A program made the translations under genes and the position numbers. From Edaphobacter sp. 12200R-103 (GTDB taxonomy: Bacteria; Acidobacteriota; Terriglobia; Terriglobales; Acidobacteriaceae), in the NCBI RefSeq assembly GCF_010093025.1, contig NZ_CP048114.1, forward strand, positions 1,302,001 to 1,366,000: a stretch of DNA of 64,000 bases, written 5' to 3'. Position 1 is the stretch's first letter; every line of letters begins with the position of its first letter. The notes beneath the pieces were generated by a model. It was given only the letters and a program-made list of their open reading frames with translations. It made no database searches and had not been told where the DNA came from. Shown one piece after another: positions 1-64,000 of the stretch.

Positions 1-456
1 CTGATGTTTGCCGACCGCGCCCAGTCAATCCACGAGATCATCCTCCCTGCTCTCGAATCGGGCGCCATCGTCCTCTGCGACCGCTACACCGACTCCTCCG
101 AGGCCTACCAGGGCGCGGGGCGCCAGCTCGGCAGTGAGCGCATCCTCACGATGCACCGCGCCGTCTGCGACGATCTACAGCCCGATCTCACTCTGCTGCT
201 TCTGCCATCGATTGAAGCCTCTCTTCGCCGCGCTCGCGGACGCAATAAGCGCCGTATGCAACAGAAGGGGCCCGATGAGAACCGTTTTGAACGCGAAGAT
301 GACGACTTCTATCGCCGCATCTATCGCGCCTACGAAGAGATCGCGGAGCGGGAGCCCCAGCGTGTCGTGCCCCTCCGCGAAGATGCCTCCATCGAGCAAA
401 TTGAGGAGAGAATTCACGAGATCGTATCAGCCCGCATCCCAGCGCCTGTCATCTAA
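1..456 (+). CDS. tmk: Thymidylate kinase (3' part, truncated by window edge)
   Basis: C-terminal 150 residues of dTMP kinase, which phosphorylates dTMP to dTDP for DNA synthesis in the cytoplasm. The visible part has the DRY motif and the SSEAYQGAGR stretch (about residues 26-40 from the first ATG) that contact dTMP. It is followed by an arginine-rich lid (RGRNKRR). The frame is open through base 1, so the P-loop half lies upstream of the window; the ATG at 4 is internal. The stop is 6 bases before the P450 start, so the two could be co-transcribed. Family assignment is secure. Confidence 0.93.
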   Translation: MMFADRAQSIHEIILPALESGAIVLCDRYTDSSEAYQGAGRQLGSERILTMHRAVCDDLQPDLTLLLLPSIEASLRRARGRNKRRMQQKGPDENRFEREDDDFYRRIYRAYEEIAEREPQRVVPLREDASIEQIEERIHEIVSARIPAPVI

Positions 457-462
457 TGCGGC

Positions 463-1848
463 ATGACGCATCATAAAGACAGAAGATGGAGACTTCCTCC
501 CGGACTGCCTTATCCGCTTCACTTTTATGCGTTAAAACCGTGGGTTAAGTTCGGTGAGCCCATCCGGCTCTTTGAGTACCTGCACCGCACCTATGGCCCC
601 ATCGCACACTACCGCTTCATGGGGACCCCCATCATCTTCCTCAACGATCCGGAGTACATCGGGGAGGTATTGGTTACTCAGGCGTCCTCCTTCGTCAAAG
701 AGCGCACCGTCCGCCGCATGAAGATTCTGCTCGGCGAAGGGCTGATTACCTCCGACGATCCCCTCCACATCCGGCAGCGACGCATCGTCGCTCCCGCCTT
801 TCACCGGCAGCGCATCGCCGCCTATGCCGATGAGATTGTCGCCAGCTCCGCTCGCCAGGCCGCCGCATGGAAAGACGGGGACACCCTCGACATCTCCGCC
901 GCCATGATGGCCCTCTCGCTAGAGATCGTCGCCCGGACGCTCTTCGATACAGAAGTCACCGATGAGATTCGCGGCATTAACGATGAGGTCAACGCGATCA
1001 TGGGCATCTATAACTTCCTCATCGCCTTCCCGCGCATGGAGAGTGTGCTGCACCTACCGATCCCCGGGGTCATGAAATTCCGACGCTCCAGGGAGCGGTT
1101 GGATCGCGCGGTCTACCGCCTGATCGAGGGACACAAGCGCGCAGGCGTCGATAAAGGAGATCTGCTCTCGATGCTGATCCGCAGCCGCGATGAGCAACCC
1201 GACTCCTCGGGCGAGCACACCGGCATGTCCGATACCCAGATTCGCGACGAGGTTCTCACCATCTTTCTCGCCGGGTACGAGACGACCGCGAATGCGCTCG
1301 CCTGGACCTGGTACCTGCTCTCGCAGAATCCCGAGGCAGAGGCAAAGCTGCACGCCGAACTCGACACTGTACTTGGGCACCGCCTGCCAACGCTCGCCGA
1401 TTACCCCGCGCTTCGTTACACCGAGCAGGTCTTCGCGGAATCCATGCGCCTCTATCCACCCGCCTGGGCCATGGGCCGGCAATCGACCCGACCCGTCACA
1501 CTAGGGCCTTACCGCATCCCACCGGGCGCTCATTTCTTCATGAGCCAGTACATCGTCAGCCGTACCCCTGAGTTCTATCCAGACCCGCTCCGCTTCAATC
1601 CGGATCGCTTTACCGTCGAAGCCAAAGCGGCGCGGCATCGTTTCACCTACTTCCCCTTCGGAGCAGGCTCACGACAATGCATCGGAGAAAACTTCGCCTG
1701 GATGGAGGGTGTGCTCGCCATCGCGACCATCGCCTCACGCTGGCGAATGACGTATCTGGGCTCGACTCCGCCTGTTCCGCAGGCAAAGATCACCCTGCGA
1801 CCGCGCGATCCCCTGATGGTAGGTCTGACAGCGCGCTACCGATCCTAG
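463..1848 (+). CDS. Cytochrome P450
   Basis: A 461-residue haem-thiolate monooxygenase. Seen: the I-helix oxygen-activation motif AGYETT (about 269-274), the K-helix ExxR (E326-R329), and the haem-binding loop FPFGAGSRQCIG with the axial ligand Cys406. There is no N-terminal membrane anchor, so it is a soluble bacterial P450, although the sequence style (PERF-like FNPDRF, TYFPFGAGSR) resembles the CYP4/CYP102-like branch. No ferredoxin or reductase gene is adjacent, so its electron partner and substrate are unknown. It starts 6 bases after tmk and its 3' end overlaps the convergent next gene by 4 bases. Confidence 0.92.
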   Translation: MTHHKDRRWRLPPGLPYPLHFYALKPWVKFGEPIRLFEYLHRTYGPIAHYRFMGTPIIFLNDPEYIGEVLVTQASSFVKERTVRRMKILLGEGLITSDDPLHIRQRRIVAPAFHRQRIAAYADEIVASSARQAAAWKDGDTLDISAAMMALSLEIVARTLFDTEVTDEIRGINDEVNAIMGIYNFLIAFPRMESVLHLPIPGVMKFRRSRERLDRAVYRLIEGHKRAGVDKGDLLSMLIRSRDEQPDSSGEHTGMSDTQIRDEVLTIFLAGYETTANALAWTWYLLSQNPEAEAKLHAELDTVLGHRLPTLADYPALRYTEQVFAESMRLYPPAWAMGRQSTRPVTLGPYRIPPGAHFFMSQYIVSRTPEFYPDPLRFNPDRFTVEAKAARHRFTYFPFGAGSRQCIGENFAWMEGVLAIATIASRWRMTYLGSTPPVPQAKITLRPRDPLMVGLTARYRS

Positions 1849-2429
1849 CGAATCCGGAAAACAAGGCCCGCGCTCACCTGCAACAGGTTCGAAGAGGGAT
1901 AGCTGGCAGTGACGTTCCCAATCGCAGCAGTGCTCATCGTTGCCAGCGAGCCATAACCGACCTCAATCGCTCTCAGGTCAACATGACTCCCCAGCTTGTA
2001 GTCTGCGCCGGCGTAGACCGCATATGTTCCCCTGCTCACGCGCACGGACGTATGCGGTGCCCGGGTGGTGCCTGCACCGCCGGAGAGCTGGACGTATGGT
2101 CGCCACGATGGCGAAAGGTTCTTCGCTACTACCCGCACGCCGATCAGAAAGTCGTTCAGCCGCGCGTTGTTTGCTCCGACATAGACGTCGCGCAGATCGA
2201 AACCCACGTCGACGTTCTTGCCGTGGAAGTGGTCGTAGTACCCTCCGATGCTGGCCCCCCAGAAGGTTCGCGAGGTCGTGCCGTCTCCCAGGAACGCGAA
2301 CGGCCCGGAATCCGGCTGCGAGTTGCTCACTCGAACAGCGATCGGGTTCACATAAAGGCCAACCTGCGCTTGAGAAGAGACAGGAATCAGAAACAATGCC
2401 GAGAGCACAACCGCAAACCACAATTTCAT
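1845..2429 (-). CDS. Small outer-membrane beta-barrel-like exported protein
   Basis: A 194-residue protein with a clear Sec signal peptide (hydrophobic stretch ending SSQAQ, about 1-21). The mature part is rich in alternating aromatic, glycine and polar strands (GASIGGYYDHF, FDLRDVYVGAN, YAVYAGADYKLG) and ends in a strand closing with FRIR. This is the pattern of an OmpA/porin-like eight-stranded barrel. Function is not recognisable; it could be a structural or adhesion barrel. The gene is convergent with the P450 and overlaps it by 4 bases. The barrel call is an inference from composition, not from a family motif. Confidence 0.7.
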   Translation of the reverse strand: MKLWFAVVLSALFLIPVSSQAQVGLYVNPIAVRVSNSQPDSGPFAFLGDGTTSRTFWGASIGGYYDHFHGKNVDVGFDLRDVYVGANNARLNDFLIGVRVVAKNLSPSWRPYVQLSGGAGTTRAPHTSVRVSRGTYAVYAGADYKLGSHVDLRAIEVGYGSLATMSTAAIGNVTASYPSSNLLQVSAGLVFRIR

Positions 2430-2634
2430 CTACACAGGTCCTTACTTCAAAGGGTGTCGGGAGACAACATTTTGCTATGCACTCAAGTGTATCGAGCGCA
2501 AGGGGATTCAGTACACCGCTGGCCGAAAAAGTTCTCCTTTAAAAGGATCGGAGCGACCGCATGAAATTTCAGCGATCCCCTAAAATCCCTCGATTGATCG
2601 AGACAGTTCGCTATCCGGCCCGCGCTTTTCCTGT

Positions 2635-3273
2635 CTAAGCAGACTTCTCCACCAGCCTGGGATTCAGCGTATAAGTCCCGGTCAGGGTCGCCCTGGCAAG
2701 AATATGCCCCTCCAGCGCCTTCTCGACACTGTCGCCCGTCAGGTGGCCATCGACCTCAATCCTCTCCACGTCCAGGGCGTACAGCGTAAAGACATAGTGA
2801 TGGACAATGGAGTCGTTCCACGGAGGGCACGGCCCGTCATAACCGTAATAATCCCCTTCCATCGCCGGATCGCTCGCGAACCACCCCGTGTAACTGTTGA
2901 TACCATGCCGCAGGCCCCCGGGAGCCGCCGGCCCTCGCTTGCCATGTGCCGTAATGCCATCGCTCTGGCTGCCCGCCGCAATCTCCCGCGCACCCCGAGG
3001 AAGATCCAGCAGAATCCAGTGGTAGAAGTTCACGCGCGGCAGATCGGCAGGAACGTCCCTGCCCTCTTTGTTCACATCGTCGCCTCTGCTGGGAACGTCC
3101 GGGTCATGGACGATCAGCGCAAACGACTCCGTCCCCTCTGGAACATCGCTCCACGCAAGCTGCGGGTTCCGGTTTTTGCTCAATGCTGCGTGATTCTTTG
3201 TATCCGGCACCGCAAAGGCGAACTCTCCGGGAATCGGCGCTCCATTCTTGAAGCTGCTGCTCGTCAGGTTCAT
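2635..3273 (-). CDS. YbhB/YbcL family Raf-kinase-inhibitor-like (PEBP) protein
   Basis: A 212-residue phosphatidylethanolamine-binding-protein fold. Characteristic pieces: the NPQLAWSDVPEGTESFALIVHDPD strand region with the DPDVPS ligand pocket, VNFYHWILLDLP, and YDGPCPPWNDSIVHHYVFTLYALD near the C-terminus. Bacterial members have no established substrate; E. coli YbhB and YbcL are the closest characterised relatives. The start at 3273 is preferred over an upstream in-frame ATG at 3324 because AAGGAG lies about 10 bases ahead of it and the protein then begins with the typical MNLTSSSFKNG. The gene is divergent from the aldo/keto reductase. Confidence 0.9.
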   Translation of the reverse strand: MNLTSSSFKNGAPIPGEFAFAVPDTKNHAALSKNRNPQLAWSDVPEGTESFALIVHDPDVPSRGDDVNKEGRDVPADLPRVNFYHWILLDLPRGAREIAAGSQSDGITAHGKRGPAAPGGLRHGINSYTGWFASDPAMEGDYYGYDGPCPPWNDSIVHHYVFTLYALDVERIEVDGHLTGDSVEKALEGHILARATLTGTYTLNPRLVEKSA

Positions 3274-3499
3274 GATCGAAAATCTCCTTGCTTCAAAATA
3301 CAAAACTTCTCGCCTCAGCCGCACTTCAGGTTCCGCGTCTCAGAAAACCAGCTCGTTGATCAAATCAGCGTATCTTCTTCGATCGAACGAGGTTCAGCCG
3401 TCATGCCCTTTTTCGATGAAAATCCCCACTGCATTGGAAGAATCGAAGCTCGCACCCGGAATCGCTACAGGAGTATCGTATCTCGCAAGAGAGGTGTCT

Positions 3500-4369
3500 A
3501 TGCTCAGGAGAGACTTCCTTCGCCGCTCCGCCAAAGGCCTCGGAGCCGCCTGGCTCGCCAGCAACTCCCCTGCTTCCGTGCTGGGTCTTGAGCCGCTCGC
3601 CAAAAAAGTAACTGCTCACGACGAGGTCGTCCTCGGCAAGACCGGCATCCGCACCTCACGGCTGGCCATGGGCACTGGGACTGTTGGCTTTGGCGGTGCA
3701 TCCAACCAGACTCGCATGGGATCCAATCCCTTCACAAAGCTCCTGCTCGACGGGTACCACGAGAATGGCCTGCGCTTCTTCGACACAGCAGACAGCTATG
3801 GCAGCCATCCCAATGTCCGTGAAGCCGTCAAGCAGCTTCCGCGCGACAAGGTCGTCATCATGACCAAGTCCGATACCCGCGATGCCGCAGGGCTGCGGCG
3901 CAACCTCGACCGCTATCGCCGCGAGCTGGGTGTGGACATGATCGACATCGTCCTCATCCACTGCGTCACCGAAGTCGATTGGACGACACGCTACCGCGGC
4001 GCCATGGACGTGCTCTCGGAGGCAAAGGAGAAGGGCGTCATCCGTGCCCATGGCTGTTCCTGCCATACCATCGAAGCGCTCCGTGCTGCAGCCGCCTCCC
4101 CCTGGGTCGAGATCGACCTCGTGCGCCTGAACCCCATCGGCTCTCACATGGACGCCGATCCTTCTACGGTCCTCAAGGAGATCCAAAAGATGCGCGCCGA
4201 TGGCAAAGGCATCGTCGGTATGAAGATCCTCGGCCAGGGCGACCTGCGCGACCGCCCCGCCGAAGCTATCCGTTATGGGCTCTCTACAGGCGTGCTGGAT
4301 GCCTTCACTATCGGAGCCGAGTCCCGTAAAGAACAGGATGGCCTGACGCGAATGATCGCCGCCGCTTGA
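3500..4369 (+). CDS. Tat-exported aldo/keto reductase
   Basis: A 289-residue protein opening with a twin-arginine leader (MLRRDFLRRSAKGLGAAWLAS). It is therefore exported folded, probably with NADPH or another cofactor bound. The barrel carries the AKR tetrad: Asp and Tyr in FFDTADSYG (about 93-100), Lys in VVIMTKSD (about 123) and His in DIVLIHC (about 155). The frame is open upstream to 3248, but the ATG at 3500 has GAGAGG just before it and starts the Tat signal. Such exported oxidoreductases are frequent in Acidobacteria, next to sugar-modifying proteins; the DUF1080 protein at 5746-6648 may be a functional relative. The substrate is unknown. Confidence 0.88.
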   Translation: MLRRDFLRRSAKGLGAAWLASNSPASVLGLEPLAKKVTAHDEVVLGKTGIRTSRLAMGTGTVGFGGASNQTRMGSNPFTKLLLDGYHENGLRFFDTADSYGSHPNVREAVKQLPRDKVVIMTKSDTRDAAGLRRNLDRYRRELGVDMIDIVLIHCVTEVDWTTRYRGAMDVLSEAKEKGVIRAHGCSCHTIEALRAAAASPWVEIDLVRLNPIGSHMDADPSTVLKEIQKMRADGKGIVGMKILGQGDLRDRPAEAIRYGLSTGVLDAFTIGAESRKEQDGLTRMIAAA

Positions 4370-4416
4370 ACATGACAGCGTAATAGCAGCAGATGGGAAG
4401 CCGCCTTCAACACGTC

Positions 4417-4452
4417 GTCATTCTGAGCGTAGCGAAGAATCCCTGTATTCTT
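4417..4452 (+). repeat. Dispersed short repeat, half-element A
   Basis: The 36-base segment GTCATTCTGAGCGTAGCGAA + GAATCCCTGTATTCTT belongs to a family seen also at 6846 (copy B) and 33456 (copy C) in this window. It lies in the 154-base space between the aldo/keto reductase and the catalase-like gene, which converge here. Confidence 0.6.
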
Positions 4453-4523
4453 CCGCACCGCCGCAGTATTCTGCTCCGCAAAAGAGACAGCCCACAAAGA
4501 CTGCCTCTTCAGCCCTCGGTTTC

Positions 4524-5459
4524 CTATTGCTCCGGGGCCGCTCTCCGCCTGCGCCCACTGATCAGGTAAACCGCCGCCCGCAGCTCCAGCAGTGGATCAT
4601 CGGAAGGCTCAATCCCATCCAGGCGCGGAATCGGATCGAAGATAATCTGCTTCTGCTCGTGCGCATTATCGGCCACCGGATCTTTCAGCTCCAGGGTGCC
4701 GAACTCAACCACCTTGCGATTCTGCGGCCAGTGGACCGTGACGTCGTTCACCACATCGCCATCCTCTGCGACCTGAACCGTAATCCTGAATCGGATCGGG
4801 CCCTTTCCAAGGCGCTCCGTCAGTTCGTCGAAGAGATAGTTCGGGCTCTTCGCGGCTGCGTCCTCCGCGCTCAAGTGCGCCACCTCGTCCTCCGGAGCGA
4901 TCGTGTAGCGTCCAAACCGGCTTACGCCGTCCTTATTGGTAAACTTCATCGCCGTAAGCCCGAAGTACTTTTCCTGAGCAAAGCTCACCGGCAGCGGAGT
5001 AATCGCCTGCACAAATGCCAGAGCCTTGGGATGACTCCCGACAAACTCCTGCACCTTTGCCTTGTCCTCCTGCGTCACCGCTCGCAGAAATTCCAGAAAC
5101 TCCCTGCCGTCCGTGGCTGGAAATGCATTCGCAGAGTGTGCCACGATATCGGTATGGACATGCTCGGCCAGGTTGAACCGGATCGCAAATCCCCTTGGAT
5201 CGGCTCCCATATCCGTGTCCGGTACCAGCGGCAGTCCCGTCGAGTCCGAGAATCTCACTGTCACCGGCGTTGAAGTCTGCACGGCATGCTGAGCCCGCGT
5301 CAGCGAGACCGCCTCTGCCGATGGCGTAAATGTGCCCGTCAGCATCATGCCCTTGGCATGGACCGGTCTGAATCCGGGATGGGGTCCAAAAACCTTCTCG
5401 AATGCACTCAGGATCTCTTCGCTCAGCGCAATCAGCTTCTCATCGTTCGGAAGTGGCAT
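4524..5459 (-). CDS. Catalase-family (SrpA-type) haem peroxidase
   Basis: A 311-residue mini-catalase. The catalytic His is His34 in RPVHAKG. The distal Asn region is AHSANAFPATDGREFLEFLRA (around 105-125), and the proximal haem region near the C-terminus reads LELRAAVYLISGRRRR with the presumed Tyr ligand. Members of this short family (about 300-350 residues, against about 480 for classical catalases) bind haem and act mainly as organic-peroxide peroxidases rather than true catalases. No signal peptide is present, unlike the periplasmic SrpA members, so it is probably cytoplasmic. The 286 bases upstream (5460-5745) hold no gene I can support. Confidence 0.88.
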   Translation of the reverse strand: MPLPNDEKLIALSEEILSAFEKVFGPHPGFRPVHAKGMMLTGTFTPSAEAVSLTRAQHAVQTSTPVTVRFSDSTGLPLVPDTDMGADPRGFAIRFNLAEHVHTDIVAHSANAFPATDGREFLEFLRAVTQEDKAKVQEFVGSHPKALAFVQAITPLPVSFAQEKYFGLTAMKFTNKDGVSRFGRYTIAPEDEVAHLSAEDAAAKSPNYLFDELTERLGKGPIRFRITVQVAEDGDVVNDVTVHWPQNRKVVEFGTLELKDPVADNAHEQKQIIFDPIPRLDGIEPSDDPLLELRAAVYLISGRRRRAAPEQ

Positions 5460-5745
5460 GATAAATCTCCTTCATCTCACAATGGCTTGGGTAAAAGATG
5501 GCGTCTCGAAAACGGCATGCAAAAGGCCGCGTTCCCACGTGAATCTGAGCCCGGACTACGAGGATTGTTCCTTATTTGTAGCAGAAACGACGAGAGCCTT
5601 CTTCAAAGGCAGAGGGAACGGCCCAGGAGCAGGAGACGTGCGGCAAGGGCGAACCCAATCGCCGCAACATCTCACTCCCCTGCTGAAGCTGCACTGAATA
5701 TGTGCGGGATGAGGCGGTTTGCCTCGCTCGACTCCACCCTAGTCC

Positions 5746-6648
5746 TTACTTGTCGAAGGTTCTCAACCAGATATCTCGCACCGAGATTTTCGACGGCTGG
5801 CTTTCAATCTCGAATCCGATCAGCCCCGGCTGGTTGTTCACCGAATCCTTGTTGTCATCGATAAACACCGCCATCAGCTGGCCGTTCATAATGTGCATCA
5901 TCACGCCCCCGCGCGCGATGACCTCATAGTCGTTCCACTCGTTCACCTTCACATAACCGCCGAGTGCCTGCTTATCCCCGATGTTTGCAACCAGGCGGTT
6001 CGGCTGCCCCGGCAGAGCCTCCGTCACCTGTCCGCGGTACGCCAGGATGCCCTGCATCGTGTTCTCGGAGTACCACTGCCCCGTATGATTTGCCGACGTC
6101 GCCGTCACCGGGAACCAGAAGTCCGCCTGCGGCCCCGTCATCATGAACTTCAGGTCATACGGAGGCACGCCCTTCGGCTGCGGACGCGTCCACGGAATTC
6201 CCGTCACGCTGCGATACTGAATTCCGCCGCCGCCACCCTTCTCGATCTTCATCTGCAGCTTCAGGTCGAAGTCCCGCGTCTTGTCGCCGCGATAGACGAT
6301 GTAGTTATTCCCCTTGGGCTTGCCCTCGTAGGTTTCGCCGATCATCATGCCGTCTTCCACCCGCCAGATACTCGGGTCTGCATCCCACCCGCTGAAGGTC
6401 TTGCCATCGAAGATCTGCTTGAACCCGGTGTGCTCGTCGATGTCATAGGGCGCGGGATCATGAAACTTTGGCATCCCCGGAAGCATCTTCCCGTCCGGCC
6501 CTTGCACCGGCGGACGTGCGGAAGGTGAAACCAGTGCGGGTGGAACCTCCTGGGCCTTTGCCAGCGGCAAAATGCTGAAAGCCCCTGCGGCATACACACA
6601 AAAACGAACGAAACTGGCTCGGTAAAACGGGCGAAAGAAGATTGGCAT
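5746..6648 (-). CDS. Exported DUF1080 (3-keto-disaccharide hydrolase-like) protein
   Basis: A 300-residue protein with an N-terminal signal peptide (FVRFCVYAAGAFSILPLAKAQ, cleavage about residue 33). It carries one DUF1080 concanavalin-like jelly roll: FKQIFDGKTFSGWDAD, IWRVEDGMMIGE, DFDLKLQMKIEKGGGGGIQYRS, VNEWNDYEVIARGGVMMHIMNGQLMAVFID, GLIGFEIESQPSKISVRDIWLRTF. Some DUF1080 proteins act on 3-keto-glucosides; others are probably carbohydrate-binding. It sits 0.3 kb from the catalase-like gene and in the same region as an exported aldo/keto reductase. The domain is certain, the activity is not. Confidence 0.88.
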   Translation of the reverse strand: MPIFFRPFYRASFVRFCVYAAGAFSILPLAKAQEVPPALVSPSARPPVQGPDGKMLPGMPKFHDPAPYDIDEHTGFKQIFDGKTFSGWDADPSIWRVEDGMMIGETYEGKPKGNNYIVYRGDKTRDFDLKLQMKIEKGGGGGIQYRSVTGIPWTRPQPKGVPPYDLKFMMTGPQADFWFPVTATSANHTGQWYSENTMQGILAYRGQVTEALPGQPNRLVANIGDKQALGGYVKVNEWNDYEVIARGGVMMHIMNGQLMAVFIDDNKDSVNNQPGLIGFEIESQPSKISVRDIWLRTFDK

Positions 6649-6845
6649 GGCTTTCAGACCTTCAAATTGAGACGTTTCAAAAACATCGAAAGTCTAGCTG
6701 CAGGAGAAGTTATTTGGCGAGAGCCAATGCGAAAATAAATCCGCACGGAATATTGACTCAGGGGATATTTTCCGCAGCCCGAGCTCACAGGTACGGTCAA
6801 AATCCCGGGCCCAGCCCTTCCGTCAAATCGGTTTACATAAAAAGT

Positions 6846-6890
6846 GTCATCCTGAGCGGAGCGTAGCGAAGTCGAAGGATCTGCGGTTTT
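6846..6890 (+). repeat. Dispersed short repeat, copy B
   Basis: Begins GTCATCCTGAGCGGAGCGTA and continues through GCGAAGTCGAAGGATCTGCGG. It is a diverged member of the family at 4417 and 33456. It lies in the 278-base spacer between the DUF1080 gene and the Hsp15-like gene; nothing else is recognisable there. Confidence 0.5.
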
Positions 6891-6926
6891 CCTCTTGTAC
6901 CCTAAACAACAGGGAGCAAGACCAAC

Positions 6927-7328
6927 TCACCTTCCCCGCAACCGGGTCATCACCCGCCGGTCCCGCTTCGTTGGCCGTCCACTCTCCCACGTCGATTCAT
7001 AGATCGGCATTGCCTTCTTCGCCTCCACCACTGCGGCCCGCGCTGCTTTGCTTTCGTCTGTCTCTCGATATAGCCCCTGAGCTAGCGCCGCCGGCCCTCT
7101 CACATCGCTCAACCCCAACACCTCGATCACGAACTCGCCGGAGTCATTCTTCACCCGCATCATCTCGCCAGCATGGACCTCTCGTGCCGCCTTCACAGGC
7201 TGCCAGGCCATCTCGCCCTTCTTCCAGTCAATCCGGCCCAACTCACACGCCTTCACTGCCAATGCACGCGTTTTGAAGAACCGCGCCGCCCAAAGCCATT
7301 TGTCCGTCCGTACGGAATCCATCCCCAT
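6927..7328 (-). CDS. S4-domain RNA-binding protein, Hsp15 (HslR) family
   Basis: A 133-residue protein with an S4 domain at its N-terminus: RTDKWLWAARFFKTRALAVKACELGRIDWKKGEM. A basic C-terminal tail follows (GRPTKRDRRVMTRLRGR). E. coli Hsp15 (HslR) binds 50S subunits carrying stalled nascent chains; this protein matches it in length and domain order. The start at 7328 follows GAGAGAGA at about 5 bases; an ATG two codons later (7322) is equally possible, and the frame is open to 7358. Sure of the S4 family, less sure of the ribosome-rescue role. Confidence 0.85.
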   Translation of the reverse strand: MGMDSVRTDKWLWAARFFKTRALAVKACELGRIDWKKGEMAWQPVKAAREVHAGEMMRVKNDSGEFVIEVLGLSDVRGPAALAQGLYRETDESKAARAAVVEAKKAMPIYESTWESGRPTKRDRRVMTRLRGR

Positions 7329-7382
7329 ATTTTCTCTCTCATGGGCAGGTATCCTCAAAACGAGTCTGCGGCTGGAGAGACT

Positions 7383-7760
7383 CTATCGGAGATTCGCTGG
7401 ATCGAACAGGCCGCGCGTCCGCCGGGTCACCAGCGGAAGCACCACAATCGTTCTTTCCTGCCAGTAGCCGAGGACGCCCAGGCCCCGCATCCTCTGTTGC
7501 GTCTCGTAGCGTGCATCCGACGCGTGCTGTTCCAGAAAACGGCTGGCCTCCACCCGCGTTGTAAAGGTAACGAAGTCGTCGGGATGGCGGTCTATATCCT
7601 CTCGCAGACTCTTCAGCAATGCATCGTCTGCAATGTCCTCTGGCAGGTTAATCACCACAGGCTGGTGCACGTGCAACTCCGTTCGCGTCGTCGCACTCGC
7701 CGTGGCACAAAGATGTCCGGCGAGAAACACGGCGATGGCGAATCTGAGAGCAACATGCAT
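7383..7760 (-). CDS. Hypothetical exported protein
   Basis: A 125-residue protein with a convincing signal peptide (MHVALRFAIAVFLAGHLCATASA, cleavage about 23). The mature part is short and mixed, with a helix-forming segment (DDALLKSLREDIDRHPDDFVTFTTRVEASRFLEQ) and a C-terminal strand (YWQERTIVVLPLV). I recognise no family. It is on the same strand as the Hsp15-like gene, ending 54 bases upstream of it. Confidence 0.6.
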   Translation of the reverse strand: MHVALRFAIAVFLAGHLCATASATTRTELHVHQPVVINLPEDIADDALLKSLREDIDRHPDDFVTFTTRVEASRFLEQHASDARYETQQRMRGLGVLGYWQERTIVVLPLVTRRTRGLFDPANLR

Positions 7761-7838
7761 CTTCCGATTCTGACCTCACCCCGTAACCACCGTAATGCCC
7801 CAAACGGGTTATGCGGCTCTCAACCCCGTTTCACCGCT

Positions 7839-8606
7839 CTAGACCCAGCCGCCGTCGATCACATAGCTCTGATTCGTAATAGCCGCGCTGTCATCGGAGG
7901 CGAGAAACAGCACCAGCCGCGCCACCTCCTCCGGCTCGATCAGGCGCTTCAACGCCTGTCGCTTCAGCACCTCGGCCTTATACTCCTCAGTCAGCCATAG
8001 CCGCCTCTGCCGCTCCGTGGCGATGGCGCCCGGCATCACGCAGTTCACCCGGATATTGTCCCCGCCCAGCTCATGGGCCAGCGTTCGGGTCAGCCCCACA
8101 ATGGCCGCCTTGGCGGTCACATATACCGGCACGCCAGTTGAGGGGATCACCCAGCTGATCGAGCTCATATTAATGATCGAGCCGCGCCCTGCCCTGCGCA
8201 TTGCCGGAACCACTGCCCGAGTCATGAAGAACTGGTGCTTCAGATTGACCGCCATCATTTGGTCCCAGCTCTCCGGGGTGACCTCATCGACGCTGTGGCG
8301 AGCGTCATTCGCCGCGTTGTTTACCAGAACGTCAACCATGCCAAACCGTGAGAGGATCTTCGAAACCGTCTCCTGAAGCTGATCGGCCAGGGTCAGGTCG
8401 CATGAGAAGAAGACGGGGGGCTTCAAACCGTCCTTCTGCAGTCGACCGCTCAGATCTGCAGCAGCATCTTCCTGAACATCCAGAAAGACCACCTGCGCCC
8501 GCTGTGCTGCAAAGCCTTCAACGATCGCCGCCCCGATTCCCGTTGCTCCTCCGGTCACCACCACCACCCGGCCTTCCAGGCTCGGATACGTTGCCCACCC
8601 GCTCAT
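7839..8606 (-). CDS. Short-chain dehydrogenase/reductase
   Basis: A 255-residue classical SDR. NAD(P) binding is at TGGATGIG (about 18-25), the structural motif is NNAAND, and the catalytic Ser sits in INMSSISW with Tyr-Lys in YVTAK. The C-terminus ends in the typical SYVIDGGWV. An acidic residue after the second strand (FLDVQEDAA) favours NAD+ over NADP+. AGGAG lies 5 bases before the ATG. The substrate is unknown; sugar or hydroxy-acid dehydrogenases of this family look alike. The 278 bases upstream (8607-8884) contain no recognisable gene. Confidence 0.88.
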   Translation of the reverse strand: MSGWATYPSLEGRVVVVTGGATGIGAAIVEGFAAQRAQVVFLDVQEDAAADLSGRLQKDGLKPPVFFSCDLTLADQLQETVSKILSRFGMVDVLVNNAANDARHSVDEVTPESWDQMMAVNLKHQFFMTRAVVPAMRRAGRGSIINMSSISWVIPSTGVPVYVTAKAAIVGLTRTLAHELGGDNIRVNCVMPGAIATERQRRLWLTEEYKAEVLKRQALKRLIEPEEVARLVLFLASDDSAAITNQSYVIDGGWV

Positions 8607-8884
8607 CGCGTCTCCTGTGCTCCCATCTAAAAGAATTCAGCCATCGCAAGACTCGTTCCCGCATGAAATCCTGTCAAGCCTGCCGATGAACTATCTACTG
8701 TCGGAGCAATCACTTTCGCAGTCCCGAACTGCCCACTCGAATTCTCTATACTGAAAGAAAGCCTCGAGCAAACGAAGGTCTGATCTGTCCTGACGTTGAT
8801 TTGTCATGACACGGTGTCGACCGAAAGTCCGGACCTAAGCATCTTTTTTCGAAGACTTTACGCAAAAACTGTATGGGAGCAGGC

Positions 8885-9505
8885 ATGACAGAAGAGAGCA
8901 ACACCATAGCCGGAACGGGTGAGAACCTGACCATTGGGGTACTCGCCCTGCAAGGAGCCTATGACGCGCACGCGCAGGCTCTGCGCCGGCTGGGCGCTAC
9001 CTCCAAACTGGTTCGTCTGCCTGCGGACCTGGAGGGCATCGACGGTCTCATCATGCCCGGTGGCGAATCCACTACCATGCTCAAGTTCCTGGAGCAGCGA
9101 GGCTTCTTCGACGTCCTCAAGGAGTTCACCCACACGCAGCCCACCTTCGGAACCTGCGCCGGAGTCATTCTGCTGGCAAACGAAGTCACCAATCCCGGCC
9201 AGAAGTCCCTCGCTGCCCTCGACATCACAGTTGAGCGGAACTCCTATGGCCGCCAGATCGATTCAAGCATCTTCGAAAGCGAGTCAAGCCTGCCCGGCGG
9301 ACCGCTGGAGATGGTCTTCATCCGGGCGCCGCGGATCACCCGCGCCGGAACCGACGTCGAGACGCTCGCCAAACGAGGTCAGGACCCTGTTCTTGTCCGC
9401 AGCGGCCATCTGCTCGCTGCAACCTTCCACCCCGAGCTGGGCCACGATCTCCGCATCCATCAGCTCTTTATCGACATGGTCCGCCAACACAGGCATAAAG
9501 CCTAG
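8885..9505 (+). CDS. pdxT: Pyridoxal 5'-phosphate synthase glutaminase subunit PdxT
   Basis: A 206-residue class-I glutaminase that feeds ammonia to PdxS in the DXP-independent vitamin B6 pathway. Seen: IGVLALQGAYDAHAQAL at the N-terminus, the oxyanion segment MPGGESTTM, nucleophile Cys91 in FGTCAG, and the His-Glu of the triad in FHPEL (about 180). The ATG at 8885 is chosen over the one 12 bases upstream because GGGAG lies 5 bases before it. No pdxS gene is in the window, although the two are adjacent in many bacteria, so the synthase subunit must be elsewhere. Confidence 0.95.
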   Translation: MTEESNTIAGTGENLTIGVLALQGAYDAHAQALRRLGATSKLVRLPADLEGIDGLIMPGGESTTMLKFLEQRGFFDVLKEFTHTQPTFGTCAGVILLANEVTNPGQKSLAALDITVERNSYGRQIDSSIFESESSLPGGPLEMVFIRAPRITRAGTDVETLAKRGQDPVLVRSGHLLAATFHPELGHDLRIHQLFIDMVRQHRHKA

Positions 9506-9512
9506 ACGGGCT

Positions 9513-10238
9513 TTAGCTCAGGCCCAGGCCGCCATCCACCGTGAGAAGCTGCCCGGTGATGAAGGTAGGTGCAGTCGCAAAAAACAGGACGGCGGCAGCG
9601 ACGTCCTCTCCCGTTCCGTTGCGCTGCATCGGGGTCTTGCGGGCGAAGTGCTCGTAGGCCTCTTCCACCTCTCCCTGGACGATCATGCCCGGCGCGACGG
9701 CATTCACGCTCACCTCAGGAGCCCACGCCTTCGCCATCACCTCGGAAAGCATGTGCAGCGCCGCCTTCGACGTGCAGTAGTGCCCGTGCGTGGCCCAGGC
9801 ATGCTGCCCGCCCAGCGAGCCGATATTCACAATGCGCCCCTGCACCCGACGGAGATGAGGCAGCGCCGCCTGGGCCATCAGGAACGGCGCCCGCGTATTC
9901 GTTGCGAAGATCCGATCCCACTGCTCCACCGTAATCGCTTCAAGCGGAACAGACTCGAACCTGCCGGCGTTGTTGACCAGCAGATCGATGCGCCCGAACT
10001 GGCTGGCCACCTCCGCAACCGCATCCTGAATCGCCTGCGGATCGCAAAGGTCGCAACGAATCGCAAGCGACCTGACACCCAGAGCAGCCAGATCAGCTGC
10101 TGTCTGCCGCGCTCCTTCGCTGGAATCTCGATACGTGATGGCAACGTCGGCGCCCTCTGCCGCAAGCGCCAATGCAATCGCGCGTCCGATGCGCTTGGCA
10201 GCTCCGGTCACCAGGGCAGTTTTTCCCGAAAGCCGCAT
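9513..10238 (-). CDS. SDR oxidoreductase, pteridine-reductase/FolM-like
   Basis: A 241-residue SDR with the cofactor motif written TGAAKRIG. Arg occupies the position where most SDRs have Gly, a feature of pteridine reductase (PTR1) and FolM dihydromonapterin reductase, and it favours NADPH. It also has LLVNNAGRFE, INIGSLGG and YCTSKAALHM (Tyr-Lys), and ends TVDGGLGL. It converges with pdxT, 7 bases apart. The folE and tandem PTPS genes at 41804-43268 give a possible pterin context, but the distance makes this only a suggestion; generic 3-oxoacyl-ACP-reductase-like annotation would be the alternative. Confidence 0.82.
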   Translation of the reverse strand: MRLSGKTALVTGAAKRIGRAIALALAAEGADVAITYRDSSEGARQTAADLAALGVRSLAIRCDLCDPQAIQDAVAEVASQFGRIDLLVNNAGRFESVPLEAITVEQWDRIFATNTRAPFLMAQAALPHLRRVQGRIVNIGSLGGQHAWATHGHYCTSKAALHMLSEVMAKAWAPEVSVNAVAPGMIVQGEVEEAYEHFARKTPMQRNGTGEDVAAAVLFFATAPTFITGQLLTVDGGLGLS

Positions 10239-10258
10239 CGATCGTCGCGTTCCCTTGT

Positions 10259-10837
10259 TTATTGTTGCGGCGCGGGCTGCTGAGACGAATCGCTATGCGC
10301 CGGTGGCTGAGAACTCTGCGGCGTTGCACCGGAGTCGGACTTCGGAGCAGCCGGCTTTGGCCGGATCGGTTCCTGCACTCCCCATTTGCGCTTCGATGGC
10401 GCATTATCGTTTTCGCGGTAGGACGAGACCTGTTCGCGAGGGGTCAACATCTCGATCGCGATCTCTTTCGTCGGCTCGTCCACCTGATAATTTTGAGCGA
10501 ACGTCGCCATACCGTTGGCAATGACCTGAACAGTCACCTGTGATCCTGTCGGGATAATGTCGATAGTCGCCTTGCCGTCCGGATCGGTCTTCACCTCGAG
10601 ATTACCGATATCCTTGCCGTCCTTATACGGATTGAACACAACCGCGGCATTCATGATCGGTTTGCCGGTCGACTTCTTGGTCACCAGGACGGTGATCTTC
10701 GAGGTCTCCGGGGGTGGCTTGTACTTGCGACCGCGGCGCACAGGAGAATCCTGCGCCAGCAAGCCGGACGTGGCCAGCACAGCCGTAACACATACAAGAG
10801 CGAGGTGAGTGACAAGATTGCGACGCGACAACATCAT
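10259..10837 (-). CDS. Exported protein with carboxypeptidase-regulatory-like domain
   Basis: A 192-residue protein with a signal peptide (LALVCVTAVLATSGLLAQ, cleavage about 29). One transthyretin-like regulatory domain follows: ITVLVTKKSTGKPIMNAAVVFNP...LEVKTDPDGKATIDIIPTGSQVTVQVIANGMATFAQNY. The tail is disordered and rich in Pro, Gln and Ser (about 150-192). Such domains are surface or periplasmic beta-sandwiches, very common in Acidobacteria; no enzymatic role is implied. The gene is divergent from pepA with 145 bases between, where three copies of a 9-base motif lie. Confidence 0.75.
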   Translation of the reverse strand: MMLSRRNLVTHLALVCVTAVLATSGLLAQDSPVRRGRKYKPPPETSKITVLVTKKSTGKPIMNAAVVFNPYKDGKDIGNLEVKTDPDGKATIDIIPTGSQVTVQVIANGMATFAQNYQVDEPTKEIAIEMLTPREQVSSYRENDNAPSKRKWGVQEPIRPKPAAPKSDSGATPQSSQPPAHSDSSQQPAPQQ

Positions 10838-10883
10838 GGCAGCTATTTTACGCCGCCCCGCCTCCAGTTCGCGATTCTGGGGT

Positions 10884-10944
10884 TGATCGTTCCGGCCCCT
10901 GATCGTTCCCTATTTCATACCATTCTCCTGTTTTTGATCGTTCT
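10884..10944. promoter_or_regulatory. Three direct repeats of TGATCGTTC in a divergent intergenic region
   Basis: TGATCGTTCC at 10884 and 10900 and TGATCGTTCT at 10935, start-to-start spacings 16 and 35 bases, in the space between the exported protein gene (left) and pepA (right). Iterated sites of this kind often bind a regulator. A TAGGAT hexamer that could be a -10 box lies about 10 bases before the pepA ATG. Confidence 0.45.
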
Positions 10945-10982
10945 GCGGTAGAAGCCGCTCCGGGTCGCGCTAGGATATTTGC

Positions 10983-12539
10983 ATGGACATGAAGCTGGTA
11001 TTTCAGGATGCAGCGGGATTCCAGACCCCACTGTTGACCGTTTTTGCGGTAGATGCCTCCATTGGCAAGGATGCCGATCCGCTGATTGCGCTGCTGACGA
11101 CCTCCGATTCGATTACCAATGCCGCGGCATCTCTGATCGCTTCGGACGAGTTTAAGGGTGCTCTGGGTGAGCAGGCGATGCTCCACGCCCCGGCCGGTCT
11201 GAAAGCTGAGCGCCTGTTGATTGTTGGGCTGGGAAAGGCCAAGACGCTTTCGGTGGATGAGGTTCGCAAGGCCGCCGGAGCAGCCGTTCGCTGGGCCAAA
11301 CCCCGCGGAGTTCGCCAGATGGCGATCGCGTTTCCTGAGGAGCATGCTCTTTCCGACGAGCACCTGGAGAACCTGCCGTGCACACTTCTGAGCCGCGCCC
11401 TGACGGAAGGAGCTATCCTCTCGGAACGAGACTGGGATACCTACAAGAGCGATAAAAAGGACCGGTCTATCGAGGGGCTCACTATCGTTGCTCCATCGGG
11501 AGAGGAATCCACCACCCGTGAGATCCAGCAGGGATTTGACGAAGGCAAGATCATCGCCAGCGCACAAAACTTCGCCCGCGCGTTGGTGAATGAACCTAGC
11601 AATGTCCTAACCCCTACCGAACTTGGGCGGCGCGCCGCAGCGATGTGCTCGGAAAAAGGGCTGAAGTGTGAGGTCTATTCGACGGCAAAGCTCGAAGAGT
11701 TGAAGATGGGCGCCTTTCTGGCCGTGGCCAAGGGATCGGTGCAGCCGCCAGCACTGGTGGTGATGACCTACGAGCCGAAGCTGGAGAAGGGCAAACAATT
11801 GCCGAAGGATGCTCCTGTGCTGGGACTGGTCGGAAAAGGAATTACTTTCGACACCGGCGGCATCTCGCTGAAGTCCGCAGAGGGCATGGAGAAGATGAAG
11901 TACGATATGGCGGGAGCGGCCGCCATGATCGGCGCCATGCACGCCATCGCAGACCTGAACCCTGCGGTCAAAGTGATTGGAATCGTCTGCTCGGCAGAGA
12001 ACATGCCCAGCGGCACTGCTTACAAACCGGGCGACGTGTTTACGGCTATGTCCGGCAAGACAGTCGAGATTCTGAATACCGATGCGGAGGGCCGCCTGGT
12101 GCTGGCTGACGGCCTGCACTACGCGAAGACGCTCGGCTGCACTCACCTGATCAACGCGGCCACCCTGACGGGAGCCTGCGTGGTGGCACTTGGAATGATC
12201 AATGCCGGCCTCTTCTCGAACAACGAGGATACCTGTGAGCGATTTACACGTGGGCTGCGAGCCTCCGGAGAGAAGTTCTGGCGGCTTCCCTGCACCGACG
12301 ACTACAAGGATCTGATCAAGAGCCAGATCGCCGACATCCAGAACACGGGCGGCTCGCGCTGGGGCGGAGCCACGACCGCAGCCATGTTCCTCAAGGAGTT
12401 CGCAGAGGACACGCCATGGATCCACCTGGACATCGCAGGCTGCGCCTGGAACGAAGAGATAAAGCCCTGGCACCCCAAGGGCCCCAGCGGTGTCGCCGTG
12501 CGCTCCATTGTCGAATGGGTGCGGACGTTCGCATCGTAA
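10983..12539 (+). CDS. pepA: Leucyl aminopeptidase (M17)
   Basis: A 518-residue cytosolic metallo-exopeptidase that removes N-terminal residues from peptides. The C-terminal catalytic domain has VGKGITFDTGGISLK (metal ligand Lys and Asp, about 284-295), KYDMAGAAA and the M17 signature NTDAEGRLVLADGL (about 365-378). The N-terminal macro-like domain includes LLIVGLGK. Length matches E. coli PepA (503). A strong hairpin terminator follows 15 bases after the stop. In E. coli PepA also binds DNA; nothing here tests that. Confidence 0.96.
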   Translation: MDMKLVFQDAAGFQTPLLTVFAVDASIGKDADPLIALLTTSDSITNAAASLIASDEFKGALGEQAMLHAPAGLKAERLLIVGLGKAKTLSVDEVRKAAGAAVRWAKPRGVRQMAIAFPEEHALSDEHLENLPCTLLSRALTEGAILSERDWDTYKSDKKDRSIEGLTIVAPSGEESTTREIQQGFDEGKIIASAQNFARALVNEPSNVLTPTELGRRAAAMCSEKGLKCEVYSTAKLEELKMGAFLAVAKGSVQPPALVVMTYEPKLEKGKQLPKDAPVLGLVGKGITFDTGGISLKSAEGMEKMKYDMAGAAAMIGAMHAIADLNPAVKVIGIVCSAENMPSGTAYKPGDVFTAMSGKTVEILNTDAEGRLVLADGLHYAKTLGCTHLINAATLTGACVVALGMINAGLFSNNEDTCERFTRGLRASGEKFWRLPCTDDYKDLIKSQIADIQNTGGSRWGGATTAAMFLKEFAEDTPWIHLDIAGCAWNEEIKPWHPKGPSGVAVRSIVEWVRTFAS

Positions 12540-12553
12540 TGATTTGTGCAACC

Positions 12554-12590
12554 AAAAGAGCGGCCCTCTCTAAGGGGCCGCTCTTTTCTT
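12554..12590 (+). terminator. Rho-independent terminator after pepA
   Basis: A perfect 13-base inverted repeat (AAAAGAGCGGCCC / GGGCCGCTCTTTT) with an 8-base loop, then TTCTTT. The symmetrical A and T tracts make it usable from both sides, serving pepA (+) and the DJ-1-like gene (-). Confidence 0.9.
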
Positions 12591-12606
12591 TGCTTCCAAC
12601 TCTCAA

Positions 12607-13203
12607 CTATGCGGCAGCATGCTGGACTGCGCCCCTTTGGAACAGGTCGATCATGGCGCGGTTATAGGCGGGAATGTCGTCGGGTTTGCGGCTGGTGACC
12701 AGGTTGTTGTCCTGTACAACCTCTCGATCGACCCACTCCGCGCCTGCGTTCCTCAAATCGGTCTGAAGCGAGGGCCACGAGGTCATCGTGTGACCGCGGA
12801 CACCGCCGGCATCGATCAGGGTCCAGGCTGCATGACAGATCGCGGCAATAGGCTTGCCATCGCGAATAAAGCTGCGCACAAAGTCGATGGCCGCCGGCTC
12901 CAGGCGTAGATGATCCGGATTCATCACACCGCCGGGAAGGTGCAGCCCGTCATAGTCGCCGCTGTTGGCCTTCGAGAGCACGACGTCTACCTGAATGTCA
13001 TCGCCCCAGTCGGTCATATCCCAGGCTCGTATTTTGTCGTTCTTGATGCCCGATTGCGGTGCAATCACATCTACCCTGGCGCCGGCCTCTTCGAGCGCCT
13101 TCTTCGGTTTCGTCAATTCAACCTCTTCCACACCTTTCGTGGCGAGGATCGCGATACGGCGACCTTTCAGACGACTGCGGTCATCGTTGCTGAAACTTGC
13201 CAT
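12607..13203 (-). CDS. DJ-1/PfpI family protein (type 1 glutamine amidotransferase-like)
   Basis: A 198-residue DJ-1/PfpI-fold protein. The nucleophile elbow is AAICHAAW with Cys123-His124. The conserved acidic residue is in GVEEVEL (about 25-30), and the fold core is GLHLPGGVMNPDHLR. Members are cysteine peptidases, glyoxalase III-like enzymes or protein deglycases (YhbO, PfpI). The Cys-His pair and hexamer-type N-terminus (RIAILATKGVEEVEL) put it in the PfpI/YhbO group, probably a stress function. It converges with pepA and shares the terminator. Confidence 0.9.
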   Translation of the reverse strand: MASFSNDDRSRLKGRRIAILATKGVEEVELTKPKKALEEAGARVDVIAPQSGIKNDKIRAWDMTDWGDDIQVDVVLSKANSGDYDGLHLPGGVMNPDHLRLEPAAIDFVRSFIRDGKPIAAICHAAWTLIDAGGVRGHTMTSWPSLQTDLRNAGAEWVDREVVQDNNLVTSRKPDDIPAYNRAMIDLFQRGAVQHAAA

Positions 13204-13275
13204 GAAGCACCTCCGCCCGGGGCGATGCTCCGGGTCAGCAAGATGAGATTCGGGTCTATCGACGGGCGTTGTCCT

Positions 13276-14454
13276 TCAGGATGTGGAGAAAGGACTTTGT
13301 GGATTGGCTCCCCCCGCCGCTGCAATCCGTCGAACTCCCTCAGAGAGGGCCACTCTCGGTGTGATGAGGCTGACAACGATGCGTTCGGGCTCCGGCATTC
13401 CATAGAAGGAGCCCGGGTGAACTACAACAGCATCCTCGCTCAAGAGTCCTTCGGGGGTGATGCCCACGCTCCGTAGCCGGACTACAGCACTCCAGCCAGC
13501 GTCGGTATGCAAGACCTGAAGCCCGTTGTCCCTGATTGCATTCAGATTTGCTGACGTTCTCTCCAGGATCTGCTTTTGCAGGGGAAAGCGACTCTGGAGC
13601 CACAGAGGCAGGGCCAGCTGCGCCGGCGCGTTCATGGAAAGAAAGGTGTCGGCGATGACCTCAAGCCTCGCCAGCGCGGCCTCTCTTCCGGCGTCGGGTC
13701 CAAAGGCTGCAATCCAGCCAACCTTCATCTGCGGCAGACCCGCAATCTTGCTCATGCCGCTCAGAATAAAGGTAAGTACCGGATGAGGTCCGCATGCAAA
13801 GCTCTCGATTTTTCGTTTTCCGAGCGGGTAATCGAGGAAGACCTCATCGACGATCATGGCCAGGCCGCGGCGACTACATATCTCTTCAAGACGAGTGCGC
13901 TCTTCGCGACCCGTGCCATGCCCAGTTGGATTATTGGGATGAACGAGCACGATGGCGCGTGTCTTAGGCCCAATCCTGCGCTCTAGCTCAGCGAAGTCGA
14001 TCCACCAGCCGTAGTCGTAGAACAAGGGATAAGGGCGAAGACGCACATCTTCGAGATCGGCAAGAAAATCAAAGAGGGGATAGCTTGGCTGCGCTACAAG
14101 AATCTCGTCGCCTGCGTCACACAACAGGCGGAAGAGATAACCATAAGCCTCACTGGTGCTGGTGGTCAGGAGAAGAGCACCGGGACTGACCTGTGCGCCA
14201 TGATCGACATAGTAGCCCGCGACGGCTTCACGTGCAGAGAGCATCCCGCGCGGATCGGGATCATAGGTAAGGGCGCGAGAGTCAGACAGTGGCGCGAGAA
14301 CAGCGTCGTGATCGTAGATGAAGCCGCACACGGTTGGATTTGAGACAGTAAGATCGACGAGATCGCGGCCTTCGGACTTTGCCTTTCGAATCGACTCTGC
14401 AAAGGAGCTTTCGCGCAGGTCCCAACCCGTTCGTGATGAAAATCTGTAACTCAC
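13276..14454 (-). CDS. PLP-dependent aminotransferase, class I/II
   Basis: A 392-residue fold-type-I aminotransferase. PLP Lys236 sits in SGMSKIAGLPQMKVGW. The cofactor-contact Asn-Pro is in VHPNNPTGHGTG, the Asp in MIVDEVFLDYP, and LVDLTVSNPT is near the N-terminus. It lacks an Asp/aromatic-specific signature, so the amino-donor is not predictable; annotation as an aspartate/alanine-type aminotransferase would be a guess. Divergent from the HAD gene across only 51 bases. Confidence 0.9.
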   Translation of the reverse strand: MSYRFSSRTGWDLRESSFAESIRKAKSEGRDLVDLTVSNPTVCGFIYDHDAVLAPLSDSRALTYDPDPRGMLSAREAVAGYYVDHGAQVSPGALLLTTSTSEAYGYLFRLLCDAGDEILVAQPSYPLFDFLADLEDVRLRPYPLFYDYGWWIDFAELERRIGPKTRAIVLVHPNNPTGHGTGREERTRLEEICSRRGLAMIVDEVFLDYPLGKRKIESFACGPHPVLTFILSGMSKIAGLPQMKVGWIAAFGPDAGREAALARLEVIADTFLSMNAPAQLALPLWLQSRFPLQKQILERTSANLNAIRDNGLQVLHTDAGWSAVVRLRSVGITPEGLLSEDAVVVHPGSFYGMPEPERIVVSLITPRVALSEGVRRIAAAGGANPQSPFSTS

Positions 14455-14505
14455 ACCTTCATGTTAATGGTTTCAGAATAGAAGTTTCCTACAATAGCCT
14501 TATCC

Positions 14506-15141
14506 ATGAATTCCATTGAAGCAGTCCTCTTTGATTACGGCATGGTCCTGTCCGCTCCTCCTGATCCCGCTGCGTGGCAGAAGATGCGCGAGATTACTGG
14601 CTTTGACGAGCAGACCCTGCATCGTGGCTACTGGACACCCCGCCACGCATACGATCGCGGTGACCTGAATGGTCTTGCTTACTGGGAGCAGGTCGCAAGC
14701 GCTGGGGCAACCGGCTTCACGCCCGAACAGGTACAGCAGCTGATCAATGCCGATGTTGCGCTCTGGACGCGTCTGAATACCCCCATGGTTGAGTGGGCGC
14801 AACAGCTGCAGCGTGCGGGCGTTCGAACCGGCATCCTCTCCAACATTGGGGATGCCATGACGGACGGCTTGCTGGGCAAGTTCGACTGGCTGCAGGATTT
14901 CCATCACTGCGTCTGGTCTTACCGGCTGCGTGTGGCCAAACCTGAACCCGAGATCTACCAGGCAGCAGCAGAGGCGCTTGGAACTCCGCCGGAGAAGATT
15001 CTGTTTATCGATGACAAGGCGGAAAACATCCAGTCCGCACACGAAGTTGGAATGCAGGCGATTCAATACAGCGATCACGAATTGTTTGTGCGCGAGATGG
15101 AGCGGCAAGGGTTTGCTTCGCTCTTGAAAGTCGGTCTTTAA
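14506..15141 (+). CDS. HAD-family hydrolase (subfamily IA)
   Basis: A 211-residue HAD phosphatase-like protein. Motif I is VLFDYGMVLS, with the nucleophile Asp but with Gly where many phosphatases have the second Asp. Motif II is ILSNIG, motif III Lys is in RVAKPEPEIY, and motif IV is LFIDDKAENI. The helical cap (about 20-90) is of the C1 type. Glycine in the second position occurs in the HAD-like FDFGGVL subgroup and may reduce or shift activity. TACAAT at 14490-14495 may be a -10 box, which would give a very short leader. Confidence 0.87.
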   Translation: MNSIEAVLFDYGMVLSAPPDPAAWQKMREITGFDEQTLHRGYWTPRHAYDRGDLNGLAYWEQVASAGATGFTPEQVQQLINADVALWTRLNTPMVEWAQQLQRAGVRTGILSNIGDAMTDGLLGKFDWLQDFHHCVWSYRLRVAKPEPEIYQAAAEALGTPPEKILFIDDKAENIQSAHEVGMQAIQYSDHELFVREMERQGFASLLKVGL

Positions 15142-15291
15142 GATTTCCGACGGAGAGTGATTTGTGTTTTCCCGTTTTGGGAAGCTATATGACATTCGTA
15201 CCGTTCTCCTTCACCAACTCACTCAAGTTGCATGTATGCATGGATATTGAGGGCAGGCTGCAAGCCGCGATGAACCCGCAGCCAGATAACC

Positions 15292-17019
15292 ATGAAGCTA
15301 TTCCGGGCACTTCTTCTTCCCATCGCGTGTCTTTCCGGCCTGCTGCTGGTCACAGGCGCCGCGTGGGCCCAGGTGAATGCGCAGATCGCATTCGCCGGAC
15401 TGCGAGCTGTCGCCGGGAAGGGCCAGTTCAACAGCGTCAAAACGGATTCGGCAGGCAATCTGTATCTTCTGTTAGATCAGAAGGACGGTGTCCGCATCCT
15501 CAAGGCTGATCCGTCGGCAACGCAGGTTCTCGCGGAAGCTCATATCGGCAGTCAGGGCGATATTGGAATGGCGTTGGCCCTGGACCCCGCCGGGAATGTC
15601 TATGTGACCGGAACCACCACCTCGGGGACGGTCCCCACGACTGCAGGCGCTCCATTTCCTTCGCCCGCAGACTCTTCAACGAATGGATTTATCGCGAAGT
15701 TCGATCACGACCTTCACCTGTTGTTTGCGACTTACACAGGAAGCGGCCGCATGTCTCCGGCGGCGATCGCAGCAACCGCAGACAGCGTCTTCATCTCAGG
15801 GGGAATCTACTCCTCTACTTTGCCAGCGACTTCTTCGGCAGTCATACGCCAGGTACCAGGCGGGAGCACGGGGAACGGCTTTGTCGAGGCCTTCCGCTCT
15901 GATGGGACCGCTCTTATTTACGCCACCTATCTGGGAGGATTTGGAGGGAATACCGCAGGTGCTGCCATTGCGGCGGATGGCAATAACAATGTCTATGTTG
16001 CCGGATACACCACCGCTTCCGGCTATCCCACGGTAGCGGCCGTCGTTCCTCAGAGCACAGCCTCCGGTTCCGGCTTTCTGACACGTCTGACCGCAGCCGG
16101 TGACGGACTTACGTTTTCGACGTTTATTCCCGGTGCGGGCATCACCTCGCTCGCGCTCGATCCGGCTACGCAGACGCTTCTGCTCTCCGGCAGCATCGAT
16201 CCAGGCCTCTTTCCGGTCACCAGCGTGTCTACCCCGATGGTAACGGCGGGCTACCAAGCTGTGGTTCGCGTGCCGCTCGACGGGAGTACGGTTCTCTCTT
16301 CCACCCTGCTGGCCCCTGGGACGCGCTCGGTGGTTGCACCCGCACCCGATGGAACGGCATGGGCAGCAACCGATCTCACCGCTCCGCTGTTTCCTGTGCC
16401 GCCTATCTCCAACGTCGGGTCGAGCGCCGGATTCCACATCTCTGCTCAGGGGACGGTGGATCAGAGCGTTCGTTTCGGCGGATCGACAACGTTGACTTCG
16501 GCCATTCCTGTCACCATCAACTCCATTACCTTCGACCTGAGCGGGCAGGCTGTTTTTGCCGGGTCTGCTGGGCCAACGACCAGCGCCAGCCTGCTCGCCA
16601 CAGAAACCTACGACCTGCCGCTAGTCCACAGCCCGTCTGCTCTGCTCCCCTCCACCGTACGCGATGCCGCCCTGGTGCCGGGATCGAACTGTGGCAGCAT
16701 GTGCGCCGGCTCGGGAGCATACCTGACGAAGCTGAATCTCACCTCGGGTCCTTCGCTTGCACTCTCGACCGACGCTCTGCCCAACGTGGTGCTGCGCAAT
16801 CTGGGATCTGCTGCGGCGAACAACCAGCAGGTCAGCACCAGCGGTTTTGCGCTCTCGCACAATTGCCCGGCGCAGCTGAATCCAGGCGCAGAGTGTAACC
16901 TCGCTCTAAGCGGAGGGCCGGGCAACCTCACGGTCGGGGCAACAAATGCAGCATCCCAAACGATCGCTGCTTTCAGCAGTCGGCCGTCCTGCTTCCAACC
17001 TGGTCTATGCCCCCCATGA
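15292..17019 (+). CDS. ASH giant protein, segment 1: signal peptide and beta-propeller-like repeats
   Basis: A 575-residue frame, genuine to about residue 558. It has a signal peptide (LLLPIACLSGLLLVTGAAWAQ, cleavage about 27). SBBP-like propeller repeats follow, each carrying phrases such as DSAGNLYLL, DPAGNVYVTGTT, GFIAKFDHDLHLLFATYTGSG and DGNNNVYVAGYTT. The last about 17 residues (AAFSSRPSCFQPGLCPP) are out-of-frame readthrough. A hydrophilic linker with paired Cys (CGSMCAGSG) precedes the first ASH module. This is the exported N-terminal part of the broken gene. Confidence 0.65.
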   Translation: MKLFRALLLPIACLSGLLLVTGAAWAQVNAQIAFAGLRAVAGKGQFNSVKTDSAGNLYLLLDQKDGVRILKADPSATQVLAEAHIGSQGDIGMALALDPAGNVYVTGTTTSGTVPTTAGAPFPSPADSSTNGFIAKFDHDLHLLFATYTGSGRMSPAAIAATADSVFISGGIYSSTLPATSSAVIRQVPGGSTGNGFVEAFRSDGTALIYATYLGGFGGNTAGAAIAADGNNNVYVAGYTTASGYPTVAAVVPQSTASGSGFLTRLTAAGDGLTFSTFIPGAGITSLALDPATQTLLLSGSIDPGLFPVTSVSTPMVTAGYQAVVRVPLDGSTVLSSTLLAPGTRSVVAPAPDGTAWAATDLTAPLFPVPPISNVGSSAGFHISAQGTVDQSVRFGGSTTLTSAIPVTINSITFDLSGQAVFAGSAGPTTSASLLATETYDLPLVHSPSALLPSTVRDAALVPGSNCGSMCAGSGAYLTKLNLTSGPSLALSTDALPNVVLRNLGSAAANNQQVSTSGFALSHNCPAQLNPGAECNLALSGGPGNLTVGATNAASQTIAAFSSRPSCFQPGLCPP

Positions 17020-17701
17020 ACTGGACCTCGGGGTTCTCACGCCGTCCGATCCTCCGGTCTTGCGCACGGTTACGGTCAGCAATCTCGGCCCTACGGCGGT
17101 AACAACGGCGATCCCCGTCTCCTTTCCTGGAAACTCTAATTACACGATCGGTCTCTCGGGCGATTGCCCCGGCTTCGGTTCGTCCCAGCCTCTCCAGCCA
17201 GGCGCAAGCTGTCATCTCGTCGTTCAGGCTTCCGTGCCTTCCACGCTGACCACCTCTTCGCCTTTTGAGGCGATCTGGTCTTCGAGATCAAGCTCGCTCA
17301 CCATCACGGGATTTGCGGAGCAGAGCGCTCTCCATGCCTCGTCCACTGCAATCGACTTCGGCACGCAGTTTGTGGGAGGATTGCGGCTGCCCCGGTATCT
17401 TTATCTGTCGAATAGCTCTGCGACATCCATACCGCACACTTCCGCAGCACTGCCGGAATCATCCCCTTTTATCGTGGTGGATCGCTGCCCGACCGTGCTG
17501 GAAGCGCATACCGTCTGCCAGATCCAGATCGACTACTCTTCTCCCCAGACATCGTCCGACAGTGTGACGTTATCGACCAAGGCCTCGAAGTGCTCGTTAC
17601 GGGAAGGACAACTCCGCAGCCGGGCACCAGCGGTCAGACGGCGAATCCGAATCTTACTGTCAGTCCAGCCTCGCTTAATTTCCCCAATGCAGTCGTCGTG
17701 A
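16946..17701 (+). CDS. ASH giant protein, segment 2 (frame-shifted middle)
   Basis: Only the stretch from about 16968 to 17577 is homologous protein: AVGRPASNLVYAPHELDLGVLTP through DSVTLST. It contains two ASH/choice-of-anchor-D modules with their conserved cores (PVLRTVTVSNLGPTAV, DCPGFGSSQPLQPGASCHLVVQ, ASSTAIDFGTQFVG, CPTVLEAHTVCQIQIDY). The ATG at 16946 is not a real start, and the last 40 or so residues are basic out-of-frame translation. It is unlikely to be translated on its own. Confidence 0.45.
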   Translation: MQHPKRSLLSAVGRPASNLVYAPHELDLGVLTPSDPPVLRTVTVSNLGPTAVTTAIPVSFPGNSNYTIGLSGDCPGFGSSQPLQPGASCHLVVQASVPSTLTTSSPFEAIWSSRSSSLTITGFAEQSALHASSTAIDFGTQFVGGLRLPRYLYLSNSSATSIPHTSAALPESSPFIVVDRCPTVLEAHTVCQIQIDYSSPQTSSDSVTLSTKASKCSLREGQLRSRAPAVRRRIRILLSVQPRLISPMQSS

Positions 17702-20220
17702 CCGGAACTTCGGCCAGCACGCTGACCGCGACGGTTACAAACACCGGGGCGCAACCGTTTCCTGTCGGGATTGGGGTGACGGGAGACTTTATCGACTCCA
17801 CCAACTGCAATGGCAGCCTCGCTGGAGGAGCCTCGTGCTCGGTCGTCGTTACCTTCACGCCATCGCAGCCCGGCACTCGGCAGGGACTGCTCTCGGTCGC
17901 GACCGGAGCGGCGAGCACACCGGTCTGCGTCGGCCTCACCGGAACAGCGCTTCCCATTCTTCCCGCGAACAACGGCTCGCTCGATCTGGGCAGCACTCCC
18001 GTAGGCCAGCCGGTGGTTGAGTGGTACAAGATCGCGCAGCCTCTCAACCGCCTGACGGCCACGGCCAGTGGAGACTTCAAGGTGCTGGTGGTGGAAGACA
18101 TCGGTTATGGTCACGGACAGGCGGCGGCATCGGAGTTCACCTCTTCCTCAACAGGCTCCTGCATCAACTGCTGGGTGGGTATTCAGTTTTTGCCATCCAC
18201 TGCCGGCGCGTACCAGGGAACGCTCAGTTTTATGTCCGCCAGCAACGGTGCGGCATATTCTGTAACGCTGCGGGGAGACGGCCTCCCGCTTAGCGGACTT
18301 CTGCTGACTCCAGCCCAGCAGGACTTCGGTCCGGTGGCCGTTCACAGCTCCAGTCCTGCCAGCCTCTTCACCCTGACCAACCTCACAGCATCAAACGTTA
18401 CCTTTTCGACGCCTTCTACCAGCGAAGATTTTATTATCCGGAGCGAAGTTACTGGAGGCTCTGCCTGCATCGGGAGCGTCGCTCCAGGAGCCTCCTGCTT
18501 CGTCCAGGTAGCCTTTGCACCGACTGCGACCGGCCCCGCCGCAGGAACCCTCACACTCACCTCCGACGGAGGGACCGCAAAGGCAGCGCTGACTGGATAC
18601 GGATCTCCCGATACCGGACTGTCGCTCAACCCTGCCGCGCTTGTCTTTTCCAACGTACCCAGCTCCTCGGCAACCCAACAAACCATTACCGTCTCGAATA
18701 CGGGTGCCTATGATCTCGAGATTGCCGCACTCAGCTCCAGCTCTTCTGCTTTCCAGACAGGCATCACCTGCGGAACCCTTACCGCAGGCGCAAGCTGTAC
18801 GGTTACCGTGAACTTCGTACCGCAGAGCGCGCAGGTCTCTGCGGTACTTTCGATTCCAGTCACCAGCAGCGCTCCAGGCGATCCGCAGACGACGTACACC
18901 ATTCCACTCTCCGGTGCGTATACAGCCGAGAACAGCGGACTGCAGATTCTTCCGGCCGTAAGCGACTTCGGTCCGACCGCAACGGGCACCTCCGGCATCG
19001 TTCGCCAGTTTGTCGTAAACAATCTCACGATGCAGACGGTCGACCTTGGACTGAGCCTTCCCCGCCAGTTCAGCCTGACGGGATCGACTTGCTCCACACT
19101 CGACGCGGGTCGGGGATGCACATTCAACGTGGCGTTTACGCCTCTCACAAACGGAGCCGTAACAGGCACAATCGCTGCACATGCCACGCCTGCGGGCGGA
19201 GGCGTGACGCTCAGCGGCCTGGGCTACGTCAAAGGATTCGGAACCGGGCAGGCGTCGCTTACTGTTACCGGCGATCTTTTGCCGGGCAATCTTCTCGCGT
19301 TCGGGCAGGTTCCATCCGGGCAGACCTCGATCCAGAGCCTGACCCTGACGAACAACGGCAACAGCCTGATAACTGTTCGCCGCATTACCACTGAGTGGCC
19401 CTTCCTTTCGACGACGAACTGCGGGATGGCGCTCTCTCCCGGCGAAAGCTGCACTGTCACCATCACCTACTCGCCCCTTGATCAGGTTGCGACCGGGTCG
19501 AGTCCCGCACCCTTCAATACCGACTCCGGAACAATCGTCATCGAGAGCGATGCCGCCTCCAGCCCGGAGCTGATTCCATTGAGCGGTACGGTTACTCCGC
19601 AGTATGTCACGGTTCCCCTGAACGCCGCTCCGGTCTATGCCTATATCGTCTCGCAGGGCTCCGTTCACTTCGACGCGACCCGCGCAGGGGAGGCATCGCC
19701 CGCACAGATCCTCAACCTTACCAACACCGGAACGGGAACCATTCACGTCAGCGGACTTCGCGCGCCAGCGGATTTCTCCGTACAGGGAGACTGCTCGACG
19801 ATCGTCGCTGGAGCGAGCTGTCCCCTGCAGTTGACCTTCATACCGCAGGGGTCGCCTTCGCAGACCGCCTCCACGATCCTGGGTGCGCTTGAGATCCTTT
19901 CCAACTCCAGCACATCGCTTGAGTTCGTAAGTTTGTCCGGCACCGCCACACCTTCGAGCCTGGCGATCTCGCCAGCATCTCTCAATTTCGGGCAGGTCCT
20001 CGTAGGCAGTTCAGCAACGCTTCAGAGTGTTGTTACGAACTACAGCTCCGGCCCGGCGACGATTCGCAACATCACTGCCAACGGGGATACAGCCTTCAGG
20101 GCAATTGTCCAAGGCCGGGAGCCCAGCTGGCTGCGTCGGCATCATGCAGCCTGCAAATCATCTTCAGGCCCGCACAGGAGGGTGTGCGCGCAGGCGCTGT
20201 CGCTGTCTCCAGTTCGCTGA
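17590..20220 (+). CDS. ASH giant protein, segment 3: tandem choice-of-anchor-D modules
   Basis: An 876-residue frame; homology starts upstream of the ATG at 17590 (QGLEVLVTG) and ends near 20099. It holds about eight tandem modules of roughly 100 residues. Each has a strand pattern like SLNFPNAVV...TATVTNTGAQPF, a Cys-containing turn (CNGSLAGGASCSVVVTFTP) and a closing SGTxT. The repeated GASC-x-V-x-V-x-FxP signature is the ASPM/SPD-2/Hydin-like fold found in acidobacterial exported proteins. The final 40 residues (VQGREPSWLRRHH...) are out of frame. No catalytic motif is present; a structural or adhesive role is inferred. Confidence 0.65.
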   Translation: MLVTGRTTPQPGTSGQTANPNLTVSPASLNFPNAVVVTGTSASTLTATVTNTGAQPFPVGIGVTGDFIDSTNCNGSLAGGASCSVVVTFTPSQPGTRQGLLSVATGAASTPVCVGLTGTALPILPANNGSLDLGSTPVGQPVVEWYKIAQPLNRLTATASGDFKVLVVEDIGYGHGQAAASEFTSSSTGSCINCWVGIQFLPSTAGAYQGTLSFMSASNGAAYSVTLRGDGLPLSGLLLTPAQQDFGPVAVHSSSPASLFTLTNLTASNVTFSTPSTSEDFIIRSEVTGGSACIGSVAPGASCFVQVAFAPTATGPAAGTLTLTSDGGTAKAALTGYGSPDTGLSLNPAALVFSNVPSSSATQQTITVSNTGAYDLEIAALSSSSSAFQTGITCGTLTAGASCTVTVNFVPQSAQVSAVLSIPVTSSAPGDPQTTYTIPLSGAYTAENSGLQILPAVSDFGPTATGTSGIVRQFVVNNLTMQTVDLGLSLPRQFSLTGSTCSTLDAGRGCTFNVAFTPLTNGAVTGTIAAHATPAGGGVTLSGLGYVKGFGTGQASLTVTGDLLPGNLLAFGQVPSGQTSIQSLTLTNNGNSLITVRRITTEWPFLSTTNCGMALSPGESCTVTITYSPLDQVATGSSPAPFNTDSGTIVIESDAASSPELIPLSGTVTPQYVTVPLNAAPVYAYIVSQGSVHFDATRAGEASPAQILNLTNTGTGTIHVSGLRAPADFSVQGDCSTIVAGASCPLQLTFIPQGSPSQTASTILGALEILSNSSTSLEFVSLSGTATPSSLAISPASLNFGQVLVGSSATLQSVVTNYSSGPATIRNITANGDTAFRAIVQGREPSWLRRHHAACKSSSGPHRRVCAQALSLSPVR

Positions 20221-21113
20221 CGACGCTGCCGCTAGCCATCAGCCTCACCGGAACCGGAATCCAGCTCCACCTCCTGGCCACGCCCAGCGTTCTTTCGTTC
20301 GGAGACACAGCTCTGGGAACCTCGACGAGCCTTGCAGTTTCGATCACCAACAGCGGAACTGCGCCCGTCAACGGCGTCAGCGTCTCCACTACAGGTGATT
20401 ATGCCGTACAGAAGCCCTGCCCCCTTACAACCCTTGCTCCAGGAGGTCGCTGTGATCTGACGATCGTCTTTACCCCCAAGGCAGCGGGAAATCGCCCAGG
20501 CACGTTGCGCGTCACCAGCTCCGATCCCGGATCTCCGTTAGCGATGGCGCTGACAGGGAACGGAGTGGCGCCAAAGGGGTTCGTCTTTTCCGTCGATGGT
20601 GCAAGCACATCTGCCCTCACGATCAAAAGCGGGGCGTCTGCGGGATATCACCTGTCGCTTGCACCGCAGAACGGATTTACCGGCACGGTCGTGGTGAACT
20701 GCACCCCGGTTCTGCCGGCGCAGTATGCATCCTGCTCGCTGCTACCGTCTACGGTGAACCTGACAGGAACATCAGCCCAGACCTCGACGGCCACACTGAA
20801 TACGGTGATGAAAGTGAGCACCGCCTCGTCTTCAAGTACACAGGCATTGCGGTGGGCTGTTCTCCTGCTTCCCTTCGGAGTCTTTTTCGTGCGCCACCGT
20901 TCGAAATCCGTGCTATTTCTTCTGCTGGTCAGCGGAGCAACGCTTCTCACCTCCGCCTGTGGAAGCGGCGGGACAGTCGTCATTAATCAGGACGATCCAG
21001 ACCTCCGCTACACACCGCCGGGAACCTACCAGTACAGCGTAACGGCAAGCACCGTAAACGGCACTCCCATCAGCCAGACCATCACCCTCAAACTTATCGT
21101 GACGAAGCCGTAA
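20184..21113 (+). CDS. ASH giant protein, segment 4: last modules and membrane-proximal C-terminus
   Basis: A 309-residue frame whose homology begins upstream at about 20100. It holds two more ASH modules (FGDTALGTSTSLAVSITNSGTAPVNG, CPLTTLAPGGRCDLTIVFTP). Then comes a domain with GFTGTVVVNCTPVLPAQYASCSLLPSTVNLTGTSAQT. After it lie two hydrophobic stretches, WAVLLLPFGVFFV and SVLFLLLVSGATLLTSAC. The C-terminus reads PGTYQYSVTASTVNGTPISQTITLKLIV. The hydrophobic pair plus a basic RHRSK between them resembles a sorting or anchoring tail common to this acidobacterial family. The ATG at 20184 is an internal Met. Confidence 0.6.
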   Translation: MRAGAVAVSSSLTTLPLAISLTGTGIQLHLLATPSVLSFGDTALGTSTSLAVSITNSGTAPVNGVSVSTTGDYAVQKPCPLTTLAPGGRCDLTIVFTPKAAGNRPGTLRVTSSDPGSPLAMALTGNGVAPKGFVFSVDGASTSALTIKSGASAGYHLSLAPQNGFTGTVVVNCTPVLPAQYASCSLLPSTVNLTGTSAQTSTATLNTVMKVSTASSSSTQALRWAVLLLPFGVFFVRHRSKSVLFLLLVSGATLLTSACGSGGTVVINQDDPDLRYTPPGTYQYSVTASTVNGTPISQTITLKLIVTKP

Positions 21114-21122
21114 ATTCCCTGT

Positions 21123-22274
21123 TCAAAGGCGTGGCGTCACTCCCTCCAAAGGAATGGGAACCTGCTCGACGATCTCAATGCCGAAGCCCTGAAGTGCAGG
21201 TACATGTGTGGGCGTGTTGGTCAGCAGCCGAATCTTATGGATTCTCAGGTCAGAGAGAATCTGTCCTCCCAGACCCACCTGCCGCAGGGTTCGCTGGGCA
21301 CGGTCTTCGTGGCGCTCGCGCGCGCGATGGTCGCGATGGAAGACCACGCGATGCGGCGTCACGCTGCGATCGATCCCGAATCCCGTGCCGCCGTTGTGCA
21401 GGTACACCAGCGCCCCGCGTCCTGCCTCGGCGATGATCCTCAGTGAATTGTCGACCACCGCTCTACAGTCGCAGAGAGTCGTCCCGAAGACGTCACCGGC
21501 CAGGCAGTGAGTATGCACGCGCACGGGAACGGGCTCCACCCCTGCGACGTCACCATAGACCAGGGCAACATGAGACTCTCCGCCTTCAACCTCGCTCTCG
21601 TAGGCGATCACACGGAAGTCGCCGTATGCCGTCGGCATGACGGACTCCGCAACGCGATGGATATAACGCTCGTTCTGCAGCCGGTACCGGATCAGGTCGG
21701 CCACGGTCACCATCTTGAGGCTGTGCTCCTGGCAGAACTTCACCAGATCGGGTACCCGCGCCATCGTGCCGTCGTCGTTCATGATCTCGCAGATCACGCC
21801 GGCAGGAATCAAGCCTCCCATCCTGGCCAGATCGACGGAGGCCTCGGTCTGGCCGGCGCGCACCAGTACACCGCCTTTGCGGGCCCGCAGAGGAAAGACG
21901 TGCCCCGGACGCGCGAGATCGTGGGCGGTGGAATGGGGGTCGATGGCAACGCGGATCGTATGGGCGCGATCGGCGGCCGAGATGCCGGTAGTGACTCCCT
22001 CGCGGGCCTCGATGGTTTCGGTAAACGCCGTACCGAACCGCGAGGTGTTCTCCTGGGTCATAGGGGAGAGTCGAAGATAGTCCGCACGCTCTTCGGTCAG
22101 CGTCAGGCAGATAAGGCCTCGACCGTACTTCGCCATGAAGTTGATCGCCTCCGGAGTAACGAACTCTGCTGCCAGGGTAAGGTCGCCTTCGTTCTCACGG
22201 TCCTCATCATCGACAACCACCACCATCCTGCCTGCACGAATATCCGCAACCGCTTCACTGACCTCAGAAAACAT
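21123..22274 (-). CDS. ribBA: RibBA-type protein: intact DHBP synthase, degenerate GTP cyclohydrolase II half
   Basis: A 383-residue riboflavin-pathway protein. The N-terminal RibB domain (1-200) is complete: [11 protein letters not shown] (22-32), [25 protein letters not shown] and [12 protein letters not shown]. It should make 3,4-dihydroxy-2-butanone 4-phosphate from ribulose 5-phosphate. The C-terminal RibA-like domain keeps the zinc cysteines ([17 protein letters not shown], about 254-270) and the LLTNTP strand. It has [10 protein letters not shown] (about 290-300) where active GTP cyclohydrolase II has QEGRGIGL, and it lacks the DTVEAN block. The second activity may be lost or changed. 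The stop lies 9 bases from the stop of the convergent ASH gene. Confidence 0.9.
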
Positions 22275-22326
22275 AACTCGATTCCTCCGGCAACTCTTTC
22301 GACGGTATTAATCATACGTTCGACGC

Positions 22327-22361
22327 AAAAAAGAGAACCGCCCGAATTGTGGGCGGCTCTC
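22327..22361 (-). terminator. Rho-independent terminator
   Basis: On the minus strand GAGAGCCGCCC pairs with GGGCGGTTCTC around a 7-base loop and is followed by TTTTTT. It terminates the small gene at 22382-22609 and would separate it from ribBA. Confidence 0.85.
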
Positions 22362-22381
22362 TCAAGGTCAGAACTCGTTCG

Positions 22382-22609
22382 TTAGAGGGTCGATTCGATC
22401 TCGAATCCCCAGGCTTCCAGCAGAGCTTCCGGGATATACTTTGAATTCTTATTGCGGCGTGCCCATTCACGCAGCCGCGTCGACCGGATGTACTGGTCAG
22501 GGGTCAGTTTGAACTCTTTCACGACCTGCTCGAACGATGTTACCGTTGGGACGACAGGACCGATCGGCTCCGGCTTGCCCCAGTTCGGATTTCCACGACG
22601 TTTCGCCAT
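22382..22609 (-). CDS. Small conserved basic protein, function unknown
   Basis: A 75-residue cytoplasmic protein beginning MAKRRGNPNWGKPEP. A predicted helical segment follows (SFEQVVKEFKLTPDQYIRSTRLREWARRNKNSKYIPEALLEAWGFE). The basic patch and helix-turn-helix-like spacing would fit a small nucleic-acid-associated protein, but no family motif is certain. The ATG at 22609 is chosen. A TTG at 22618 closer to the AAGAGG sequence is an alternative that adds three residues. It has its own terminator, so it is probably a monocistronic unit, which argues for a real, well-expressed gene. Confidence 0.72.
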   Translation of the reverse strand: MAKRRGNPNWGKPEPIGPVVPTVTSFEQVVKEFKLTPDQYIRSTRLREWARRNKNSKYIPEALLEAWGFEIESTL

Positions 22610-22705
22610 AGTGTGCAAGTACCTCTTATATATGTTTGCTCAGGTTCCCTTCCGAGATGCGCGTCAAAGAAGGAAGGACTGTTGATAATTTTACGTTCTT
22701 AATCC

Positions 22706-22735
22706 TTGAAAATCAATGGGATTGTGCGCTAGAAT
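22706..22735 (+). promoter_or_regulatory. Sigma70-like promoter pointing into the S10 peptidase gene (antisense)
   Basis: TTGAAA at 22706-22711 and TAGAAT at 22730-22735 with an 18-base spacer, followed by a GC-rich discriminator. The downstream + strand has no sense gene before 24548. Prediction by consensus only. Confidence 0.35.
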
Positions 22736-22774
22736 CCCCCGCTCGCGGCCCTCTTCGCAACCTCTTTGGCTACG

Positions 22775-24346
22775 TCAGTTATGGAGCGCTTCGGCATAGA
22801 ACCTTAGCAGATCGGCCTTCATCTGCCTCAGCGCGTCCACATTCAGGTAGACCATGTGACCCGCCGGATAGTAACCAAACTCCACGTTGCGGGCCAGCTG
22901 TGGAGGCAAGCTCATGTGGGTCAGATCGTACTCTGTTGCGAAAAACGGCGTTGCCAGGTCAAAGTACCCGTTTGCGGAGAACACCTTCAGCGAGGGGTTC
23001 TTGCGCATAGCATCAGCCAGGTCGAGCGCCGTGTCGGGAACCGGCAACGGGCGCCGGCCCTGTCCGGGAGCCTCGTGCTTGAAGTCCCATGCCTGGTTCA
23101 CGCCCGGCCCTGACGTGTAATAGGTCTCCTGACTCATGTACTTCAGCTCTTTCTGAACATAGTCGTGGAAGGCTCCGAGAAAGGCCCCACTGATGCCAGT
23201 GTCGGAGGGATCGAAACCGGGGGTCTCACCCGCAGCATCTGGGTCCCACCCCATAAAACGGGCGTCGTAGCGCCCCAGGGTGCGGGAATCGTCCCGCAGC
23301 AACTCCTCGCGGAACCTCCCGGGAGTGATGCGGAGTCTGGTCTGCTTCAAATACTCGACCTTCAGGCCTGTCAGCGCGGAGAGCTCCCGAGCAACCGAGT
23401 CGAACTCGGCCTGCGGGATATGGTCGCCTTTGGACAGCGCCTCGGCATAGGGGCCGCGGGCAAATTCTCGGGCATGCTCGACCCAATCGGATAAGGATTC
23501 CGTCGTCTTCACCTTCTTGTAGTAGTAGCCTATCGCAGCAAACGACGGTAAATATCCAATATTTTCAATATCATAGCCAGGATTCCGAATGCCATAGTTG
23601 AGGATCGAGGAGAGCAGGACGACTCCGTTGAAAGGCATCCCATCGTTCTGCAGAGCGGCCGCCAGTCCTGCGGCGCGGGTGGTGCCGTATGACTCTCCAA
23701 AGAGGAACTTTGGGGAACTCCACCGCTGATTGGCGGTGACATATCGCTCGATGAAGCGCCGGAAGGCACGAATGTCCTGGTCGGTTCCGGCGAAATCTTT
23801 CATGGTTCCCTTGCCTACGGCACGCGAAAAGCCGCAGAGCGGAGCATCGATGAAGACAAGGTCAGTTTTGTCGAGCAGGCTGTATTCGTTAGGCACCCAC
23901 CGATAGGGAGCCGGTCCAGTTGCCTCAGGGCTTCTGGTCTCTACCCGCACCGGCCCGAAGGATCCCATGTGCAGCCAGATGGTCGCGGCTCCCGGACCTC
24001 CGTTGAAGAAGAACGTGACCGGGCGGGTCCTGGCATCGGCGCCATCCTGCGTATAGGCGACGTAAAAGATGCTGGCATTCGGGTGGTCCTGATCGTCGCG
24101 GATGAGAAGATTGCCCGCCGTCGCCGTGTAGTGAATGACCTGGCCGTTGAGGGTAAGATCGTGCTTGGTGACGGAGTTGGTCTCGGGCGGAACGGGGACG
24201 GTCGCCTCTTGTTTCGGCCTGTCGTCCTGCACCTTTGGTTCGCTCTGCTGCGGCCGGTTCTCCTGGCTTGCGGCGAGCGGCGCAGTCGAGGACATGGCAA
24301 TCAGTAAGACCGCACCCACCGAACGCGAAAGCTTCCCAAAGTTCAA
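22775..24346 (-). CDS. Exported S10-family serine carboxypeptidase-like peptidase
   Basis: A 523-residue secreted alpha/beta-hydrolase peptidase of the S10 type. A signal peptide (VGAVLLIAMSSTAPLAAS, cleavage about 26) is followed by a charged, disordered linker. The oxyanion strand is FFFNGGPGAATIW, the nucleophile is Ser219 in FGESYGTT, and the acid is in NGYFDLATP with the His in YPAGHMVY near the C-terminus. This order and spacing fit serine carboxypeptidases, which trim peptides from the C-terminus at acidic pH. It starts with TTG and has an AGGG upstream. Family members of this length are common in Acidobacteria. Confidence 0.92.
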   Translation of the reverse strand: MNFGKLSRSVGAVLLIAMSSTAPLAASQENRPQQSEPKVQDDRPKQEATVPVPPETNSVTKHDLTLNGQVIHYTATAGNLLIRDDQDHPNASIFYVAYTQDGADARTRPVTFFFNGGPGAATIWLHMGSFGPVRVETRSPEATGPAPYRWVPNEYSLLDKTDLVFIDAPLCGFSRAVGKGTMKDFAGTDQDIRAFRRFIERYVTANQRWSSPKFLFGESYGTTRAAGLAAALQNDGMPFNGVVLLSSILNYGIRNPGYDIENIGYLPSFAAIGYYYKKVKTTESLSDWVEHAREFARGPYAEALSKGDHIPQAEFDSVARELSALTGLKVEYLKQTRLRITPGRFREELLRDDSRTLGRYDARFMGWDPDAAGETPGFDPSDTGISGAFLGAFHDYVQKELKYMSQETYYTSGPGVNQAWDFKHEAPGQGRRPLPVPDTALDLADAMRKNPSLKVFSANGYFDLATPFFATEYDLTHMSLPPQLARNVEFGYYPAGHMVYLNVDALRQMKADLLRFYAEALHN

Positions 24347-24447
24347 TCAGGATCCCTCTGTATGAAGATGGTTGACACTGAAGCTCTTTCCCATCATAAC
24401 GTCATCCCTGTGCTCAGCCAGGCAATCGAATCGTCATGGATTGAGAT

Positions 24448-24525
24448 CTGGGATGGCGGCCAGGAAGAGACGAAGGCGCCAATGAGTGTTTCAATGTTCG
24501 ATGCAGCCTGAAGGCTGATGACCGG
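24448..24525 (+). promoter_or_regulatory. Candidate (divergent) fluoride riboswitch upstream of crcB
   Basis: The 3' half, AGCC-TGAA-GGCT-GATGACC (24504-24523), matches the terminal stem plus GATG of the crcB RNA motif. The 5' half is CTGG-GATGGCGG-CCAG (24448-24463), a hairpin with the GATGG loop. The pseudoknot would have only about three pairs (CGG/CCG), and the middle is longer than usual, so the match is imperfect. Its place directly before crcB is the main support. Confidence 0.4.
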
Positions 24526-24547
24526 CAGGCCGGACGGGGAGGGCGTT

Positions 24548-24925
24548 TTGCAGAAATATCTGTATGTCGCCATCGGAGGTGCGTTGGGATCACTGGCCCG
24601 CTTCTGCATCGGCTCCTACGTGACAAACCGGCTGGGGACGCGGTTTCCTTATGGCACGCTGATCATCAACATCACTGCGTGTGCGATCCTGGGTTTCTGC
24701 CTTACTCTGATGGACCGGCGCGGGGAGATTCACACAGCGTGGAGATTTCTCATTCCCATCGGCTTTGTCGGAGCTTACAGCACGTTTTCTACCTTTGAGT
24801 GGGAGGCTTATTCAAGCCTGGAGATGGGCACCTTCTTTATCGCGGCCCTGTATATAACGGCCAGTGTTCTGCTGGGATTATTCGCGGTGTGGTGCGGAAT
24901 TTTCATCGCAAAGCTGCTGTCGTGA
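24548..24925 (+). CDS. crcB: Fluoride channel CrcB/Fluc
   Basis: A 125-residue four-helix membrane protein that lets F- leave the cell as a dual-topology dimer. Seen: GGALGSLARF in helix 1, GTLIINITACAILGF with the pore Asn in helix 2, GFVGAYSTFSTFEWEA with the Phe-box in helix 3, and a final helix ending FIAKLLS. A TTG at 24548 preceded by GGGGAGG at 6 bases is the likely start; the frame is open to an ATG at 24518 that lies inside the candidate riboswitch. The DUF190 gene follows at 33 bases. Confidence 0.94.
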   Translation: MQKYLYVAIGGALGSLARFCIGSYVTNRLGTRFPYGTLIINITACAILGFCLTLMDRRGEIHTAWRFLIPIGFVGAYSTFSTFEWEAYSSLEMGTFFIAALYITASVLLGLFAVWCGIFIAKLLS

Positions 24926-24958
24926 TGGAGCACACACATCCGATAGAACGGAGGAGAT

Positions 24959-25699
24959 ATGTTGAACGCCGGAAAGGCAGTCAAGGTATCCATCTATGTG
25001 AGCGAGGGATCGACCCATCACGGAGCTTCGACCTACTCCACGATTCTCGATTTTCTCTTCTTCCGCGGTATTGCCGGAGCCACGGTATTCAAGGGTATAG
25101 CAGGCTTTGGCGCGGACCATCACCTGCATTCCACCAGCCTGATCGATATCTCCGACCGGCTCCCGCTAAAGATCGAGTTCATTGAGACGCCGGAGAAGGT
25201 GGACGAGATCCTGGGTAAATTGCAGGAGATGGTCGGTTCCGGGATGATCGAGGTGCAAGAGACGACGATCGTCAAAGCGCCTCAGACTTCCGTGGCGGCT
25301 CCTGCACTTTCCACCCCGGTAAAGATCGAGGGCAAGGCCCGGATGATGCGCATCTTTATCGGCGAGAGCGACCGCTGGCAGGGTAAGCCGCTCTATGAGG
25401 CGCTGGTAAGCGCGCTGCGCGCACATGATCTGGCCGGAGTCACGGTTCACAGGGGAATTCTTGGGTACGGCGCTCATCGCCGCGTCCATAAGGACAAGCC
25501 GCTGCATCTTTCACGAGACGGATCTATTCTGTTGTCTGTGATCGATACGGAGGAGAAGCTGCAATCGTTTCTTCCTATCATCGAAAGCATGGTGATCGAG
25601 GGTCTCGTCGTGCTCTCAGACGTGGACATCATCAAATATTCTCATCGCACGCTGGAGACCGATGAGGGAGGCTCACCGACCGAGCCTGCCAAGTTATGA
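24959..25699 (+). CDS. Tandem DUF190 protein, CrcB-associated
   Basis: A 246-residue soluble protein made of two DUF190 domains. The first is about residues 7-108 (VKVSIYVSEGSTHHG...LYDFLF-type helix...GIAGATVFKGIAGFG) and the second about 128-236 (RMMRIFIGESDRWQGKPLYEALVSALRAHDLAGVTVHRGILGYG). A Pro/Ala-rich linker joins them. The fold resembles PII signalling proteins. DUF190 genes are regularly next to crcB and ride with fluoride-resistance genes, but the biochemical role is not established. GGAGG lies 6 bases before the ATG. The two domains in one chain suggest an internal dimer. Confidence 0.9.
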   Translation: MLNAGKAVKVSIYVSEGSTHHGASTYSTILDFLFFRGIAGATVFKGIAGFGADHHLHSTSLIDISDRLPLKIEFIETPEKVDEILGKLQEMVGSGMIEVQETTIVKAPQTSVAAPALSTPVKIEGKARMMRIFIGESDRWQGKPLYEALVSALRAHDLAGVTVHRGILGYGAHRRVHKDKPLHLSRDGSILLSVIDTEEKLQSFLPIIESMVIEGLVVLSDVDIIKYSHRTLETDEGGSPTEPAKL

Positions 25700-25702
25700 G
25701 TT

Positions 25703-25725
25703 GCTGCATGGACACCGCATGCAGC
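25703..25725 (+). terminator. Hairpin after the crcB-DUF190 pair
   Basis: GCTGCATG and CATGCAGC form a perfect 8-pair stem around 7 bases, 4 bases after the DUF190 stop. No U-tract follows (TTGCGTTGCG), so it may stall or stabilise rather than terminate. Confidence 0.45.
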
Positions 25726-25770
25726 TTGCGTTGCGCTGCAAATGCCTGATAACCTTTTACCAACCTAGAA

Positions 25771-25843
25771 GGCGATGGGGTACCGCCTTGAACCGCCAGT
25801 TCGCACGGAACTGAGCTGATGACTCCTACATTTCTGTAGGAGG
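25771..25843 (+). promoter_or_regulatory. Fluoride riboswitch (crcB motif) with translational expression platform
   Basis: GGCGATGGGGTACCGCC gives the first stem GGCG/CGCC with the AUGGGGUAC loop. AACCGCC and the GAGCTGATGACTCC end follow. The loop GGGGU can pair with ACUCC in GATGACTCC (five pairs, one G-U), the conserved pseudoknot. The same CTCCTAC (25823-25829) is complementary to GTAGGAG (25836-25842), which holds the Shine-Dalgarno of the downstream TTG start. So fluoride binding would release the SD. This is read directly from the sequence and matches the known motif. Confidence 0.92.
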
Positions 25844-25849
25844 TTTCTT

Positions 25850-27238
25850 TTGCCTAAATACCGTTCTCGAATCGCTGGCGACCAGGTGCGCCTCCTGGTG
25901 GATCTTGCGCGTTGGGTCCCGATCGCCAGCGCTGTCGGAATCATGGCGGGCTCGGCGTCGGCGTTGCTGCTCGATTCACTGACTCTGGCGACGAATGTAC
26001 GCGAGAGCCATCGCTGGCTGATTCTGTTTCTGGCGCCCGCCGGATTATTGGTTGGCTATCTGTATAAGGTCTTCGGCAGTTCGGTCGAAGCGGGAAACAA
26101 CCTCATCCTGGAAGAGGTTCACGATCCGAAGGCAGTCATTCCCGTCCGCATGACTCCGCTGGTTCTGCTGGGGACATTTATGAGTCACCTGTTTGGAGGC
26201 TCGGCCGGGCGCGAGGGGACGGCGATCCAGACAGGCGCCTCGCTGGCCGATCAGCTTACCCGTCCTTTAGGACTAAGCGCGCGCGACCGCCGTATCCTGC
26301 TGATGTCAGGGATCAGTGCGGGCTTCGGCTCCGTCTTCGGCACGCCGCTGGCCGGCGCTATCTTCGGAATCGAAGTGCTTGCTTTCGGAACCGTCAGCTA
26401 CGACGCCATTGCACCATGCTTTATAGCCGCCTTCATCGGCGACCTCGTCACAAAAGCCTGGGGGGTGCATCACACAATCTTCACTGTAGCCGAGGTTCCT
26501 GCGCTTCACGTCAGCGGCATCTTCTATTCGATGATTGCCGGGGTCGTCTTCGGGCTGGTCGCGATGGCATTTGCTAAAACAACCCATGGCGTCTCCCATC
26601 TTTCGCGCCGGTTCGTCTCGTTCGCTCCGATGCGCCCGTTCGTCGGCGGAATCATTGTGAGCGCGACCGTGTTCCTGATGGGAACGACGAAGTACATCGG
26701 CCTGGGAATCCCGACCATCGTCGCCTCCTTCCATACAAAGCTGCCTCCGTATGACTTCGCGGTGAAATCCATCCTGACCTCGCTTACGCTGGGAACTGGC
26801 TTCAAGGGGGGCGAGGTCACTCCGTTGTTCTTTATCGGCTCCACATTGGGGAACTCGCTCTCCCGTATTCTGCCCCTTCCCTCTTCCCTGCTCGCAGGCA
26901 TGGGGTTTGTCGCGGTCTTTGCGGGTGCGGCAAACACACCCATCGCCTCCACTCTGATGGCCGTGGAGCTGTTTGGAGCCGAGGCGGGGGCATATGCCGC
27001 CATCGCCTGTGTGCTCAGCTACCTTTTCTCCGGTCACTCGGGCATCTATCACGCCCAGCGCGTCGGCAGGAGCAAACATATCAGCGCCGTTGCTGAAGAA
27101 GGCCTCTCGCTGGCGCTCGTCTCCAAGATGCGGGAGAGCGCTTCTCCCCGTGCGCAAGAGGCAATTGACGAAGACGAACTCCAGGAGATGCTGGACATCG
27201 AAGAGGCGGAAGAAACCGACAGCATCGCCGGCCACTGA
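25850..27238 (+). CDS. CLC-F type fluoride/proton antiporter
   Basis: A 462-residue CLC-family membrane transporter. The first-half motif is VEAGNNLILEE, where chloride-type CLCs have GSGIPE; the gating Glu sits in GGSAGREGTAIQTG. The second half has FKGGEVTPLFFIGSTLGN and FAGAANTPIASTLMAVELFG. GNNL instead of GSGIP is the signature of the fluoride-specific CLC-F branch. It exports F- against H+ across the inner membrane. The C-terminal 50 residues are acidic (EEAEETDSIAGH). It starts with TTG under the fluoride riboswitch, with AGGAGG 6 bases upstream. Confidence 0.94.
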   Translation: MPKYRSRIAGDQVRLLVDLARWVPIASAVGIMAGSASALLLDSLTLATNVRESHRWLILFLAPAGLLVGYLYKVFGSSVEAGNNLILEEVHDPKAVIPVRMTPLVLLGTFMSHLFGGSAGREGTAIQTGASLADQLTRPLGLSARDRRILLMSGISAGFGSVFGTPLAGAIFGIEVLAFGTVSYDAIAPCFIAAFIGDLVTKAWGVHHTIFTVAEVPALHVSGIFYSMIAGVVFGLVAMAFAKTTHGVSHLSRRFVSFAPMRPFVGGIIVSATVFLMGTTKYIGLGIPTIVASFHTKLPPYDFAVKSILTSLTLGTGFKGGEVTPLFFIGSTLGNSLSRILPLPSSLLAGMGFVAVFAGAANTPIASTLMAVELFGAEAGAYAAIACVLSYLFSGHSGIYHAQRVGRSKHISAVAEEGLSLALVSKMRESASPRAQEAIDEDELQEMLDIEEAEETDSIAGH

Positions 27239-27351
27239 AGGACGAGCGCCAGCCCTACCTGCTGGAAAGTCCCTCCCTCAATTGCGGAGGAACTTTTGCA
27301 TCTTCAGGATTAGGATTGTCCTAAGAGCGATGGCGGGCATACACTCCTGCC

Positions 27352-28266
27352 ATGCGACGCTCAACGATTGCCCTACTCGTCCTGCTTCTTGCCGTGGCCG
27401 CACTCCCGCACTCTGTCTTTGCCCAGGAGTGGGCGAAGACCCGCCTCGATGCGTCACCCCGTCATCGTGAGTACGTCACCCTGAAGCACGACGGCCGTTC
27501 CGTGCAGGCTTTCGTCGTCTACCCGGAGGTCAACCGCAAGACTCCGGTCATCGTTCTTATCCATGAGATCTTCGGGCTCTCGGACTGGGCGAAGGAGATG
27601 GCCGACGAGCTCGCAGGGGCCGGCTACATTGTCATCGCTCCCGATCTGCTCTCCGGCACCGGTCCTGGAGGCGGCGGAACGGATTCCTACTCCGGCATGG
27701 ACGCCATCACAAAGGCTGTTTCAGGCCTTGATCCCAACACCGTCAACGCGGACCTGGATGCTGCGGCGGACTATGGCGAGCGGCTTCCCGCCTCGAACGG
27801 AACTGTTGTAACCGTTGGCTTCTGCTGGGGAGGCGGCAAGTCGTTCGCCTTCGCCACGCACCGCAAGGACCTGGCAGCAGCGTTCGTCTTCTACGGCCCT
27901 CCCCCTTCGGAGTTCTCGACGATCACGGCACCCGTATATGGCTTTTACGCAGGCAATGATGCGCGCATTGGAGCGACCGTGCCTGCCACCGCCACCGGAA
28001 TGAAGGCAGCGGGAAAAAAGTTCGAACACGTGATGTACGATGGAGCGGGCCACGGCTTTATGCGCGCAGGTGAAGATCCCGCCAACACCAATCCGGCCAA
28101 CAAGACGGCTCGGGACAAAGCATTCGCTCGGCTCACTTCATTACTCAAAGCCCTGCCGGGCGGCTCAGCGGCTGTCGTCGGCCCTGCATCGAACATCTCG
28201 GCACCCCGGATGGCTAAATCTGAGGTCTCGTGCCATGCGGCAGGCGATTCGGCTGCGATAATGTAA
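27352..28266 (+). CDS. Exported dienelactone-hydrolase-family protein
   Basis: A 304-residue alpha/beta hydrolase with a signal peptide (LVLLLAVAALPHSVFAQ, cleavage about 25). Nucleophile Cys sits in GFCWGGGKSF, Asp in GNDARIGA and His in GAGHGFMRA, the Cys-Asp-His triad of dienelactone hydrolases. The N-terminal half has VIVLIHEIFGLSDW. Export is unusual for chlorocatechol pathway enzymes, so the natural substrate is probably another ester. A TTGTCC/TACACT pair with an 18-base spacer lies just before the ATG (TACACT at 27340), suggesting a very short or absent leader. Its end lies 3 bases before the preferred peroxiredoxin start. Confidence 0.88.
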   Translation: MRRSTIALLVLLLAVAALPHSVFAQEWAKTRLDASPRHREYVTLKHDGRSVQAFVVYPEVNRKTPVIVLIHEIFGLSDWAKEMADELAGAGYIVIAPDLLSGTGPGGGGTDSYSGMDAITKAVSGLDPNTVNADLDAAADYGERLPASNGTVVTVGFCWGGGKSFAFATHRKDLAAAFVFYGPPPSEFSTITAPVYGFYAGNDARIGATVPATATGMKAAGKKFEHVMYDGAGHGFMRAGEDPANTNPANKTARDKAFARLTSLLKALPGGSAAVVGPASNISAPRMAKSEVSCHAAGDSAAIM

Positions 28267-28268
28267 GG

Positions 28269-28958
28269 GTGCCCGTTTCGTTGAATACTTCGCTCCAGGA
28301 CCAGCTTGATCGCATCACCCAGAACACCCGTGCGCTCGTTCAGCCTGAACGTCTCGCCTTCTCCGAGAAGACTGTAGCCGAGCTGTTCGCAACGGGAATT
28401 GAAGACCGTGCTCTCAGGCCCGGCTCGCAGGCGCCCTCGTTCTCCCTGCCGGACGCCCGCACCGGCAAGCTTGTTCACTCCGCTGACCTGGTTGCGCTGG
28501 GACCGCTCGTCATCAAATTCTTTCGCGGCCGCTGGTGCCCGTACTGCGTGACTGAGCTTGAGACGTGGCGTGACCTGGGCGATGAAGTTCGCAGGCGCGG
28601 AGCACTGCTGGTCGCCATCTCCCCGCAGGCGCCGCGGCAAAACGCCTTCATGCTCGACCAGCATGAACTAACCTTCCCCCTGCTGACGGACGCGGGATGT
28701 GCAATCGCCGAGCAATTCGGCATCGCATATACCATCACTCCCGAACATCGCCGCTACTTCCAGTCCATCCTGGTGAACATCCCCTATAATCACGCCGGAT
28801 TGAGCTACAACACTGCTACCGAGGAGAGCTGGCGGCTGCCTCTGCCTGCAACCTTCATTGTGAAGCGGAATAATACAATCACCTTCACAGAGGCTCATGC
28901 AGACTTTCGTGTACGTCCGGAGCCCTCTGAGGTTTTGGCCGCACTCGACGTCGTCTAG
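28269..28958 (+). CDS. Peroxiredoxin-like (AhpC/TSA) protein
   Basis: A thioredoxin-fold peroxidase-like protein of about 229 residues. The peroxidatic Cys is in FFRGRWCPYCVTELE, a CxxC arrangement that differs from the usual single TxxC of AhpC, so it may rather act as an alkyl-hydroperoxide reductase of the atypical group. GIAYTI and LPLPATFIVKRN are typical beta-strands. The frame is open to an ATG at 28230, but homology-like sequence begins at LNTSLQDQLDRI, so GTG 28269 or TTG 28281 is the more likely start. It follows the hydrolase within 3 bases; probably one operon. Confidence 0.85.
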   Translation: MPVSLNTSLQDQLDRITQNTRALVQPERLAFSEKTVAELFATGIEDRALRPGSQAPSFSLPDARTGKLVHSADLVALGPLVIKFFRGRWCPYCVTELETWRDLGDEVRRRGALLVAISPQAPRQNAFMLDQHELTFPLLTDAGCAIAEQFGIAYTITPEHRRYFQSILVNIPYNHAGLSYNTATEESWRLPLPATFIVKRNNTITFTEAHADFRVRPEPSEVLAALDVV

Positions 28959-29073
28959 CTTGCAACGCATTCGGAAGGCCGTAAAGCGCGCGATTCTCGA
29001 ACCATCGATCACCATATCGCGTTGAAAAGGCTACAAGGCCATCCTTCCATCCTCACTGTTATAGTCATCTTCG

Positions 29074-30615
29074 ATGACTAACCTTTCGTACTCACGCCGA
29101 CGTTTTCTTCGTAACAGCTCACTGGCCATCGCAGCAGTTTCGACATTCCCAGGACGGCTTTTGGCACAGGGCTCTGCGGCAACTCTCAGGCTGGGCTCCG
29201 GCGAACCCAAGATTGTCATTCCGATGGACTTCATCGGCCTTTCGTATGAGGCGATGCAGTTGGAAGATCCCACTTTCTTTTCTCCAAAGAACACCAGCCT
29301 TATCGCCCAGTTCAAAGCCATCAGTCCTCGTGGCGTTCTTCGTCTCGGCGGCAACACCAGCGAATTCGGGTGGTGGAAGGCGACGCCATCGAGTCAGGCT
29401 CCTGTGCGCACGCATCGCAAGGCCGATAACGGCGAGCCACCACCAACGACGATCTTTGCCATTACGCCTGAGGCAATACGCAACCTCGACGGATTCCTCC
29501 GCGCCACTGGCTGGACCTGCATCTACGGCCTGAACCTCGGCTTCGGAAGCGCTGAGGCAGATATTCCCGAGGCGCAGTTCGTCGCGCAGACACTTGGCCC
29601 TCGCCTTCAATATTTCCAGTTGGGGAACGAAGTTGACATGTTCAACCGCCACCTGCGCAATCCGAAAACATGGGGAGTGGATGAATATCTGAAGGAGTGG
29701 GTGCCGCTTGCGCTCGCCGTACAGAGGGCCGTTCCCGGCGCGAAGTTCGGGATGCCTGACGTCGCCTCCGACGTTAGCTGGCTCCCAAAGATTGCCGACC
29801 GGTGGCAATCGCTTCCAGAGCGGCCGAACGTCATTACGCTGTCACATCATTACTACTGGGGTGGACCTCCTGCCAATCCCAAAGTCAATATCGAACGGCT
29901 GCTGCGACCATCTCCTGCCGTCGCAGAGAAGGCCTCACTGGCGCGCGAAGCAGCTACGAAGATGGGCGTTCCCTTTCGCATGACCGAAGGCAACACCGTA
30001 TACCAGGGTGGCAAGCCGGGTCTGAGCGATGTCTTCGCTGCGGCGCTCTGGGGAGCGGACTACCTGTTTGAGCTGATGTCGCTCGGCTACAGCGGTGTGA
30101 ACCTGCACGGCGGCAGCGGACATGCGCAGGCCGTCTCCGTTGGAGGCTTCCTGCGAGGTGAGCAGTTGATGAAAGATCCTAACGCTCCACATCCCAAGCC
30201 GTTCTACACGCCAATCGCCAACGAAGGCACCCTCGCAGGAAGCGGCGTGAATGGCAAGCTCAACAACAAGTATGTACTGGAACCGGTCGGGTACGGCATG
30301 AAGTTCGCCGCCCGGTTTGCGGGCGCTGCCATGCTTCCACTGGACTTCAATCCCGGTGATGTAAACGCCACTGCCTACGCTGCACGGCAGGCAAACAGCA
30401 AGGTCTTGATCGCAATCCTGAACAAGGATGCTTCAAAGGACCTCGACATCTCTATTCCACCCGCAGAGGTAATCGAAGTGATGAGCGGAAAGTCGCTCGA
30501 TCAGGCTGACACGCACCTGTCCCACGGTGGCCACGGAGTCAAAATCTCCAAGTCTGGAAAAAGTCATATCGTCATGGTGCCTGCACACACAGGAGTGATA
30601 ATTCAACTACGCTGA
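29074..30615 (+). CDS. Tat-exported glycoside hydrolase, GH79-like
   Basis: A 513-residue protein with a twin-arginine leader (SRRRFLRNSSLAIAAVSTFPGRLLAQ). The barrel carries an acid/base candidate Glu186 in YFQLGNEVDMF and a nucleophile candidate Glu305 in FRMTEGNTV, the arrangement of GH79 beta-glucuronidases/heparanases within clan GH-A. A C-terminal beta-sandwich follows (LIAILNKDASKDLDISIP...). Likely it trims glucuronic acid or a similar residue from a polysaccharide or glycoside outside the cell. No SD is evident near the ATG. A strong terminator follows. The exact substrate is unknown. Confidence 0.83.
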   Translation: MTNLSYSRRRFLRNSSLAIAAVSTFPGRLLAQGSAATLRLGSGEPKIVIPMDFIGLSYEAMQLEDPTFFSPKNTSLIAQFKAISPRGVLRLGGNTSEFGWWKATPSSQAPVRTHRKADNGEPPPTTIFAITPEAIRNLDGFLRATGWTCIYGLNLGFGSAEADIPEAQFVAQTLGPRLQYFQLGNEVDMFNRHLRNPKTWGVDEYLKEWVPLALAVQRAVPGAKFGMPDVASDVSWLPKIADRWQSLPERPNVITLSHHYYWGGPPANPKVNIERLLRPSPAVAEKASLAREAATKMGVPFRMTEGNTVYQGGKPGLSDVFAAALWGADYLFELMSLGYSGVNLHGGSGHAQAVSVGGFLRGEQLMKDPNAPHPKPFYTPIANEGTLAGSGVNGKLNNKYVLEPVGYGMKFAARFAGAAMLPLDFNPGDVNATAYAARQANSKVLIAILNKDASKDLDISIPPAEVIEVMSGKSLDQADTHLSHGGHGVKISKSGKSHIVMVPAHTGVIIQLR

Positions 30616-30638
30616 AAGCGTTAACAGGTGTCACCGGC

Positions 30639-30668
30639 AAAAGGTTCCCCCATCGGGGGAACCTTTTT
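30639..30668. terminator. Bidirectional Rho-independent terminator
   Basis: AAAAGGTTCCCCC / GGGGGAACCTTTT stem with a 3-base ATC loop and T-rich end, between the convergent GH79-like gene and pgi; A and T tracts on both sides let it work both ways. Confidence 0.9.
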
Positions 30669-30687
30669 GCTACGAAAACCTCTTTCT

Positions 30688-32325
30688 TTACTTGTTTCTG
30701 CGATAGCGTTCGATCAGATTCGTCGTCGAGCTGTCATGCTCCAGCTTCGGCTCATCCTTTGCCTCCAGTTCGCCCAGGATCTTCGTCGCCAGCACCTTGC
30801 CCAGCTCAACGCCCCACTGATCGAACGAGTCGATGTTCCAAACCACTCCCTGCGTGAACACCGCGTGCTCATAAAGCGCGACCAGTTTGCCCAGCACGGC
30901 AGGCGTCAGTACATCCACTAAGATCGTGTTCGATGGACGGTTGCCTTCAAACACACGATGCGGAACCAGCCAGTCCGGTGTTCCCTCGGCCTTGACCTGC
31001 TCGGCCGTTTTGCCGAAGGCCAGCGCCTCGGCCTGCGCGAACACGTTGGCCATCAGCATGTCGTGATGCCGTCCCAGGGGATTTAGCGTCTTGTAGAACC
31101 CGATGAAGTCGCACGGAATCAGCCGCGTTCCCTGGTGGATCAGCTGGTAGAACGAGTGCTGCCCGTTGGTGCCCGGCTCACCCCAGTAGATCTGGCCGGT
31201 CTGGTAATTCACGGTTGCGCCATCCAGAGTCACGTGCTTGCCATTGGACTCCATGGTGAGCTGCTGCAGGTAGGCAGGAAAACGCTTCAGGTATTGTTCA
31301 TAGGGCAGCACGGCCTGCGTCTGCGCGTCGAAGAACTCCGTATACCAGATCGTCAGCAGGCCCAATAGTGCCGGCAGATTCTTTTCGATGGGAGTGGTCC
31401 GGAAGTGCACATCCATCGCGTGGAAGCCATCCAGCATCTCGCGGAAATGCTTCGGCCCGATTGCGATCATCGTCGAAAGACCGATCGCCGAATCCATCGA
31501 GTAGCGTCCGCCGACCCAGTCCCAGAATCCGAACATATTGGCTGTATCGATGCCAAACTTCTCAACCTCCTTTGCGTTGGTTGAAATAGCTACAAAGTGC
31601 TTGGCCACCGCCTTCTCATCCCCCAGAGACTTCAGGGCCCACTCGCGCGCGGTGTGAGCGTTCGTCATCGTCTCAAGAGTGGTGAAGGTCTTCGAGGCTA
31701 CGAGAAACAGCGTCTCCTCCGCATTCAGATCCTGCACCGCCTCGGCGAAGTCCGTGCCATCCACGTTGGAGACGAACCGGAAGGTCAGATCACGCTGCGA
31801 GTAGTGCTTAAGCGCCTCATACGCCATCACCGGCCCTAAGTCAGAACCGCCGATGCCGATGTTCACAACATTCTTGATGCGTTTGCCTGTATGACCCTTC
31901 CACTCGCCTGACCGGACCTTGTCGGCAAATGCCGCCATTTTGTCCAGGACTTCGTGGACTCCGGGAACGACGTCCTCTCCATCCACGAGGATCTTCTCCC
32001 CCTTCGGAGCGCGTAGAGCGACGTGCAACACCGCACGGTTCTCCGTGATGTTGATCTTTTCCCCAGTAAACATCGCCTCGGTGCGCGCCTTCAGCCCCGA
32101 GTCCTCGGCCAGTTGCACCAGCAGCTTTAAGGTTTCATCGGTGACGCGGTTCTTCGAATAATCCAGAAAGATCCCTTCGGCCTGTGCCGTCAGCCGTTCT
32201 CCGCGGGACGAATCCTCTGCAAACAGCTCGCGCAGATGCCTTCTGCGAATCTGTTCCGCATGGGCGCCAAGCGCTTTCCAGGCTGGACGATCGGTAAGGG
32301 ATGGGTGCTTGGGTGGCGTAGGCAT
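30688..32325 (-). CDS. pgi: Glucose-6-phosphate isomerase
   Basis: A 545-residue cytoplasmic isomerase interconverting glucose 6-phosphate and fructose 6-phosphate. Family signatures present: [82 protein letters not shown] and [12 protein letters not shown]. The catalytic Glu is expected in the [10 protein letters not shown] block. Length equals the E. coli type (549), not the short archaeal type. It is divergent from the IclR-type regulator across 217 bases that contain no recognised gene. Confidence 0.97.
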
Positions 32326-32542
32326 GCGTCTATCTCTCCTCTGTTATCTAAGCTCTTATTTATGGACTGTGATGATCGATGACCCCAAAAGGAAACACGC
32401 GTCGGCTGTATCTTCTCACAGGCACACCACCCTCCGCATAAACAGCATGGACTTGCGAACGAGGCACATGTGCGTTTATCGTAAGAGTGGTCCGGCTATC
32501 GCCCCTTCTCCGTCGCGAACCGCCTGGCCGGAAAGGGATCCC

Positions 32543-33409
32543 ATGAGTACCACCGCGCGCCGTCCGCTTTCTCCTGAAATTCCTCAGCCCCCTGTACCGC
32601 CCCTACCGCCCGCACAAAAACAGACACCGGCAGCCTCGCTGGATGTTTTTACCGGAGATCCTAACTTCATGACCTCGCTCGCGCGAGGTCTTATCGTTAT
32701 CCAGGCCTTTACCCAGCAGAACCCGCAAATGACGATTTCGCAGCTGAGCGTGCGCACCGGACTTTCGCGCGCCGCCGTGCGTCGCTGCCTGTACACGCTC
32801 ACCAAACTCGGCTTTGCGGGAGCCGAGGACGGTTCGCGCTACTCCCTACGTCCGCGCATGCTGACGCTGTCGCATACCTACACTGCTTCGAGCACGCTGT
32901 CCTCTGCCGCTCAGCCCATCCTTGAACGCATGTCGGCCGCATTGCGCGAATCATTCTCCGTAGCCACGCTCGATGGTGACGACATTGTCTATGTGGCACG
33001 AAGCACGGTCAACCGCGTCATGGCCGTCGATCTGCACATCGGAAGCCGCCTGCCTGCATACTGCACCAGCATGGGCCGCATCCTGCTTGCGTATCTTCCC
33101 CAGGAGCAGATCGAAACCTATCTGGCGCGCGTCAACCTTGTTCCGCACACTACACGCACGGTTACCTCCGTCGAGAAACTGCGGATGCTGTTGCGTAACA
33201 TTCGCCGCAACGGATACGCTCTCTGTGACCAGGAGTACGAAGTAGGGCTGCGCTCTCTCGCCGTCCCCGTCTTCTCTCCCAATGGACGCGCCGTGGCGAC
33301 TCTCAATCTGAGCGGAAGCGCGCCGCGCCTTTCGACGCTCGAGATGCAGACCCGTTTCCTGTCACATCTTCGCAACGCAGCATCGGAACTGGCCGTCTTT
33401 CTGCGCTGA
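32543..33409 (+). CDS. IclR-family transcriptional regulator, PcaR/PcaU/PobR-like
   Basis: A 288-residue regulator. After a Pro-rich N-terminus comes the winged helix-turn-helix, with TISQLSVRTGLSRAAVRRCLYTLTKLGF. The effector-binding IclR domain includes YCTSMGRILLAYLP, LRNIRRNGYALCDQEYEVGLRSLAVPVF and LNLSGSAPRL. The NFMTSLARGLIVIQAF start of the DNA-binding domain resembles the beta-ketoadipate-pathway regulators PcaR, PcaU and PobR. The frame is open to 32309, but ATG 32543 has GAAAGG ahead. No aromatic catabolic genes lie nearby; it is divergent from pgi, so a sugar role is also possible. Confidence 0.88.
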   Translation: MSTTARRPLSPEIPQPPVPPLPPAQKQTPAASLDVFTGDPNFMTSLARGLIVIQAFTQQNPQMTISQLSVRTGLSRAAVRRCLYTLTKLGFAGAEDGSRYSLRPRMLTLSHTYTASSTLSSAAQPILERMSAALRESFSVATLDGDDIVYVARSTVNRVMAVDLHIGSRLPAYCTSMGRILLAYLPQEQIETYLARVNLVPHTTRTVTSVEKLRMLLRNIRRNGYALCDQEYEVGLRSLAVPVFSPNGRAVATLNLSGSAPRLSTLEMQTRFLSHLRNAASELAVFLR

Positions 33410-33430
33410 ATTAGTGTCACGCAGCACTTC

Positions 33431-33491
33431 AAAAATACAAGGATTCCTCGCATCGATCATTCTGAACGAATCGAAGGATCCCTGTATTTTT
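33431..33491. repeat. Palindromic dispersed repeat, full element (copy C)
   Basis: AAAAATACAAGGATTC at 33431 and GGATCCCTGTATTTTT at 33476 are 14/16 complementary and flank a TCATTCTGAACGAATCGAAGG core. It thus forms a 61-base hairpin between the convergent IclR-type gene and manA, and may double as a bidirectional terminator. The core matches copies A (4417) and B (6846). Confidence 0.6.
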
Positions 33492-33496
33492 ACGGT

Positions 33497-34411
33497 TCAG
33501 ATAGAAGCTGAGGTCGCCGGCGCCACACAACGCACAAACGTAGCTCCCTGCTCGGCATCCACAATCACCTGTCCGGTGCCTTCCGGGATCACTACAGCCT
33601 TGCCTGGCTCAAGCTCAACCTCACTGCCAGGGGTCACCACCCAGGCCTTCCCTCTGAGGCCGACGAGACAGGCAGGGCCTTCCAGAGTCAGGCTCTGCTC
33701 CACCGCACGTCCCAGCTCAAACCGATCAACGACGAAATACTTCTGCTCGATCAACCGGATAAAGCCCGCCATCTCTTTCGGCGCAACTTTACCCGCCTGT
33801 GTCTTTGGCTTGATGACCTTCAGCCCCTGCTCCAGGTGCAGCTCGCGAGGACGCCCATAATCGTACAGGCGATAGGTCACATCACTGGTCTGCTGGGTCT
33901 CGAGCAGAACCACGCCGGGCCCGATGGCATGCACCGTGCCAGCATCGACAAAGAGCATGTCTCCCACGCTCACCGGAACCTTCTCGATCAGAGACTCCAT
34001 CGTGTTATCTGCAACTGAAGCGGCCAGCATCTTTGCGTCGACACCAGGTTTCAAGCCCAACATGACGAAAGCGCCGGGTTCTGCGTCCAGCACATACCAG
34101 CACTCTGTCTTGCCGCGAGTCTCTCCGGCAGCCTGTGCCTGGGCGTCATCCGGGTGCACCTGGACTGACAGCTTCTCATTGGGAAAGAGCAGCTTCACCA
34201 GCAGAGGAAATTCGCCGCCCATCTGCGGACCCAACTCCGCGAGCGTCTTGCCGGCAAGCTCTCCTTCTTCAACGACGCACTGCGGCCCTGTGAGCCATGC
34301 CTCTCCTACCAGCTCCGTCGTGCCGGTATCTTCGTACCACGGCTTCAAACTCTTTCTTCCCCAGGGCCGGGGGCTGAACCACGGCTTCAGGCGAAACGGC
34401 GAAACTTCCAT
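33497..34411 (-). CDS. manA: Mannose-6-phosphate isomerase, type I (ManA/BSU-like)
   Basis: A 304-residue cupin isomerase interconverting mannose 6-phosphate and fructose 6-phosphate; it feeds GDP-mannose synthesis. Zinc-site features are VQVHPDDAQAQAAGETRGKTECWYVLDAEP and VDAGTVHAIGPGVVLLETQQTSDVTYRLYDYGRPRELHLEQG. The long open frame upstream to 34897 is galT antisense-frame readthrough. ATG 34411 is chosen because GGAGG lies 4 bases ahead; ATGs at 34426 and 34444 are less likely. It is the third gene after galK and galT. Confidence 0.92.
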   Translation of the reverse strand: MEVSPFRLKPWFSPRPWGRKSLKPWYEDTGTTELVGEAWLTGPQCVVEEGELAGKTLAELGPQMGGEFPLLVKLLFPNEKLSVQVHPDDAQAQAAGETRGKTECWYVLDAEPGAFVMLGLKPGVDAKMLAASVADNTMESLIEKVPVSVGDMLFVDAGTVHAIGPGVVLLETQQTSDVTYRLYDYGRPRELHLEQGLKVIKPKTQAGKVAPKEMAGFIRLIEQKYFVVDRFELGRAVEQSLTLEGPACLVGLRGKAWVVTPGSEVELEPGKAVVIPEGTGQVIVDAEQGATFVRCVAPATSASI

Positions 34412-34464
34412 CACTCCTCCATCCATCTTTCCAGAACCTGTCATCGTATTTTGTTGAGACAGGG

Positions 34465-35499
34465 CTAACGGGTTGCTGCCTTCCGCAACGTCTCCGCTGC
34501 CGACTCCGGCGTAATGTCCCTCTGCGGCGACCCCAGCAGCTCGAACCCCACCATGAACTTTCGTACCATAGCCGAGCGCAGGAGCGGCGGGTAAAAGTGC
34601 AGATGAAAGTGCCACTCCGGATGTTCCTTCCCCTCGCAGGGCTGCGGGTGCAGTCCCATCGAATAAGGAAATGGCGTATCGAAGACCTTGTCGTACGTCG
34701 AGGTTACTGCTTTTAGAATAGCCGCCAGGTCGTCGCGCTCCGTATCCGTCATCGCAGCCAGATCGGCGATATGCCTTACGGGAAGAATGATCACCTCGAA
34801 GGGCCACACTGCCCAGAAAGGGACCAGAGCCACAAAGCTGGCATTGGAAGTAACGATGCGCTCGCCGCGTGCAACCTCCATCTCGCGGTAGGCACACAGC
34901 AGGCAGCAGCCATGCTCGCTTAAATAGGCTTGCTGAGCAGCCTGCTCCACTAGCGCCTCATTGGGAACTGAGCGGGACGCCCAGATCTGGCCGTGCGGGT
35001 GGGGATTGCTCGCGCCCATCATCGCCCCGCGGTTCTCGAAGACCTGAACGTAACGGATATCGTCGCGCGCACCCAACTCCCGGGTCTGCGCATCCCACAG
35101 ATCGACAACCTGGCGAATGTCCGTGACTTCCATACGGGCCAGCGTGAGATCGTGTCGCGGAGAAAAGCATAGGACGCGGCAGATGCCGCTCTCGCCTTCG
35201 GCGACCAGCAAGCCTCGTTCCTCCTCATCCATGGAAAACAGAGGCGCGTCCGGCTTCAATGCGGCAAAGTCATTCTCAAAGACATACGTGCTGGTGTAGT
35301 TGTCGGTTCTATGGCCGCCTGCGCGCATATTGCCCGGGCAGAGATAGCAATCGGGATCGTATTGGAGAGCCGTAGTCTGGGCCGGTTTCTCCATCTGTCC
35401 TTGCCAGGGGCGCTGCGTGCGGTGCGGCGAAACCAGCACCCACTCGCGTTTGAGCGGATTGAAGCGACGGTGAGGGTTCTGCAGCGCTAACGGGTTCAA
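34465..35499 (-). CDS. galT: Galactose-1-phosphate uridylyltransferase
   Basis: A 344-residue Leloir enzyme transferring UMP between UDP-glucose and galactose 1-phosphate. The active-site His-Pro-His is in NPHPHGQIW, zinc ligands are in YLCPGN and CLLCAY, and the second histidine cluster is [14 protein letters not shown]. Its start is the TTG at 35499, whose last bases overlap the galK TGA stop (TTGA), with AAAGGCGG upstream. This indicates translational coupling. The ORF extends upstream to 35559 in frame, but those residues are galK out of frame. Confidence 0.94.
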
Positions 35500-36668
35500 G
35501 CAACACCGCCTTTCTTCGCCAATGCCAGAGCACCATCGGCCGGTTCGCAGATAAAGCAATCAGCTTCGATCTTTGTCGCTTGCGCGTACTCGCGCTGAAC
35601 CGCGGAGACAAACGCCTCCGCCTCCGAAGCCTTCACGATATTTACCGTGCAGCCTCCGAAGCCGCCTCCCGTAATTCTTGCCCCGATGCATCCCGATTGT
35701 CTGAGAGCGATCTCAACCAGCGTATCGACTTCCTCGCAGCTTGCGGCGAAATCGTCGCGCATGCTCGTGTGAGCCTTCACCATCAGTTCTCCGAAACGCG
35801 GCATATCGCTCTCCAGCAGAGCGTCGCGGGCCTGCAGAACACGCTCATTCTCAGTAATGATGTGCCTACATCGCGCAAAGCTCTCCGGAGACATCCTGTC
35901 CCGGCAGGCGCCCAGGTCAGCCAGCGTGGCGTCACGCAGCAGCGCTACCCCGCACTCTTGCTGCAACACAGCCTGCCCCGCTTCAACCTCATCACGGCGA
36001 TTGCCATACTCGCCGGTGGCAACCGCGTGCCTCACCATAGAATTGGCAATTACAACCCGAACATCGTCGGGAAGAGGCAGCAGATCGAACTCGAGCGAAC
36101 GCGTATCCAGCATCATGGCGCGATGCGCCACGGCTCCGGCGACGACGAACTGGTCCATGATCCCGCTCTTCGCACCGACAAATTCATTCTCGGCCCTACG
36201 ACAGAGCGTGGCCAGCTTCGCCAGGGGAAGCGTCGACTCGCTGAGAGACAGGATTGCCATCGCTGCGGCTACCTCGACCGACGCCGAGGAGCTCAGGCCA
36301 GCTCCCAGGGGGACATCGCCGGAAAGCGTTATGTTGAATCCCCCGAAGCGAATGCCCTCTTTCCAGAGGCTCCACGCTACTCCTGCCGGGTAGTCGCTCC
36401 AGTGCCCCTGTCGCCCGCGCTCAAGACTCTTCAGGTCAAAGATGGTCTCTTCGCCGTAGTTATGGGAGTAAAACGCGAGCCGTTTGTCTTCCCGCGGGCT
36501 GATGACCGCGATCGTCTGAAAGTCGATGGCCATCGGCATCACAAGACCGCCGGTATAGTCGGTGTGTTCCCCAATCAGATTGACCCGTGCCGGCGCGCGA
36601 AAGAGCTTTCCCGGCTGGCCAAAATGATCTTCATGCGCAGTCTGTACTGCTTTGTCCGTCAACTTCAT
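35496..36668 (-). CDS. galK: Galactokinase
   Basis: A 390-residue GHMP kinase phosphorylating galactose at C1. Signature [13 protein letters not shown] (about 34-46), the ATP loop [17 protein letters not shown], and the C-terminal [17 protein letters not shown] are all present. First gene of galK-galT-manA; the stop overlaps the galT start. No galE is in the window. The 95 bases upstream hold no clear operator. Confidence 0.96.
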
Positions 36669-36763
36669 TCACTTATCCGAAAGGCTCCCGATAGTTGGCA
36701 AACCTTCTTCATCCTATCGTTTGTCCGGCAGAAGCACCCACCTGTTTTCGTAAAAGCACCGGT

Positions 36764-39346
36764 TTACTCTTCCCGAAGCACCTCAAGTGGCTTTTGCCCC
36801 AGCACACGAAAACTGGCTCCCCAGCCTGTCGCCACGGTGGCGGCCGCGGTCAGCAAGAGCACAGCGACGTTCCACCCCCAGTGGAAATGATAGGTAACAG
36901 ACATTCTGCCCAGCAGAATACGAGCAACGATATTGGCAAAGGCGATTCCGACAAGGCCGGCAACCAGGCCGAGCACTGCAAATTCGATCGAAAATACAGC
37001 CGCAATTCTTCCTCTGGTGGCGCCCAGGGTCTTTAAAACAACGACCTCACGAATACGACGATAGCGGGTTCCGGCCACGGCGCTGGCGAGAATGACGATG
37101 CCCGCAAATACGCTGAAGGCCGCGAGAAACTGGATTACATAGGTGATCTGGATAACGACGGAACGCACCGTCTCAAGTGCCTGCGCAACATTGATAACCG
37201 TCACGGTCGGAAAGGCATGATAGAGCGCACGCTGCAACTCTCCTACGCGCCTGGGATCGGAGTGGACCCCACCGTACCAGACCACCGGCAGCCCCTTGAG
37301 AGTAGAAGGGGGGAGGATAAACTCCGCGCGCGCATAGGTATGCTGTCCATCAGCCTTGGTCAGAGCGACGACCGTGGCGACGAATTCAGAGTCCTGGGCG
37401 GCGAAGGTGATCTTTGATCCGACATGGACGCCAAGCCGATCGGCCTGACGCTTCGCAATTGCGACTACCGGCTTCTGCTGTTCAGCACTCCACCAGGACC
37501 CCTCTTCCACAGTAGTCCCCGCCGGAGGAGCATCGAACGAGGTCAGCGAGATCGACCGCAGCATCCGCTTCGGAAAGTTCTTCAACTTCAGCTCGGTCGC
37601 AGGCACGCCATCGATTGCAAGAATGCGAGACGAGACGACAGGAAGAAGCTCCGAGGCAGCGGTGACGCTCGGTTGGGAGCGCAGCAGCTTCTCGACGCCC
37701 GCAACTTCCCTGCTGGTGATGTCGATCAGGAAGACGTTCGGAAGATTCGGTGCGCTGGACAGGTGCAGTTCGTGCACGACCGCCTTCTGGACCAGGAAGA
37801 CAGACATGATCTGCATCACCCCCAACCCGACCGCAGCCAGCAGAGCCGCTGATGGATTGCCCGGCCGATAAAGGTTGGCGAGTCCATGGCGCACCGCCGA
37901 CGGAAGCCGAAGACGCGTCTTTGCCAGAAACTTCCGTAAGCCCGCGAGCAAGAGAGCGCAGGCTGCAAGAAGAACTATTAAAACAGCCACCAGGCCCAGC
38001 GCAAAGACCTGGCCAACCATGGCTGAGTCTGAGAGCGTTGCAGCAATGGCGGCCAGGCCGGTGACGATCAGCACCACGGCGACGATCTGAACGGCGTTCT
38101 CTTTAAGCCGCTTCTTGACCGCAGAGATAAACGGATCGGAACTTTCGTCTACAGTCCTGCGCAAGATCAGAATGGGACGTACGGAACGAATATCGAGAAG
38201 AGGTGGAAGTGTGAACAGAAGGGTAGTCAGGACTCCGACACCAAGCCCCGTAGCGACCGCCTGAGACTGCACGTGCAATGCCGTGGATACACCCAGCAGC
38301 TTACCCAGAAAATACGGAAAGGCCATTTGCACCAATCCGCCGAACGCCACACCGAGAATGCCTCCAAGCAATCCCAGCAACAGGGTTTGAATCAGATAGA
38401 TCCGGATAATCTCAGCCGACCCGGCGCCCAGGGATTTCATGATCGCGATGGTATCGAGCCTCTGTTCCAGATGCGCCCGCATCGCCATCGCTACGCCGAC
38501 CGCGCCAAGCACAAGAGCCACCAGGCTCATCAAGGAAAGCAGGCTGGTCGCCCGATCGAGCCCCCGTGTAAGCGCCGGGTTGGTCTCGCGGTAGTCGATC
38601 ACCTGCGACTCGGGCAGCAGCTTCTCCAGACGCTCCTTCAGGTCCGCAACCGTTTTATCCGAGATGGGAGTGCCGTCCTTCGGTTTCGGCAGCTCGAAGA
38701 GGTATCTCTGACCTGCATGGCTTCCCGGGGCGAGCAAACCGCTGGCGTCAAGTCCGGTGCGCGTGATGAAGACACGCGGCCCGGCAGCAAAGTTTCCGGA
38801 GAGGCGGTCTGGCTCGTTCACCACAATAGCGGCGATGCGAAAGATCCGACTTCCAATCTTAAGCGAGTCTCCTATGTTCAGGTGCAGTCGTACCAGCAGA
38901 TCGTCCGCAACGACAACGGTATCGTCGTGTAGAACATCCTTCAGACTTCCCGCGGGCTGCAACTGGACGTCGCCGTAAAAGGGATACAGGGATGGATCGA
39001 CCGCCTTCAACGAGACCAGCAGAGGATCAAGGGTCTTCGCGGAACTGGCCATCGAGAGCATTTCGGTGACCGGCGTCATCTGGACGGACTCCGCCTCTAT
39101 CGCATCCAGCCCCTTCTGCTCCTGCGGGGTCGGCTGCTGGAACATCCGGGCCGAAAGATCGGCCGCCATGATGGAGCGGGCGCGATCCAGCAGCGCAGCG
39201 CGGAAGGTGGAGGAGAAACCGCGCACTCCCGTAAGCGCCGCAACCCCGATCGCGACCGAGAGAACGACGAAGAAGAATTTTCCTCGCGAGAAATGCAGCT
39301 CACGAATCGCGATCTTGAGTGCCGAACGGTAGGAGAGCGAGGCCAT
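36764..39346 (-). CDS. ybbP: ABC transporter permease, YbbP/FtsX-like
   Basis: An 860-residue FtsX-superfamily permease. N-terminal helix with GKFFFVVLSVAIGVAALTGVRGF, then a large periplasmic domain (about 60-240). A block of three helices follows (TSLLSLMSLVALVLGAVGVAMAM, LIQTLLLGLLGGILGVAFGGL), then a second domain and the C-terminal FtsX helices (FLAAFSVFAGIVILASAVAGTRYRR, VLKTLGATRGRIAAVFSIEF). Size and layout match E. coli YbbP (804). It starts 1 base after the ATPase stop. The pair probably extracts or exports lipophilic molecules; substrate unproven. Confidence 0.93.
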   Translation of the reverse strand: MASLSYRSALKIAIRELHFSRGKFFFVVLSVAIGVAALTGVRGFSSTFRAALLDRARSIMAADLSARMFQQPTPQEQKGLDAIEAESVQMTPVTEMLSMASSAKTLDPLLVSLKAVDPSLYPFYGDVQLQPAGSLKDVLHDDTVVVADDLLVRLHLNIGDSLKIGSRIFRIAAIVVNEPDRLSGNFAAGPRVFITRTGLDASGLLAPGSHAGQRYLFELPKPKDGTPISDKTVADLKERLEKLLPESQVIDYRETNPALTRGLDRATSLLSLMSLVALVLGAVGVAMAMRAHLEQRLDTIAIMKSLGAGSAEIIRIYLIQTLLLGLLGGILGVAFGGLVQMAFPYFLGKLLGVSTALHVQSQAVATGLGVGVLTTLLFTLPPLLDIRSVRPILILRRTVDESSDPFISAVKKRLKENAVQIVAVVLIVTGLAAIAATLSDSAMVGQVFALGLVAVLIVLLAACALLLAGLRKFLAKTRLRLPSAVRHGLANLYRPGNPSAALLAAVGLGVMQIMSVFLVQKAVVHELHLSSAPNLPNVFLIDITSREVAGVEKLLRSQPSVTAASELLPVVSSRILAIDGVPATELKLKNFPKRMLRSISLTSFDAPPAGTTVEEGSWWSAEQQKPVVAIAKRQADRLGVHVGSKITFAAQDSEFVATVVALTKADGQHTYARAEFILPPSTLKGLPVVWYGGVHSDPRRVGELQRALYHAFPTVTVINVAQALETVRSVVIQITYVIQFLAAFSVFAGIVILASAVAGTRYRRIREVVVLKTLGATRGRIAAVFSIEFAVLGLVAGLVGIAFANIVARILLGRMSVTYHFHWGWNVAVLLLTAAATVATGWGASFRVLGQKPLEVLREE

Positions 39347-39347
39347 C

Positions 39348-40076
39348 TTATTTTTCCACCGTCAGGGAGACGGGCTGCTGAATCTCGTCCGAGATTACGC
39401 TGCCGTCGCGCAGCACAATGCGCCGGTCGGCGTACCCGGCAAGAACTGGATCGTGCGTTACCAGCACCAACGTCGTACCCAGCGTGCGATTCAGGTGCAG
39501 CAGCAAGTCCAGCACATGCGCTCCATTGGTCGTATCCAGATTGCCGGTAGGCTCATCGGCAAGAACGATGGGCGGTCGCAGAATGAATGCCCGCGCCAAC
39601 GCGACCCGCTGCTGCTCGCCTCCGGAGAGTTGGACGGGGTAATGATCCAGGCGGTCGCTCAATCCCACGCTTTCCAGCAGTTCCCGTGCCCGCCGCTGCC
39701 CCTCGTTGGCGTCTGCGCTTTCTGCATTCAACTCATAAGGAAGGAGAACGTTCTCGAGTGCCGTGAGCGTAGGAACAAGCTGGTAGGACTGAAAGACGAA
39801 ACCGACGGTTCTGCCACGAACTTTGGCAAGCTTGTCTTCAGGAAGATAAGAGATTGAGATCCCATTGAGACGAACTTCGCCAGCACTGGGAGTATCCAGT
39901 CCCGCAAGCAATCCCAAAAGCGTCGATTTTCCGCTGCCGGAGGCGCCCATGATGGCCACAAACTGCCCGCGCGCGACCGTGAAGCTGATCCCCTTGAGGA
40001 TATCGACCGTCCGAGCGCCGTTCCGGATGGACTTACGCAAATCCTGGACCTCGATCATGGTGGCTGCTTCGGTCAC
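39348..40076 (-). CDS. ybbA: ABC transporter ATP-binding protein, YbbA-like
   Basis: A 242-residue MacB/LolD-type ATPase. Walker A is GASGSGKSTLL, the Q-loop is VFQSYQLVPTLTALENV, the ABC signature is LSGGEQQRVALARA, Walker B is PPIVLADEPTGNLD, and the switch His is in LVLVTHD. GTG 40076 is preferred as start because GGGGAG lies 7 bases upstream; the frame is open to 40139 inside the next promoter. Its partner is ybbP, and tesA lies divergently 47 bases away, as in E. coli. Confidence 0.94.
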   Translation of the reverse strand: MTEAATMIEVQDLRKSIRNGARTVDILKGISFTVARGQFVAIMGASGSGKSTLLGLLAGLDTPSAGEVRLNGISISYLPEDKLAKVRGRTVGFVFQSYQLVPTLTALENVLLPYELNAESADANEGQRRARELLESVGLSDRLDHYPVQLSGGEQQRVALARAFILRPPIVLADEPTGNLDTTNGAHVLDLLLHLNRTLGTTLVLVTHDPVLAGYADRRIVLRDGSVISDEIQQPVSLTVEK

Positions 40077-40123
40077 TCTCTGCTCCCCTGCTCGGCCTGA
40101 GCTTCTTTGATAGATTCGTAGCA

Positions 40124-40864
40124 ATGCGGCGCGTTGCAATTGTTCCTATACTAGCGGCTCTCCTGGTCTGTCTCTCAGGCTGCCGCTCCAGCCGGCCCAC
40201 ACAGCCGGAAACTTCGTCTCAGAGGCCATCGGAGCCGTCCACGATGCCTACAGCCGTCGAGCCGCCACCGGAACCTTCTCCCAGGCAGGATTCGCGGCCG
40301 CGGATCGTCTGCTTCGGCGACAGCCTGACGGCAGGCTATGGCACCGATCCCGGCCAGGCATATCCCGACTATCTACAGACTCTGCTCGATCAAAAGGGAT
40401 ATGAGTATCGCGTCGTGAACGCGGGCATCAGCGGCAATACCAGCAAGGATGGCGTCGCAAGGGTGGACCATATCGTCGCCATGAAGCCAGATATCGTCGT
40501 CGTGGAGTTTGGCGGAAATGACGGTCTGCGCGGCCTCCGGATCGCCGATACCCGGGCCAATCTCGACAAGATCCTCTCCACACTCAACCAAAGTGGGACA
40601 AAAGTCGTTCTTGCAGGTATTACGCTGCCCCCTGACTACGGCCAGGACTACATTCGCCAGTTCGACGAGAGCTATACCCTGCTGGCGAAAAAGTACCACG
40701 TCCCCATGATTCCCTTCCTGCTCAAAGGAGTCTTTGGCGTAGATGGCATGATGCAGGCCGACCGGACACACGCGACAGCGGCGGGCAATAAAGTGGTCGC
40801 GGAAAACGTTCGCGCGCTGATTCAGCCTCTGATGAAGAAGCCCTCTATCCGATCACAACGATAG
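40124..40864 (+). CDS. tesA: GDSL esterase/lipoprotein, TesA-like
   Basis: A 246-residue lipoprotein with a lipobox (ALLVCLSGC, Cys20). A Pro/Ser-rich linker is followed by an SGNH hydrolase domain: block I RIVCFGDSLTAGYG, block II VVNAGISGNTS, block III VVEFGGNDGLRGL and block V QADRTHATAAGN with the catalytic Asp-His. The Ser-Gly-Asn-His set is complete. E. coli TesA is a periplasmic thioesterase/arylesterase. Here a lipoprotein anchor replaces a simple signal peptide. The divergent ybbAP genes and TesA recur together in proteobacteria, and the same order here supports a shared lipid-related function. Confidence 0.92.
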   Translation: MRRVAIVPILAALLVCLSGCRSSRPTQPETSSQRPSEPSTMPTAVEPPPEPSPRQDSRPRIVCFGDSLTAGYGTDPGQAYPDYLQTLLDQKGYEYRVVNAGISGNTSKDGVARVDHIVAMKPDIVVVEFGGNDGLRGLRIADTRANLDKILSTLNQSGTKVVLAGITLPPDYGQDYIRQFDESYTLLAKKYHVPMIPFLLKGVFGVDGMMQADRTHATAAGNKVVAENVRALIQPLMKKPSIRSQR

Positions 40865-41717
40865 GCTGCACCAGCGTACCGGCGATACGTCGTCCGATGG
40901 CCAGCAGATCAACCGGACTGGTAAAGATCTTCACCAGCGGGGACCGCGAGAAATCCGGCACATTGACCTGCATCCCATTCCGCAGCCTTCCAGCGGTCTG
41001 TTCGTCGACCGTCACGCTGGGGATCTCAGGAAGCAGCATGCGCGGATGTGGAAGCCTCGCCGCGATCTCAGGAGGAGACAGAGTTTTCAGTGCCTCTACA
41101 CTCAGCGCATGATCGAGCGTAAAGGACCCCGCCCGCGTTCGGCGGAGCGATGACAGATGCGCTCCGCACCCGGCAAGCTGTCCAAGTTCGTGCGCTACAG
41201 AGCGCACGTAACCGCCGGCAGAGACGTGGATCGTAAAGCTCGCCTCATCTCCATCCAGCGAGAGCAGCTGAAAGTCGTGAACCGTGATGCGAGCCGCCTT
41301 GACGGGAACCTCGGCTCCTGCGCGAGCCAGCTTGTGCGCGGGAACCCCCTGAATCTTTTTTGCGGAGTAGATAGGAGGCACCTGGTCGATCTCGCCATGA
41401 AACCTCTCAGCCAGTTTCCGTAGCTGCTCCAGGTCCATCTCCAGAGGCGCTGGAGAAGATGTGGGTTCGCCTTCCGCATCAAAGCTGTCCGTCGAATAGC
41501 CGAAACGGATTCGGCCCTCGTACCACTTCTCCGATTGCCCGAAGAACTGGGCCAGGCGGGTGTATTTTCCCATCAGCAGGGGCAAAACTCCAGTTGCCAT
41601 CGGGTCCAGGGTTCCCAGGTGCCCAATGGAACGCTCCCCTGTTGCCCGCCGGACGATTGCGACCACATCGTGCGAAGTCATGCCGGCAGGCTTATCCATC
41701 ACTAACAAACCATTCAT
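40845..41717 (-). CDS. truB: tRNA pseudouridine(55) synthase
   Basis: A 290-residue synthase that isomerises U55 in the T-loop of tRNAs. Motif GHLGTLDPMATGVL holds the catalytic Asp; PPIYSAKKIQGVPAHKLAR and VSAGGYVRSVAHELGQ are typical TruB strands, and a PUA-like C-terminal part begins near residue 235. ATG 41717 (MNGLLVMDKPAGMTSHD) is the conserved start; the frame is open upstream to 41939 without meaning. Its 3' end overlaps tesA by 20 bases (convergent). Confidence 0.94.
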   Translation of the reverse strand: MNGLLVMDKPAGMTSHDVVAIVRRATGERSIGHLGTLDPMATGVLPLLMGKYTRLAQFFGQSEKWYEGRIRFGYSTDSFDAEGEPTSSPAPLEMDLEQLRKLAERFHGEIDQVPPIYSAKKIQGVPAHKLARAGAEVPVKAARITVHDFQLLSLDGDEASFTIHVSAGGYVRSVAHELGQLAGCGAHLSSLRRTRAGSFTLDHALSVEALKTLSPPEIAARLPHPRMLLPEIPSVTVDEQTAGRLRNGMQVNVPDFSRSPLVKIFTSPVDLLAIGRRIAGTLVQPIVVIG

Positions 41718-41803
41718 TCCATTGCCTAGTCTACTGGCTCGCCCTCCCCGCACGTGCGGTAAAACAAACGTTTTTCGGTACTTTCGTAAGCGGCAGAGGT
41801 CCT

Positions 41804-42412
41804 CTAGAAAGCGCTGCCGTTTCTGCGCACGAGCGAGAGAAACTCGTTGCGCGTCTGAAGCTGGGTTTTGAAGACGCCCAGCATGGCCGAGGTGACGGTA
41901 AGCGAGTGCTGTTTCTCGACTCCACGCATCATCATGCACAGGTGCTGCGCCTCCAGAATGACGGCTACGCCCTGAGGATCAATTGCCTCGGTGATCGCCT
42001 CGCCGATCTGCCGCGTCAGCCGCTCCTGCACCTGCAGCCGACGGGCAAAGACGTCCACCAGGCGTGGAATCTTGCTCAGGCCAATGACCTTGCCGTTGGG
42101 CACATACGCAACGTGCGCCTTGCCGAAGAACGGCAACATGTGGTGCTCGCACATCGAGAAGAACTCCACGTCCTTGACGATGACCATCTCGTCATAGTCG
42201 ACATCGAACAGCGCCGCATGCAGCACGTCGGCGATATCCATCTTGTAGCCCCGGGTCAGGAAGGCCAGCGCCCTCTCCATGCGCTCCGGCGTGCGAATAA
42301 GGCCGTCGCGCGTGGGATCCTCGCCGATGCGGATCAAAAGCTCTCGGTAGAGGTCCTGCGTGGAGGCATCAGAGAGCGAAGCCTTTTCCAGTGTCGTTTC
42401 AGTGCTGATCAT
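41804..42412 (-). CDS. folE: GTP cyclohydrolase I
   Basis: A 202-residue enzyme making 7,8-dihydroneopterin triphosphate from GTP, the entry to folate, queuosine and biopterin. Signatures: [57 protein letters not shown] and [18 protein letters not shown]. Zinc ligands are Cys and His of MCEHH and Cys of LCMMMRG. It lies 38 bases after the first PTPS-like gene on the same strand, so the three pterin genes probably form one transcript. Confidence 0.96.
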
Positions 42413-42450
42413 GTCCGGGCCTTTCTTGTGAGATTACGTCAGCGGGATTC

Positions 42451-42858
42451 TCAGCCGTCGCCAGCGTAGTCAAAGGAGTTATTGCCGGTCTCTTCAATAT
42501 GGATGCGCTCCAGGTGTGCACCCGGAAAACCTGCAAAGATGCGATATACCTCAATAGATAGATTCTCCGTGGTCGAGACACGATACGCAAAGCACTCCAG
42601 TTCGTTCAGATTGGTGTGATCGAACCGTTCCAGAAGATTCTTCTGCGCAAAGGCATCCAGGTCGGCCAGGTTGCAGACCATTCCCGTCACCGGATCGACC
42701 CTGCCGCTCACGGTCACCTCGACCGTGTAATTGTGGCCATGCCCATGAGGATTGTTGCACTTACCGTAGACCTCGCGATTGCGTTCCTCCGCATAGGCCG
42801 GGCTGTTCAGCCGATGCGACGCGCTGAAGTGATAGCGGCGCGAGAGATAGGCCTTCAT
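42451..42858 (-). CDS. 6-pyruvoyl-tetrahydropterin synthase-family protein, copy 1
   Basis: A 135-residue PTPS/QueD-fold protein. Zinc His are in FSASHR and in GHGHNY. The catalytic Cys is in VYGKCNNPHGHGHNY, the substrate/His-Asp partner is DHTNLN, and STTENL is present. The block GKCNNP-x-GHGHNY, DPVTGM and DH-x-NL resembles animal PTPS more closely than E. coli QueD (which has KCGRLHGHSF). With folE next to it, the product could be 6-pyruvoyl-tetrahydropterin or 6-carboxy-tetrahydropterin. Its ATG overlaps the stop of the second copy (ATGA). Confidence 0.9.
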   Translation of the reverse strand: MKAYLSRRYHFSASHRLNSPAYAEERNREVYGKCNNPHGHGHNYTVEVTVSGRVDPVTGMVCNLADLDAFAQKNLLERFDHTNLNELECFAYRVSTTENLSIEVYRIFAGFPGAHLERIHIEETGNNSFDYAGDG

Positions 42859-43268
42859 TCCTGCTCCCCGTAAAAGTCCGCAAACAGGTCCGGCATCTCG
42901 TAGACGCGAACGCGATGCAGCCGCGCGTTCGGAATCTTGTCCGCCAGCCTGTTCCAGATGGCGATCGCGATATTTTCGGTCGTCGGGATGCTCTCACGGA
43001 ACTCCGGCACCTCAAGATTGAGATGGCGATGATCGTAGACCCGGATCACCTCATGCTCGAGGATGTCTTTGAGTTGCTTGAGGTCCACAACGAATCCCGA
43101 GACGGGGTCGACTTCGCCAGCGACCGTCACCTCAACGGTGTAGTTGTGCCCATGGCCGTTGCGATTTGCGCATTTGCCGAAGACCTTCAGATTCTCGTCT
43201 TCCGACCAGTCATCGACCCAGTAGAAGTGCGCGGAGGAGAACTCTGCCTTGCGTGTAAGAAAGATCAT
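42855..43268 (-). CDS. 6-pyruvoyl-tetrahydropterin synthase-family protein, copy 2
   Basis: A 137-residue tandem paralogue of the next gene. Seen: FSSAHFYW with the zinc His, FGKCANRNGHGHNYTVEVTV with the catalytic Cys, DPVSGFVVDLKQL, YDHRHLNLEVP and SIPTTENIAIAIW. All catalytic positions are kept, so it is not a decayed copy. The two copies differ at the loop after Cys (NNPH against NRN), hinting at different substrates or a heteromer. The stop overlaps the next ATG by 4 bases, so translation is coupled. Confidence 0.9.
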   Translation of the reverse strand: MIFLTRKAEFSSAHFYWVDDWSEDENLKVFGKCANRNGHGHNYTVEVTVAGEVDPVSGFVVDLKQLKDILEHEVIRVYDHRHLNLEVPEFRESIPTTENIAIAIWNRLADKIPNARLHRVRVYEMPDLFADFYGEQE

Positions 43269-43324
43269 CTCGCCTCTTCTTCTAGTTTATGCCTCCGGGC
43301 TCTAAGCGAGCGAGAGCGCCCATG

Positions 43325-44401
43325 TCAGCTTCCCGTCGGATAGCTGCGCCCTTTCCAGACCACACTGCGCCGAATCTTGTGATGCAGCGTGCTCCGAACC
43401 AGCAAAAAGACGAACAACGGCACGCCGAGAATCGAAATTGCCACATCGGTATACGGAAAGTTCGATCGCGCCACACGGCCGTAAAACCGCCAGAGCGTTC
43501 TAAGCCACAGGAGTATAAGGATCCAGCGCTGCCAGCTGACGAGCCACGGAATCCCGAGCGCAAGCAGAGGCAGACCGAAGTAGAGAGCAACGTCGAGAAC
43601 ACGCCACGCAGCCAGGTAGATAGGCCGGGGAAAGAGAACCGCGAGGTTCTTGGTCCATCCTTCGATCATGTCGCGGGTGGTGCGATACATGCGCGTAGAA
43701 AGCGCGTCCGGAGCATAGCGAAAGCGGATGATCCGCTTGCTCTGCTTGATCGTGCGGGCCAGAGCGACGTCTTCAAGGACATCCGCGGCCACGGCGTGAT
43801 GCCCCCCGATGGCAAAGTAGGCCTCACGCTCGACCAGCAGAAACTGACCGTTGGCCGCGGCGATGCTCCGTTTGGGGTCGTTGATCTCCGGCATGCGATA
43901 GACGCTGGCAAGCTCCGAGAAGACCAGCGGCATCACCGCCCGCTGCCAGAAGCCCGTGACAATCTGCCGGGGAGAATACGACAGAAGAACGGCATGGTGA
44001 ACCTCCGCCTCGCGGATCGATCGCGACAGGTCGCCTGGCTCGTGAACCGTGTCAGCGTCGGTAAAGAGCAGCCAGCGGCCTCGCGCCTGTCGAGCTGCAG
44101 CCCAGCAGGCATTATTCTTCCCTGTAAAACGGATTGCATCCGCCGACAGCTCCGGAGCCTCGATGACACGGACTCCGGGATGCTCCTGGGCCATGGCAGA
44201 GGCGATGGATCGCGTCAGGTCGGTCGAGTGATCGTCGACCACGATCAGTTCCCACCGGCGCCCTAGCTCAAATCCTGGTTCTGACTGGCTTACCAGGGAG
44301 GCGAGACAGGCCGGCAGCGAAAGCTCCTCGTTTCTGGCGGGAACAATGACGGAAAGCTCCAGTCCGGCATTTCCGTCGTATTCGTCAACACCTTCGGTCA
44401 C
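43325..44401 (-). CDS. Family 2 glycosyltransferase, membrane-bound (HpnB/CrtQ-like)
   Basis: A 358-residue GT-A enzyme. LSVIVPARNEELSLPACLASL and the nucleotide-binding VVDDHSTDLT open it. The DxD-like LLFTDADTVHEPGDL holds the metal site, and DVLEDVALARTIKQ is the catalytic-base ED motif. GQFLLVEREAYFAIGGH is typical of the family. C-terminal helices (about 265-345) anchor it in the inner membrane. It resembles hopanoid- or carotenoid-associated glycosyltransferases, but no hopanoid gene is near. A GTG start at 44401; a TATAAT hexamer 9 bases upstream of it suggests a short leader. Confidence 0.88.
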   Translation of the reverse strand: MTEGVDEYDGNAGLELSVIVPARNEELSLPACLASLVSQSEPGFELGRRWELIVVDDHSTDLTRSIASAMAQEHPGVRVIEAPELSADAIRFTGKNNACWAAARQARGRWLLFTDADTVHEPGDLSRSIREAEVHHAVLLSYSPRQIVTGFWQRAVMPLVFSELASVYRMPEINDPKRSIAAANGQFLLVEREAYFAIGGHHAVAADVLEDVALARTIKQSKRIIRFRYAPDALSTRMYRTTRDMIEGWTKNLAVLFPRPIYLAAWRVLDVALYFGLPLLALGIPWLVSWQRWILILLWLRTLWRFYGRVARSNFPYTDVAISILGVPLFVFLLVRSTLHHKIRRSVVWKGRSYPTGS

Positions 44402-44409
44402 AAGTTCGT

Positions 44410-44415
44410 ATTATA
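44410..44415. promoter_or_regulatory. Possible divergent -10 element
   Basis: ATTATA on the plus strand reads TATAAT on the minus strand, 9 bases before the GTG of the glycosyltransferase. The surrounding GTATTATA could also serve the divergent TlpA-like gene. No clear -35 hexamer. Confidence 0.3.
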
Positions 44416-44432
44416 GAAATGTGGAGCGTTCA

Positions 44433-44921
44433 TTGCGGAAGACGCGGAAGATATGGATCGGTCTGGCCCTGCTGCTGGCCCTGGTGGGCTGCGATCGCGG
44501 CCAGCACCCTCGGCAGGTTGAGAAAAAGGCGCCAACTTTTTCCATCAGCAACGATTCCGGGTCGGTGGACCTTTCGAAGTATCGCGGCAAGATTGTCGTG
44601 CTTAATTTCTGGGCGACCTGGTGCCCTCCCTGCATCGAAGAACTGCCTACCCTGATGGAGCTTCAGAGCAGGATGCCGCAGGTCGCAGTGATTGCTGTCA
44701 GCACTGACGAAGATGCCGATGCGTATAAACGCTTCCTCGCCGACCACCATCTCAACCTTACGACTGTTCGCGACGGCCAGCAGCGCATCAGCTCCATGTA
44801 CGGGACCTTCCGCTACCCGGAAACCTATGTGATCGACCGCAATGGCATTCTGCGCAGAAAGTTCATCGGGCCGCAGACCTGGACCAGCCCGGAGATCGTG
44901 GACTATCTCTCGAAGCTTTAA
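44433..44921 (+). CDS. TlpA-like thioredoxin lipoprotein
   Basis: A 162-residue membrane-anchored thiol-disulfide protein. The TTG at 44433 (MRKTRKIWIGLALLLALVGC) gives a proper lipoprotein signal with lipobox LVGC, and GGAG lies 6 bases ahead. The long open frame to 44346 is shadow. The redox domain has VVLNFWATWCPPCIEELPTL with active-site CPPC, then AVIAVSTDEDADAYKRFL and PETYVIDRNG (cis-Pro region). TlpA/ResA family members reduce cytochrome c haem-site cysteines or resolve peroxide; the partner here is unknown. Confidence 0.9.
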   Translation: MRKTRKIWIGLALLLALVGCDRGQHPRQVEKKAPTFSISNDSGSVDLSKYRGKIVVLNFWATWCPPCIEELPTLMELQSRMPQVAVIAVSTDEDADAYKRFLADHHLNLTTVRDGQQRISSMYGTFRYPETYVIDRNGILRRKFIGPQTWTSPEIVDYLSKL

Positions 44922-44928
44922 GGCTAAC

Positions 44929-45540
44929 CTATCGTGCCGCCGCACGATGAGGCACCCAGACGTCCCGGATATCAAAGGAGCGCATACCGGCGCGTGAAGC
45001 AGCCTCCAGACCCTCATTCGAGTCCTCGAACACCACTACCCGCTCCGGAGCCACGCGCATACGGTGCGCCGCCTCCAGATAGACATCAGGAGCTGGCTTG
45101 GCACGCTTCACCTCTCCAGCAGTCACAATGGTGTAGAAAAGCGGACGCAGTCGAGTGGCAATCAGTGTCGCTTCCACGTTCTTTCTTACACCGTTCGAGG
45201 CGACAGCCATAGGCACAACGCCGAACCAGTGGCGGGCCACGTCGGTAACGACCCGAATCTCTTCAATGAGGTGAAGATTCGCCAGGAATACCTCGTTCAC
45301 CGCGCGATAGAAGTCTTCGCGCACAAAGGACTCGACCTTGAAATCCGCCTCGTAGGCGTCCAGAAGATCGTCAGGTCCCAACCCGTGGCGGGAGCTGTAC
45401 CACTCCGGATTCATCGTCAGGCCCAGCGGAGCCAGCGCCTGCTGCATGGAGTACAGATGTGCCGGCGCACTGTCGACGAGAGTACCGTCGCAGTCAAAGA
45501 CCAGGGCGTCGAAGCTTCCCCTCTCCAGTTCGAAGGCCAT
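44929..45540 (-). CDS. HAD-IA phosphatase, beta-phosphoglucomutase-like
   Basis: A 203-residue HAD enzyme. Motif I is VFDCDGTLVDSAPAH with both Asp present, the cap is helical (about 30-95), motif II is MAVASNG, motif III Lys is in KRAKPAPDVY, and motif IV is VVFEDSNEGLEAA. This is the pattern of sugar-phosphate phosphatases such as YqaB/YniC or beta-phosphoglucomutase. Followed by a sugar-acid cluster on the same strand, it may clear sugar-phosphate by-products. Substrate not proven. Confidence 0.87.
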   Translation of the reverse strand: MAFELERGSFDALVFDCDGTLVDSAPAHLYSMQQALAPLGLTMNPEWYSSRHGLGPDDLLDAYEADFKVESFVREDFYRAVNEVFLANLHLIEEIRVVTDVARHWFGVVPMAVASNGVRKNVEATLIATRLRPLFYTIVTAGEVKRAKPAPDVYLEAAHRMRVAPERVVVFEDSNEGLEAASRAGMRSFDIRDVWVPHRAAAR

Positions 45541-45552
45541 TTCATAATTCTA

Positions 45553-45577
45553 CCGGGTAGCAGAGAACACTACCCGG
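45553..45577. repeat. Perfect inverted repeat between two sugar genes
   Basis: CCGGGTAG and CTACCCGG separated by 9 bases, just upstream of the HAD gene and downstream of the SDR (both minus strand). There is no U-tract, so it may be a processing or pausing hairpin. Confidence 0.4.
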
Positions 45578-45604
45578 CAGGACATCTTCTGATCTCGCAA
45601 TCAG

Positions 45605-46381
45605 TTATTGGTTGACGCCGCTGGCAAGGAAGCCGCCGTCTACAACCAGGATCTCTCCGGTCACGAAGCTTGCAGCGTCACTAGCCAGGAAGATCGCAGA
45701 TCCTATCAGTTCCTCGGTCTTGCCGAACCGGCCCATCGGCGTGCGCATCAACAGCTCTTTGCCGCGGTCGCTCTCGTCCAGCAGCTTCTGGTTGAGGGCT
45801 GTCCGGAAGACACCAGGGGCAATCGCATTGACCGTGACGCCACGGGAGCTCCACTCGACCGCCAGTGATTTCGTCAGGGCTCCGACCGCAGCCTTGCTGG
45901 CGGCATACGCAGTTACCTCTTTCAGAGAGACGTACGTGTTGAGCGACGCGATATTGATGATGCGCCCGTAACCTCGTTCCAGCATATGACGCCCGAAGAT
46001 CTGGCAGGCCCGCAGCGTGCCCGTCACATTCGTGTCCATAATGTCGTTCCATGTCTCTTCGGAGACGGTCAGCGTGGGCTCGCGCTTGATCTTGCCTGCC
46101 GAATTGATCAGGATGTCGACCTTGCCAAACTCCTTAATCGTTCCTTCGAACAACGCTTCCAGAGAAGTGCGGTCGCCTACATCGGAGGTAAGACGAAGCG
46201 TGCGCCGTCCCTTCGATTCGATCGCCTGCGCGGCCTCCTCGACCTGTTCGGCTCGGCGCGAGGTCGCAACAACATCGGCTCCAGATTCCGCCAGGCCAAT
46301 CGCCATCGCCAGGCCAATGCCCGAAGTACCGCCCACTACCACCGCCGTCTTTCCGGTCAGATCAAACAATGAGTGCGCCAT
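45605..46381 (-). CDS. SDR oxidoreductase, possible fructuronate reductase / gluconate 5-dehydrogenase
   Basis: A 258-residue SDR. VVVGGTSGIGLAMAIGLAESGADVVATSRRAEQ binds the cofactor. INSAGKIKREP is where NNAG would be, INIASLNTY holds the Ser, YAASKAAVGAL the Tyr-Lys, and the end is LVVDGGFLASGVNQ. The Arg-Arg after strand 2 favours NADP(H). The fold resembles IdnO/KduD and the SDR-type fructuronate reductase UxuB of Bacillus. Its gene lies 28 bases from gluconokinase and close to tagaturonate epimerase. The gene order makes a sugar-acid reductase likely; the substrate is inferred. Confidence 0.87.
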   Translation of the reverse strand: MAHSLFDLTGKTAVVVGGTSGIGLAMAIGLAESGADVVATSRRAEQVEEAAQAIESKGRRTLRLTSDVGDRTSLEALFEGTIKEFGKVDILINSAGKIKREPTLTVSEETWNDIMDTNVTGTLRACQIFGRHMLERGYGRIINIASLNTYVSLKEVTAYAASKAAVGALTKSLAVEWSSRGVTVNAIAPGVFRTALNQKLLDESDRGKELLMRTPMGRFGKTEELIGSAIFLASDAASFVTGEILVVDGGFLASGVNQ

Positions 46382-46409
46382 GAATTCCGTCCCTCTCCTG
46401 TCTATTTCT

Positions 46410-46919
46410 TTACTGATTCGATTTTGCAGCCGTTGAAAGCTTCTGGAGGATTCTATCTACAACCTCTTCCGGGCTCCGATCATTCACGACCCGCACCGCA
46501 TCTTTGGGGGGCTCAAGCGTATTGATCTGGCTCTCCAGTAGCTTGGGGTTCATAAATTCATGATGACGCGCTGCCAGGCGCTCTCCGATCAGTTCGGCCG
46601 AACCGTCCAGCCAGACAAAGGTAACCGTTCCCTCGGGCATGCCTTGCTCTAAAGTATCGCGATACTTCTGCTTCAGCGCCGAGCAGGCAAGAACGCCCTT
46701 CTTTCCATCCTGATACCAGCCCTGCATCAGGCGGTTCAGTGTCTCGAGCCAGGGCTGCCGGTCTTGATCGTTCAGAGGATGCCCCGCTGCCATCTTTTCC
46801 TTATTAGCAGCGGGATGATAATCGTCGGCATCGGCAAAGGTTGCGTCCGTACGCTCGGCAAGAAGCTCGCCGATGGTCGTCTTCCCTGACCCGCTGACAC
46901 CCATCAGTACAACAATCAT
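46410..46919 (-). CDS. gntK: Gluconokinase
   Basis: A 169-residue P-loop kinase phosphorylating gluconate to 6-phosphogluconate. Walker A is GVSGSGKTTIGELLA (8-15). DADDYHPAANKEKMAAGHPLNDQDRQPWLETLN is the typical GntK substrate-binding block, ACSALKQKYRDTL contains the Arg-rich lid, and FVWLDGSAELIGERLAARHHEFM follows. The length fits E. coli GntK (175). It precedes the SDR by 28 bases and follows the tagaturonate epimerase by 66. Confidence 0.95.
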   Translation of the reverse strand: MIVVLMGVSGSGKTTIGELLAERTDATFADADDYHPAANKEKMAAGHPLNDQDRQPWLETLNRLMQGWYQDGKKGVLACSALKQKYRDTLEQGMPEGTVTFVWLDGSAELIGERLAARHHEFMNPKLLESQINTLEPPKDAVRVVNDRSPEEVVDRILQKLSTAAKSNQ

Positions 46920-46985
46920 CCGTTCCAGATATCCTTTCCGGGACCAGTCTCCGAGAATACCGCCTCAGGCAAAATTCAGTCTTCC

Positions 46986-48236
46986 TTATCCCAGAAAGAC
47001 AGGACGGATGTGCCGATCAAACAGGTTGGTCGTCACGTTTCTGGCAACGCTCTCTTCGTTGGCTTCGAGCGCCTTCAGATAACGGTCACCCATCTTTGCC
47101 GCTACCTTGAAGCCGACGTGAAGCAGCTGGCGAAGGCTGGCATTGTAGGCCGGGTTGCTCTGATCATGGCGTAGAGCGGAGACGAACTGCTCACTCGTCC
47201 AGCCATCCACTTCCTCGGGGGTGGGCAGCTTCGCCGGATCGATGTCGATGACACTCGCGTAGGGCACGCAAAGCTCCTCGCGATGACCATATGCCTCGCG
47301 ATAGACCTCTTTCGCAATCTCGAGTCCCTGTCCCCCTGCCTCCGCCAGGCCGATGATCTCCTCAAGCCAGGTCGTACCGGCGGTCTTCAGGTGCACACCG
47401 GCGCCGGTGCTCACAACTGCATCGTGAATCGACTTGTAGATTGAGAACTTGTCCGATCCGGAGTGGACGCTCAGCTTCAGATTCGCGGGAAGGCCGTACT
47501 TCTGGACCGCAAATGCAATCGCGGCGATGTCTTCGCGGAACTCGCGCGTGAACTGTGCGACGTCGCCCACATAGTCCACGCCCTTATTGAAGCGCCCCGT
47601 AAACTTCGGAGCAATCGTCTGGATGGGAATCTTCTCATCGGCGATCGCTGCCAGAATAATCAGCAGCTCAACCGGCGTCTGGGGCGAGTCTGTCTCGTCC
47701 ATGGAGACCTCAGGGACGAAGTTGCCGTCACCCTTCTTTTCCACCAGGTAGCGATAGATCCTGCCTGCATCCTGCACTGCCGCCAGAAACTTATTCGCGA
47801 CCTTCGTAACAAACGCTTCGTCGGTATGGAAGGGCTCCGCAATTCCAGGAATGGAAACAGTGCCGATCAGCTCCGGATGGCGGCCCACAAAGGCCTTTAC
47901 ATCGGCTGCATCCGCCGGTTTACCAATCATCTCGGCGACGTCCAGAGTGAAGAAGTCGCACGGCGCAAGAAAACGGTCGACCGTGGTCAGATTGATGTGG
48001 TCGGCGTCGAGATAGTAGGGCGCAGTCCAGCCAAGCTCCCTGACGGCAGCATCCGCGGCCTTCCGGGTCTGTGCAGGATCGCTGCCGATGATGTTGTGCT
48101 CACGGTTGGACTTATTCCAGACGGGCACGACCTCCAGACCGGCCTCCTTCGCCTTAATGCATGCAGCAAGCTGCGCTTTGGCCTGGTGGGCGAATCGGTC
48201 GCCTACCCCTATGGAAAACCTCGGAAGCTGTGTCAT
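46986..48236 (-). CDS. uxaE: Tagaturonate epimerase
   Basis: A 416-residue protein of the UxaE family, which interconverts D-tagaturonate and D-fructuronate in hexuronate breakdown. Recognised blocks: FSIGVGDRFAHQAKAQLAACIKA, VPVWNKSNREHNIIGSDP, YYLDADHINLTTVDRFLAPCDFFTLDVAE, FTGRFNKGVDYVGDVAQF and LSVHSGSDKFSIYKSIHDA. The His and Asp of DADH and the His of SVHSGSDK are plausible metal ligands. ATG 48236 (MTQLPRFSIGVG) is chosen; an earlier start at 48275 adds 13 residues. The neighbours gntK, SDR and LarA-like gene form the sugar-acid cluster. Confidence 0.9.
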   Translation of the reverse strand: MTQLPRFSIGVGDRFAHQAKAQLAACIKAKEAGLEVVPVWNKSNREHNIIGSDPAQTRKAADAAVRELGWTAPYYLDADHINLTTVDRFLAPCDFFTLDVAEMIGKPADAADVKAFVGRHPELIGTVSIPGIAEPFHTDEAFVTKVANKFLAAVQDAGRIYRYLVEKKGDGNFVPEVSMDETDSPQTPVELLIILAAIADEKIPIQTIAPKFTGRFNKGVDYVGDVAQFTREFREDIAAIAFAVQKYGLPANLKLSVHSGSDKFSIYKSIHDAVVSTGAGVHLKTAGTTWLEEIIGLAEAGGQGLEIAKEVYREAYGHREELCVPYASVIDIDPAKLPTPEEVDGWTSEQFVSALRHDQSNPAYNASLRQLLHVGFKVAAKMGDRYLKALEANEESVARNVTTNLFDRHIRPVFLG

Positions 48237-48445
48237 CAACTCATCACCCAATCGACGGAATAGTGGTCCAACCAATCATATCCCCATCCTCTCCTCACAG
48301 GCAACCGGCACAGAAGAAAGCTACCTCCGGGCCTCTCACGGAAGATGATTCTGCATCTAACTGCGCCAGAGCCGGGCTCTTTCATGCCGTTTGCTCTTCT
48401 CGACCCAAACAAATACAGAGCTAATTTGCCGAAAGGGATCTATCC

Positions 48446-48955
48446 ATGACTCTGATTCGTTCGTGTCTTCTGGCCGTCGCAGCGGTATGCGCAACCTCGT
48501 CACTGGCGGCCCATGCCGATACCTTTAACTTCGCCGTCAGTGGAAGCGCCGGCGGCTTCAGTGGATCGGGAATTCTTGAAACGACCCCGAATGGATCGGG
48601 GCAATACCTCATCACAGGAATTTCAGCCACCGGAGTGACCGGCATCATCGCTCCGGGCGGTTTTAACGGCAACGACAACCTGCTCTTTCCCACAAACGCC
48701 CAGACCCTGGACCCGAATGGGTTCAGCTTCAGCGCAGCGAATGGCCCTGACAGTTTCGACGTGAATGTCTATAACGACGGCACGGGATACTTCGCGTTCT
48801 TCCGCGACGAAGATAACTTCACCGATACACTCCCCATCACCTTCGACGTTACTCCAGCCGCTTCTCCTGTTCCTGAGCCCGGCACATTGCTTCTGCTCGG
48901 CACCGGGATCCTCGGGGTTGCCGGAAGCCTGCGGAGAAAGGCCTTTACACACTGA
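48446..48955 (+). CDS. Small exported protein with PEP-CTERM sorting signal
   Basis: A 169-residue protein with a signal peptide (SCLLAVAAVCATSSLAAHA, cleavage about 24), then a low-complexity Gly/Asn/Ser/Thr-rich domain. The C-terminus has the canonical tripartite tag: VPEPGTLLLLGTGILGVAGSLRRK. The tag is read by an exosortase (EpsH-type), which usually goes with exopolysaccharide export; none is in the window. It interrupts the sugar-acid cluster on the opposite strand. Its function is unknown; the tag is beyond doubt. Confidence 0.85.
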   Translation: MTLIRSCLLAVAAVCATSSLAAHADTFNFAVSGSAGGFSGSGILETTPNGSGQYLITGISATGVTGIIAPGGFNGNDNLLFPTNAQTLDPNGFSFSAANGPDSFDVNVYNDGTGYFAFFRDEDNFTDTLPITFDVTPAASPVPEPGTLLLLGTGILGVAGSLRRKAFTH

Positions 48956-48975
48956 TCCCAGTGATTCCCTATAAC

Positions 48976-49000
48976 AAAAGGGAGGCTAAGCCTCCCTTTT
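48976..49000. terminator. Bidirectional Rho-independent terminator
   Basis: AAAAGGGAGGC / GCCTCCCTTTT stem with a 3-base loop between the PEP-CTERM gene (+) and the LarA-like gene (-); T or A tracts on both sides. Confidence 0.9.
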
Positions 49001-49026
49001 GTGCTGCATGAAGCTCATGAGACGGC

Positions 49027-50304
49027 TCATCCTTGCCCAAAGCGGCCCTTGTAGGCCCACAGGCCCAGGCCGGGATTCGAGATGTAGAAGATCTCCTCGC
49101 CGTCCACGACGTTCCAGCCATCCTTCAGGACATCGGGATTATATTTTGCGATCATCTGGGCCAGATCGCCGTACTCAAAGTGCACACTTTCGATCTCTTC
49201 CTTCGTAAGGTGCCCCGGACAGTACCGGATCGTGAAACGCCCTTCGGATGAACCATGAATCAGATGCGCGGCCGCACTCAGATTACCGGCGAGCACGGGA
49301 TCCTCCTTCACCAGCGCCAGCGTGCGCGGCGTTCCGCAGTAACCGTATCGTCGGATCAGTGTATCGATCGCCCCATCTTCACCGAACTCTTGCACTCCGG
49401 GAGCGAGCACGATCAGCTCAGCACCGTCTGCCAGCGCCATCCGGGTGCGATAGACGCTCTTGTTTCCCAGCCATGTGCTGCGAAATTCATGGGGGTCCAG
49501 AAAGACGACGGCCTTCTTAATCTCCCGGTCCAACATCTGGAAGTTGACCTTGAGCGCAAGAGCCGAAGCCAGTTCGAAACACTCCACATCGTCGCCGATG
49601 TACAGGCCTCGAACCACCAGCTTGCCCTCTGCATTCTTCCCAACCACCGTCTGTACGTAGACGACCGGAAGGTTGCGGGCAAAGTTGTCACTGGCATAGT
49701 TCAGAACCCGGCGAACCGGGGTGTCGGCACGCCCCATCATCCGCTCCATGCCATAGACAGCGCCCAGAAAATGCGAACGGTGGATTCCGATGGAGCCTCC
49801 CGTTCCGACGAAGATGTTTTTGTTGTAGTTGGCCATGCCAACCACCTCGTGAGGTACAACCTGTCCGATCGACAGAATTAGATCGTGGCCACCATCGCGG
49901 AGCAGCTTGTTGACCTGCGCCGGCCAGGAATAGTCCACCTTGCCTTCGGAAACCTCGTAGAGAAAGGAGCCGGGAACCTCGCCCAGCGTGACCACGTCAT
50001 TCCGCCAGTCGTGGACGCGGAACAGATGCCTGGGCGTATCGCCATACATGGTGGCGATCTCAGAGTCTGTCATCGCCTTATGCGTTCCCAGCGCGGGAAG
50101 TACATCGGTCAGACGATCTCCATAGTATTTCCAGGCAAGCTCGGTGAGCACGCCGGCCTGCGAATGAAAGCGCGTAAAGTCCGGAGGAACTGCTAGGACT
50201 CTGCTCCTGGCTCCAATGGCATCCAATGCGGAGAAGAGGGCGGTGCGTAGATCGTCGGCCGACATCTCTGTGGTCGGACTTCCTGCGGAGAAATAAAGGC
50301 TCAT
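49027..50304 (-). CDS. LarA-like nickel-pincer racemase/epimerase
   Basis: A 425-residue member of the lactate racemase (LarA, DUF2088) family. VPPDFTRFHS holds the conserved DxTR, with Asp42 and Arg45. GTHKAMT has His75. Then His152, Lys162 (NYNKNIF) and His178 (GIHRSH) have the spacing 10 and 16, identical to His174, Lys184 and His200 of Lactobacillus LarA, where Lys holds the nickel pincer. So the active site is complete. D-gluconate 2-epimerases are known in this superfamily. No larB/C/E cofactor genes are in the window. Same strand as uxaE-gntK, separated by the PEP-CTERM gene. Confidence 0.88.
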   Translation of the reverse strand: MSLYFSAGSPTTEMSADDLRTALFSALDAIGARSRVLAVPPDFTRFHSQAGVLTELAWKYYGDRLTDVLPALGTHKAMTDSEIATMYGDTPRHLFRVHDWRNDVVTLGEVPGSFLYEVSEGKVDYSWPAQVNKLLRDGGHDLILSIGQVVPHEVVGMANYNKNIFVGTGGSIGIHRSHFLGAVYGMERMMGRADTPVRRVLNYASDNFARNLPVVYVQTVVGKNAEGKLVVRGLYIGDDVECFELASALALKVNFQMLDREIKKAVVFLDPHEFRSTWLGNKSVYRTRMALADGAELIVLAPGVQEFGEDGAIDTLIRRYGYCGTPRTLALVKEDPVLAGNLSAAAHLIHGSSEGRFTIRYCPGHLTKEEIESVHFEYGDLAQMIAKYNPDVLKDGWNVVDGEEIFYISNPGLGLWAYKGRFGQG

Positions 50305-50373
50305 GAGAGTTCATCTTACGCCGGCGATGCACGTGGTAAAACCAATTTTGAAGAACTCACAGCCGGGAGAAAG

Positions 50374-51120
50374 ATGATGAATGCAAAAGACCTGCAACTT
50401 ACCGTTCCCGATGGCACGGTCGATGCCGTCCTGTTTACCCCTGAAGATGGCAGGCCTCTTCCGGGCGTACTCTTCATCCCGGACATCGGCAGTATCCGCG
50501 ACACGATGCGCCAGATGGCGCTGCGTCTGGCAGGCGAGGGATACACCATCCTGATGCCCAACCCCTTCTACCGGACCAGCAGGCCCCCGGTCTTCTCTTT
50601 CCCTAGAAAGTCAGGCGATCCAGCTACAGTGAAACGCATTCAAGAGCTGGCTGCTCCGCTCACCCCGGAGGCGCTCGAAAGGGATCTGACCGTCTACCTC
50701 GAGACTCTGGCCTCGCAGCCCACCACCGCCAAAGGCAAAGTCGGCACAGTCGGTTTCTGTATCGGGGGCGGAATCGCGCTACGCGCCGCCGCCATCCGAC
50801 CGGATCGGGTGGGCGCCGCAGCCTCTTTTCATGGTGGCGGCCTGTATTCGGGCAGGGACAATCCCCGCAGTCCTCACCAAGTGCTGCCCGGTGTCAGGGC
50901 TTCGCTCTACTTTGGACACGCTACTGACGACAAGAGCATGGATGCCGACGCCATCGCTCACTTTGAGAGAGCGCTGCAGACATGGGGAGGACACTTCGAA
51001 AGCGAGACATACAATGCTCACCACGGCTGGACCGTGCCGGACAATCCCGCCTATCAGCAGCCGGAAGCCGAACGAGCCTGGGGGAAGCTGACGACGCTGT
51101 TCCGCGAGACTCTTTCCTAA
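50374..51120 (+). CDS. Dienelactone hydrolase-family protein, cytoplasmic
   Basis: A 248-residue alpha/beta hydrolase without signal peptide. The nucleophile elbow is GFCIGGGIALRA with Cys, Asp is in FGHATDDKSMD, and His is in YNAHHGWTV. The catalytic Cys is shared with dienelactone hydrolases and carboxymethylenebutenolidases. GGGAG lies a few bases before the two ATGs at 50374/50377. It is divergent from the LarA-like gene by 69 bases. A paralogue at 27352 is exported, so the organism keeps at least two such hydrolases; substrate unknown. Confidence 0.87.
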   Translation: MMNAKDLQLTVPDGTVDAVLFTPEDGRPLPGVLFIPDIGSIRDTMRQMALRLAGEGYTILMPNPFYRTSRPPVFSFPRKSGDPATVKRIQELAAPLTPEALERDLTVYLETLASQPTTAKGKVGTVGFCIGGGIALRAAAIRPDRVGAAASFHGGGLYSGRDNPRSPHQVLPGVRASLYFGHATDDKSMDADAIAHFERALQTWGGHFESETYNAHHGWTVPDNPAYQQPEAERAWGKLTTLFRETLS

Positions 51121-51122
51121 TC

Positions 51123-51959
51123 TCAGGGATAAAGAAGAACGGCAATGTTGTATGCCGAAAACGGTCCATCGTTACTATCCGCGCAGGCCCCTACGACTGC
51201 CTGGTGGTACCTGCCTGACCGTATACGACTCTCAAGCTGTGCAGGAATCTGATCCAACCGGTCAGCCGTGTAACGCATGATGTACCAGGGCTTGTTCCGT
51301 CCTGGAAAGCCAGATTGCATCGAGCAGGCCAAACGCGCCTGTGCAACCGTTGAAGTGGAGCCGTCGGAACGCACGCTGAGCCCCTGACGGGAGAGCGTCT
51401 GCGTGACAGTTTCCTCCTGCTGTTCGAAACTGGCAGACCGTACCGTAGCGGCGAAATCCTCGACAGCATAGAACTGTCCGCCGCGAGAGACGACGGCGAT
51501 GCCAACGACGTTAACTTTGGGGTCCAGCAGGTTCTCCCGGTGCCCCTTGGAGTGCATCCACAACTCATGAAACATGGAGGCATTGGGGGCCTCACCCACG
51601 TTTTCAGAGATCAGGGAGAACCGCACTCCTACCGCTGCGCCGCGACGCGAAAGATCGGGTTCGCCCGAGAACTGGTGGGAGATGTCACCCCGCGCGGCCA
51701 TCTGGAGTGCATGGAACCGGGCAGCCTCAGAGAGAGCCGGGTCGAATTGCAAGGGAGCAATTCCACGGCTGACCCGTTCGCGATTGGCAGCCGCAAGAAG
51801 ATTCTGTTCCGAAGTCATCCTGGGGCGCTCGATGGGATTTGGAATAGAGGCGGCCCACGAAGTCACTCCGGAGAGGCCAAGGAGGCATCCCATCACCAGA
51901 CCAGCTATCCCGGTCTTTCTTCGCCCTGCCCCAAATCGCGCTGGATGTATCTCTTCCAT
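51123..51959 (-). CDS. Exported CAP (SCP/PR-1) domain protein
   Basis: A 278-residue exported protein. The N-terminus KTGIAGLVMGCLLGLSGVTSWAAS is a signal peptide after about 17 basic residues. The CAP domain covers about 50-165: LLAAANRERVSRGIAPLQFDPALSEAARFHALQMAARGDISHQ and the GHREN block of SENVG...MHSKGHRENLLDPKVNVVGIAVV. The two His (ISHQ, GHREN) and Glu of CAP family are present. The second part (170-278) has no recognised motif. ATG 51959 is chosen for its position before the signal; the frame is open to 52070. Function unknown, probably cell-envelope. Confidence 0.85.
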   Translation of the reverse strand: MEEIHPARFGAGRRKTGIAGLVMGCLLGLSGVTSWAASIPNPIERPRMTSEQNLLAAANRERVSRGIAPLQFDPALSEAARFHALQMAARGDISHQFSGEPDLSRRGAAVGVRFSLISENVGEAPNASMFHELWMHSKGHRENLLDPKVNVVGIAVVSRGGQFYAVEDFAATVRSASFEQQEETVTQTLSRQGLSVRSDGSTSTVAQARLACSMQSGFPGRNKPWYIMRYTADRLDQIPAQLESRIRSGRYHQAVVGACADSNDGPFSAYNIAVLLYP

Positions 51960-52153
51960 CTGCCTGACCCTCGGTCGTTTCAATCCCCGAAGTGGATCAT
52001 CGACCGGTATGCTCCCGATGTTAGGCAGCAGCAGATACCGCGGTAATCCCACTTTCGTGGCACACCACAATCAAGGCAGATCAAAATTGCTAAGAAAGAA
52101 CCGCAGACACAGCAACTCTTTATACCGTGCCGGAGAGGTCCCCGAAGCCTGAA

Positions 52154-53119
52154 TTACGACGCAGGTAGCCGATCTTTCACCTGCTCCCAGGTACGGCGAA
52201 TTCCCTCTTCCAGTCCGGTAGTATGATGCCAGCCAAGCGCATGGAGTCGACTGACATCCATTAATTTGCGCGGCGTCCCATCAGGTTTGGTCGAATCGAA
52301 CTCGAGCTTTCCGTTGAAGCCCAGGACCCGGGCCACCGTCTCCGCCAGTTCCCGAATGGTGACATCCTCCCCGGTCCCGATGTTGATCAGGGGAGGCTCA
52401 CTCTCGTTGAACAGCGTGTTATAGCGCTCTTCATCGAGATTCATTAGAAAGACGCACGCCTGAGCCAGATCGTCCGAATACAGCAGCTCACGCCTCGGAG
52501 TGCCGCTTCCCCAAACCGTAACGGCTGGCGCGCCCGTACGGACAGCATCCGCTGTCTTGCGGATCAGTGCCGGGAGCACGTGGGAGTTGGCAAGGTCGTA
52601 GTTATCGCCCGGCCCGTACAGATTGGTCGGCATGGCAGCCAGGTAGTAGGTCCCATACTGCCGGTTATAGCTCCAGCACATCTCGATGCCTGCGATCTTC
52701 GCCAGGGCATACGGACGATTGGTCGGTTCCAGCGGCCCTGTCAGAAGGCAGGACTCGGGCATCGGCTGGGGAGCCAGCTTGGGATAAATGCAGGACGACC
52801 CCAAAAACAAAAGCCGTTCTACGCCGTTTTGGTAACTGGAGTCGATGATGTTGGTTTGAAGAATCAGATTGTCACGGATGAAGTCCGCTGGGTAGGTGTT
52901 GTTGGCAAGAATGCCGCCCACCTTCGCCGCCGCCAGGAAGACATACTCCGGCTTCTCTTCTGCAAAGAAGTTTTTGACCGCCTCGGAATCCAGCAGATCG
53001 AGCTCGGCGCGAGGACGCGTCATGATATGGGTATACCCCAGGCGTTCCAGCTCACGGTGAATGGCAGAGCCTACGAGGCCGCGATGACCGGCGATGAAGA
53101 TGCGAGAGTCTTTGTTCAT
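52154..53119 (-). CDS. fcl: GDP-L-fucose synthase
   Basis: A 321-residue SDR epimerase/reductase that converts GDP-4-keto-6-deoxymannose to GDP-L-fucose. N-terminus [18 protein letters not shown] binds [23 protein letters not shown] holds the Ser, and [20 protein letters not shown] the Tyr-Lys. The [22 protein letters not shown] block is diagnostic of Fcl. Start ATG 53119 is the conserved [14 protein letters not shown]. It follows gmd (53192) after 72 bases in the same direction, so both steps to GDP-fucose are made together. Confidence 0.95.
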
Positions 53120-53191
53120 CGTTCTTCTTTCTGCTTCTTTTCTGATCTGCACCTAAGCCGCTTTGCCTATGCGCAGCGACCTTGCAGAGCA

Positions 53192-54277
53192 TTAGGTCTC
53201 ACGCACGTTATAGGCGTCGAAACCGTGCTGGCGGACGAGCGCGTCACGCTGCGCTGCCTTCAGATCGGCGGCGATCATCTCGTCCACCAATTGATCGAAG
53301 CTCGTCCGCGGCACCCATCCCAGTTCCTTTTGCGCCTTGGTCGGGTCCCCGAGCAGCGTCTCTACTTCGGTGGGACGGAAGTACCGCGGATCGACCGCGA
53401 CGATGACCTTGCCGTTTTTATCGACAGCACGCTCATCGACCCCGCTTCCCTCCCAGGTCAGATCCATCTCCAGCCGCTTTGCGCAGCGCTGAACGAACTC
53501 GCGTACGCTGTACTGCTGGCCTGTAGCAATCACAAAGTCCTGCGGCTTGTCCTGCTGCAGCATCAGCCACTGCATCTCGATATAGTCGCGGGCATGGCCC
53601 CAGTCACGCTTTGCATCCAGGTTGCCGAGGAAAAGCGTCTCCTGCAGTCCGACCTTGATCCGCGACAGCCCCCGGGTGATCTTGCGGGTCACGAAGGTTT
53701 CGCCGCGCAGAGGAGATTCGTGGTTGAAGAGAATGCCGTTGCAGGCAAAGATTCCGTAGGCCTCGCGGTAGTTCACGCAGATCCAGAAGGCATACATCTT
53801 CGCGACTGCATAGGGAGAGCGCGGATAGAACGGCGTCGTCTCCTTCTGCGGAATCTCCTGCACCAGGCCGTACAACTCTGAGGTCGAAGCCTGGTAAAAC
53901 TTCGTCTTCTTCTCGAGACCCAGAATGCGGATCGCCTCCAGCAGGCGTAGCGGCCCCAGAGCGTCGGTATCCGCTGTGTACTCCGGCTGCTCGAACGAGA
54001 CCTGCACATGCGACTGGGCACCGAGGTTGTAAATCTCGTCAGGCTGGACCTTCTGGACGATATGGATCAGAGAAGAAGAGTCCGTCAGATCGCCATAATG
54101 CAGGATGAAGTGCGGATTGGGCTGGTGAGGATCTTCGTAGATATGATCGATGCGATTGGTATTAAAGAGCGACGAACGCCGTTTGATGCCATGAACTTCA
54201 TAGCCTTTGGCGAGAAGAAACTGCGCGAGATACGCTCCGTCCTGTCCAGTGACACCGGTAATCAGGGCTTTCTTCAA
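53192..54277 (-). CDS. gmd: GDP-mannose 4,6-dehydratase
   Basis: A 361-residue extended [39 protein letters not shown] opens it, the NADP site being TGVTGQDG (8-15). [35 protein letters not shown] has the Ser-Glu and Tyr-Lys active-site pattern of GMD. TTG 54277 with AAGGAG 9 bases upstream is taken as start; the frame is open upstream to 54331. The gene lies between wcaI and fcl, making a fucose-containing exopolysaccharide unit. GDP-mannose could be supplied with the help of manA at 33497. Confidence 0.95.
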
Positions 54278-54335
54278 ACGAACACTCTCCTTGTTAACCT
54301 CTGTTTTGCTTCGTCTTTCGTGCGCTTCCACCAGT

Positions 54336-55592
54336 TTAGCCGATGCTCACAATCAGCCGCTTTACGTCTTCTTCAAACTGCTCGAGAACCTGCTGACGGC
54401 CGAGATGCTGCACGGCGTAGCGGCGTGCATTGGCTCCCAACCGTGCTCTCAGGGAGCCCTCCTCGACCAGCCGCGCTACTGCTGCATGCAGCGCTGCAGG
54501 GTCTTCCGCAGGAACCACCAGACCACAGGAATCCTCCGGCGTTCCACCATCCACGACCCGGGCCACCTGCGTTCCGGCATCGGCGGTTGCAATGACCGGG
54601 CGCCCGCTCGAGAGCATTCCCGTCAGCTTCGACGGCATCACCAGGTCGGCTGCGCCTGCACGCTGTGGAAGCAGATGAATATCGGCAGCATTAAGAAGAT
54701 CGTTCAAACGCTCCAGCGGCTGCAATGGCAAGAGCGTTACATTCGGTCGATCGGCGACAAGCGATTCGAGCGTGGGTCGAAAAGCCCCGTCTCCACAGAA
54801 GATAAAGTGCACCTGAGGTTTTTTCTCGAAGGACGCCGCCAGAGGCGCAAGAAGCTCCAGCCCCTGTTTTGCCCCCATATTGCCGGAATAGAGCAGTATG
54901 ATCTTTTCCTCCAGGCCAAGCTCTCTCCGAAACGGGTTCTGCGTGGACGAGTCCTGAGGATGGACCGAATCGATATCCACCCAGTTTGGGAACAGAACCA
55001 CCTTCTCTGGCGGAACCCCCTTGGCATAGGCTCTCTCCACCATCTTGTGCGAGATGCTGGAGACACGCGTAAAAGCCCGTGTAAAAAGCTGCTCCAGGCC
55101 AAGCGCGATGGAGTGCACAGGACCGTGCGCCGGAAGAAGCCCAAGATCGAAGGCGGCGTCGATCTCATAGTCCTGCACATGCAGCCAGGAGGCCGCGCCG
55201 GTCGCCTTCGCCACCAGCAGGGCCACAGGCGCGCCGAAAAATGTCGGCTCAACGGTGAAGACAATGTCAGGATTCCAGAAGCACTGGCGCAGCATCACCG
55301 GAAGGCTCCCGAGCATGAAGGAGAACAGGTGCACCATGCGCTTCACCCCGGTCGGCTTCGGAGGGACGTAGAGAGGAGTGCGGTAGACGAGCGGCTCGTT
55401 GGGATGGCGCTCGGTCCTGTACAAGCTTCCGCGGTAGTCCTCGCGAATGCTCCAGGCGGGATAGTAAGGCGGCGCGGTGACGACACGAACCTCGTGTCCC
55501 CGGCCAGCCAGCCAGGACGCCATTTCGCCCGTATATTTTCCGATCCCGGTAAGTTCTGGGGAGTAGTTGAGACCGTAGATGAGAATTCGCAC
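54336..55592 (-). CDS. wcaI: WcaI-like family 4 glycosyltransferase
   Basis: A 418-residue GT-B glycosyltransferase. The N-terminal domain opens with [45 protein letters not shown], characteristic of WcaI. The C-terminal domain carries [19 protein letters not shown] and the donor-binding E-x7-E-like region [28 protein letters not shown]. WcaI in colanic-acid synthesis transfers fucose, and here it sits beside gmd and fcl. It is divergent from the permease gene, whose start is 5 bases away. Confidence 0.92.
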
Positions 55593-55596
55593 TGAT

Positions 55597-56517
55597 ATGA
55601 AGTTTACCCAACCAGTGATTAATGGAATATTCCATCTTGCTTCCCGGCGCAGGCACCGTCATGCTGGAGAGGTGGAAGCTTTATGGAGCCGCATCAGGCA
55701 GCAGCCTCTGGCGGCAATTGGAATCTGCCTTCTGGCGATCTTTGTGGTCTGTGCCCTCTTCGCCCCGTGGATGGCTCCGCGCGATCCGGCGGCTCTTGAC
55801 CTGCATGGACGTCTCGCGTCTCCCAGCAGCGCCCACTGGTTCGGAACCGACGAGCTGGGACGCGACATCTTCTCCCGCACGCTGTACGGCGCCCGAATCT
55901 CACTGATCGTTGCAGTCACCGTGGTTGGCCTGTCGCTCGTCATCGGCCTGGTTGCCGGCTGCGCCGCAGGTTTCTATGGGGGCTGGCTCGACACCATCAT
56001 CAACGTCTATGTGATGAACGCCTTTCTTGCGCTGCCGGGAATCCTGCTGGCGATCGCGTTTGTCGCCTTTATGGGCCCGGGGCTGTGGAACGTGGTTATC
56101 GCACTCGCGATCTCAGGATGGGTAGGCTATGCGCGGCTGGTCCGCGGGCAGGTGATGGCCGTCAAGGAGCGCGAGTTCGTCGAGGCGGCGCGCGCGCTCG
56201 GAGCGTCAGATCTCCGAATCCTCGGCCGGCATATTCTGCCGAACATCGTGCAGCCCTTGATCGTGCAGGCGGCGATCGGAATGGCGACTGCCGTAATGGC
56301 TGAGGCCACCCTGAGCTTTCTCGGGCTGGGCGTTCCACCGCCGGCAGCAAGCTGGGGCTCCATGCTGAACGACGCGCGGTCCCACCTCTTCGATTCGCCT
56401 CACATGGTCTTCTTCCCGGCAATGGCCGTGATGCTTTGCGTGCTGTCGTTCAACTTTATCGGGGATGCTCTGCGGGACTTCATGGACCCAAGGGCGCGCA
56501 TGCGGGCAGGGCTCTGA
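55597..56517 (+). CDS. ABC transporter permease, DppC/OppC family
   Basis: A 306-residue inner-membrane permease of the peptide/nickel class. The N-terminal OppC helix (LAAIGICLLAIFVVCALFAPWMAP) is followed by HWFGTDELGRDIFSRTLYGARISL, the classical OppC motif. Further helices and the EAA loop EFVEAARALGASDLRILGRHILPNIVQPLIVQ follow, which couples to the ATPase. ATG 55597 is chosen because the earlier ATG at 55579 overlaps wcaI; neither has a good SD. Its usual partner DppB lies 1 kb away in the opposite direction; no DppA, D or F is in the window. Confidence 0.87.
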   Translation: MKFTQPVINGIFHLASRRRHRHAGEVEALWSRIRQQPLAAIGICLLAIFVVCALFAPWMAPRDPAALDLHGRLASPSSAHWFGTDELGRDIFSRTLYGARISLIVAVTVVGLSLVIGLVAGCAAGFYGGWLDTIINVYVMNAFLALPGILLAIAFVAFMGPGLWNVVIALAISGWVGYARLVRGQVMAVKEREFVEAARALGASDLRILGRHILPNIVQPLIVQAAIGMATAVMAEATLSFLGLGVPPPAASWGSMLNDARSHLFDSPHMVFFPAMAVMLCVLSFNFIGDALRDFMDPRARMRAGL

Positions 56518-56568
56518 TCGTCTGCCTGCGCGATCAGGTATGCTTGGGCGATATTCAAGGGAGGTACG

Positions 56569-57045
56569 ATGCGCAAGGTCGTAATAACCGATAACCCTAC
56601 AGGTCTTCCAACGTCCGGCTCATGGCTTCCTCTTGAAAAGATCGGCTCCGTCGAGATCAGCTCAGAGGATCCGAACTTCCCCATCGAGCATGCGCTGAGA
56701 GAATCAGGAGCCGGAGGTTGGCGGGCCTCCGCACCCGGACCTCAACGAATCCGGCTCATCTTTGATGAGCCTCAAACCATCCACAGGATTCAACTTCACT
56801 TCGTGGAAAAGGATGCGGAGCGCTCACAGGAGTTCTGGCTGCTGGCGCTTGTGGGCGACGAACTTCGCGACGTGGTGAGGCAGCAGTGGAACTTCTCTCC
56901 TCAGGGCACGACCGAGGAACTGGAAGACTATACCGTGGAGTTGACCGGCGTGAATGCGCTGGAACTGCGAATCGATCCTGACCGCGCCCATGATCCGCTG
57001 CAGAGCCGCCACGCAGCCTCCCTCGAACGATTGAGGCTGGCGTAG
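56569..57045 (+). CDS. Discoidin (F5/8 type C)-like domain protein
   Basis: A 158-residue cytoplasmic protein without signal peptide. VEISSEDPNFPIEHALRESGAGGWRASAPGPQRIRLIFDEPQTIHRIQLHFVEKDAERSQEFWLLAL is the strand pattern of a galactose-binding/F5-8C jelly roll, and the C-terminal ELTGVNALELRIDPDRAHDPLQSRHAASLERLRLA is the closing strand. Substrate and enzymatic activity are not evident. AAGGGAGG lies 5 bases before the ATG. The stop TAG overlaps the GTG start of the phosphoesterase (TAGTG), so the two are translated together. Confidence 0.75.
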   Translation: MRKVVITDNPTGLPTSGSWLPLEKIGSVEISSEDPNFPIEHALRESGAGGWRASAPGPQRIRLIFDEPQTIHRIQLHFVEKDAERSQEFWLLALVGDELRDVVRQQWNFSPQGTTEELEDYTVELTGVNALELRIDPDRAHDPLQSRHAASLERLRLA

Positions 57046-57503
57046 TGCTGATCGGAGTAATCTCAGACACCCACGGCCTGCTGCGCCCGGAAGCCACCGC
57101 CGCGCTAGCCGGGGCAGCACACATTCTGCATGCTGGGGATGTTGGAGATGCCAGGATTCTGGACGAGCTACGCCGGATCGCGCCCGTAACAGCGATTCGC
57201 GGCAACGTGGATCTTCGCGGCGAGTGTTCCCTGCTGCCACCGACAGAGGCAGTGGAACTGGGCGGAAAGTTGTTTTACCTGGTGCACTCGGTCCAGGATC
57301 TCGATATCGATCCCGTCGCGGCGCAGGTGGATGTCGTCGTCAGCGGACACTCTCACAAATCCGGAATCGAGCGGAAGCAGGGTGTGACATACCTGAATCC
57401 GGGAAGTGCCGGGCCCAGGCGACTTGACCTGCCGGTGAGCGTGGCTTTGCTGACCATAAGCCAGTCCCAACTGGAGCCCAGGCTTGTGGAATTATCCGTC
57501 TAA
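57045..57503 (+). CDS. YfcE/MJ0936-type metallophosphoesterase
   Basis: A 152-residue calcineurin-like phosphoesterase. Metal ligands are easy to read: GVISDTHG (Asp, His), HAGDVGD (Asp), RGNVD (Asn) and VSGHSHK (His-His), then YLNPGSAG. It has no DNA or membrane domain, so it is a small cytoplasmic phosphodiesterase with unknown substrate, like E. coli YfcE. The GTG start overlaps the preceding stop, so its expression depends on the discoidin-like gene. Confidence 0.92.
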   Translation: MLIGVISDTHGLLRPEATAALAGAAHILHAGDVGDARILDELRRIAPVTAIRGNVDLRGECSLLPPTEAVELGGKLFYLVHSVQDLDIDPVAAQVDVVVSGHSHKSGIERKQGVTYLNPGSAGPRRLDLPVSVALLTISQSQLEPRLVELSV

Positions 57504-57560
57504 AAAGCGCCTTCGACGCCGCCTGCTGTTGAAGATATTGTGGGCGCGAAGCTCCCATCG

Positions 57561-58484
57561 CTATAGGCCTCGCATACGAGGATTCGCCACGGTATAGGCC
57601 ACATCGGTCAGCAGATTGACGGCCACATAGGTAAGGCCGACCGCGAGGATGCATCCCTGCACAAGAGCATAGTCGCGGTTGTAGATGGCGGAGATCGTCA
57701 GGCGTCCGATACCGGGCCAACTGAAGATGATCTCGGTAACGATGGCGCCCGCCAGCAGTGAGCCGAACTGAAGGCCGATCACCGTCAACACGGGGATGAG
57801 CGCATTGCGGAGAGCATGACGATAGACGACGGTGCGTTCGGGGAGCCCCTTCGCCCGAGCAGTGCGGATGTAGTCCTGGCTAAGCTCTTCCAACATGGCG
57901 GTGCGTACCATCCGTGTCAGGACCGCAGCGAGAGACAGCCCGAGGGTGATAGCTGGAAGGATCAGGTGAAGGAGGAAGTCTGCCAGGCTTCCATTGCCCG
58001 CCGTCGAAACTGGAAGCCATCCAAGTCCGATCGAAAAGATGAGGATGAGGATGGGCCCCAGCGCGAAGTTGGGAAACGAGAGGCCGACGAGCGACAGGAC
58101 TCCAAGACTGCGATCCTGCCAGCGGTTGCGATGCAGCGCCGATGCAATCCCCACGGGAATGGACGCGCCTACCCCGAGAATGAGCGCGGCGATGGTAAGA
58201 GCCAGGGTGTAGGGATACCGCTGCAGGATGAGATGCGTGACAGAGTCGTGCATCCGCAGCGACTGCCCCAGGTCGCCATGCAGGATGCCTCGCCAGTAAT
58301 GAAGATACTGCTCGATCAGAGGGACATCGAGTCCATAAGCATGACGCAGGGCTCCAATATCAGAGGCGGTCGCGCCCTCCCCCAGCATCTGGACGATAGG
58401 ATCGCCAGGGACCAGATGGATGAGGAGAAAGACCACCGAAACCACAACCCAGAGGACCGGCAGCGTAAGCAGGACGCGCTTCAT
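57561..58484 (-). CDS. ABC transporter permease, DppB/OppB family
   Basis: A 307-residue permease. MKRVLLTLPVLWVVVSVVFLLIHLVPGDPIVQML is the OppB start, YWRGILHGDLGQSL the OppB loop, and the coupling loop DYIRTARAKGLPERTVVYRHALRNALIPVLTVIGLQFGSLLAGAIVTEIIFSWPGIGRL is diagnostic of DppB. Start ATG 58484; the frame is open to 58523. It converges with DppC-like 55597-56517, with the discoidin/phosphoesterase pair between them. The usual operon order B-C is broken, so an inversion is likely. Confidence 0.88.
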   Translation of the reverse strand: MKRVLLTLPVLWVVVSVVFLLIHLVPGDPIVQMLGEGATASDIGALRHAYGLDVPLIEQYLHYWRGILHGDLGQSLRMHDSVTHLILQRYPYTLALTIAALILGVGASIPVGIASALHRNRWQDRSLGVLSLVGLSFPNFALGPILILIFSIGLGWLPVSTAGNGSLADFLLHLILPAITLGLSLAAVLTRMVRTAMLEELSQDYIRTARAKGLPERTVVYRHALRNALIPVLTVIGLQFGSLLAGAIVTEIIFSWPGIGRLTISAIYNRDYALVQGCILAVGLTYVAVNLLTDVAYTVANPRMRGL

Positions 58485-58540
58485 GGGATGCCAGAAATGG
58501 CACCTGGCCGGTCGGTCGGCCACTAAGCCCGGAATATGGG

Positions 58541-58577
58541 GAGGCTTCCCCTTCGATTGGCTCAGGGGCAGAATGAG
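58541..58577 (-). repeat. Degenerate repeat-like segment
   Basis: On the minus strand CTCATTCTGCCCCTGAGCCA then ATCGAAGGGGAAGC shares TCATTCTG and ATCGAAGG with the dispersed family at 4417/6846/33431, with extra CCCCTGAGC between. Weak resemblance in the spacer before the DppB gene. Confidence 0.3.
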
Positions 58578-58649
58578 AGGCTCCCACAGGTGTGTCGAGA
58601 TTTCGGGTTCATCAAAGACATTTTGCCATCCGGGGCTGAGGGAACTTCA

Positions 58650-60050
58650 TTATTGCGTCGCTTCCCTGCTCTCTTCTTCATAGGGGGCATAGTCGACCGG
58701 AGAGTTGAGAGGCTCGACGTTGATGCGGCTGATGCGGTGCCCGTTCATCTCGGCGACGGTATAGCGGCGGCCGTCATACTCTATACTCTCACCGGAAGCA
58801 GGAATATGGCCGAGTTGTGAGAGGAGGAATCCTGCCAGGGTCTCGACTCCGGCCTCGCGGGGAAACTCCCAGTGGAGCTGGTTGCGGAGATCGCGCAGCG
58901 AGGTTGAGCCGTCAAGCGCCATCACTCCCGTGGCGCTGGTGAGAGCGGAACGCGTGACATCGAACTCGTCATCCAACTCTCCGACCAACTGCTCGAGTAC
59001 ATCCTCGGCGCTGACCAGGCCGACCGTGCTGCCGAACTCATCCACGACGATAGCGATCTGCCGCCGGTTCTGCTGGAACTCCTGCAGGAGCTCGATGGCG
59101 ATCTTGGTTTCCGGCACGACGATGGCCCTGCGCATGATCTGACGGATGGTGAGGCCCGACTGGCCACGGCCCCCGAAGGCCAGGGCGACGGAACGCATAT
59201 GCATGAAGCGGGAGACATCTTTGGAGTAGAGGATGCCGATGATATTGTCGGTGCCGGGGCCAGCGGGATCGTAGACCGGGATACGGGAATGCTGCTCCTC
59301 TACGATGCGAGCGCTGGCCTGCTCAATCGGCATGTCGGCCGGCAGGGAGAAGATCTTACCGCGCGGCGTCATGATCTCGCGTACGGTGACATGGCTCAGT
59401 TCGATGGCCCGGTGGATGATCTCTTCCTGAAAGACCGGTAACAGCCCCATACGGCGCGTGGCCGTGGCGATCAGTTTGAGTTCCTCCGGCGAGTGCACGC
59501 CGCCTTCGCCTCGCAGAGGCGTGCGGAAGGCGCGGAGCACGATCGTGGCGGAACTGTTCATGAGGCGGATGAGCGGGCGGGTCATCCGGATGAAGACATC
59601 CATCGGACCGGCGACCGCCAGAGCAATCCGCTCGGTCCGCTGCAGGGCAAGCGACTTGGGGACGAGCTCTCCCAGAAGCACCTCAAAGTAGGTGATCAGG
59701 GCAAAGGCGATGATGACAGCAGCTGTATGGGCGTAGATGGAAGCGTGAGGAGATAGCTGATGCAGCCAATCTCCGGCGAACCGAAGCAGAATATCGGCCA
59801 CGGCGGGTTCACCGACCCAGCCGAGGGCGAGCGAGGCAAGCGTCACGCCAAGCTGAACGGCGGGCAGAAACTCATCGATACTCTGCTTGAGCTTGAGGGC
59901 TGTGACGGCGCCCGGACGGCCATGCGCGATCAACTGCTGGACGCGGGTCTCACGAACGCTGACGAGGGCAAACTCGGCCGCGACAAAGAAACTGGTAGCC
60001 AAGATGAAGAAGGCGACCAGAATGACGCGAAAGAGTATCCACTCAAGCAT
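58650..60050 (-). CDS. HlyC/CorC-family (CNNM + CBS) membrane protein
   Basis: A 466-residue protein. The N-terminal DUF21/CNNM domain has four hydrophobic segments (about 6-160), with FFVAAEFALVSVRETRVQQL and YFEVLLGELVPKSLALQ. A CBS pair follows (VREIMTPRGKIFSLPAD, SRIPVYD..., IVVDEFGSTVGLVSAEDVLEQLVGEL). The C-terminal CorC/HlyC domain includes LDGSTSLRDLRNQLHWEFPREAGVETLAGFLLSQLGHIPASGESIEYDGRRYTV. The family is linked to Mg2+/Co2+ efflux or ion homeostasis; the older haemolysin label should be ignored. Confidence 0.92.
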   Translation of the reverse strand: MLEWILFRVILVAFFILATSFFVAAEFALVSVRETRVQQLIAHGRPGAVTALKLKQSIDEFLPAVQLGVTLASLALGWVGEPAVADILLRFAGDWLHQLSPHASIYAHTAAVIIAFALITYFEVLLGELVPKSLALQRTERIALAVAGPMDVFIRMTRPLIRLMNSSATIVLRAFRTPLRGEGGVHSPEELKLIATATRRMGLLPVFQEEIIHRAIELSHVTVREIMTPRGKIFSLPADMPIEQASARIVEEQHSRIPVYDPAGPGTDNIIGILYSKDVSRFMHMRSVALAFGGRGQSGLTIRQIMRRAIVVPETKIAIELLQEFQQNRRQIAIVVDEFGSTVGLVSAEDVLEQLVGELDDEFDVTRSALTSATGVMALDGSTSLRDLRNQLHWEFPREAGVETLAGFLLSQLGHIPASGESIEYDGRRYTVAEMNGHRISRINVEPLNSPVDYAPYEEESREATQ

Positions 60051-60178
60051 TTGAAGACAGTGTAAACGGGCTGGACAGCAAAAGAGCTGCCTCTACGCAA
60101 ACCCTCGAAAGGAAGCAGCTTCGGCTGTGACAACAAGCGTATGATGGAGCCGTCTCACTCTGCCGCAGGAGGCTAGCC

Positions 60179-60730
60179 ATGAATCGTCCCGGCGTCCTTT
60201 CCCTGGCACTTCTCTTAGGAGCGTCGTTCGCGCTTCCCTCGCAGTCTCTTTCCCAATCCATGTCCCAGTCGGTCATTGCCCAAACCATGGTGAGCGGGAT
60301 GGGGGCAGGTTGCCCCGTCAGCCTACAGGCGCAGCGGAGCGGAATTCCCACAGTCATAGTGACTAACGGACGAGTCCCTATTCCTGCCGCTCGGCTTCAG
60401 TTGAACTGGGGAAATCGTCAGCGGAAACAGATCGTAGCCGCCGCCATCTTCGTCCATGGCTTTGACGCCACTCCTCGCGTGATCCCCGCAGGCTCCGGAA
60501 CTGCGGCTTCTGCAGAACTACAGAAAGGCTTTGCCGTAAAGCTGAATCTCTCAGGCGACGGTCAGGCTACCACCGACCTGACCTTGCAGAGATTCGCGAC
60601 GGTAAGCTCGATCGAACTGAAATCCATTGAGTACGCAGATGGAAGCAGATGGAATATTTCTGCGGGGCAGAACTGCAGCATAGCGCCCAATCCGTATCTG
60701 CCAGTCACCGCCACAGTCATTGCGCATTAA
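60179..60730 (+). CDS. Exported protein of unknown function
   Basis: A 183-residue protein with a signal peptide (GVLSLALLLGASFALPSQSLSQ, cleavage about 26). The mature part is rich in beta-strands: VIVTNGRVPIPAARLQLNWGNRQRKQIVAAAIFVHGFDAT and KLNLSGDGQATTDLTLQRFATVSSIELKSIEYADGSRW. Two Cys (CPVSL, CSIAPN) may form a disulfide. No family recognised. AGGAGG lies 7 bases before the ATG. Its end faces trxA across a hairpin. Confidence 0.7.
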   Translation: MNRPGVLSLALLLGASFALPSQSLSQSMSQSVIAQTMVSGMGAGCPVSLQAQRSGIPTVIVTNGRVPIPAARLQLNWGNRQRKQIVAAAIFVHGFDATPRVIPAGSGTAASAELQKGFAVKLNLSGDGQATTDLTLQRFATVSSIELKSIEYADGSRWNISAGQNCSIAPNPYLPVTATVIAH

Positions 60731-60741
60731 ATCGGCGCAAA

Positions 60742-60778
60742 AGAAAAACGGCCCTGCACCTGGTTGAGTGCAAGGCCG
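60742..60778 (-). terminator. Terminator for trxA
   Basis: On the minus strand CGGCCTTGCAC pairs with GTGCAGGGCCG (one mismatch) and is followed by TTTTTCTTTT, directly after the trxA stop. Confidence 0.85.
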
Positions 60779-60798
60779 CAGTCTCTGCAGAAACAAAT

Positions 60799-61131
60799 TT
60801 ACGCAAGAACCTTGGTGATGGACTTGTCGATGGTGTCCTTGGGGACATAGCCGACGATCTGGTCTGCCACCTTGCCGTCCTTGAAAAGGAGCAGGGCAGG
60901 AATACCGCGGATGCCGTAACGCATCGGGGTTGCGGTATTTGCGTCGACGTCCATCTTCATCACCTTAAGCTGGCCCTGATAATGGCTGGCCACCTCGTCC
61001 ACAACGGGAGCGAGAGCGCGACACGGTCCGCACCAGGCCGCCCAAAAATCTACGAGCACGGGCTGCTCTGACTGTAGGACATCTTTCTCGAAATTCACGT
61101 CGCTGACTTCTGTTACGAACTGACCTGCCAT
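60799..61131 (-). CDS. trxA: Thioredoxin
   Basis: A 110-residue thioredoxin, the general cytoplasmic disulfide reductase. VLVDFWAAWCGPCRALAPVVDEVA contains the active-site CGPC (34-37), KVMKMDVDANTATPMRYGIRGIPALLLFKDG the cis-Pro, and the helix ends TIDKSITKVLA. Length and sequence are those of TrxA. The ATG is preceded by GGAGG. Transcription ends at the hairpin 60742-60778. Confidence 0.97.
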   Translation of the reverse strand: MAGQFVTEVSDVNFEKDVLQSEQPVLVDFWAAWCGPCRALAPVVDEVASHYQGQLKVMKMDVDANTATPMRYGIRGIPALLLFKDGKVADQIVGYVPKDTIDKSITKVLA

Positions 61132-61294
61132 CTATCTTCCTCCCAAGAATGTTCTGCGATTGCCACCCAATCTGGCCGAACAACCTTCACAATAATAGAT
61201 GCATGGAGGCGCTTGTGGTTTCAAAAGTGACCGGCCAGTACAGGAATCTGGTCTGACCGAAAGAGGCAGGGTGAGCATGCAATTTGAGCTTAAA

Positions 61295-61379
61295 GTGAGA
61301 ACGCCCGGACCCCTGTGAAGGGGTCAACGGGCGGCGTAGCAGCCCTCCCCAGAACTGCTCACTCGGACAAGGTACGCCA
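61295..61379 (+). ncRNA. Candidate structured RNA in the trxA-thrB spacer
   Basis: The 304-base spacer 61132-61435 holds no gene, but 61295-61379 folds well on the plus strand. An outer helix AGTGA/TCACT encloses two hairpins. The first is a 13-pair stem (CGCCCG-GACCCCT / AGGGGTC-aa-CGGGCG) capped by a GTGA tetraloop of GNRA type (61316-61319). The second is GCAG/CTGC (61340-61359). GGCGT 61334-61338 can also pair with ACGCC 61375-61379. I recognise no known family. Whether it is transcribed is not known. Confidence 0.4.
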
Positions 61380-61435
61380 AATCAATGAGAAAGGTAAAGC
61401 ACTCTTAAGTAACCGTATAGTAACCTTTAAGTAGA

Positions 61436-62353
61436 TTACTTCCCCTCTGATAAGCCTGAAAATTCCGCCCCTGTAGAGATTGCGGTCTCGAGGATTTCCA
61501 CATCCGGATCCTCCGCGGCCTCTCGAATCTTCCCCAGAAGCTTGGAAAGTGGCCTGTCAGTCACCATCAAAACTGACGGACCCGCGCCGCTGAGAGCGAC
61601 CCCGAGAAAGCCGGGCGCCCCGGAGAGCGGCATCAGCCTTCCCAGAAGGGGGCAAGCCTGGATACGATAGGGCTGATGAATCCGATCGCGCATCGCAGTG
61701 GCCAGAAGGTCGCCCCGGCCAAGAGCGAAAGCAGATACAAGTAGGGCCGTCGACTGGATGTTGAGAACGGCGTCCTCCCGCGAGTAGTGCGACGGCAGCA
61801 TGGCCCGGGCTTTGCTCGTCGAAAGACTGGCTGGAGGGAGCGCTAAAAGAAGGTTCCACTTTAAGTCATCCGTATAAGTGGCTGTTTTTACGAGCCCTTC
61901 ATCCATCGCGGATACAGTCATTCCTCCAAGAAAGCAGGCTGCCACATTATCGGGATGACCCTCGCGGCGGCACGCCTCTTCAAGAATCTGCTGGCGCGAC
62001 CAATTCAGCTCGCCAAAGTGATTTGCGAGGAGCACCCCGGCAAGAAGCGCGGCTGCACTGGAACCACATCCCATTCCGAGGGGAATCTCATTGTGAAGCT
62101 TCAGGGACAGGCGGGGCGACAGTTTGCCTGCGTTCGTCAGGACGTCCATGTAGGTCATCAGGATCAGATTATTTTCGATGACCGAACAGGCCTGGGCGTT
62201 CCTCCCGGTAGCCTCGATGCTGAAAGCCCCGGCACCGGAAATGTCAGCTTCGATGTCGAGATAGAGGGCCATCGCGAGACCCAGCGCATCGAAGCCGGGA
62301 CCAAGGTTGGCAGAGGTGGCGGGAAGACGCATGCGGAACGGCGATGGGGTCAT
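61436..62353 (-). CDS. thrB: Homoserine kinase
   Basis: A 305-residue GHMP kinase phosphorylating homoserine for threonine synthesis. RLPATSANLGPGFDALGLAM is the N-terminal signature, the ATP loop is IPLGMGCGSSAAALLAGVLLA, GHPDNVAACFLGGM is the second motif, and GVALSGAGPSVLMV the C-terminal GHMP motif. ATG 62353 is chosen; the frame is open to 62434. It follows thrC by 148 bases, in the same direction, with two perfect hairpins between. Confidence 0.95.
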   Translation of the reverse strand: MTPSPFRMRLPATSANLGPGFDALGLAMALYLDIEADISGAGAFSIEATGRNAQACSVIENNLILMTYMDVLTNAGKLSPRLSLKLHNEIPLGMGCGSSAAALLAGVLLANHFGELNWSRQQILEEACRREGHPDNVAACFLGGMTVSAMDEGLVKTATYTDDLKWNLLLALPPASLSTSKARAMLPSHYSREDAVLNIQSTALLVSAFALGRGDLLATAMRDRIHQPYRIQACPLLGRLMPLSGAPGFLGVALSGAGPSVLMVTDRPLSKLLGKIREAAEDPDVEILETAISTGAEFSGLSEGK

Positions 62354-62388
62354 TGATCTGGTCCGAGGGCGAATTGTAGGACTTCGAG

Positions 62389-62448
62389 ATTCAGCCACCG
62401 AACCAGGACGTTCGATGGCTGAATTCTGGCGCACTTCTATGCGCCAGA
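62389..62448. repeat. Two adjacent hairpins between thrC and thrB
   Basis: Hairpin 1 (62389-62424): ATTCAGCCA and CGAAC pair with GTTCG and TGGCTGAAT, with one mismatch and a 6-base loop. Hairpin 2 (62425-62448): TCTGGCGCA / TGCGCCAGA, perfect, 6-base loop. No U-tract follows either one on either strand. They abut each other exactly. Confidence 0.6.
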
Positions 62449-62501
62449 GGGCTCAGGGTGGCACAAGGGTTTGAGATACAGCGTAGCAGCCGGGGAAAGG
62501 T

Positions 62502-63899
62502 TCAGGCGTGAACCAGCTTCATCTGGGCTTCGAGCTCGCGGAAGACCGTGTCGGTGTCCGGTTCAAGAACGATAGGTGGCTTCCGCAGGGCAGCATGCAG
62601 CAGATGATCCTGCGGTGAGATGCTCGCGTTCTCTTCGTCGGTAAACAGCTCGCCACGATGATAGTCGATGGTGTAGTTGGAATCCTTAAGGGTATGCCCC
62701 GTAAGGACGAGCACAACGCGCTCATCGGTCCCGATCTTGCCCTGAGCGACCAGCTTCTTGAGTCCGGCAAGGGTGACTGCAGAGGCAGGCTCGCAGCCGA
62801 TCCCCTCAGCTCCGATCTCGGCTTTGGCGAGCGCAATCTCCTGCTCGGAGGCCTGTTCGCACCAGCCGCCGGTGGTCCGAAGGGCTCGGAGAGCCTTGCG
62901 CCAGGAGGCAGGATTGCCGATCCGGATGGCCGTCGCCCGGGTGTTCGCCTTGACCGGGATTAGCTCTTCTCCACCATTCTCGACGAGGCTGCGGTAGAGG
63001 GGGTTCGCTCCCTCCGCCTGAATGATGCTGATCTTGGGGACTCGAGGGATCAGGCCAAGATGATGCATCTCGGAGAATCCCTTGACCAGCGCAGAGCCGT
63101 TGGCGAGGTTTCCGCCAGGAACGATGACGTGCTCTGGAACCTGCCACTCGAGCTGCTCGAGCATCTCAAAGGCGGGAGTCTTCTGGCCTTCTAGACGGTA
63201 GGGGTTCACCGAATTGAGCAGCATGATGGGGAACTCGTTGACGAGGTCGGTCAGAACGCGGACGCAACCGTCGAAGTCCGTCCTGAGCTGGATGGTGAGC
63301 GCACCATAGTCCATCGACTGCGAGAGCTTGCCCCAGGCGATCTTGCCCTCGGGAATGAAGACGATCGAGCGCATCCCGGCCCGGGCAGCGTAAGCAGCCA
63401 TCGCCGCCGAGGTGTTGCCGGTGGAGGCACAGGCTACCCACTCAAAGCCGCGCTCTCTGGCTACCGAGAGAGCCGCCGTCATGCCGGTGTCCTTGAAGGA
63501 ACCGGTGGGGTTCATGCCCTGATGCTTGGCAAAGACCCAGTTCAGGCCTAATGCCTTGGAGGCTCGGGGAAGCTCGTAGAGCGGAGTGTTGCCCTCACGC
63601 AGGGTTACGACATGATCGACGTCTTCGACGATAGGAAAGAGGTCGCGGAAACGCCACACGCCGGACTGATCGACCGGAAGCGTGGAGGTACGGCGCTCCT
63701 GCCAGAGCCAGCGGAGCGCGCTGACGTTGGGCAGATTGCTGCCGGAGTCCGGGGCATCGCCATAAGGCGTAGAGGACCAGGGATAAATAACGTCATAGAG
63801 GCCGTTACAGTCGGGGCAGCGGAATATGCTGTTGACAGCGCTGCCGGCGATCCTGGCGCCGCACTCTGTGCATCGGAGTTGATGTGTCGCAACTTTCAT
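62502..63899 (-). CDS. thrC: Threonine synthase
   Basis: A 465-residue PLP enzyme that converts phosphohomoserine to threonine. It starts with a Cys-rich zinc-ribbon-like element (CTECGARIAG...FRCPDCNGLYDV). PLP Lys sits in NPTGSFKDTGMTAAL (about 138). ACASTGNTSAAMAAYAA and VPGGNLANGSALVKGF are the phosphate-binding loops. It belongs to the long class of threonine synthases with an N-terminal zinc ribbon. Upstream (63900-64000) lies 101 bases without a certain gene. Confidence 0.94.
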   Translation of the reverse strand: MKVATHQLRCTECGARIAGSAVNSIFRCPDCNGLYDVIYPWSSTPYGDAPDSGSNLPNVSALRWLWQERRTSTLPVDQSGVWRFRDLFPIVEDVDHVVTLREGNTPLYELPRASKALGLNWVFAKHQGMNPTGSFKDTGMTAALSVARERGFEWVACASTGNTSAAMAAYAARAGMRSIVFIPEGKIAWGKLSQSMDYGALTIQLRTDFDGCVRVLTDLVNEFPIMLLNSVNPYRLEGQKTPAFEMLEQLEWQVPEHVIVPGGNLANGSALVKGFSEMHHLGLIPRVPKISIIQAEGANPLYRSLVENGGEELIPVKANTRATAIRIGNPASWRKALRALRTTGGWCEQASEQEIALAKAEIGAEGIGCEPASAVTLAGLKKLVAQGKIGTDERVVLVLTGHTLKDSNYTIDYHRGELFTDEENASISPQDHLLHAALRKPPIVLEPDTDTVFRELEAQMKLVHA

Positions 63900-64000
63900 G
63901 GTGGTCTACGTTAGGGTATCGTACTCGGCGGATTGAGCCAAAGAAGTGGGCGAAACTGCTTGCTTCCCTGCTGCTTGTCTACGGGCTGGCTGCACCTTCA

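Follow-up and report, generated by a model that had tools for sequence, protein, structure and literature searches.

Bacteria of soils and sediments can draw plant-derived carbon from the sugar acids of pectin and glucuronoxylan, and uxuA is the gene by which the hexuronate route is usually recognised in pathway reconstructions. In Thermotoga maritima, the operon aldH-pelB-gnd-uxaRED-gntEK serves pectin and galacturonate (Rodionova 2012, via the accessible parts of PMC3750489 and PMC6978723); its reaction set of tagaturonate epimerase, fructuronate reductase, gluconate 2-epimerase, gluconokinase and 6-phosphogluconate dehydrogenase is the same as the one considered here. Those sources give T. 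maritima a further operon, kdgAK-uxuBA, controlled by the same regulator, which makes the branch a parallel one there, whereas 20 of 21 genomes of the genus Edaphobacter gave no strong uxuA match. The Lactobacillus suebicus route (PMC6978723, accessible text) likewise leads from hexuronate through mannonate to 6-phosphogluconate, bypasses KDG and is redox-neutral to ribulose 5-phosphate, but there phosphorylation precedes epimerisation, as activities in extracts suggest. The canonical uxuA-kdgK-eda isomerase pathway has UxaC and the mannonate intermediate in common with our proposal, which, unlike it, needs no mannonate dehydratase, KDG or KDPG.

The window analysed here is a 64,000-nucleotide stretch of the Edaphobacter sp. 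12200R-103 genome, and we consider it highly probable that a set of its genes encodes the lower steps of a hexuronate pathway that is independent of uxuA. UxaC would convert D-glucuronate to D-fructuronate and D-galacturonate to D-tagaturonate; a short UxaE would turn tagaturonate into fructuronate, and an SDR would reduce fructuronate to D-mannonate. A LarA-type enzyme, carrying the nickel-pincer nucleotide from LarB, LarE and LarC, would then invert C2 of mannonate to give D-gluconate, which GntK would convert to 6-phosphogluconate, to be decarboxylated to ribulose 5-phosphate by 6-phosphogluconate dehydrogenase. The analysis shows the gene families, the conserved residues, the predicted fold, the neighbourhoods and the co-occurrence of the genes; from these we infer the reactions, all of them for this organism and the SDR step more than any other.

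The scheme was put forward earlier for the heat-loving T. maritima (Rodionova 2012, cited in the accessible parts of PMC6978723 and PMC3750489), so what we describe is a variant of it, not a route of a new kind. Distinct here are the group 18 enzyme, the short UxaE, an SDR from an unrelated branch, a kinase resembling KdgK that stands in for GntK, the lack of a strong uxuA, and the wide spread. Sugar acids of pectin and hemicellulose are probably degraded by this gene set, which would use a nickel enzyme to invert one carbon and pass the product into the pentose-phosphate pathway; the nickel-epimerase route may be the main hexuronate route here, and it looks widespread. On the fuller claim we see the balance as even: that a uxuA- and KDG-free pathway built on group 18 epimerases is the main one in the genus and a widely distributed alternative in up to six further phyla, that the KdgK-like PfkB kinase there is a gluconokinase (or mannonate kinase) replacing GntK, and that some lineages do without a recognisable LarC. 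If true, some genomes to which reconstructions deny a complete hexuronate catabolism may have one after all, running in a redox-neutral way into pentose phosphates; hexuronate use would depend on nickel; and a function would be gained for LarA group 18 and for a clade of kinases that resemble KDG kinases.

Genes of the locus and of the wider genome

ORF calling placed four genes on the minus strand: a classical SDR (45605..46381, 258 aa; PF13561/PF00106), a gluconokinase of the GntK/IdnK type (46410..46919, 169 aa; TIGR01313), the short UxaE, a homologue of tagaturonate-fructuronate 3-epimerase (46986..48275, 429 aa from TTG; PF16257), and a LarA-superfamily group 18 protein (49027..50304, 425 aa; PF09861, NF052594). 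The initial annotation had named these four on one strand, and profile searches matched the family of each. Its view of them as one neighbourhood holds for the shared strand, but the four are not one uninterrupted run, because a plus-strand PEP-CTERM protein gene (48446..48955; PF07589) separates the epimerase gene from uxaE. This gene, which is outside the pathway, looks inserted, since the gap between epimerase and uxaE is small in G040 (~80 bp, locus L068) and G159 (~220 bp, L069). Downstream of the SDR, a minus-strand HAD hydrolase gene (44929..45540; PF13419) is a possible cluster member, and is also found 3' of the SDR in L068, L076, L082 and L123. The divergent neighbour, a plus-strand gene of the dienelactone-hydrolase family (50374..51120; PF01738), is retained in several relatives, where it adjoins the epimerase (L054, L055, L068, L069, L076 and L082). 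A promoter and terminator scan gave sites not above the number in shuffled sequence.

UxaE scored 168.4 bits with PF16257 (cut-off 27.1), the match covering only profile positions 80-472 of 475, with 1-79 missing; this lack of the N-terminal part sets it apart from T. maritima, where the gluconate 2-epimerase, too, differs, belonging to group 20 instead of group 18. An in-frame ATG lies 13 codons inside the TTG-started ORF, and the true start is probably this ATG, at 48236. With phmmer, the protein matched Cohnella UxaE 6il9 at E 6e-28, and the two share DxDH, DET, KGxDYxGD, HSGSDKFS and KTAGT stretches.

A genome search for uxaC, larBCE, uxuA and kdgK had been proposed in the initial annotation. 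The first is present, outside the window at C1:758122, and so are all three cofactor genes, at C1:1589-1592 kb, with LarB (NF033503, 293.2 bits), LarC (TIGR00299, 216.1 bits; NF052512, 144 bits) and LarE (TIGR00268, 306.8 bits) over their cut-offs. For the exit from 6-phosphogluconate, the genome has a 448-bit gnd match and two short 6-phosphogluconate dehydrogenases over their cut-offs. A long gnd match is missing from 12 of 31 genus genomes, incomplete ones among them; against the idea that this breaks the route stand the short enzymes of G131 and G066, two of the 12, and of the window's genome (G000), which reach their cut-offs. Edd exceeded its model cut-off in one of the 31, and the Entner-Doudoroff exit therefore looks rare by that model.

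The predicted epimerase and its order relative to the kinase

The LarA-like protein scored 31.3 bits with PF09861 (cut-off 23.3) and 652.9 bits with NF052594, the model for the nickel-dependent putative hexonate epimerase of LarA group 18 (curated cut-off 500). Equivalents of LarA D72, R75, H108, H174, K184, H200 and K298, as read from an alignment with GntE and the residue list in the accessible part of PMC7583248, are invariant in all 53 aligned sequences. So are E153, V154, A346 and H347, which align with LarA F175, F176, W358 and T359; E, V, A, H is given as the GntE specificity signature in the accessible text of PMC11770544. Both this set and the catalytic nickel-pincer residues are common to the window enzyme and the GntEs LarAH19, LarAH20 and LarAH15 (PMC7583248 and PMC11770544, same parts). 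The predicted structure is closest to the GntE with published mannonate to gluconate activity; in vitro this conversion is described for T. maritima GntE (PMC3750489, PMC7583248, accessible parts). Structural alignments with 4nar gave 23-24% identity, and confidence in the prediction is lowest at residues 154-156, next to E153 and V154 of the signature. Sequence and model together lead us to predict a nickel-pincer D-mannonate/D-gluconate 2-epimerase. In its accessible text, PMC7583248 places group 18 alongside groups 19 and 20, which are active, and warns that genomic context can mislead. Group 18 has been hypothesised to act on a hexonate; the activity table of PMC7583248 does not include it, and we found no group 18 assay in the accessible parts of that paper and PMC11770544.

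The window gluconokinase reached 166.1 bits with TIGR01313, above the cut-off of 113.75. A PfkB kinase fills the GntK slot in 2 of 21 genus genomes, which are also the only two of the 21 without a GntK match when the best 17 candidates per genome were scored. In a kinase tree, from which matches with less than 70% cover or 300 aa had been dropped beforehand, the PfkB kinases linked to the epimerase fall into two clades, one of 10 and one of 24 rows, with every row at most ~2.1 kb from an epimerase, and both are separate from a 14-row KdgK-type clade. The kinase of G033 and G123 may signal KDG chemistry; this separation argues against it, but three of the 14 KdgK-type rows also lie near an epimerase (one adjacent, one at 607 bp, one at 1821 bp).

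The same kinases bear on the order of the last steps. If the kinase acted first, mannonate would be phosphorylated and the LarA-type enzyme would epimerise 6-phosphomannonate to 6-phosphogluconate; activities in L. suebicus extracts would fit this, as would the KdgK-like kinase found in place of GntK in two genomes of the genus and the two PfkB clades that accompany the epimerase. We nonetheless consider this order unlikely, given that the window kinase is a GntK over cut-off, that the structurally closest enzyme, GntE, acts on unphosphorylated mannonate in the accessible literature, and that the four specificity residues agree with the GntE group. Epimerisation before phosphorylation remains our preferred order.

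The putative reductase and the place of UxuA

The window SDR stayed under the curated cut-off of every sugar-acid dehydrogenase model listed. Its best model was KduD (TIGR01832, 251.6 of the 338.85 bits needed); D-mannonate oxidoreductase NF006132 gave 231.5 bits, under the cut-off of 281, and at E 1e-75 matched in none of 21 sampled genus genomes. PF01232, for the classical UxuB/UxaB, had no match in the genome. In an SDR tree, made by a quick method with no bootstrap and with thirteen near-duplicate loci left out beforehand, the protein groups with 22 other acidobacterial rows, and 21 of the 23 lie no more than 3.6 kb from an epimerase; this clade is apart from KduD-like rows and from the SDRs of other phyla. 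By gene context, we nonetheless predict it to be a mannonate-forming fructuronate reductase.

Pairing of an SDR with GntK recalls idnO-idnK, and the SDR scores near-equally on the KduD and gluconate 5-dehydrogenase models. The two could thus form an IdnO/IdnK-like module for 5-ketogluconate or idonate, with the LarA-type enzyme acting on another hexonate and uxaE and uxaC present by chance. We find this very improbable: UxaC and the short UxaE co-occur strongly with the epimerase, all three SDRs tested from beside it in other phyla exceeded the cut-off for D-mannonate oxidoreductase, and an adjacent Gnd and fusion to GntK (below) link its product with gluconate.

The genome search placed none of its UxuA matches inside the window, as the initial annotation had observed. 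The search itself gave a divided answer, with no UxuA by the NCBIfam models, but with a PF03786 protein and a KdgK-like gene in existence. This UxuA-family protein (C1:2177376-2177930; PF03786 128.7 bits, cut-off 23.7) keeps conserved metal-site stretches; it falls short of the cut-offs of the two NCBIfam models for UxuA (104.9 bits against 191, and 83.5 against 199.55) and bears an apparent Tat-type signal. Among 21 genus genomes, PF03786 exceeds 300 bits in one, is weaker in six and is absent from 14, while the epimerase and uxaC are each found in all 21; the prediction that no uxuA is needed is thus borne out as far as tested. The view that a UxuA elsewhere makes the bypass moot is weakened by the low NCBIfam scores, the signal and the 14 genomes without a match. 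A uxuA-kdgK set co-regulated with uxaE, named earlier as evidence against the proposal, was not seen in the genus stretches (up to 20 kb each). Counting against the proposal, UxuA occurs in the epimerase locus in 5 of 80 named loci. Reverse use, from gluconate to mannonate, by UxuA-like dehydration to KDG and on through KdgK and Eda, could draw on the UxuA-family protein with its metal-site stretches and on KdgK-like and Eda genes that adjoin each other elsewhere in this genome, but the same three points make it highly unlikely, and a clustered GntK would presumably compete for gluconate.

Neighbourhoods and co-occurrence

Genus clusters combine the epimerase and SDR in 20 of 21 genomes, with GntK in 18, UxaE in 13, UxaC in 16 and LarB plus LarC in 15. 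A chance neighbourhood was rejected, as epimerase, SDR and kinase are together in 20 of the 21. The proposed succession of UxaE, SDR, LarA-type enzyme and GntK to 6-phosphogluconate agrees with gene clusters of the genus and of as many as six other phyla, in which UxaC, larE/larC/larB and 6-phosphogluconate dehydrogenase are found beside the epimerase.

Co-occurrence of the four genes across Terriglobia had also been raised. Among 200 Terriglobia genomes, the short UxaE is found in 43 of 51 with the epimerase vs 21 of 149 others, and UxaC in 45 of 51 vs 23 of 149, in line with that expectation; GntK departs from it outside the window's family, where it is not linked to the epimerase (1/17 with, 16/142 without). 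The 17 epimerase loci outside the family, some on short contigs, mostly have no clear pathway neighbour, and ten gave no pathway-neighbour match. Gnd was found in G185 and in G173, the latter also with a PfkB kinase; G149 has SDR, kinase and MFS matches, and G080, G105, G106 and G109 have MFS or weak SDR matches only.

In 44 of the 80 named loci, a same-strand Gnd is found no more than 3.5 kb from the epimerase, but in none of the 15 from Acidobacteriota, ten of which have no clear pathway neighbour. A plasmid search returned four records, two of them far relatives. A point against the pathway is that Saccharobesus litoralis, a fusion carrier, did not grow on galacturonate according to the accessible text of PMC7953866. 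WP_159084288.1 is a GntK-epimerase fusion, and by precomputed Pfam domains at least 17 more such fusions are found among the 120 homologues listed.

Genes of the cluster and the predicted route

The window spans positions 1302001-1366000 of contig C1 of its genome. Four genes on its minus strand encode an SDR (45605-46381), a gluconokinase (GntK, 46410-46919), a UxaE homologue (46986-48275) and a LarA-like protein of group 18 (49027-50304), the predicted D-mannonate/D-gluconate 2-epimerase. The SDR and gluconokinase genes are separated by 28 bp and those of gluconokinase and UxaE by 66 bp; the LarA-like gene lies upstream of the other three, on the far side of a PEP-CTERM gene (48446-48955) on the opposite, plus strand within the otherwise conserved cluster. 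Because the gap between the epimerase gene and uxaE is short in two relatives (~80 bp in stretch L068, ~220 bp in L069), this PEP-CTERM gene appears to have been inserted later.

The initial annotation had read these genes as a possible hexuronate pathway in which mannonate is epimerised to gluconate, bypassing mannonate dehydratase. Such a route is known in kind: according to PMC6978723, it was proposed by Rodionova 2012, who also noted homologues of gntE in Acidobacterium and Terriglobus, and GntE of Thermotoga maritima converts mannonate to gluconate in vitro (PMC7583248). For group 18 clusters, replacement of GntK by a PfkB kinase, and kinase-epimerase fusions, no literature was found in a search of open-access papers, which is weak evidence of absence.

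The window SDR scores below the cut-off of every sugar-acid model listed and is separate from the SDRs of other phyla in a quick-method tree. We assign it as the putative pathway reductase, since it is the oxidoreductase kept beside the epimerase and the genome yielded neither a PF01232 (classical UxuB/UxaB) reductase nor, at E 1e-75 with 11 of 67 candidates scored, a match to the D-mannonate oxidoreductase model NF006132. The genome also encodes a UxuA-family protein that passes Pfam's cut-off and has kept stretches that look like the metal site. It cannot be dismissed as counter-evidence, and passing the cut-off slightly reduces our confidence in the main pathway; a uxuA-independent hexuronate pathway via the epimerase is still the best explanation, and we predict it with good confidence.

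Distribution in Terriglobia

Co-occurrence was counted over the same 200 Terriglobia genomes, as raw counts with kinship not considered. The epimerase exceeds its cut-off in 51 genomes. Short UxaE (the window's copy lacks the first 79 positions of PF16257) occurs in 43 of these 51 vs 21 of the 149 others, UxaC in 45 vs 23, and a divergent UxaC (250-300 bits with PF02614) in 35 vs 1. GntK follows the same comparison (30/51 vs 17/149), with no association outside the window's family (1/17 vs 16/142). UxuA above 300 bits was found in 8 of the 51 epimerase genomes and 2 of the others; within the genus it occurs in 1 of 21 genomes, with weaker PF03786 matches in 6 and none in 14. SDRs above the NF006132 cut-off are present in 24 of the 200 genomes, none of them in the window's genus; in 14 of the 24 (a hand count from coordinates) a LarA homologue that misses the group 18 cut-off lies no more than ~1.3 kb from the SDR. 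Near other LarA homologues (G042, G056, G074, G096 and others) are ~640-aa proteins matching only UxaE positions 124-284 and ~303-385.

Neighbourhoods were surveyed in 60 stretches of up to 20 kb, some not centred on an epimerase. The epimerase and the same SDR occur together in 20 of 21 sampled genus genomes, and the cluster includes GntK in 18, UxaC in 16, UxaE in 13, LarB and LarC in 15 and LarE in 14. The exception is G191, with an isolated epimerase and with SDR, GntK, UxaE, larC and larB at other sites (L083, L108). In seven genomes (L056, L057, L059, L060, L062, L063, L074) UxaC, epimerase, GntK and SDR are clustered without UxaE, and in G095 and G179, which belong to this group, UxaE has no match anywhere; a gene set of this kind covers the whole route for glucuronate alone, which is what an SDR acting on fructuronate would predict. 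In the window's genome uxaC has a GH20-like glycosidase and an amidohydrolase beside it (L050, 3654-5780 and 401-1567). The glycosidase also turns up in 15 of the 21 stretches from the genus, a hint that the substrate comes from a polysaccharide. A divergent second copy of the epimerase (L049 9144-10403, C1:3396170-3397387 of the same genome; also L102 in G159) has intact catalytic residues and no pathway seeds nearby.

Stretches from the family's other genera (L081, L091, L098, L100, L101) bring together UxaC, epimerase, UxaE, SDR and a transporter of the MFS type, with a GntR regulator in all of these except L081. Six genomes of one such genus carry the epimerase (G107, G127, G135, G155, G163, G167; e.g. 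L098 10791-13799), followed by larE and larB at five of the six loci, and in none was LarC found by profile PF01969 or, better than E 0.01, with the LarC protein of the window's genome. In G135 and G155 the epimerase with larE and larB is separate from the UxaC-UxaE-GntK-SDR cluster (L096, L097, L104, L105). Two genomes with other LarA homologues, G047 and G078, likewise gave no LarC by either search.

Kinases linked to the epimerase

A PfkB kinase occupies the slot of GntK in two of the 21 genus genomes, G033 and G123, the only ones lacking a GntK match. Its family and its structure-sequence matches mark it as KdgK-like, yet it stays below the cut-off of every model listed. In a tree built from 48 of these kinases, two clades (10 and 24 rows) have all their members within ~2.1 kb of the epimerase; in a third, of KdgK type with 14 rows, three are equally close. 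We infer that the kinases of the first two clades are gluconokinases, or mannonate kinases. Elsewhere in the window's genome (L052 847-10087, C1:1582-1592 kb), larE-larC-larB has three neighbours a few kb away: a KdgK-like kinase, a KDPG aldolase and an SDR resembling KduD (330.6 bits against a cut-off of 338.85).

In Saccharobesus litoralis (Pseudomonadota), plasmid NZ_CP026605.1 encodes a 589-aa protein that fuses GntK (residues 3-157, 184.8 bits) to the epimerase (171-581, 618.9 bits), with LarE, LarB, UxaE and gnd downstream and uxaC farther on. Kinase-type and LarA Pfam domains occur together in 18 of its 120 listed homologues, from sources that include ones named Opitutus and Lentisphaeria; the fusion and some unfused homologues already carry the NCBI name 'D-mannonate epimerase'. 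In Catenovulum adriaticum the gntK and epimerase genes overlap by one base, and annotated larC and larB follow, with a LarE above cut-off between them. Given these fusions and the overlap, kinase and epimerase probably share a metabolite, for which gluconate is the simplest reading.

Loci in other phyla

From a scan of named genomes we took the best 80 of 574 loci: 35 from Bacteroidota, 15 each from Acidobacteriota and Planctomycetota, eight from Ignavibacteriota, four from Verrucomicrobiota, one from Spirochaetota and two unassigned. A 6-phosphogluconate dehydrogenase lies within 3.5 kb on the same strand in 44 of these 80, where well under one locus would be expected by chance (an estimate for a single-copy gene, a mean stretch of 13.5 kb and ~5 Mb genomes). 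The split is 0 of 15 in Acidobacteriota vs 44 of 65 elsewhere (27 Bacteroidota, 9 Planctomycetota, 7 Ignavibacteriota, 1 Spirochaetota). A PfkB kinase is equally close in 35 of the 80 and an SDR in 60; anywhere in the stretch, UxaC was found in 29, UxaE in 23 and UxuA in 5. Ten of the 15 Acidobacteriota loci have no pathway seed nearby, the Verrucomicrobiota loci gave kinase, SDR and MFS matches only, and Spirochaetota is represented by its single locus. Against the D-mannonate oxidoreductase model (cut-off 281), all of the three SDRs tested score well enough to pass: 371.7, 371.2 and 380.3, for loci of Bacteroidota, Ignavibacteriota and Planctomycetota.

Where a PfkB kinase was not seen, ~300-aa proteins are encoded directly upstream of the epimerase (L132 7105-7995, L145 7086-7991), with similar starts in L153, L180, L186 and L201; both of the two tested gave a weak HAD_2 match.
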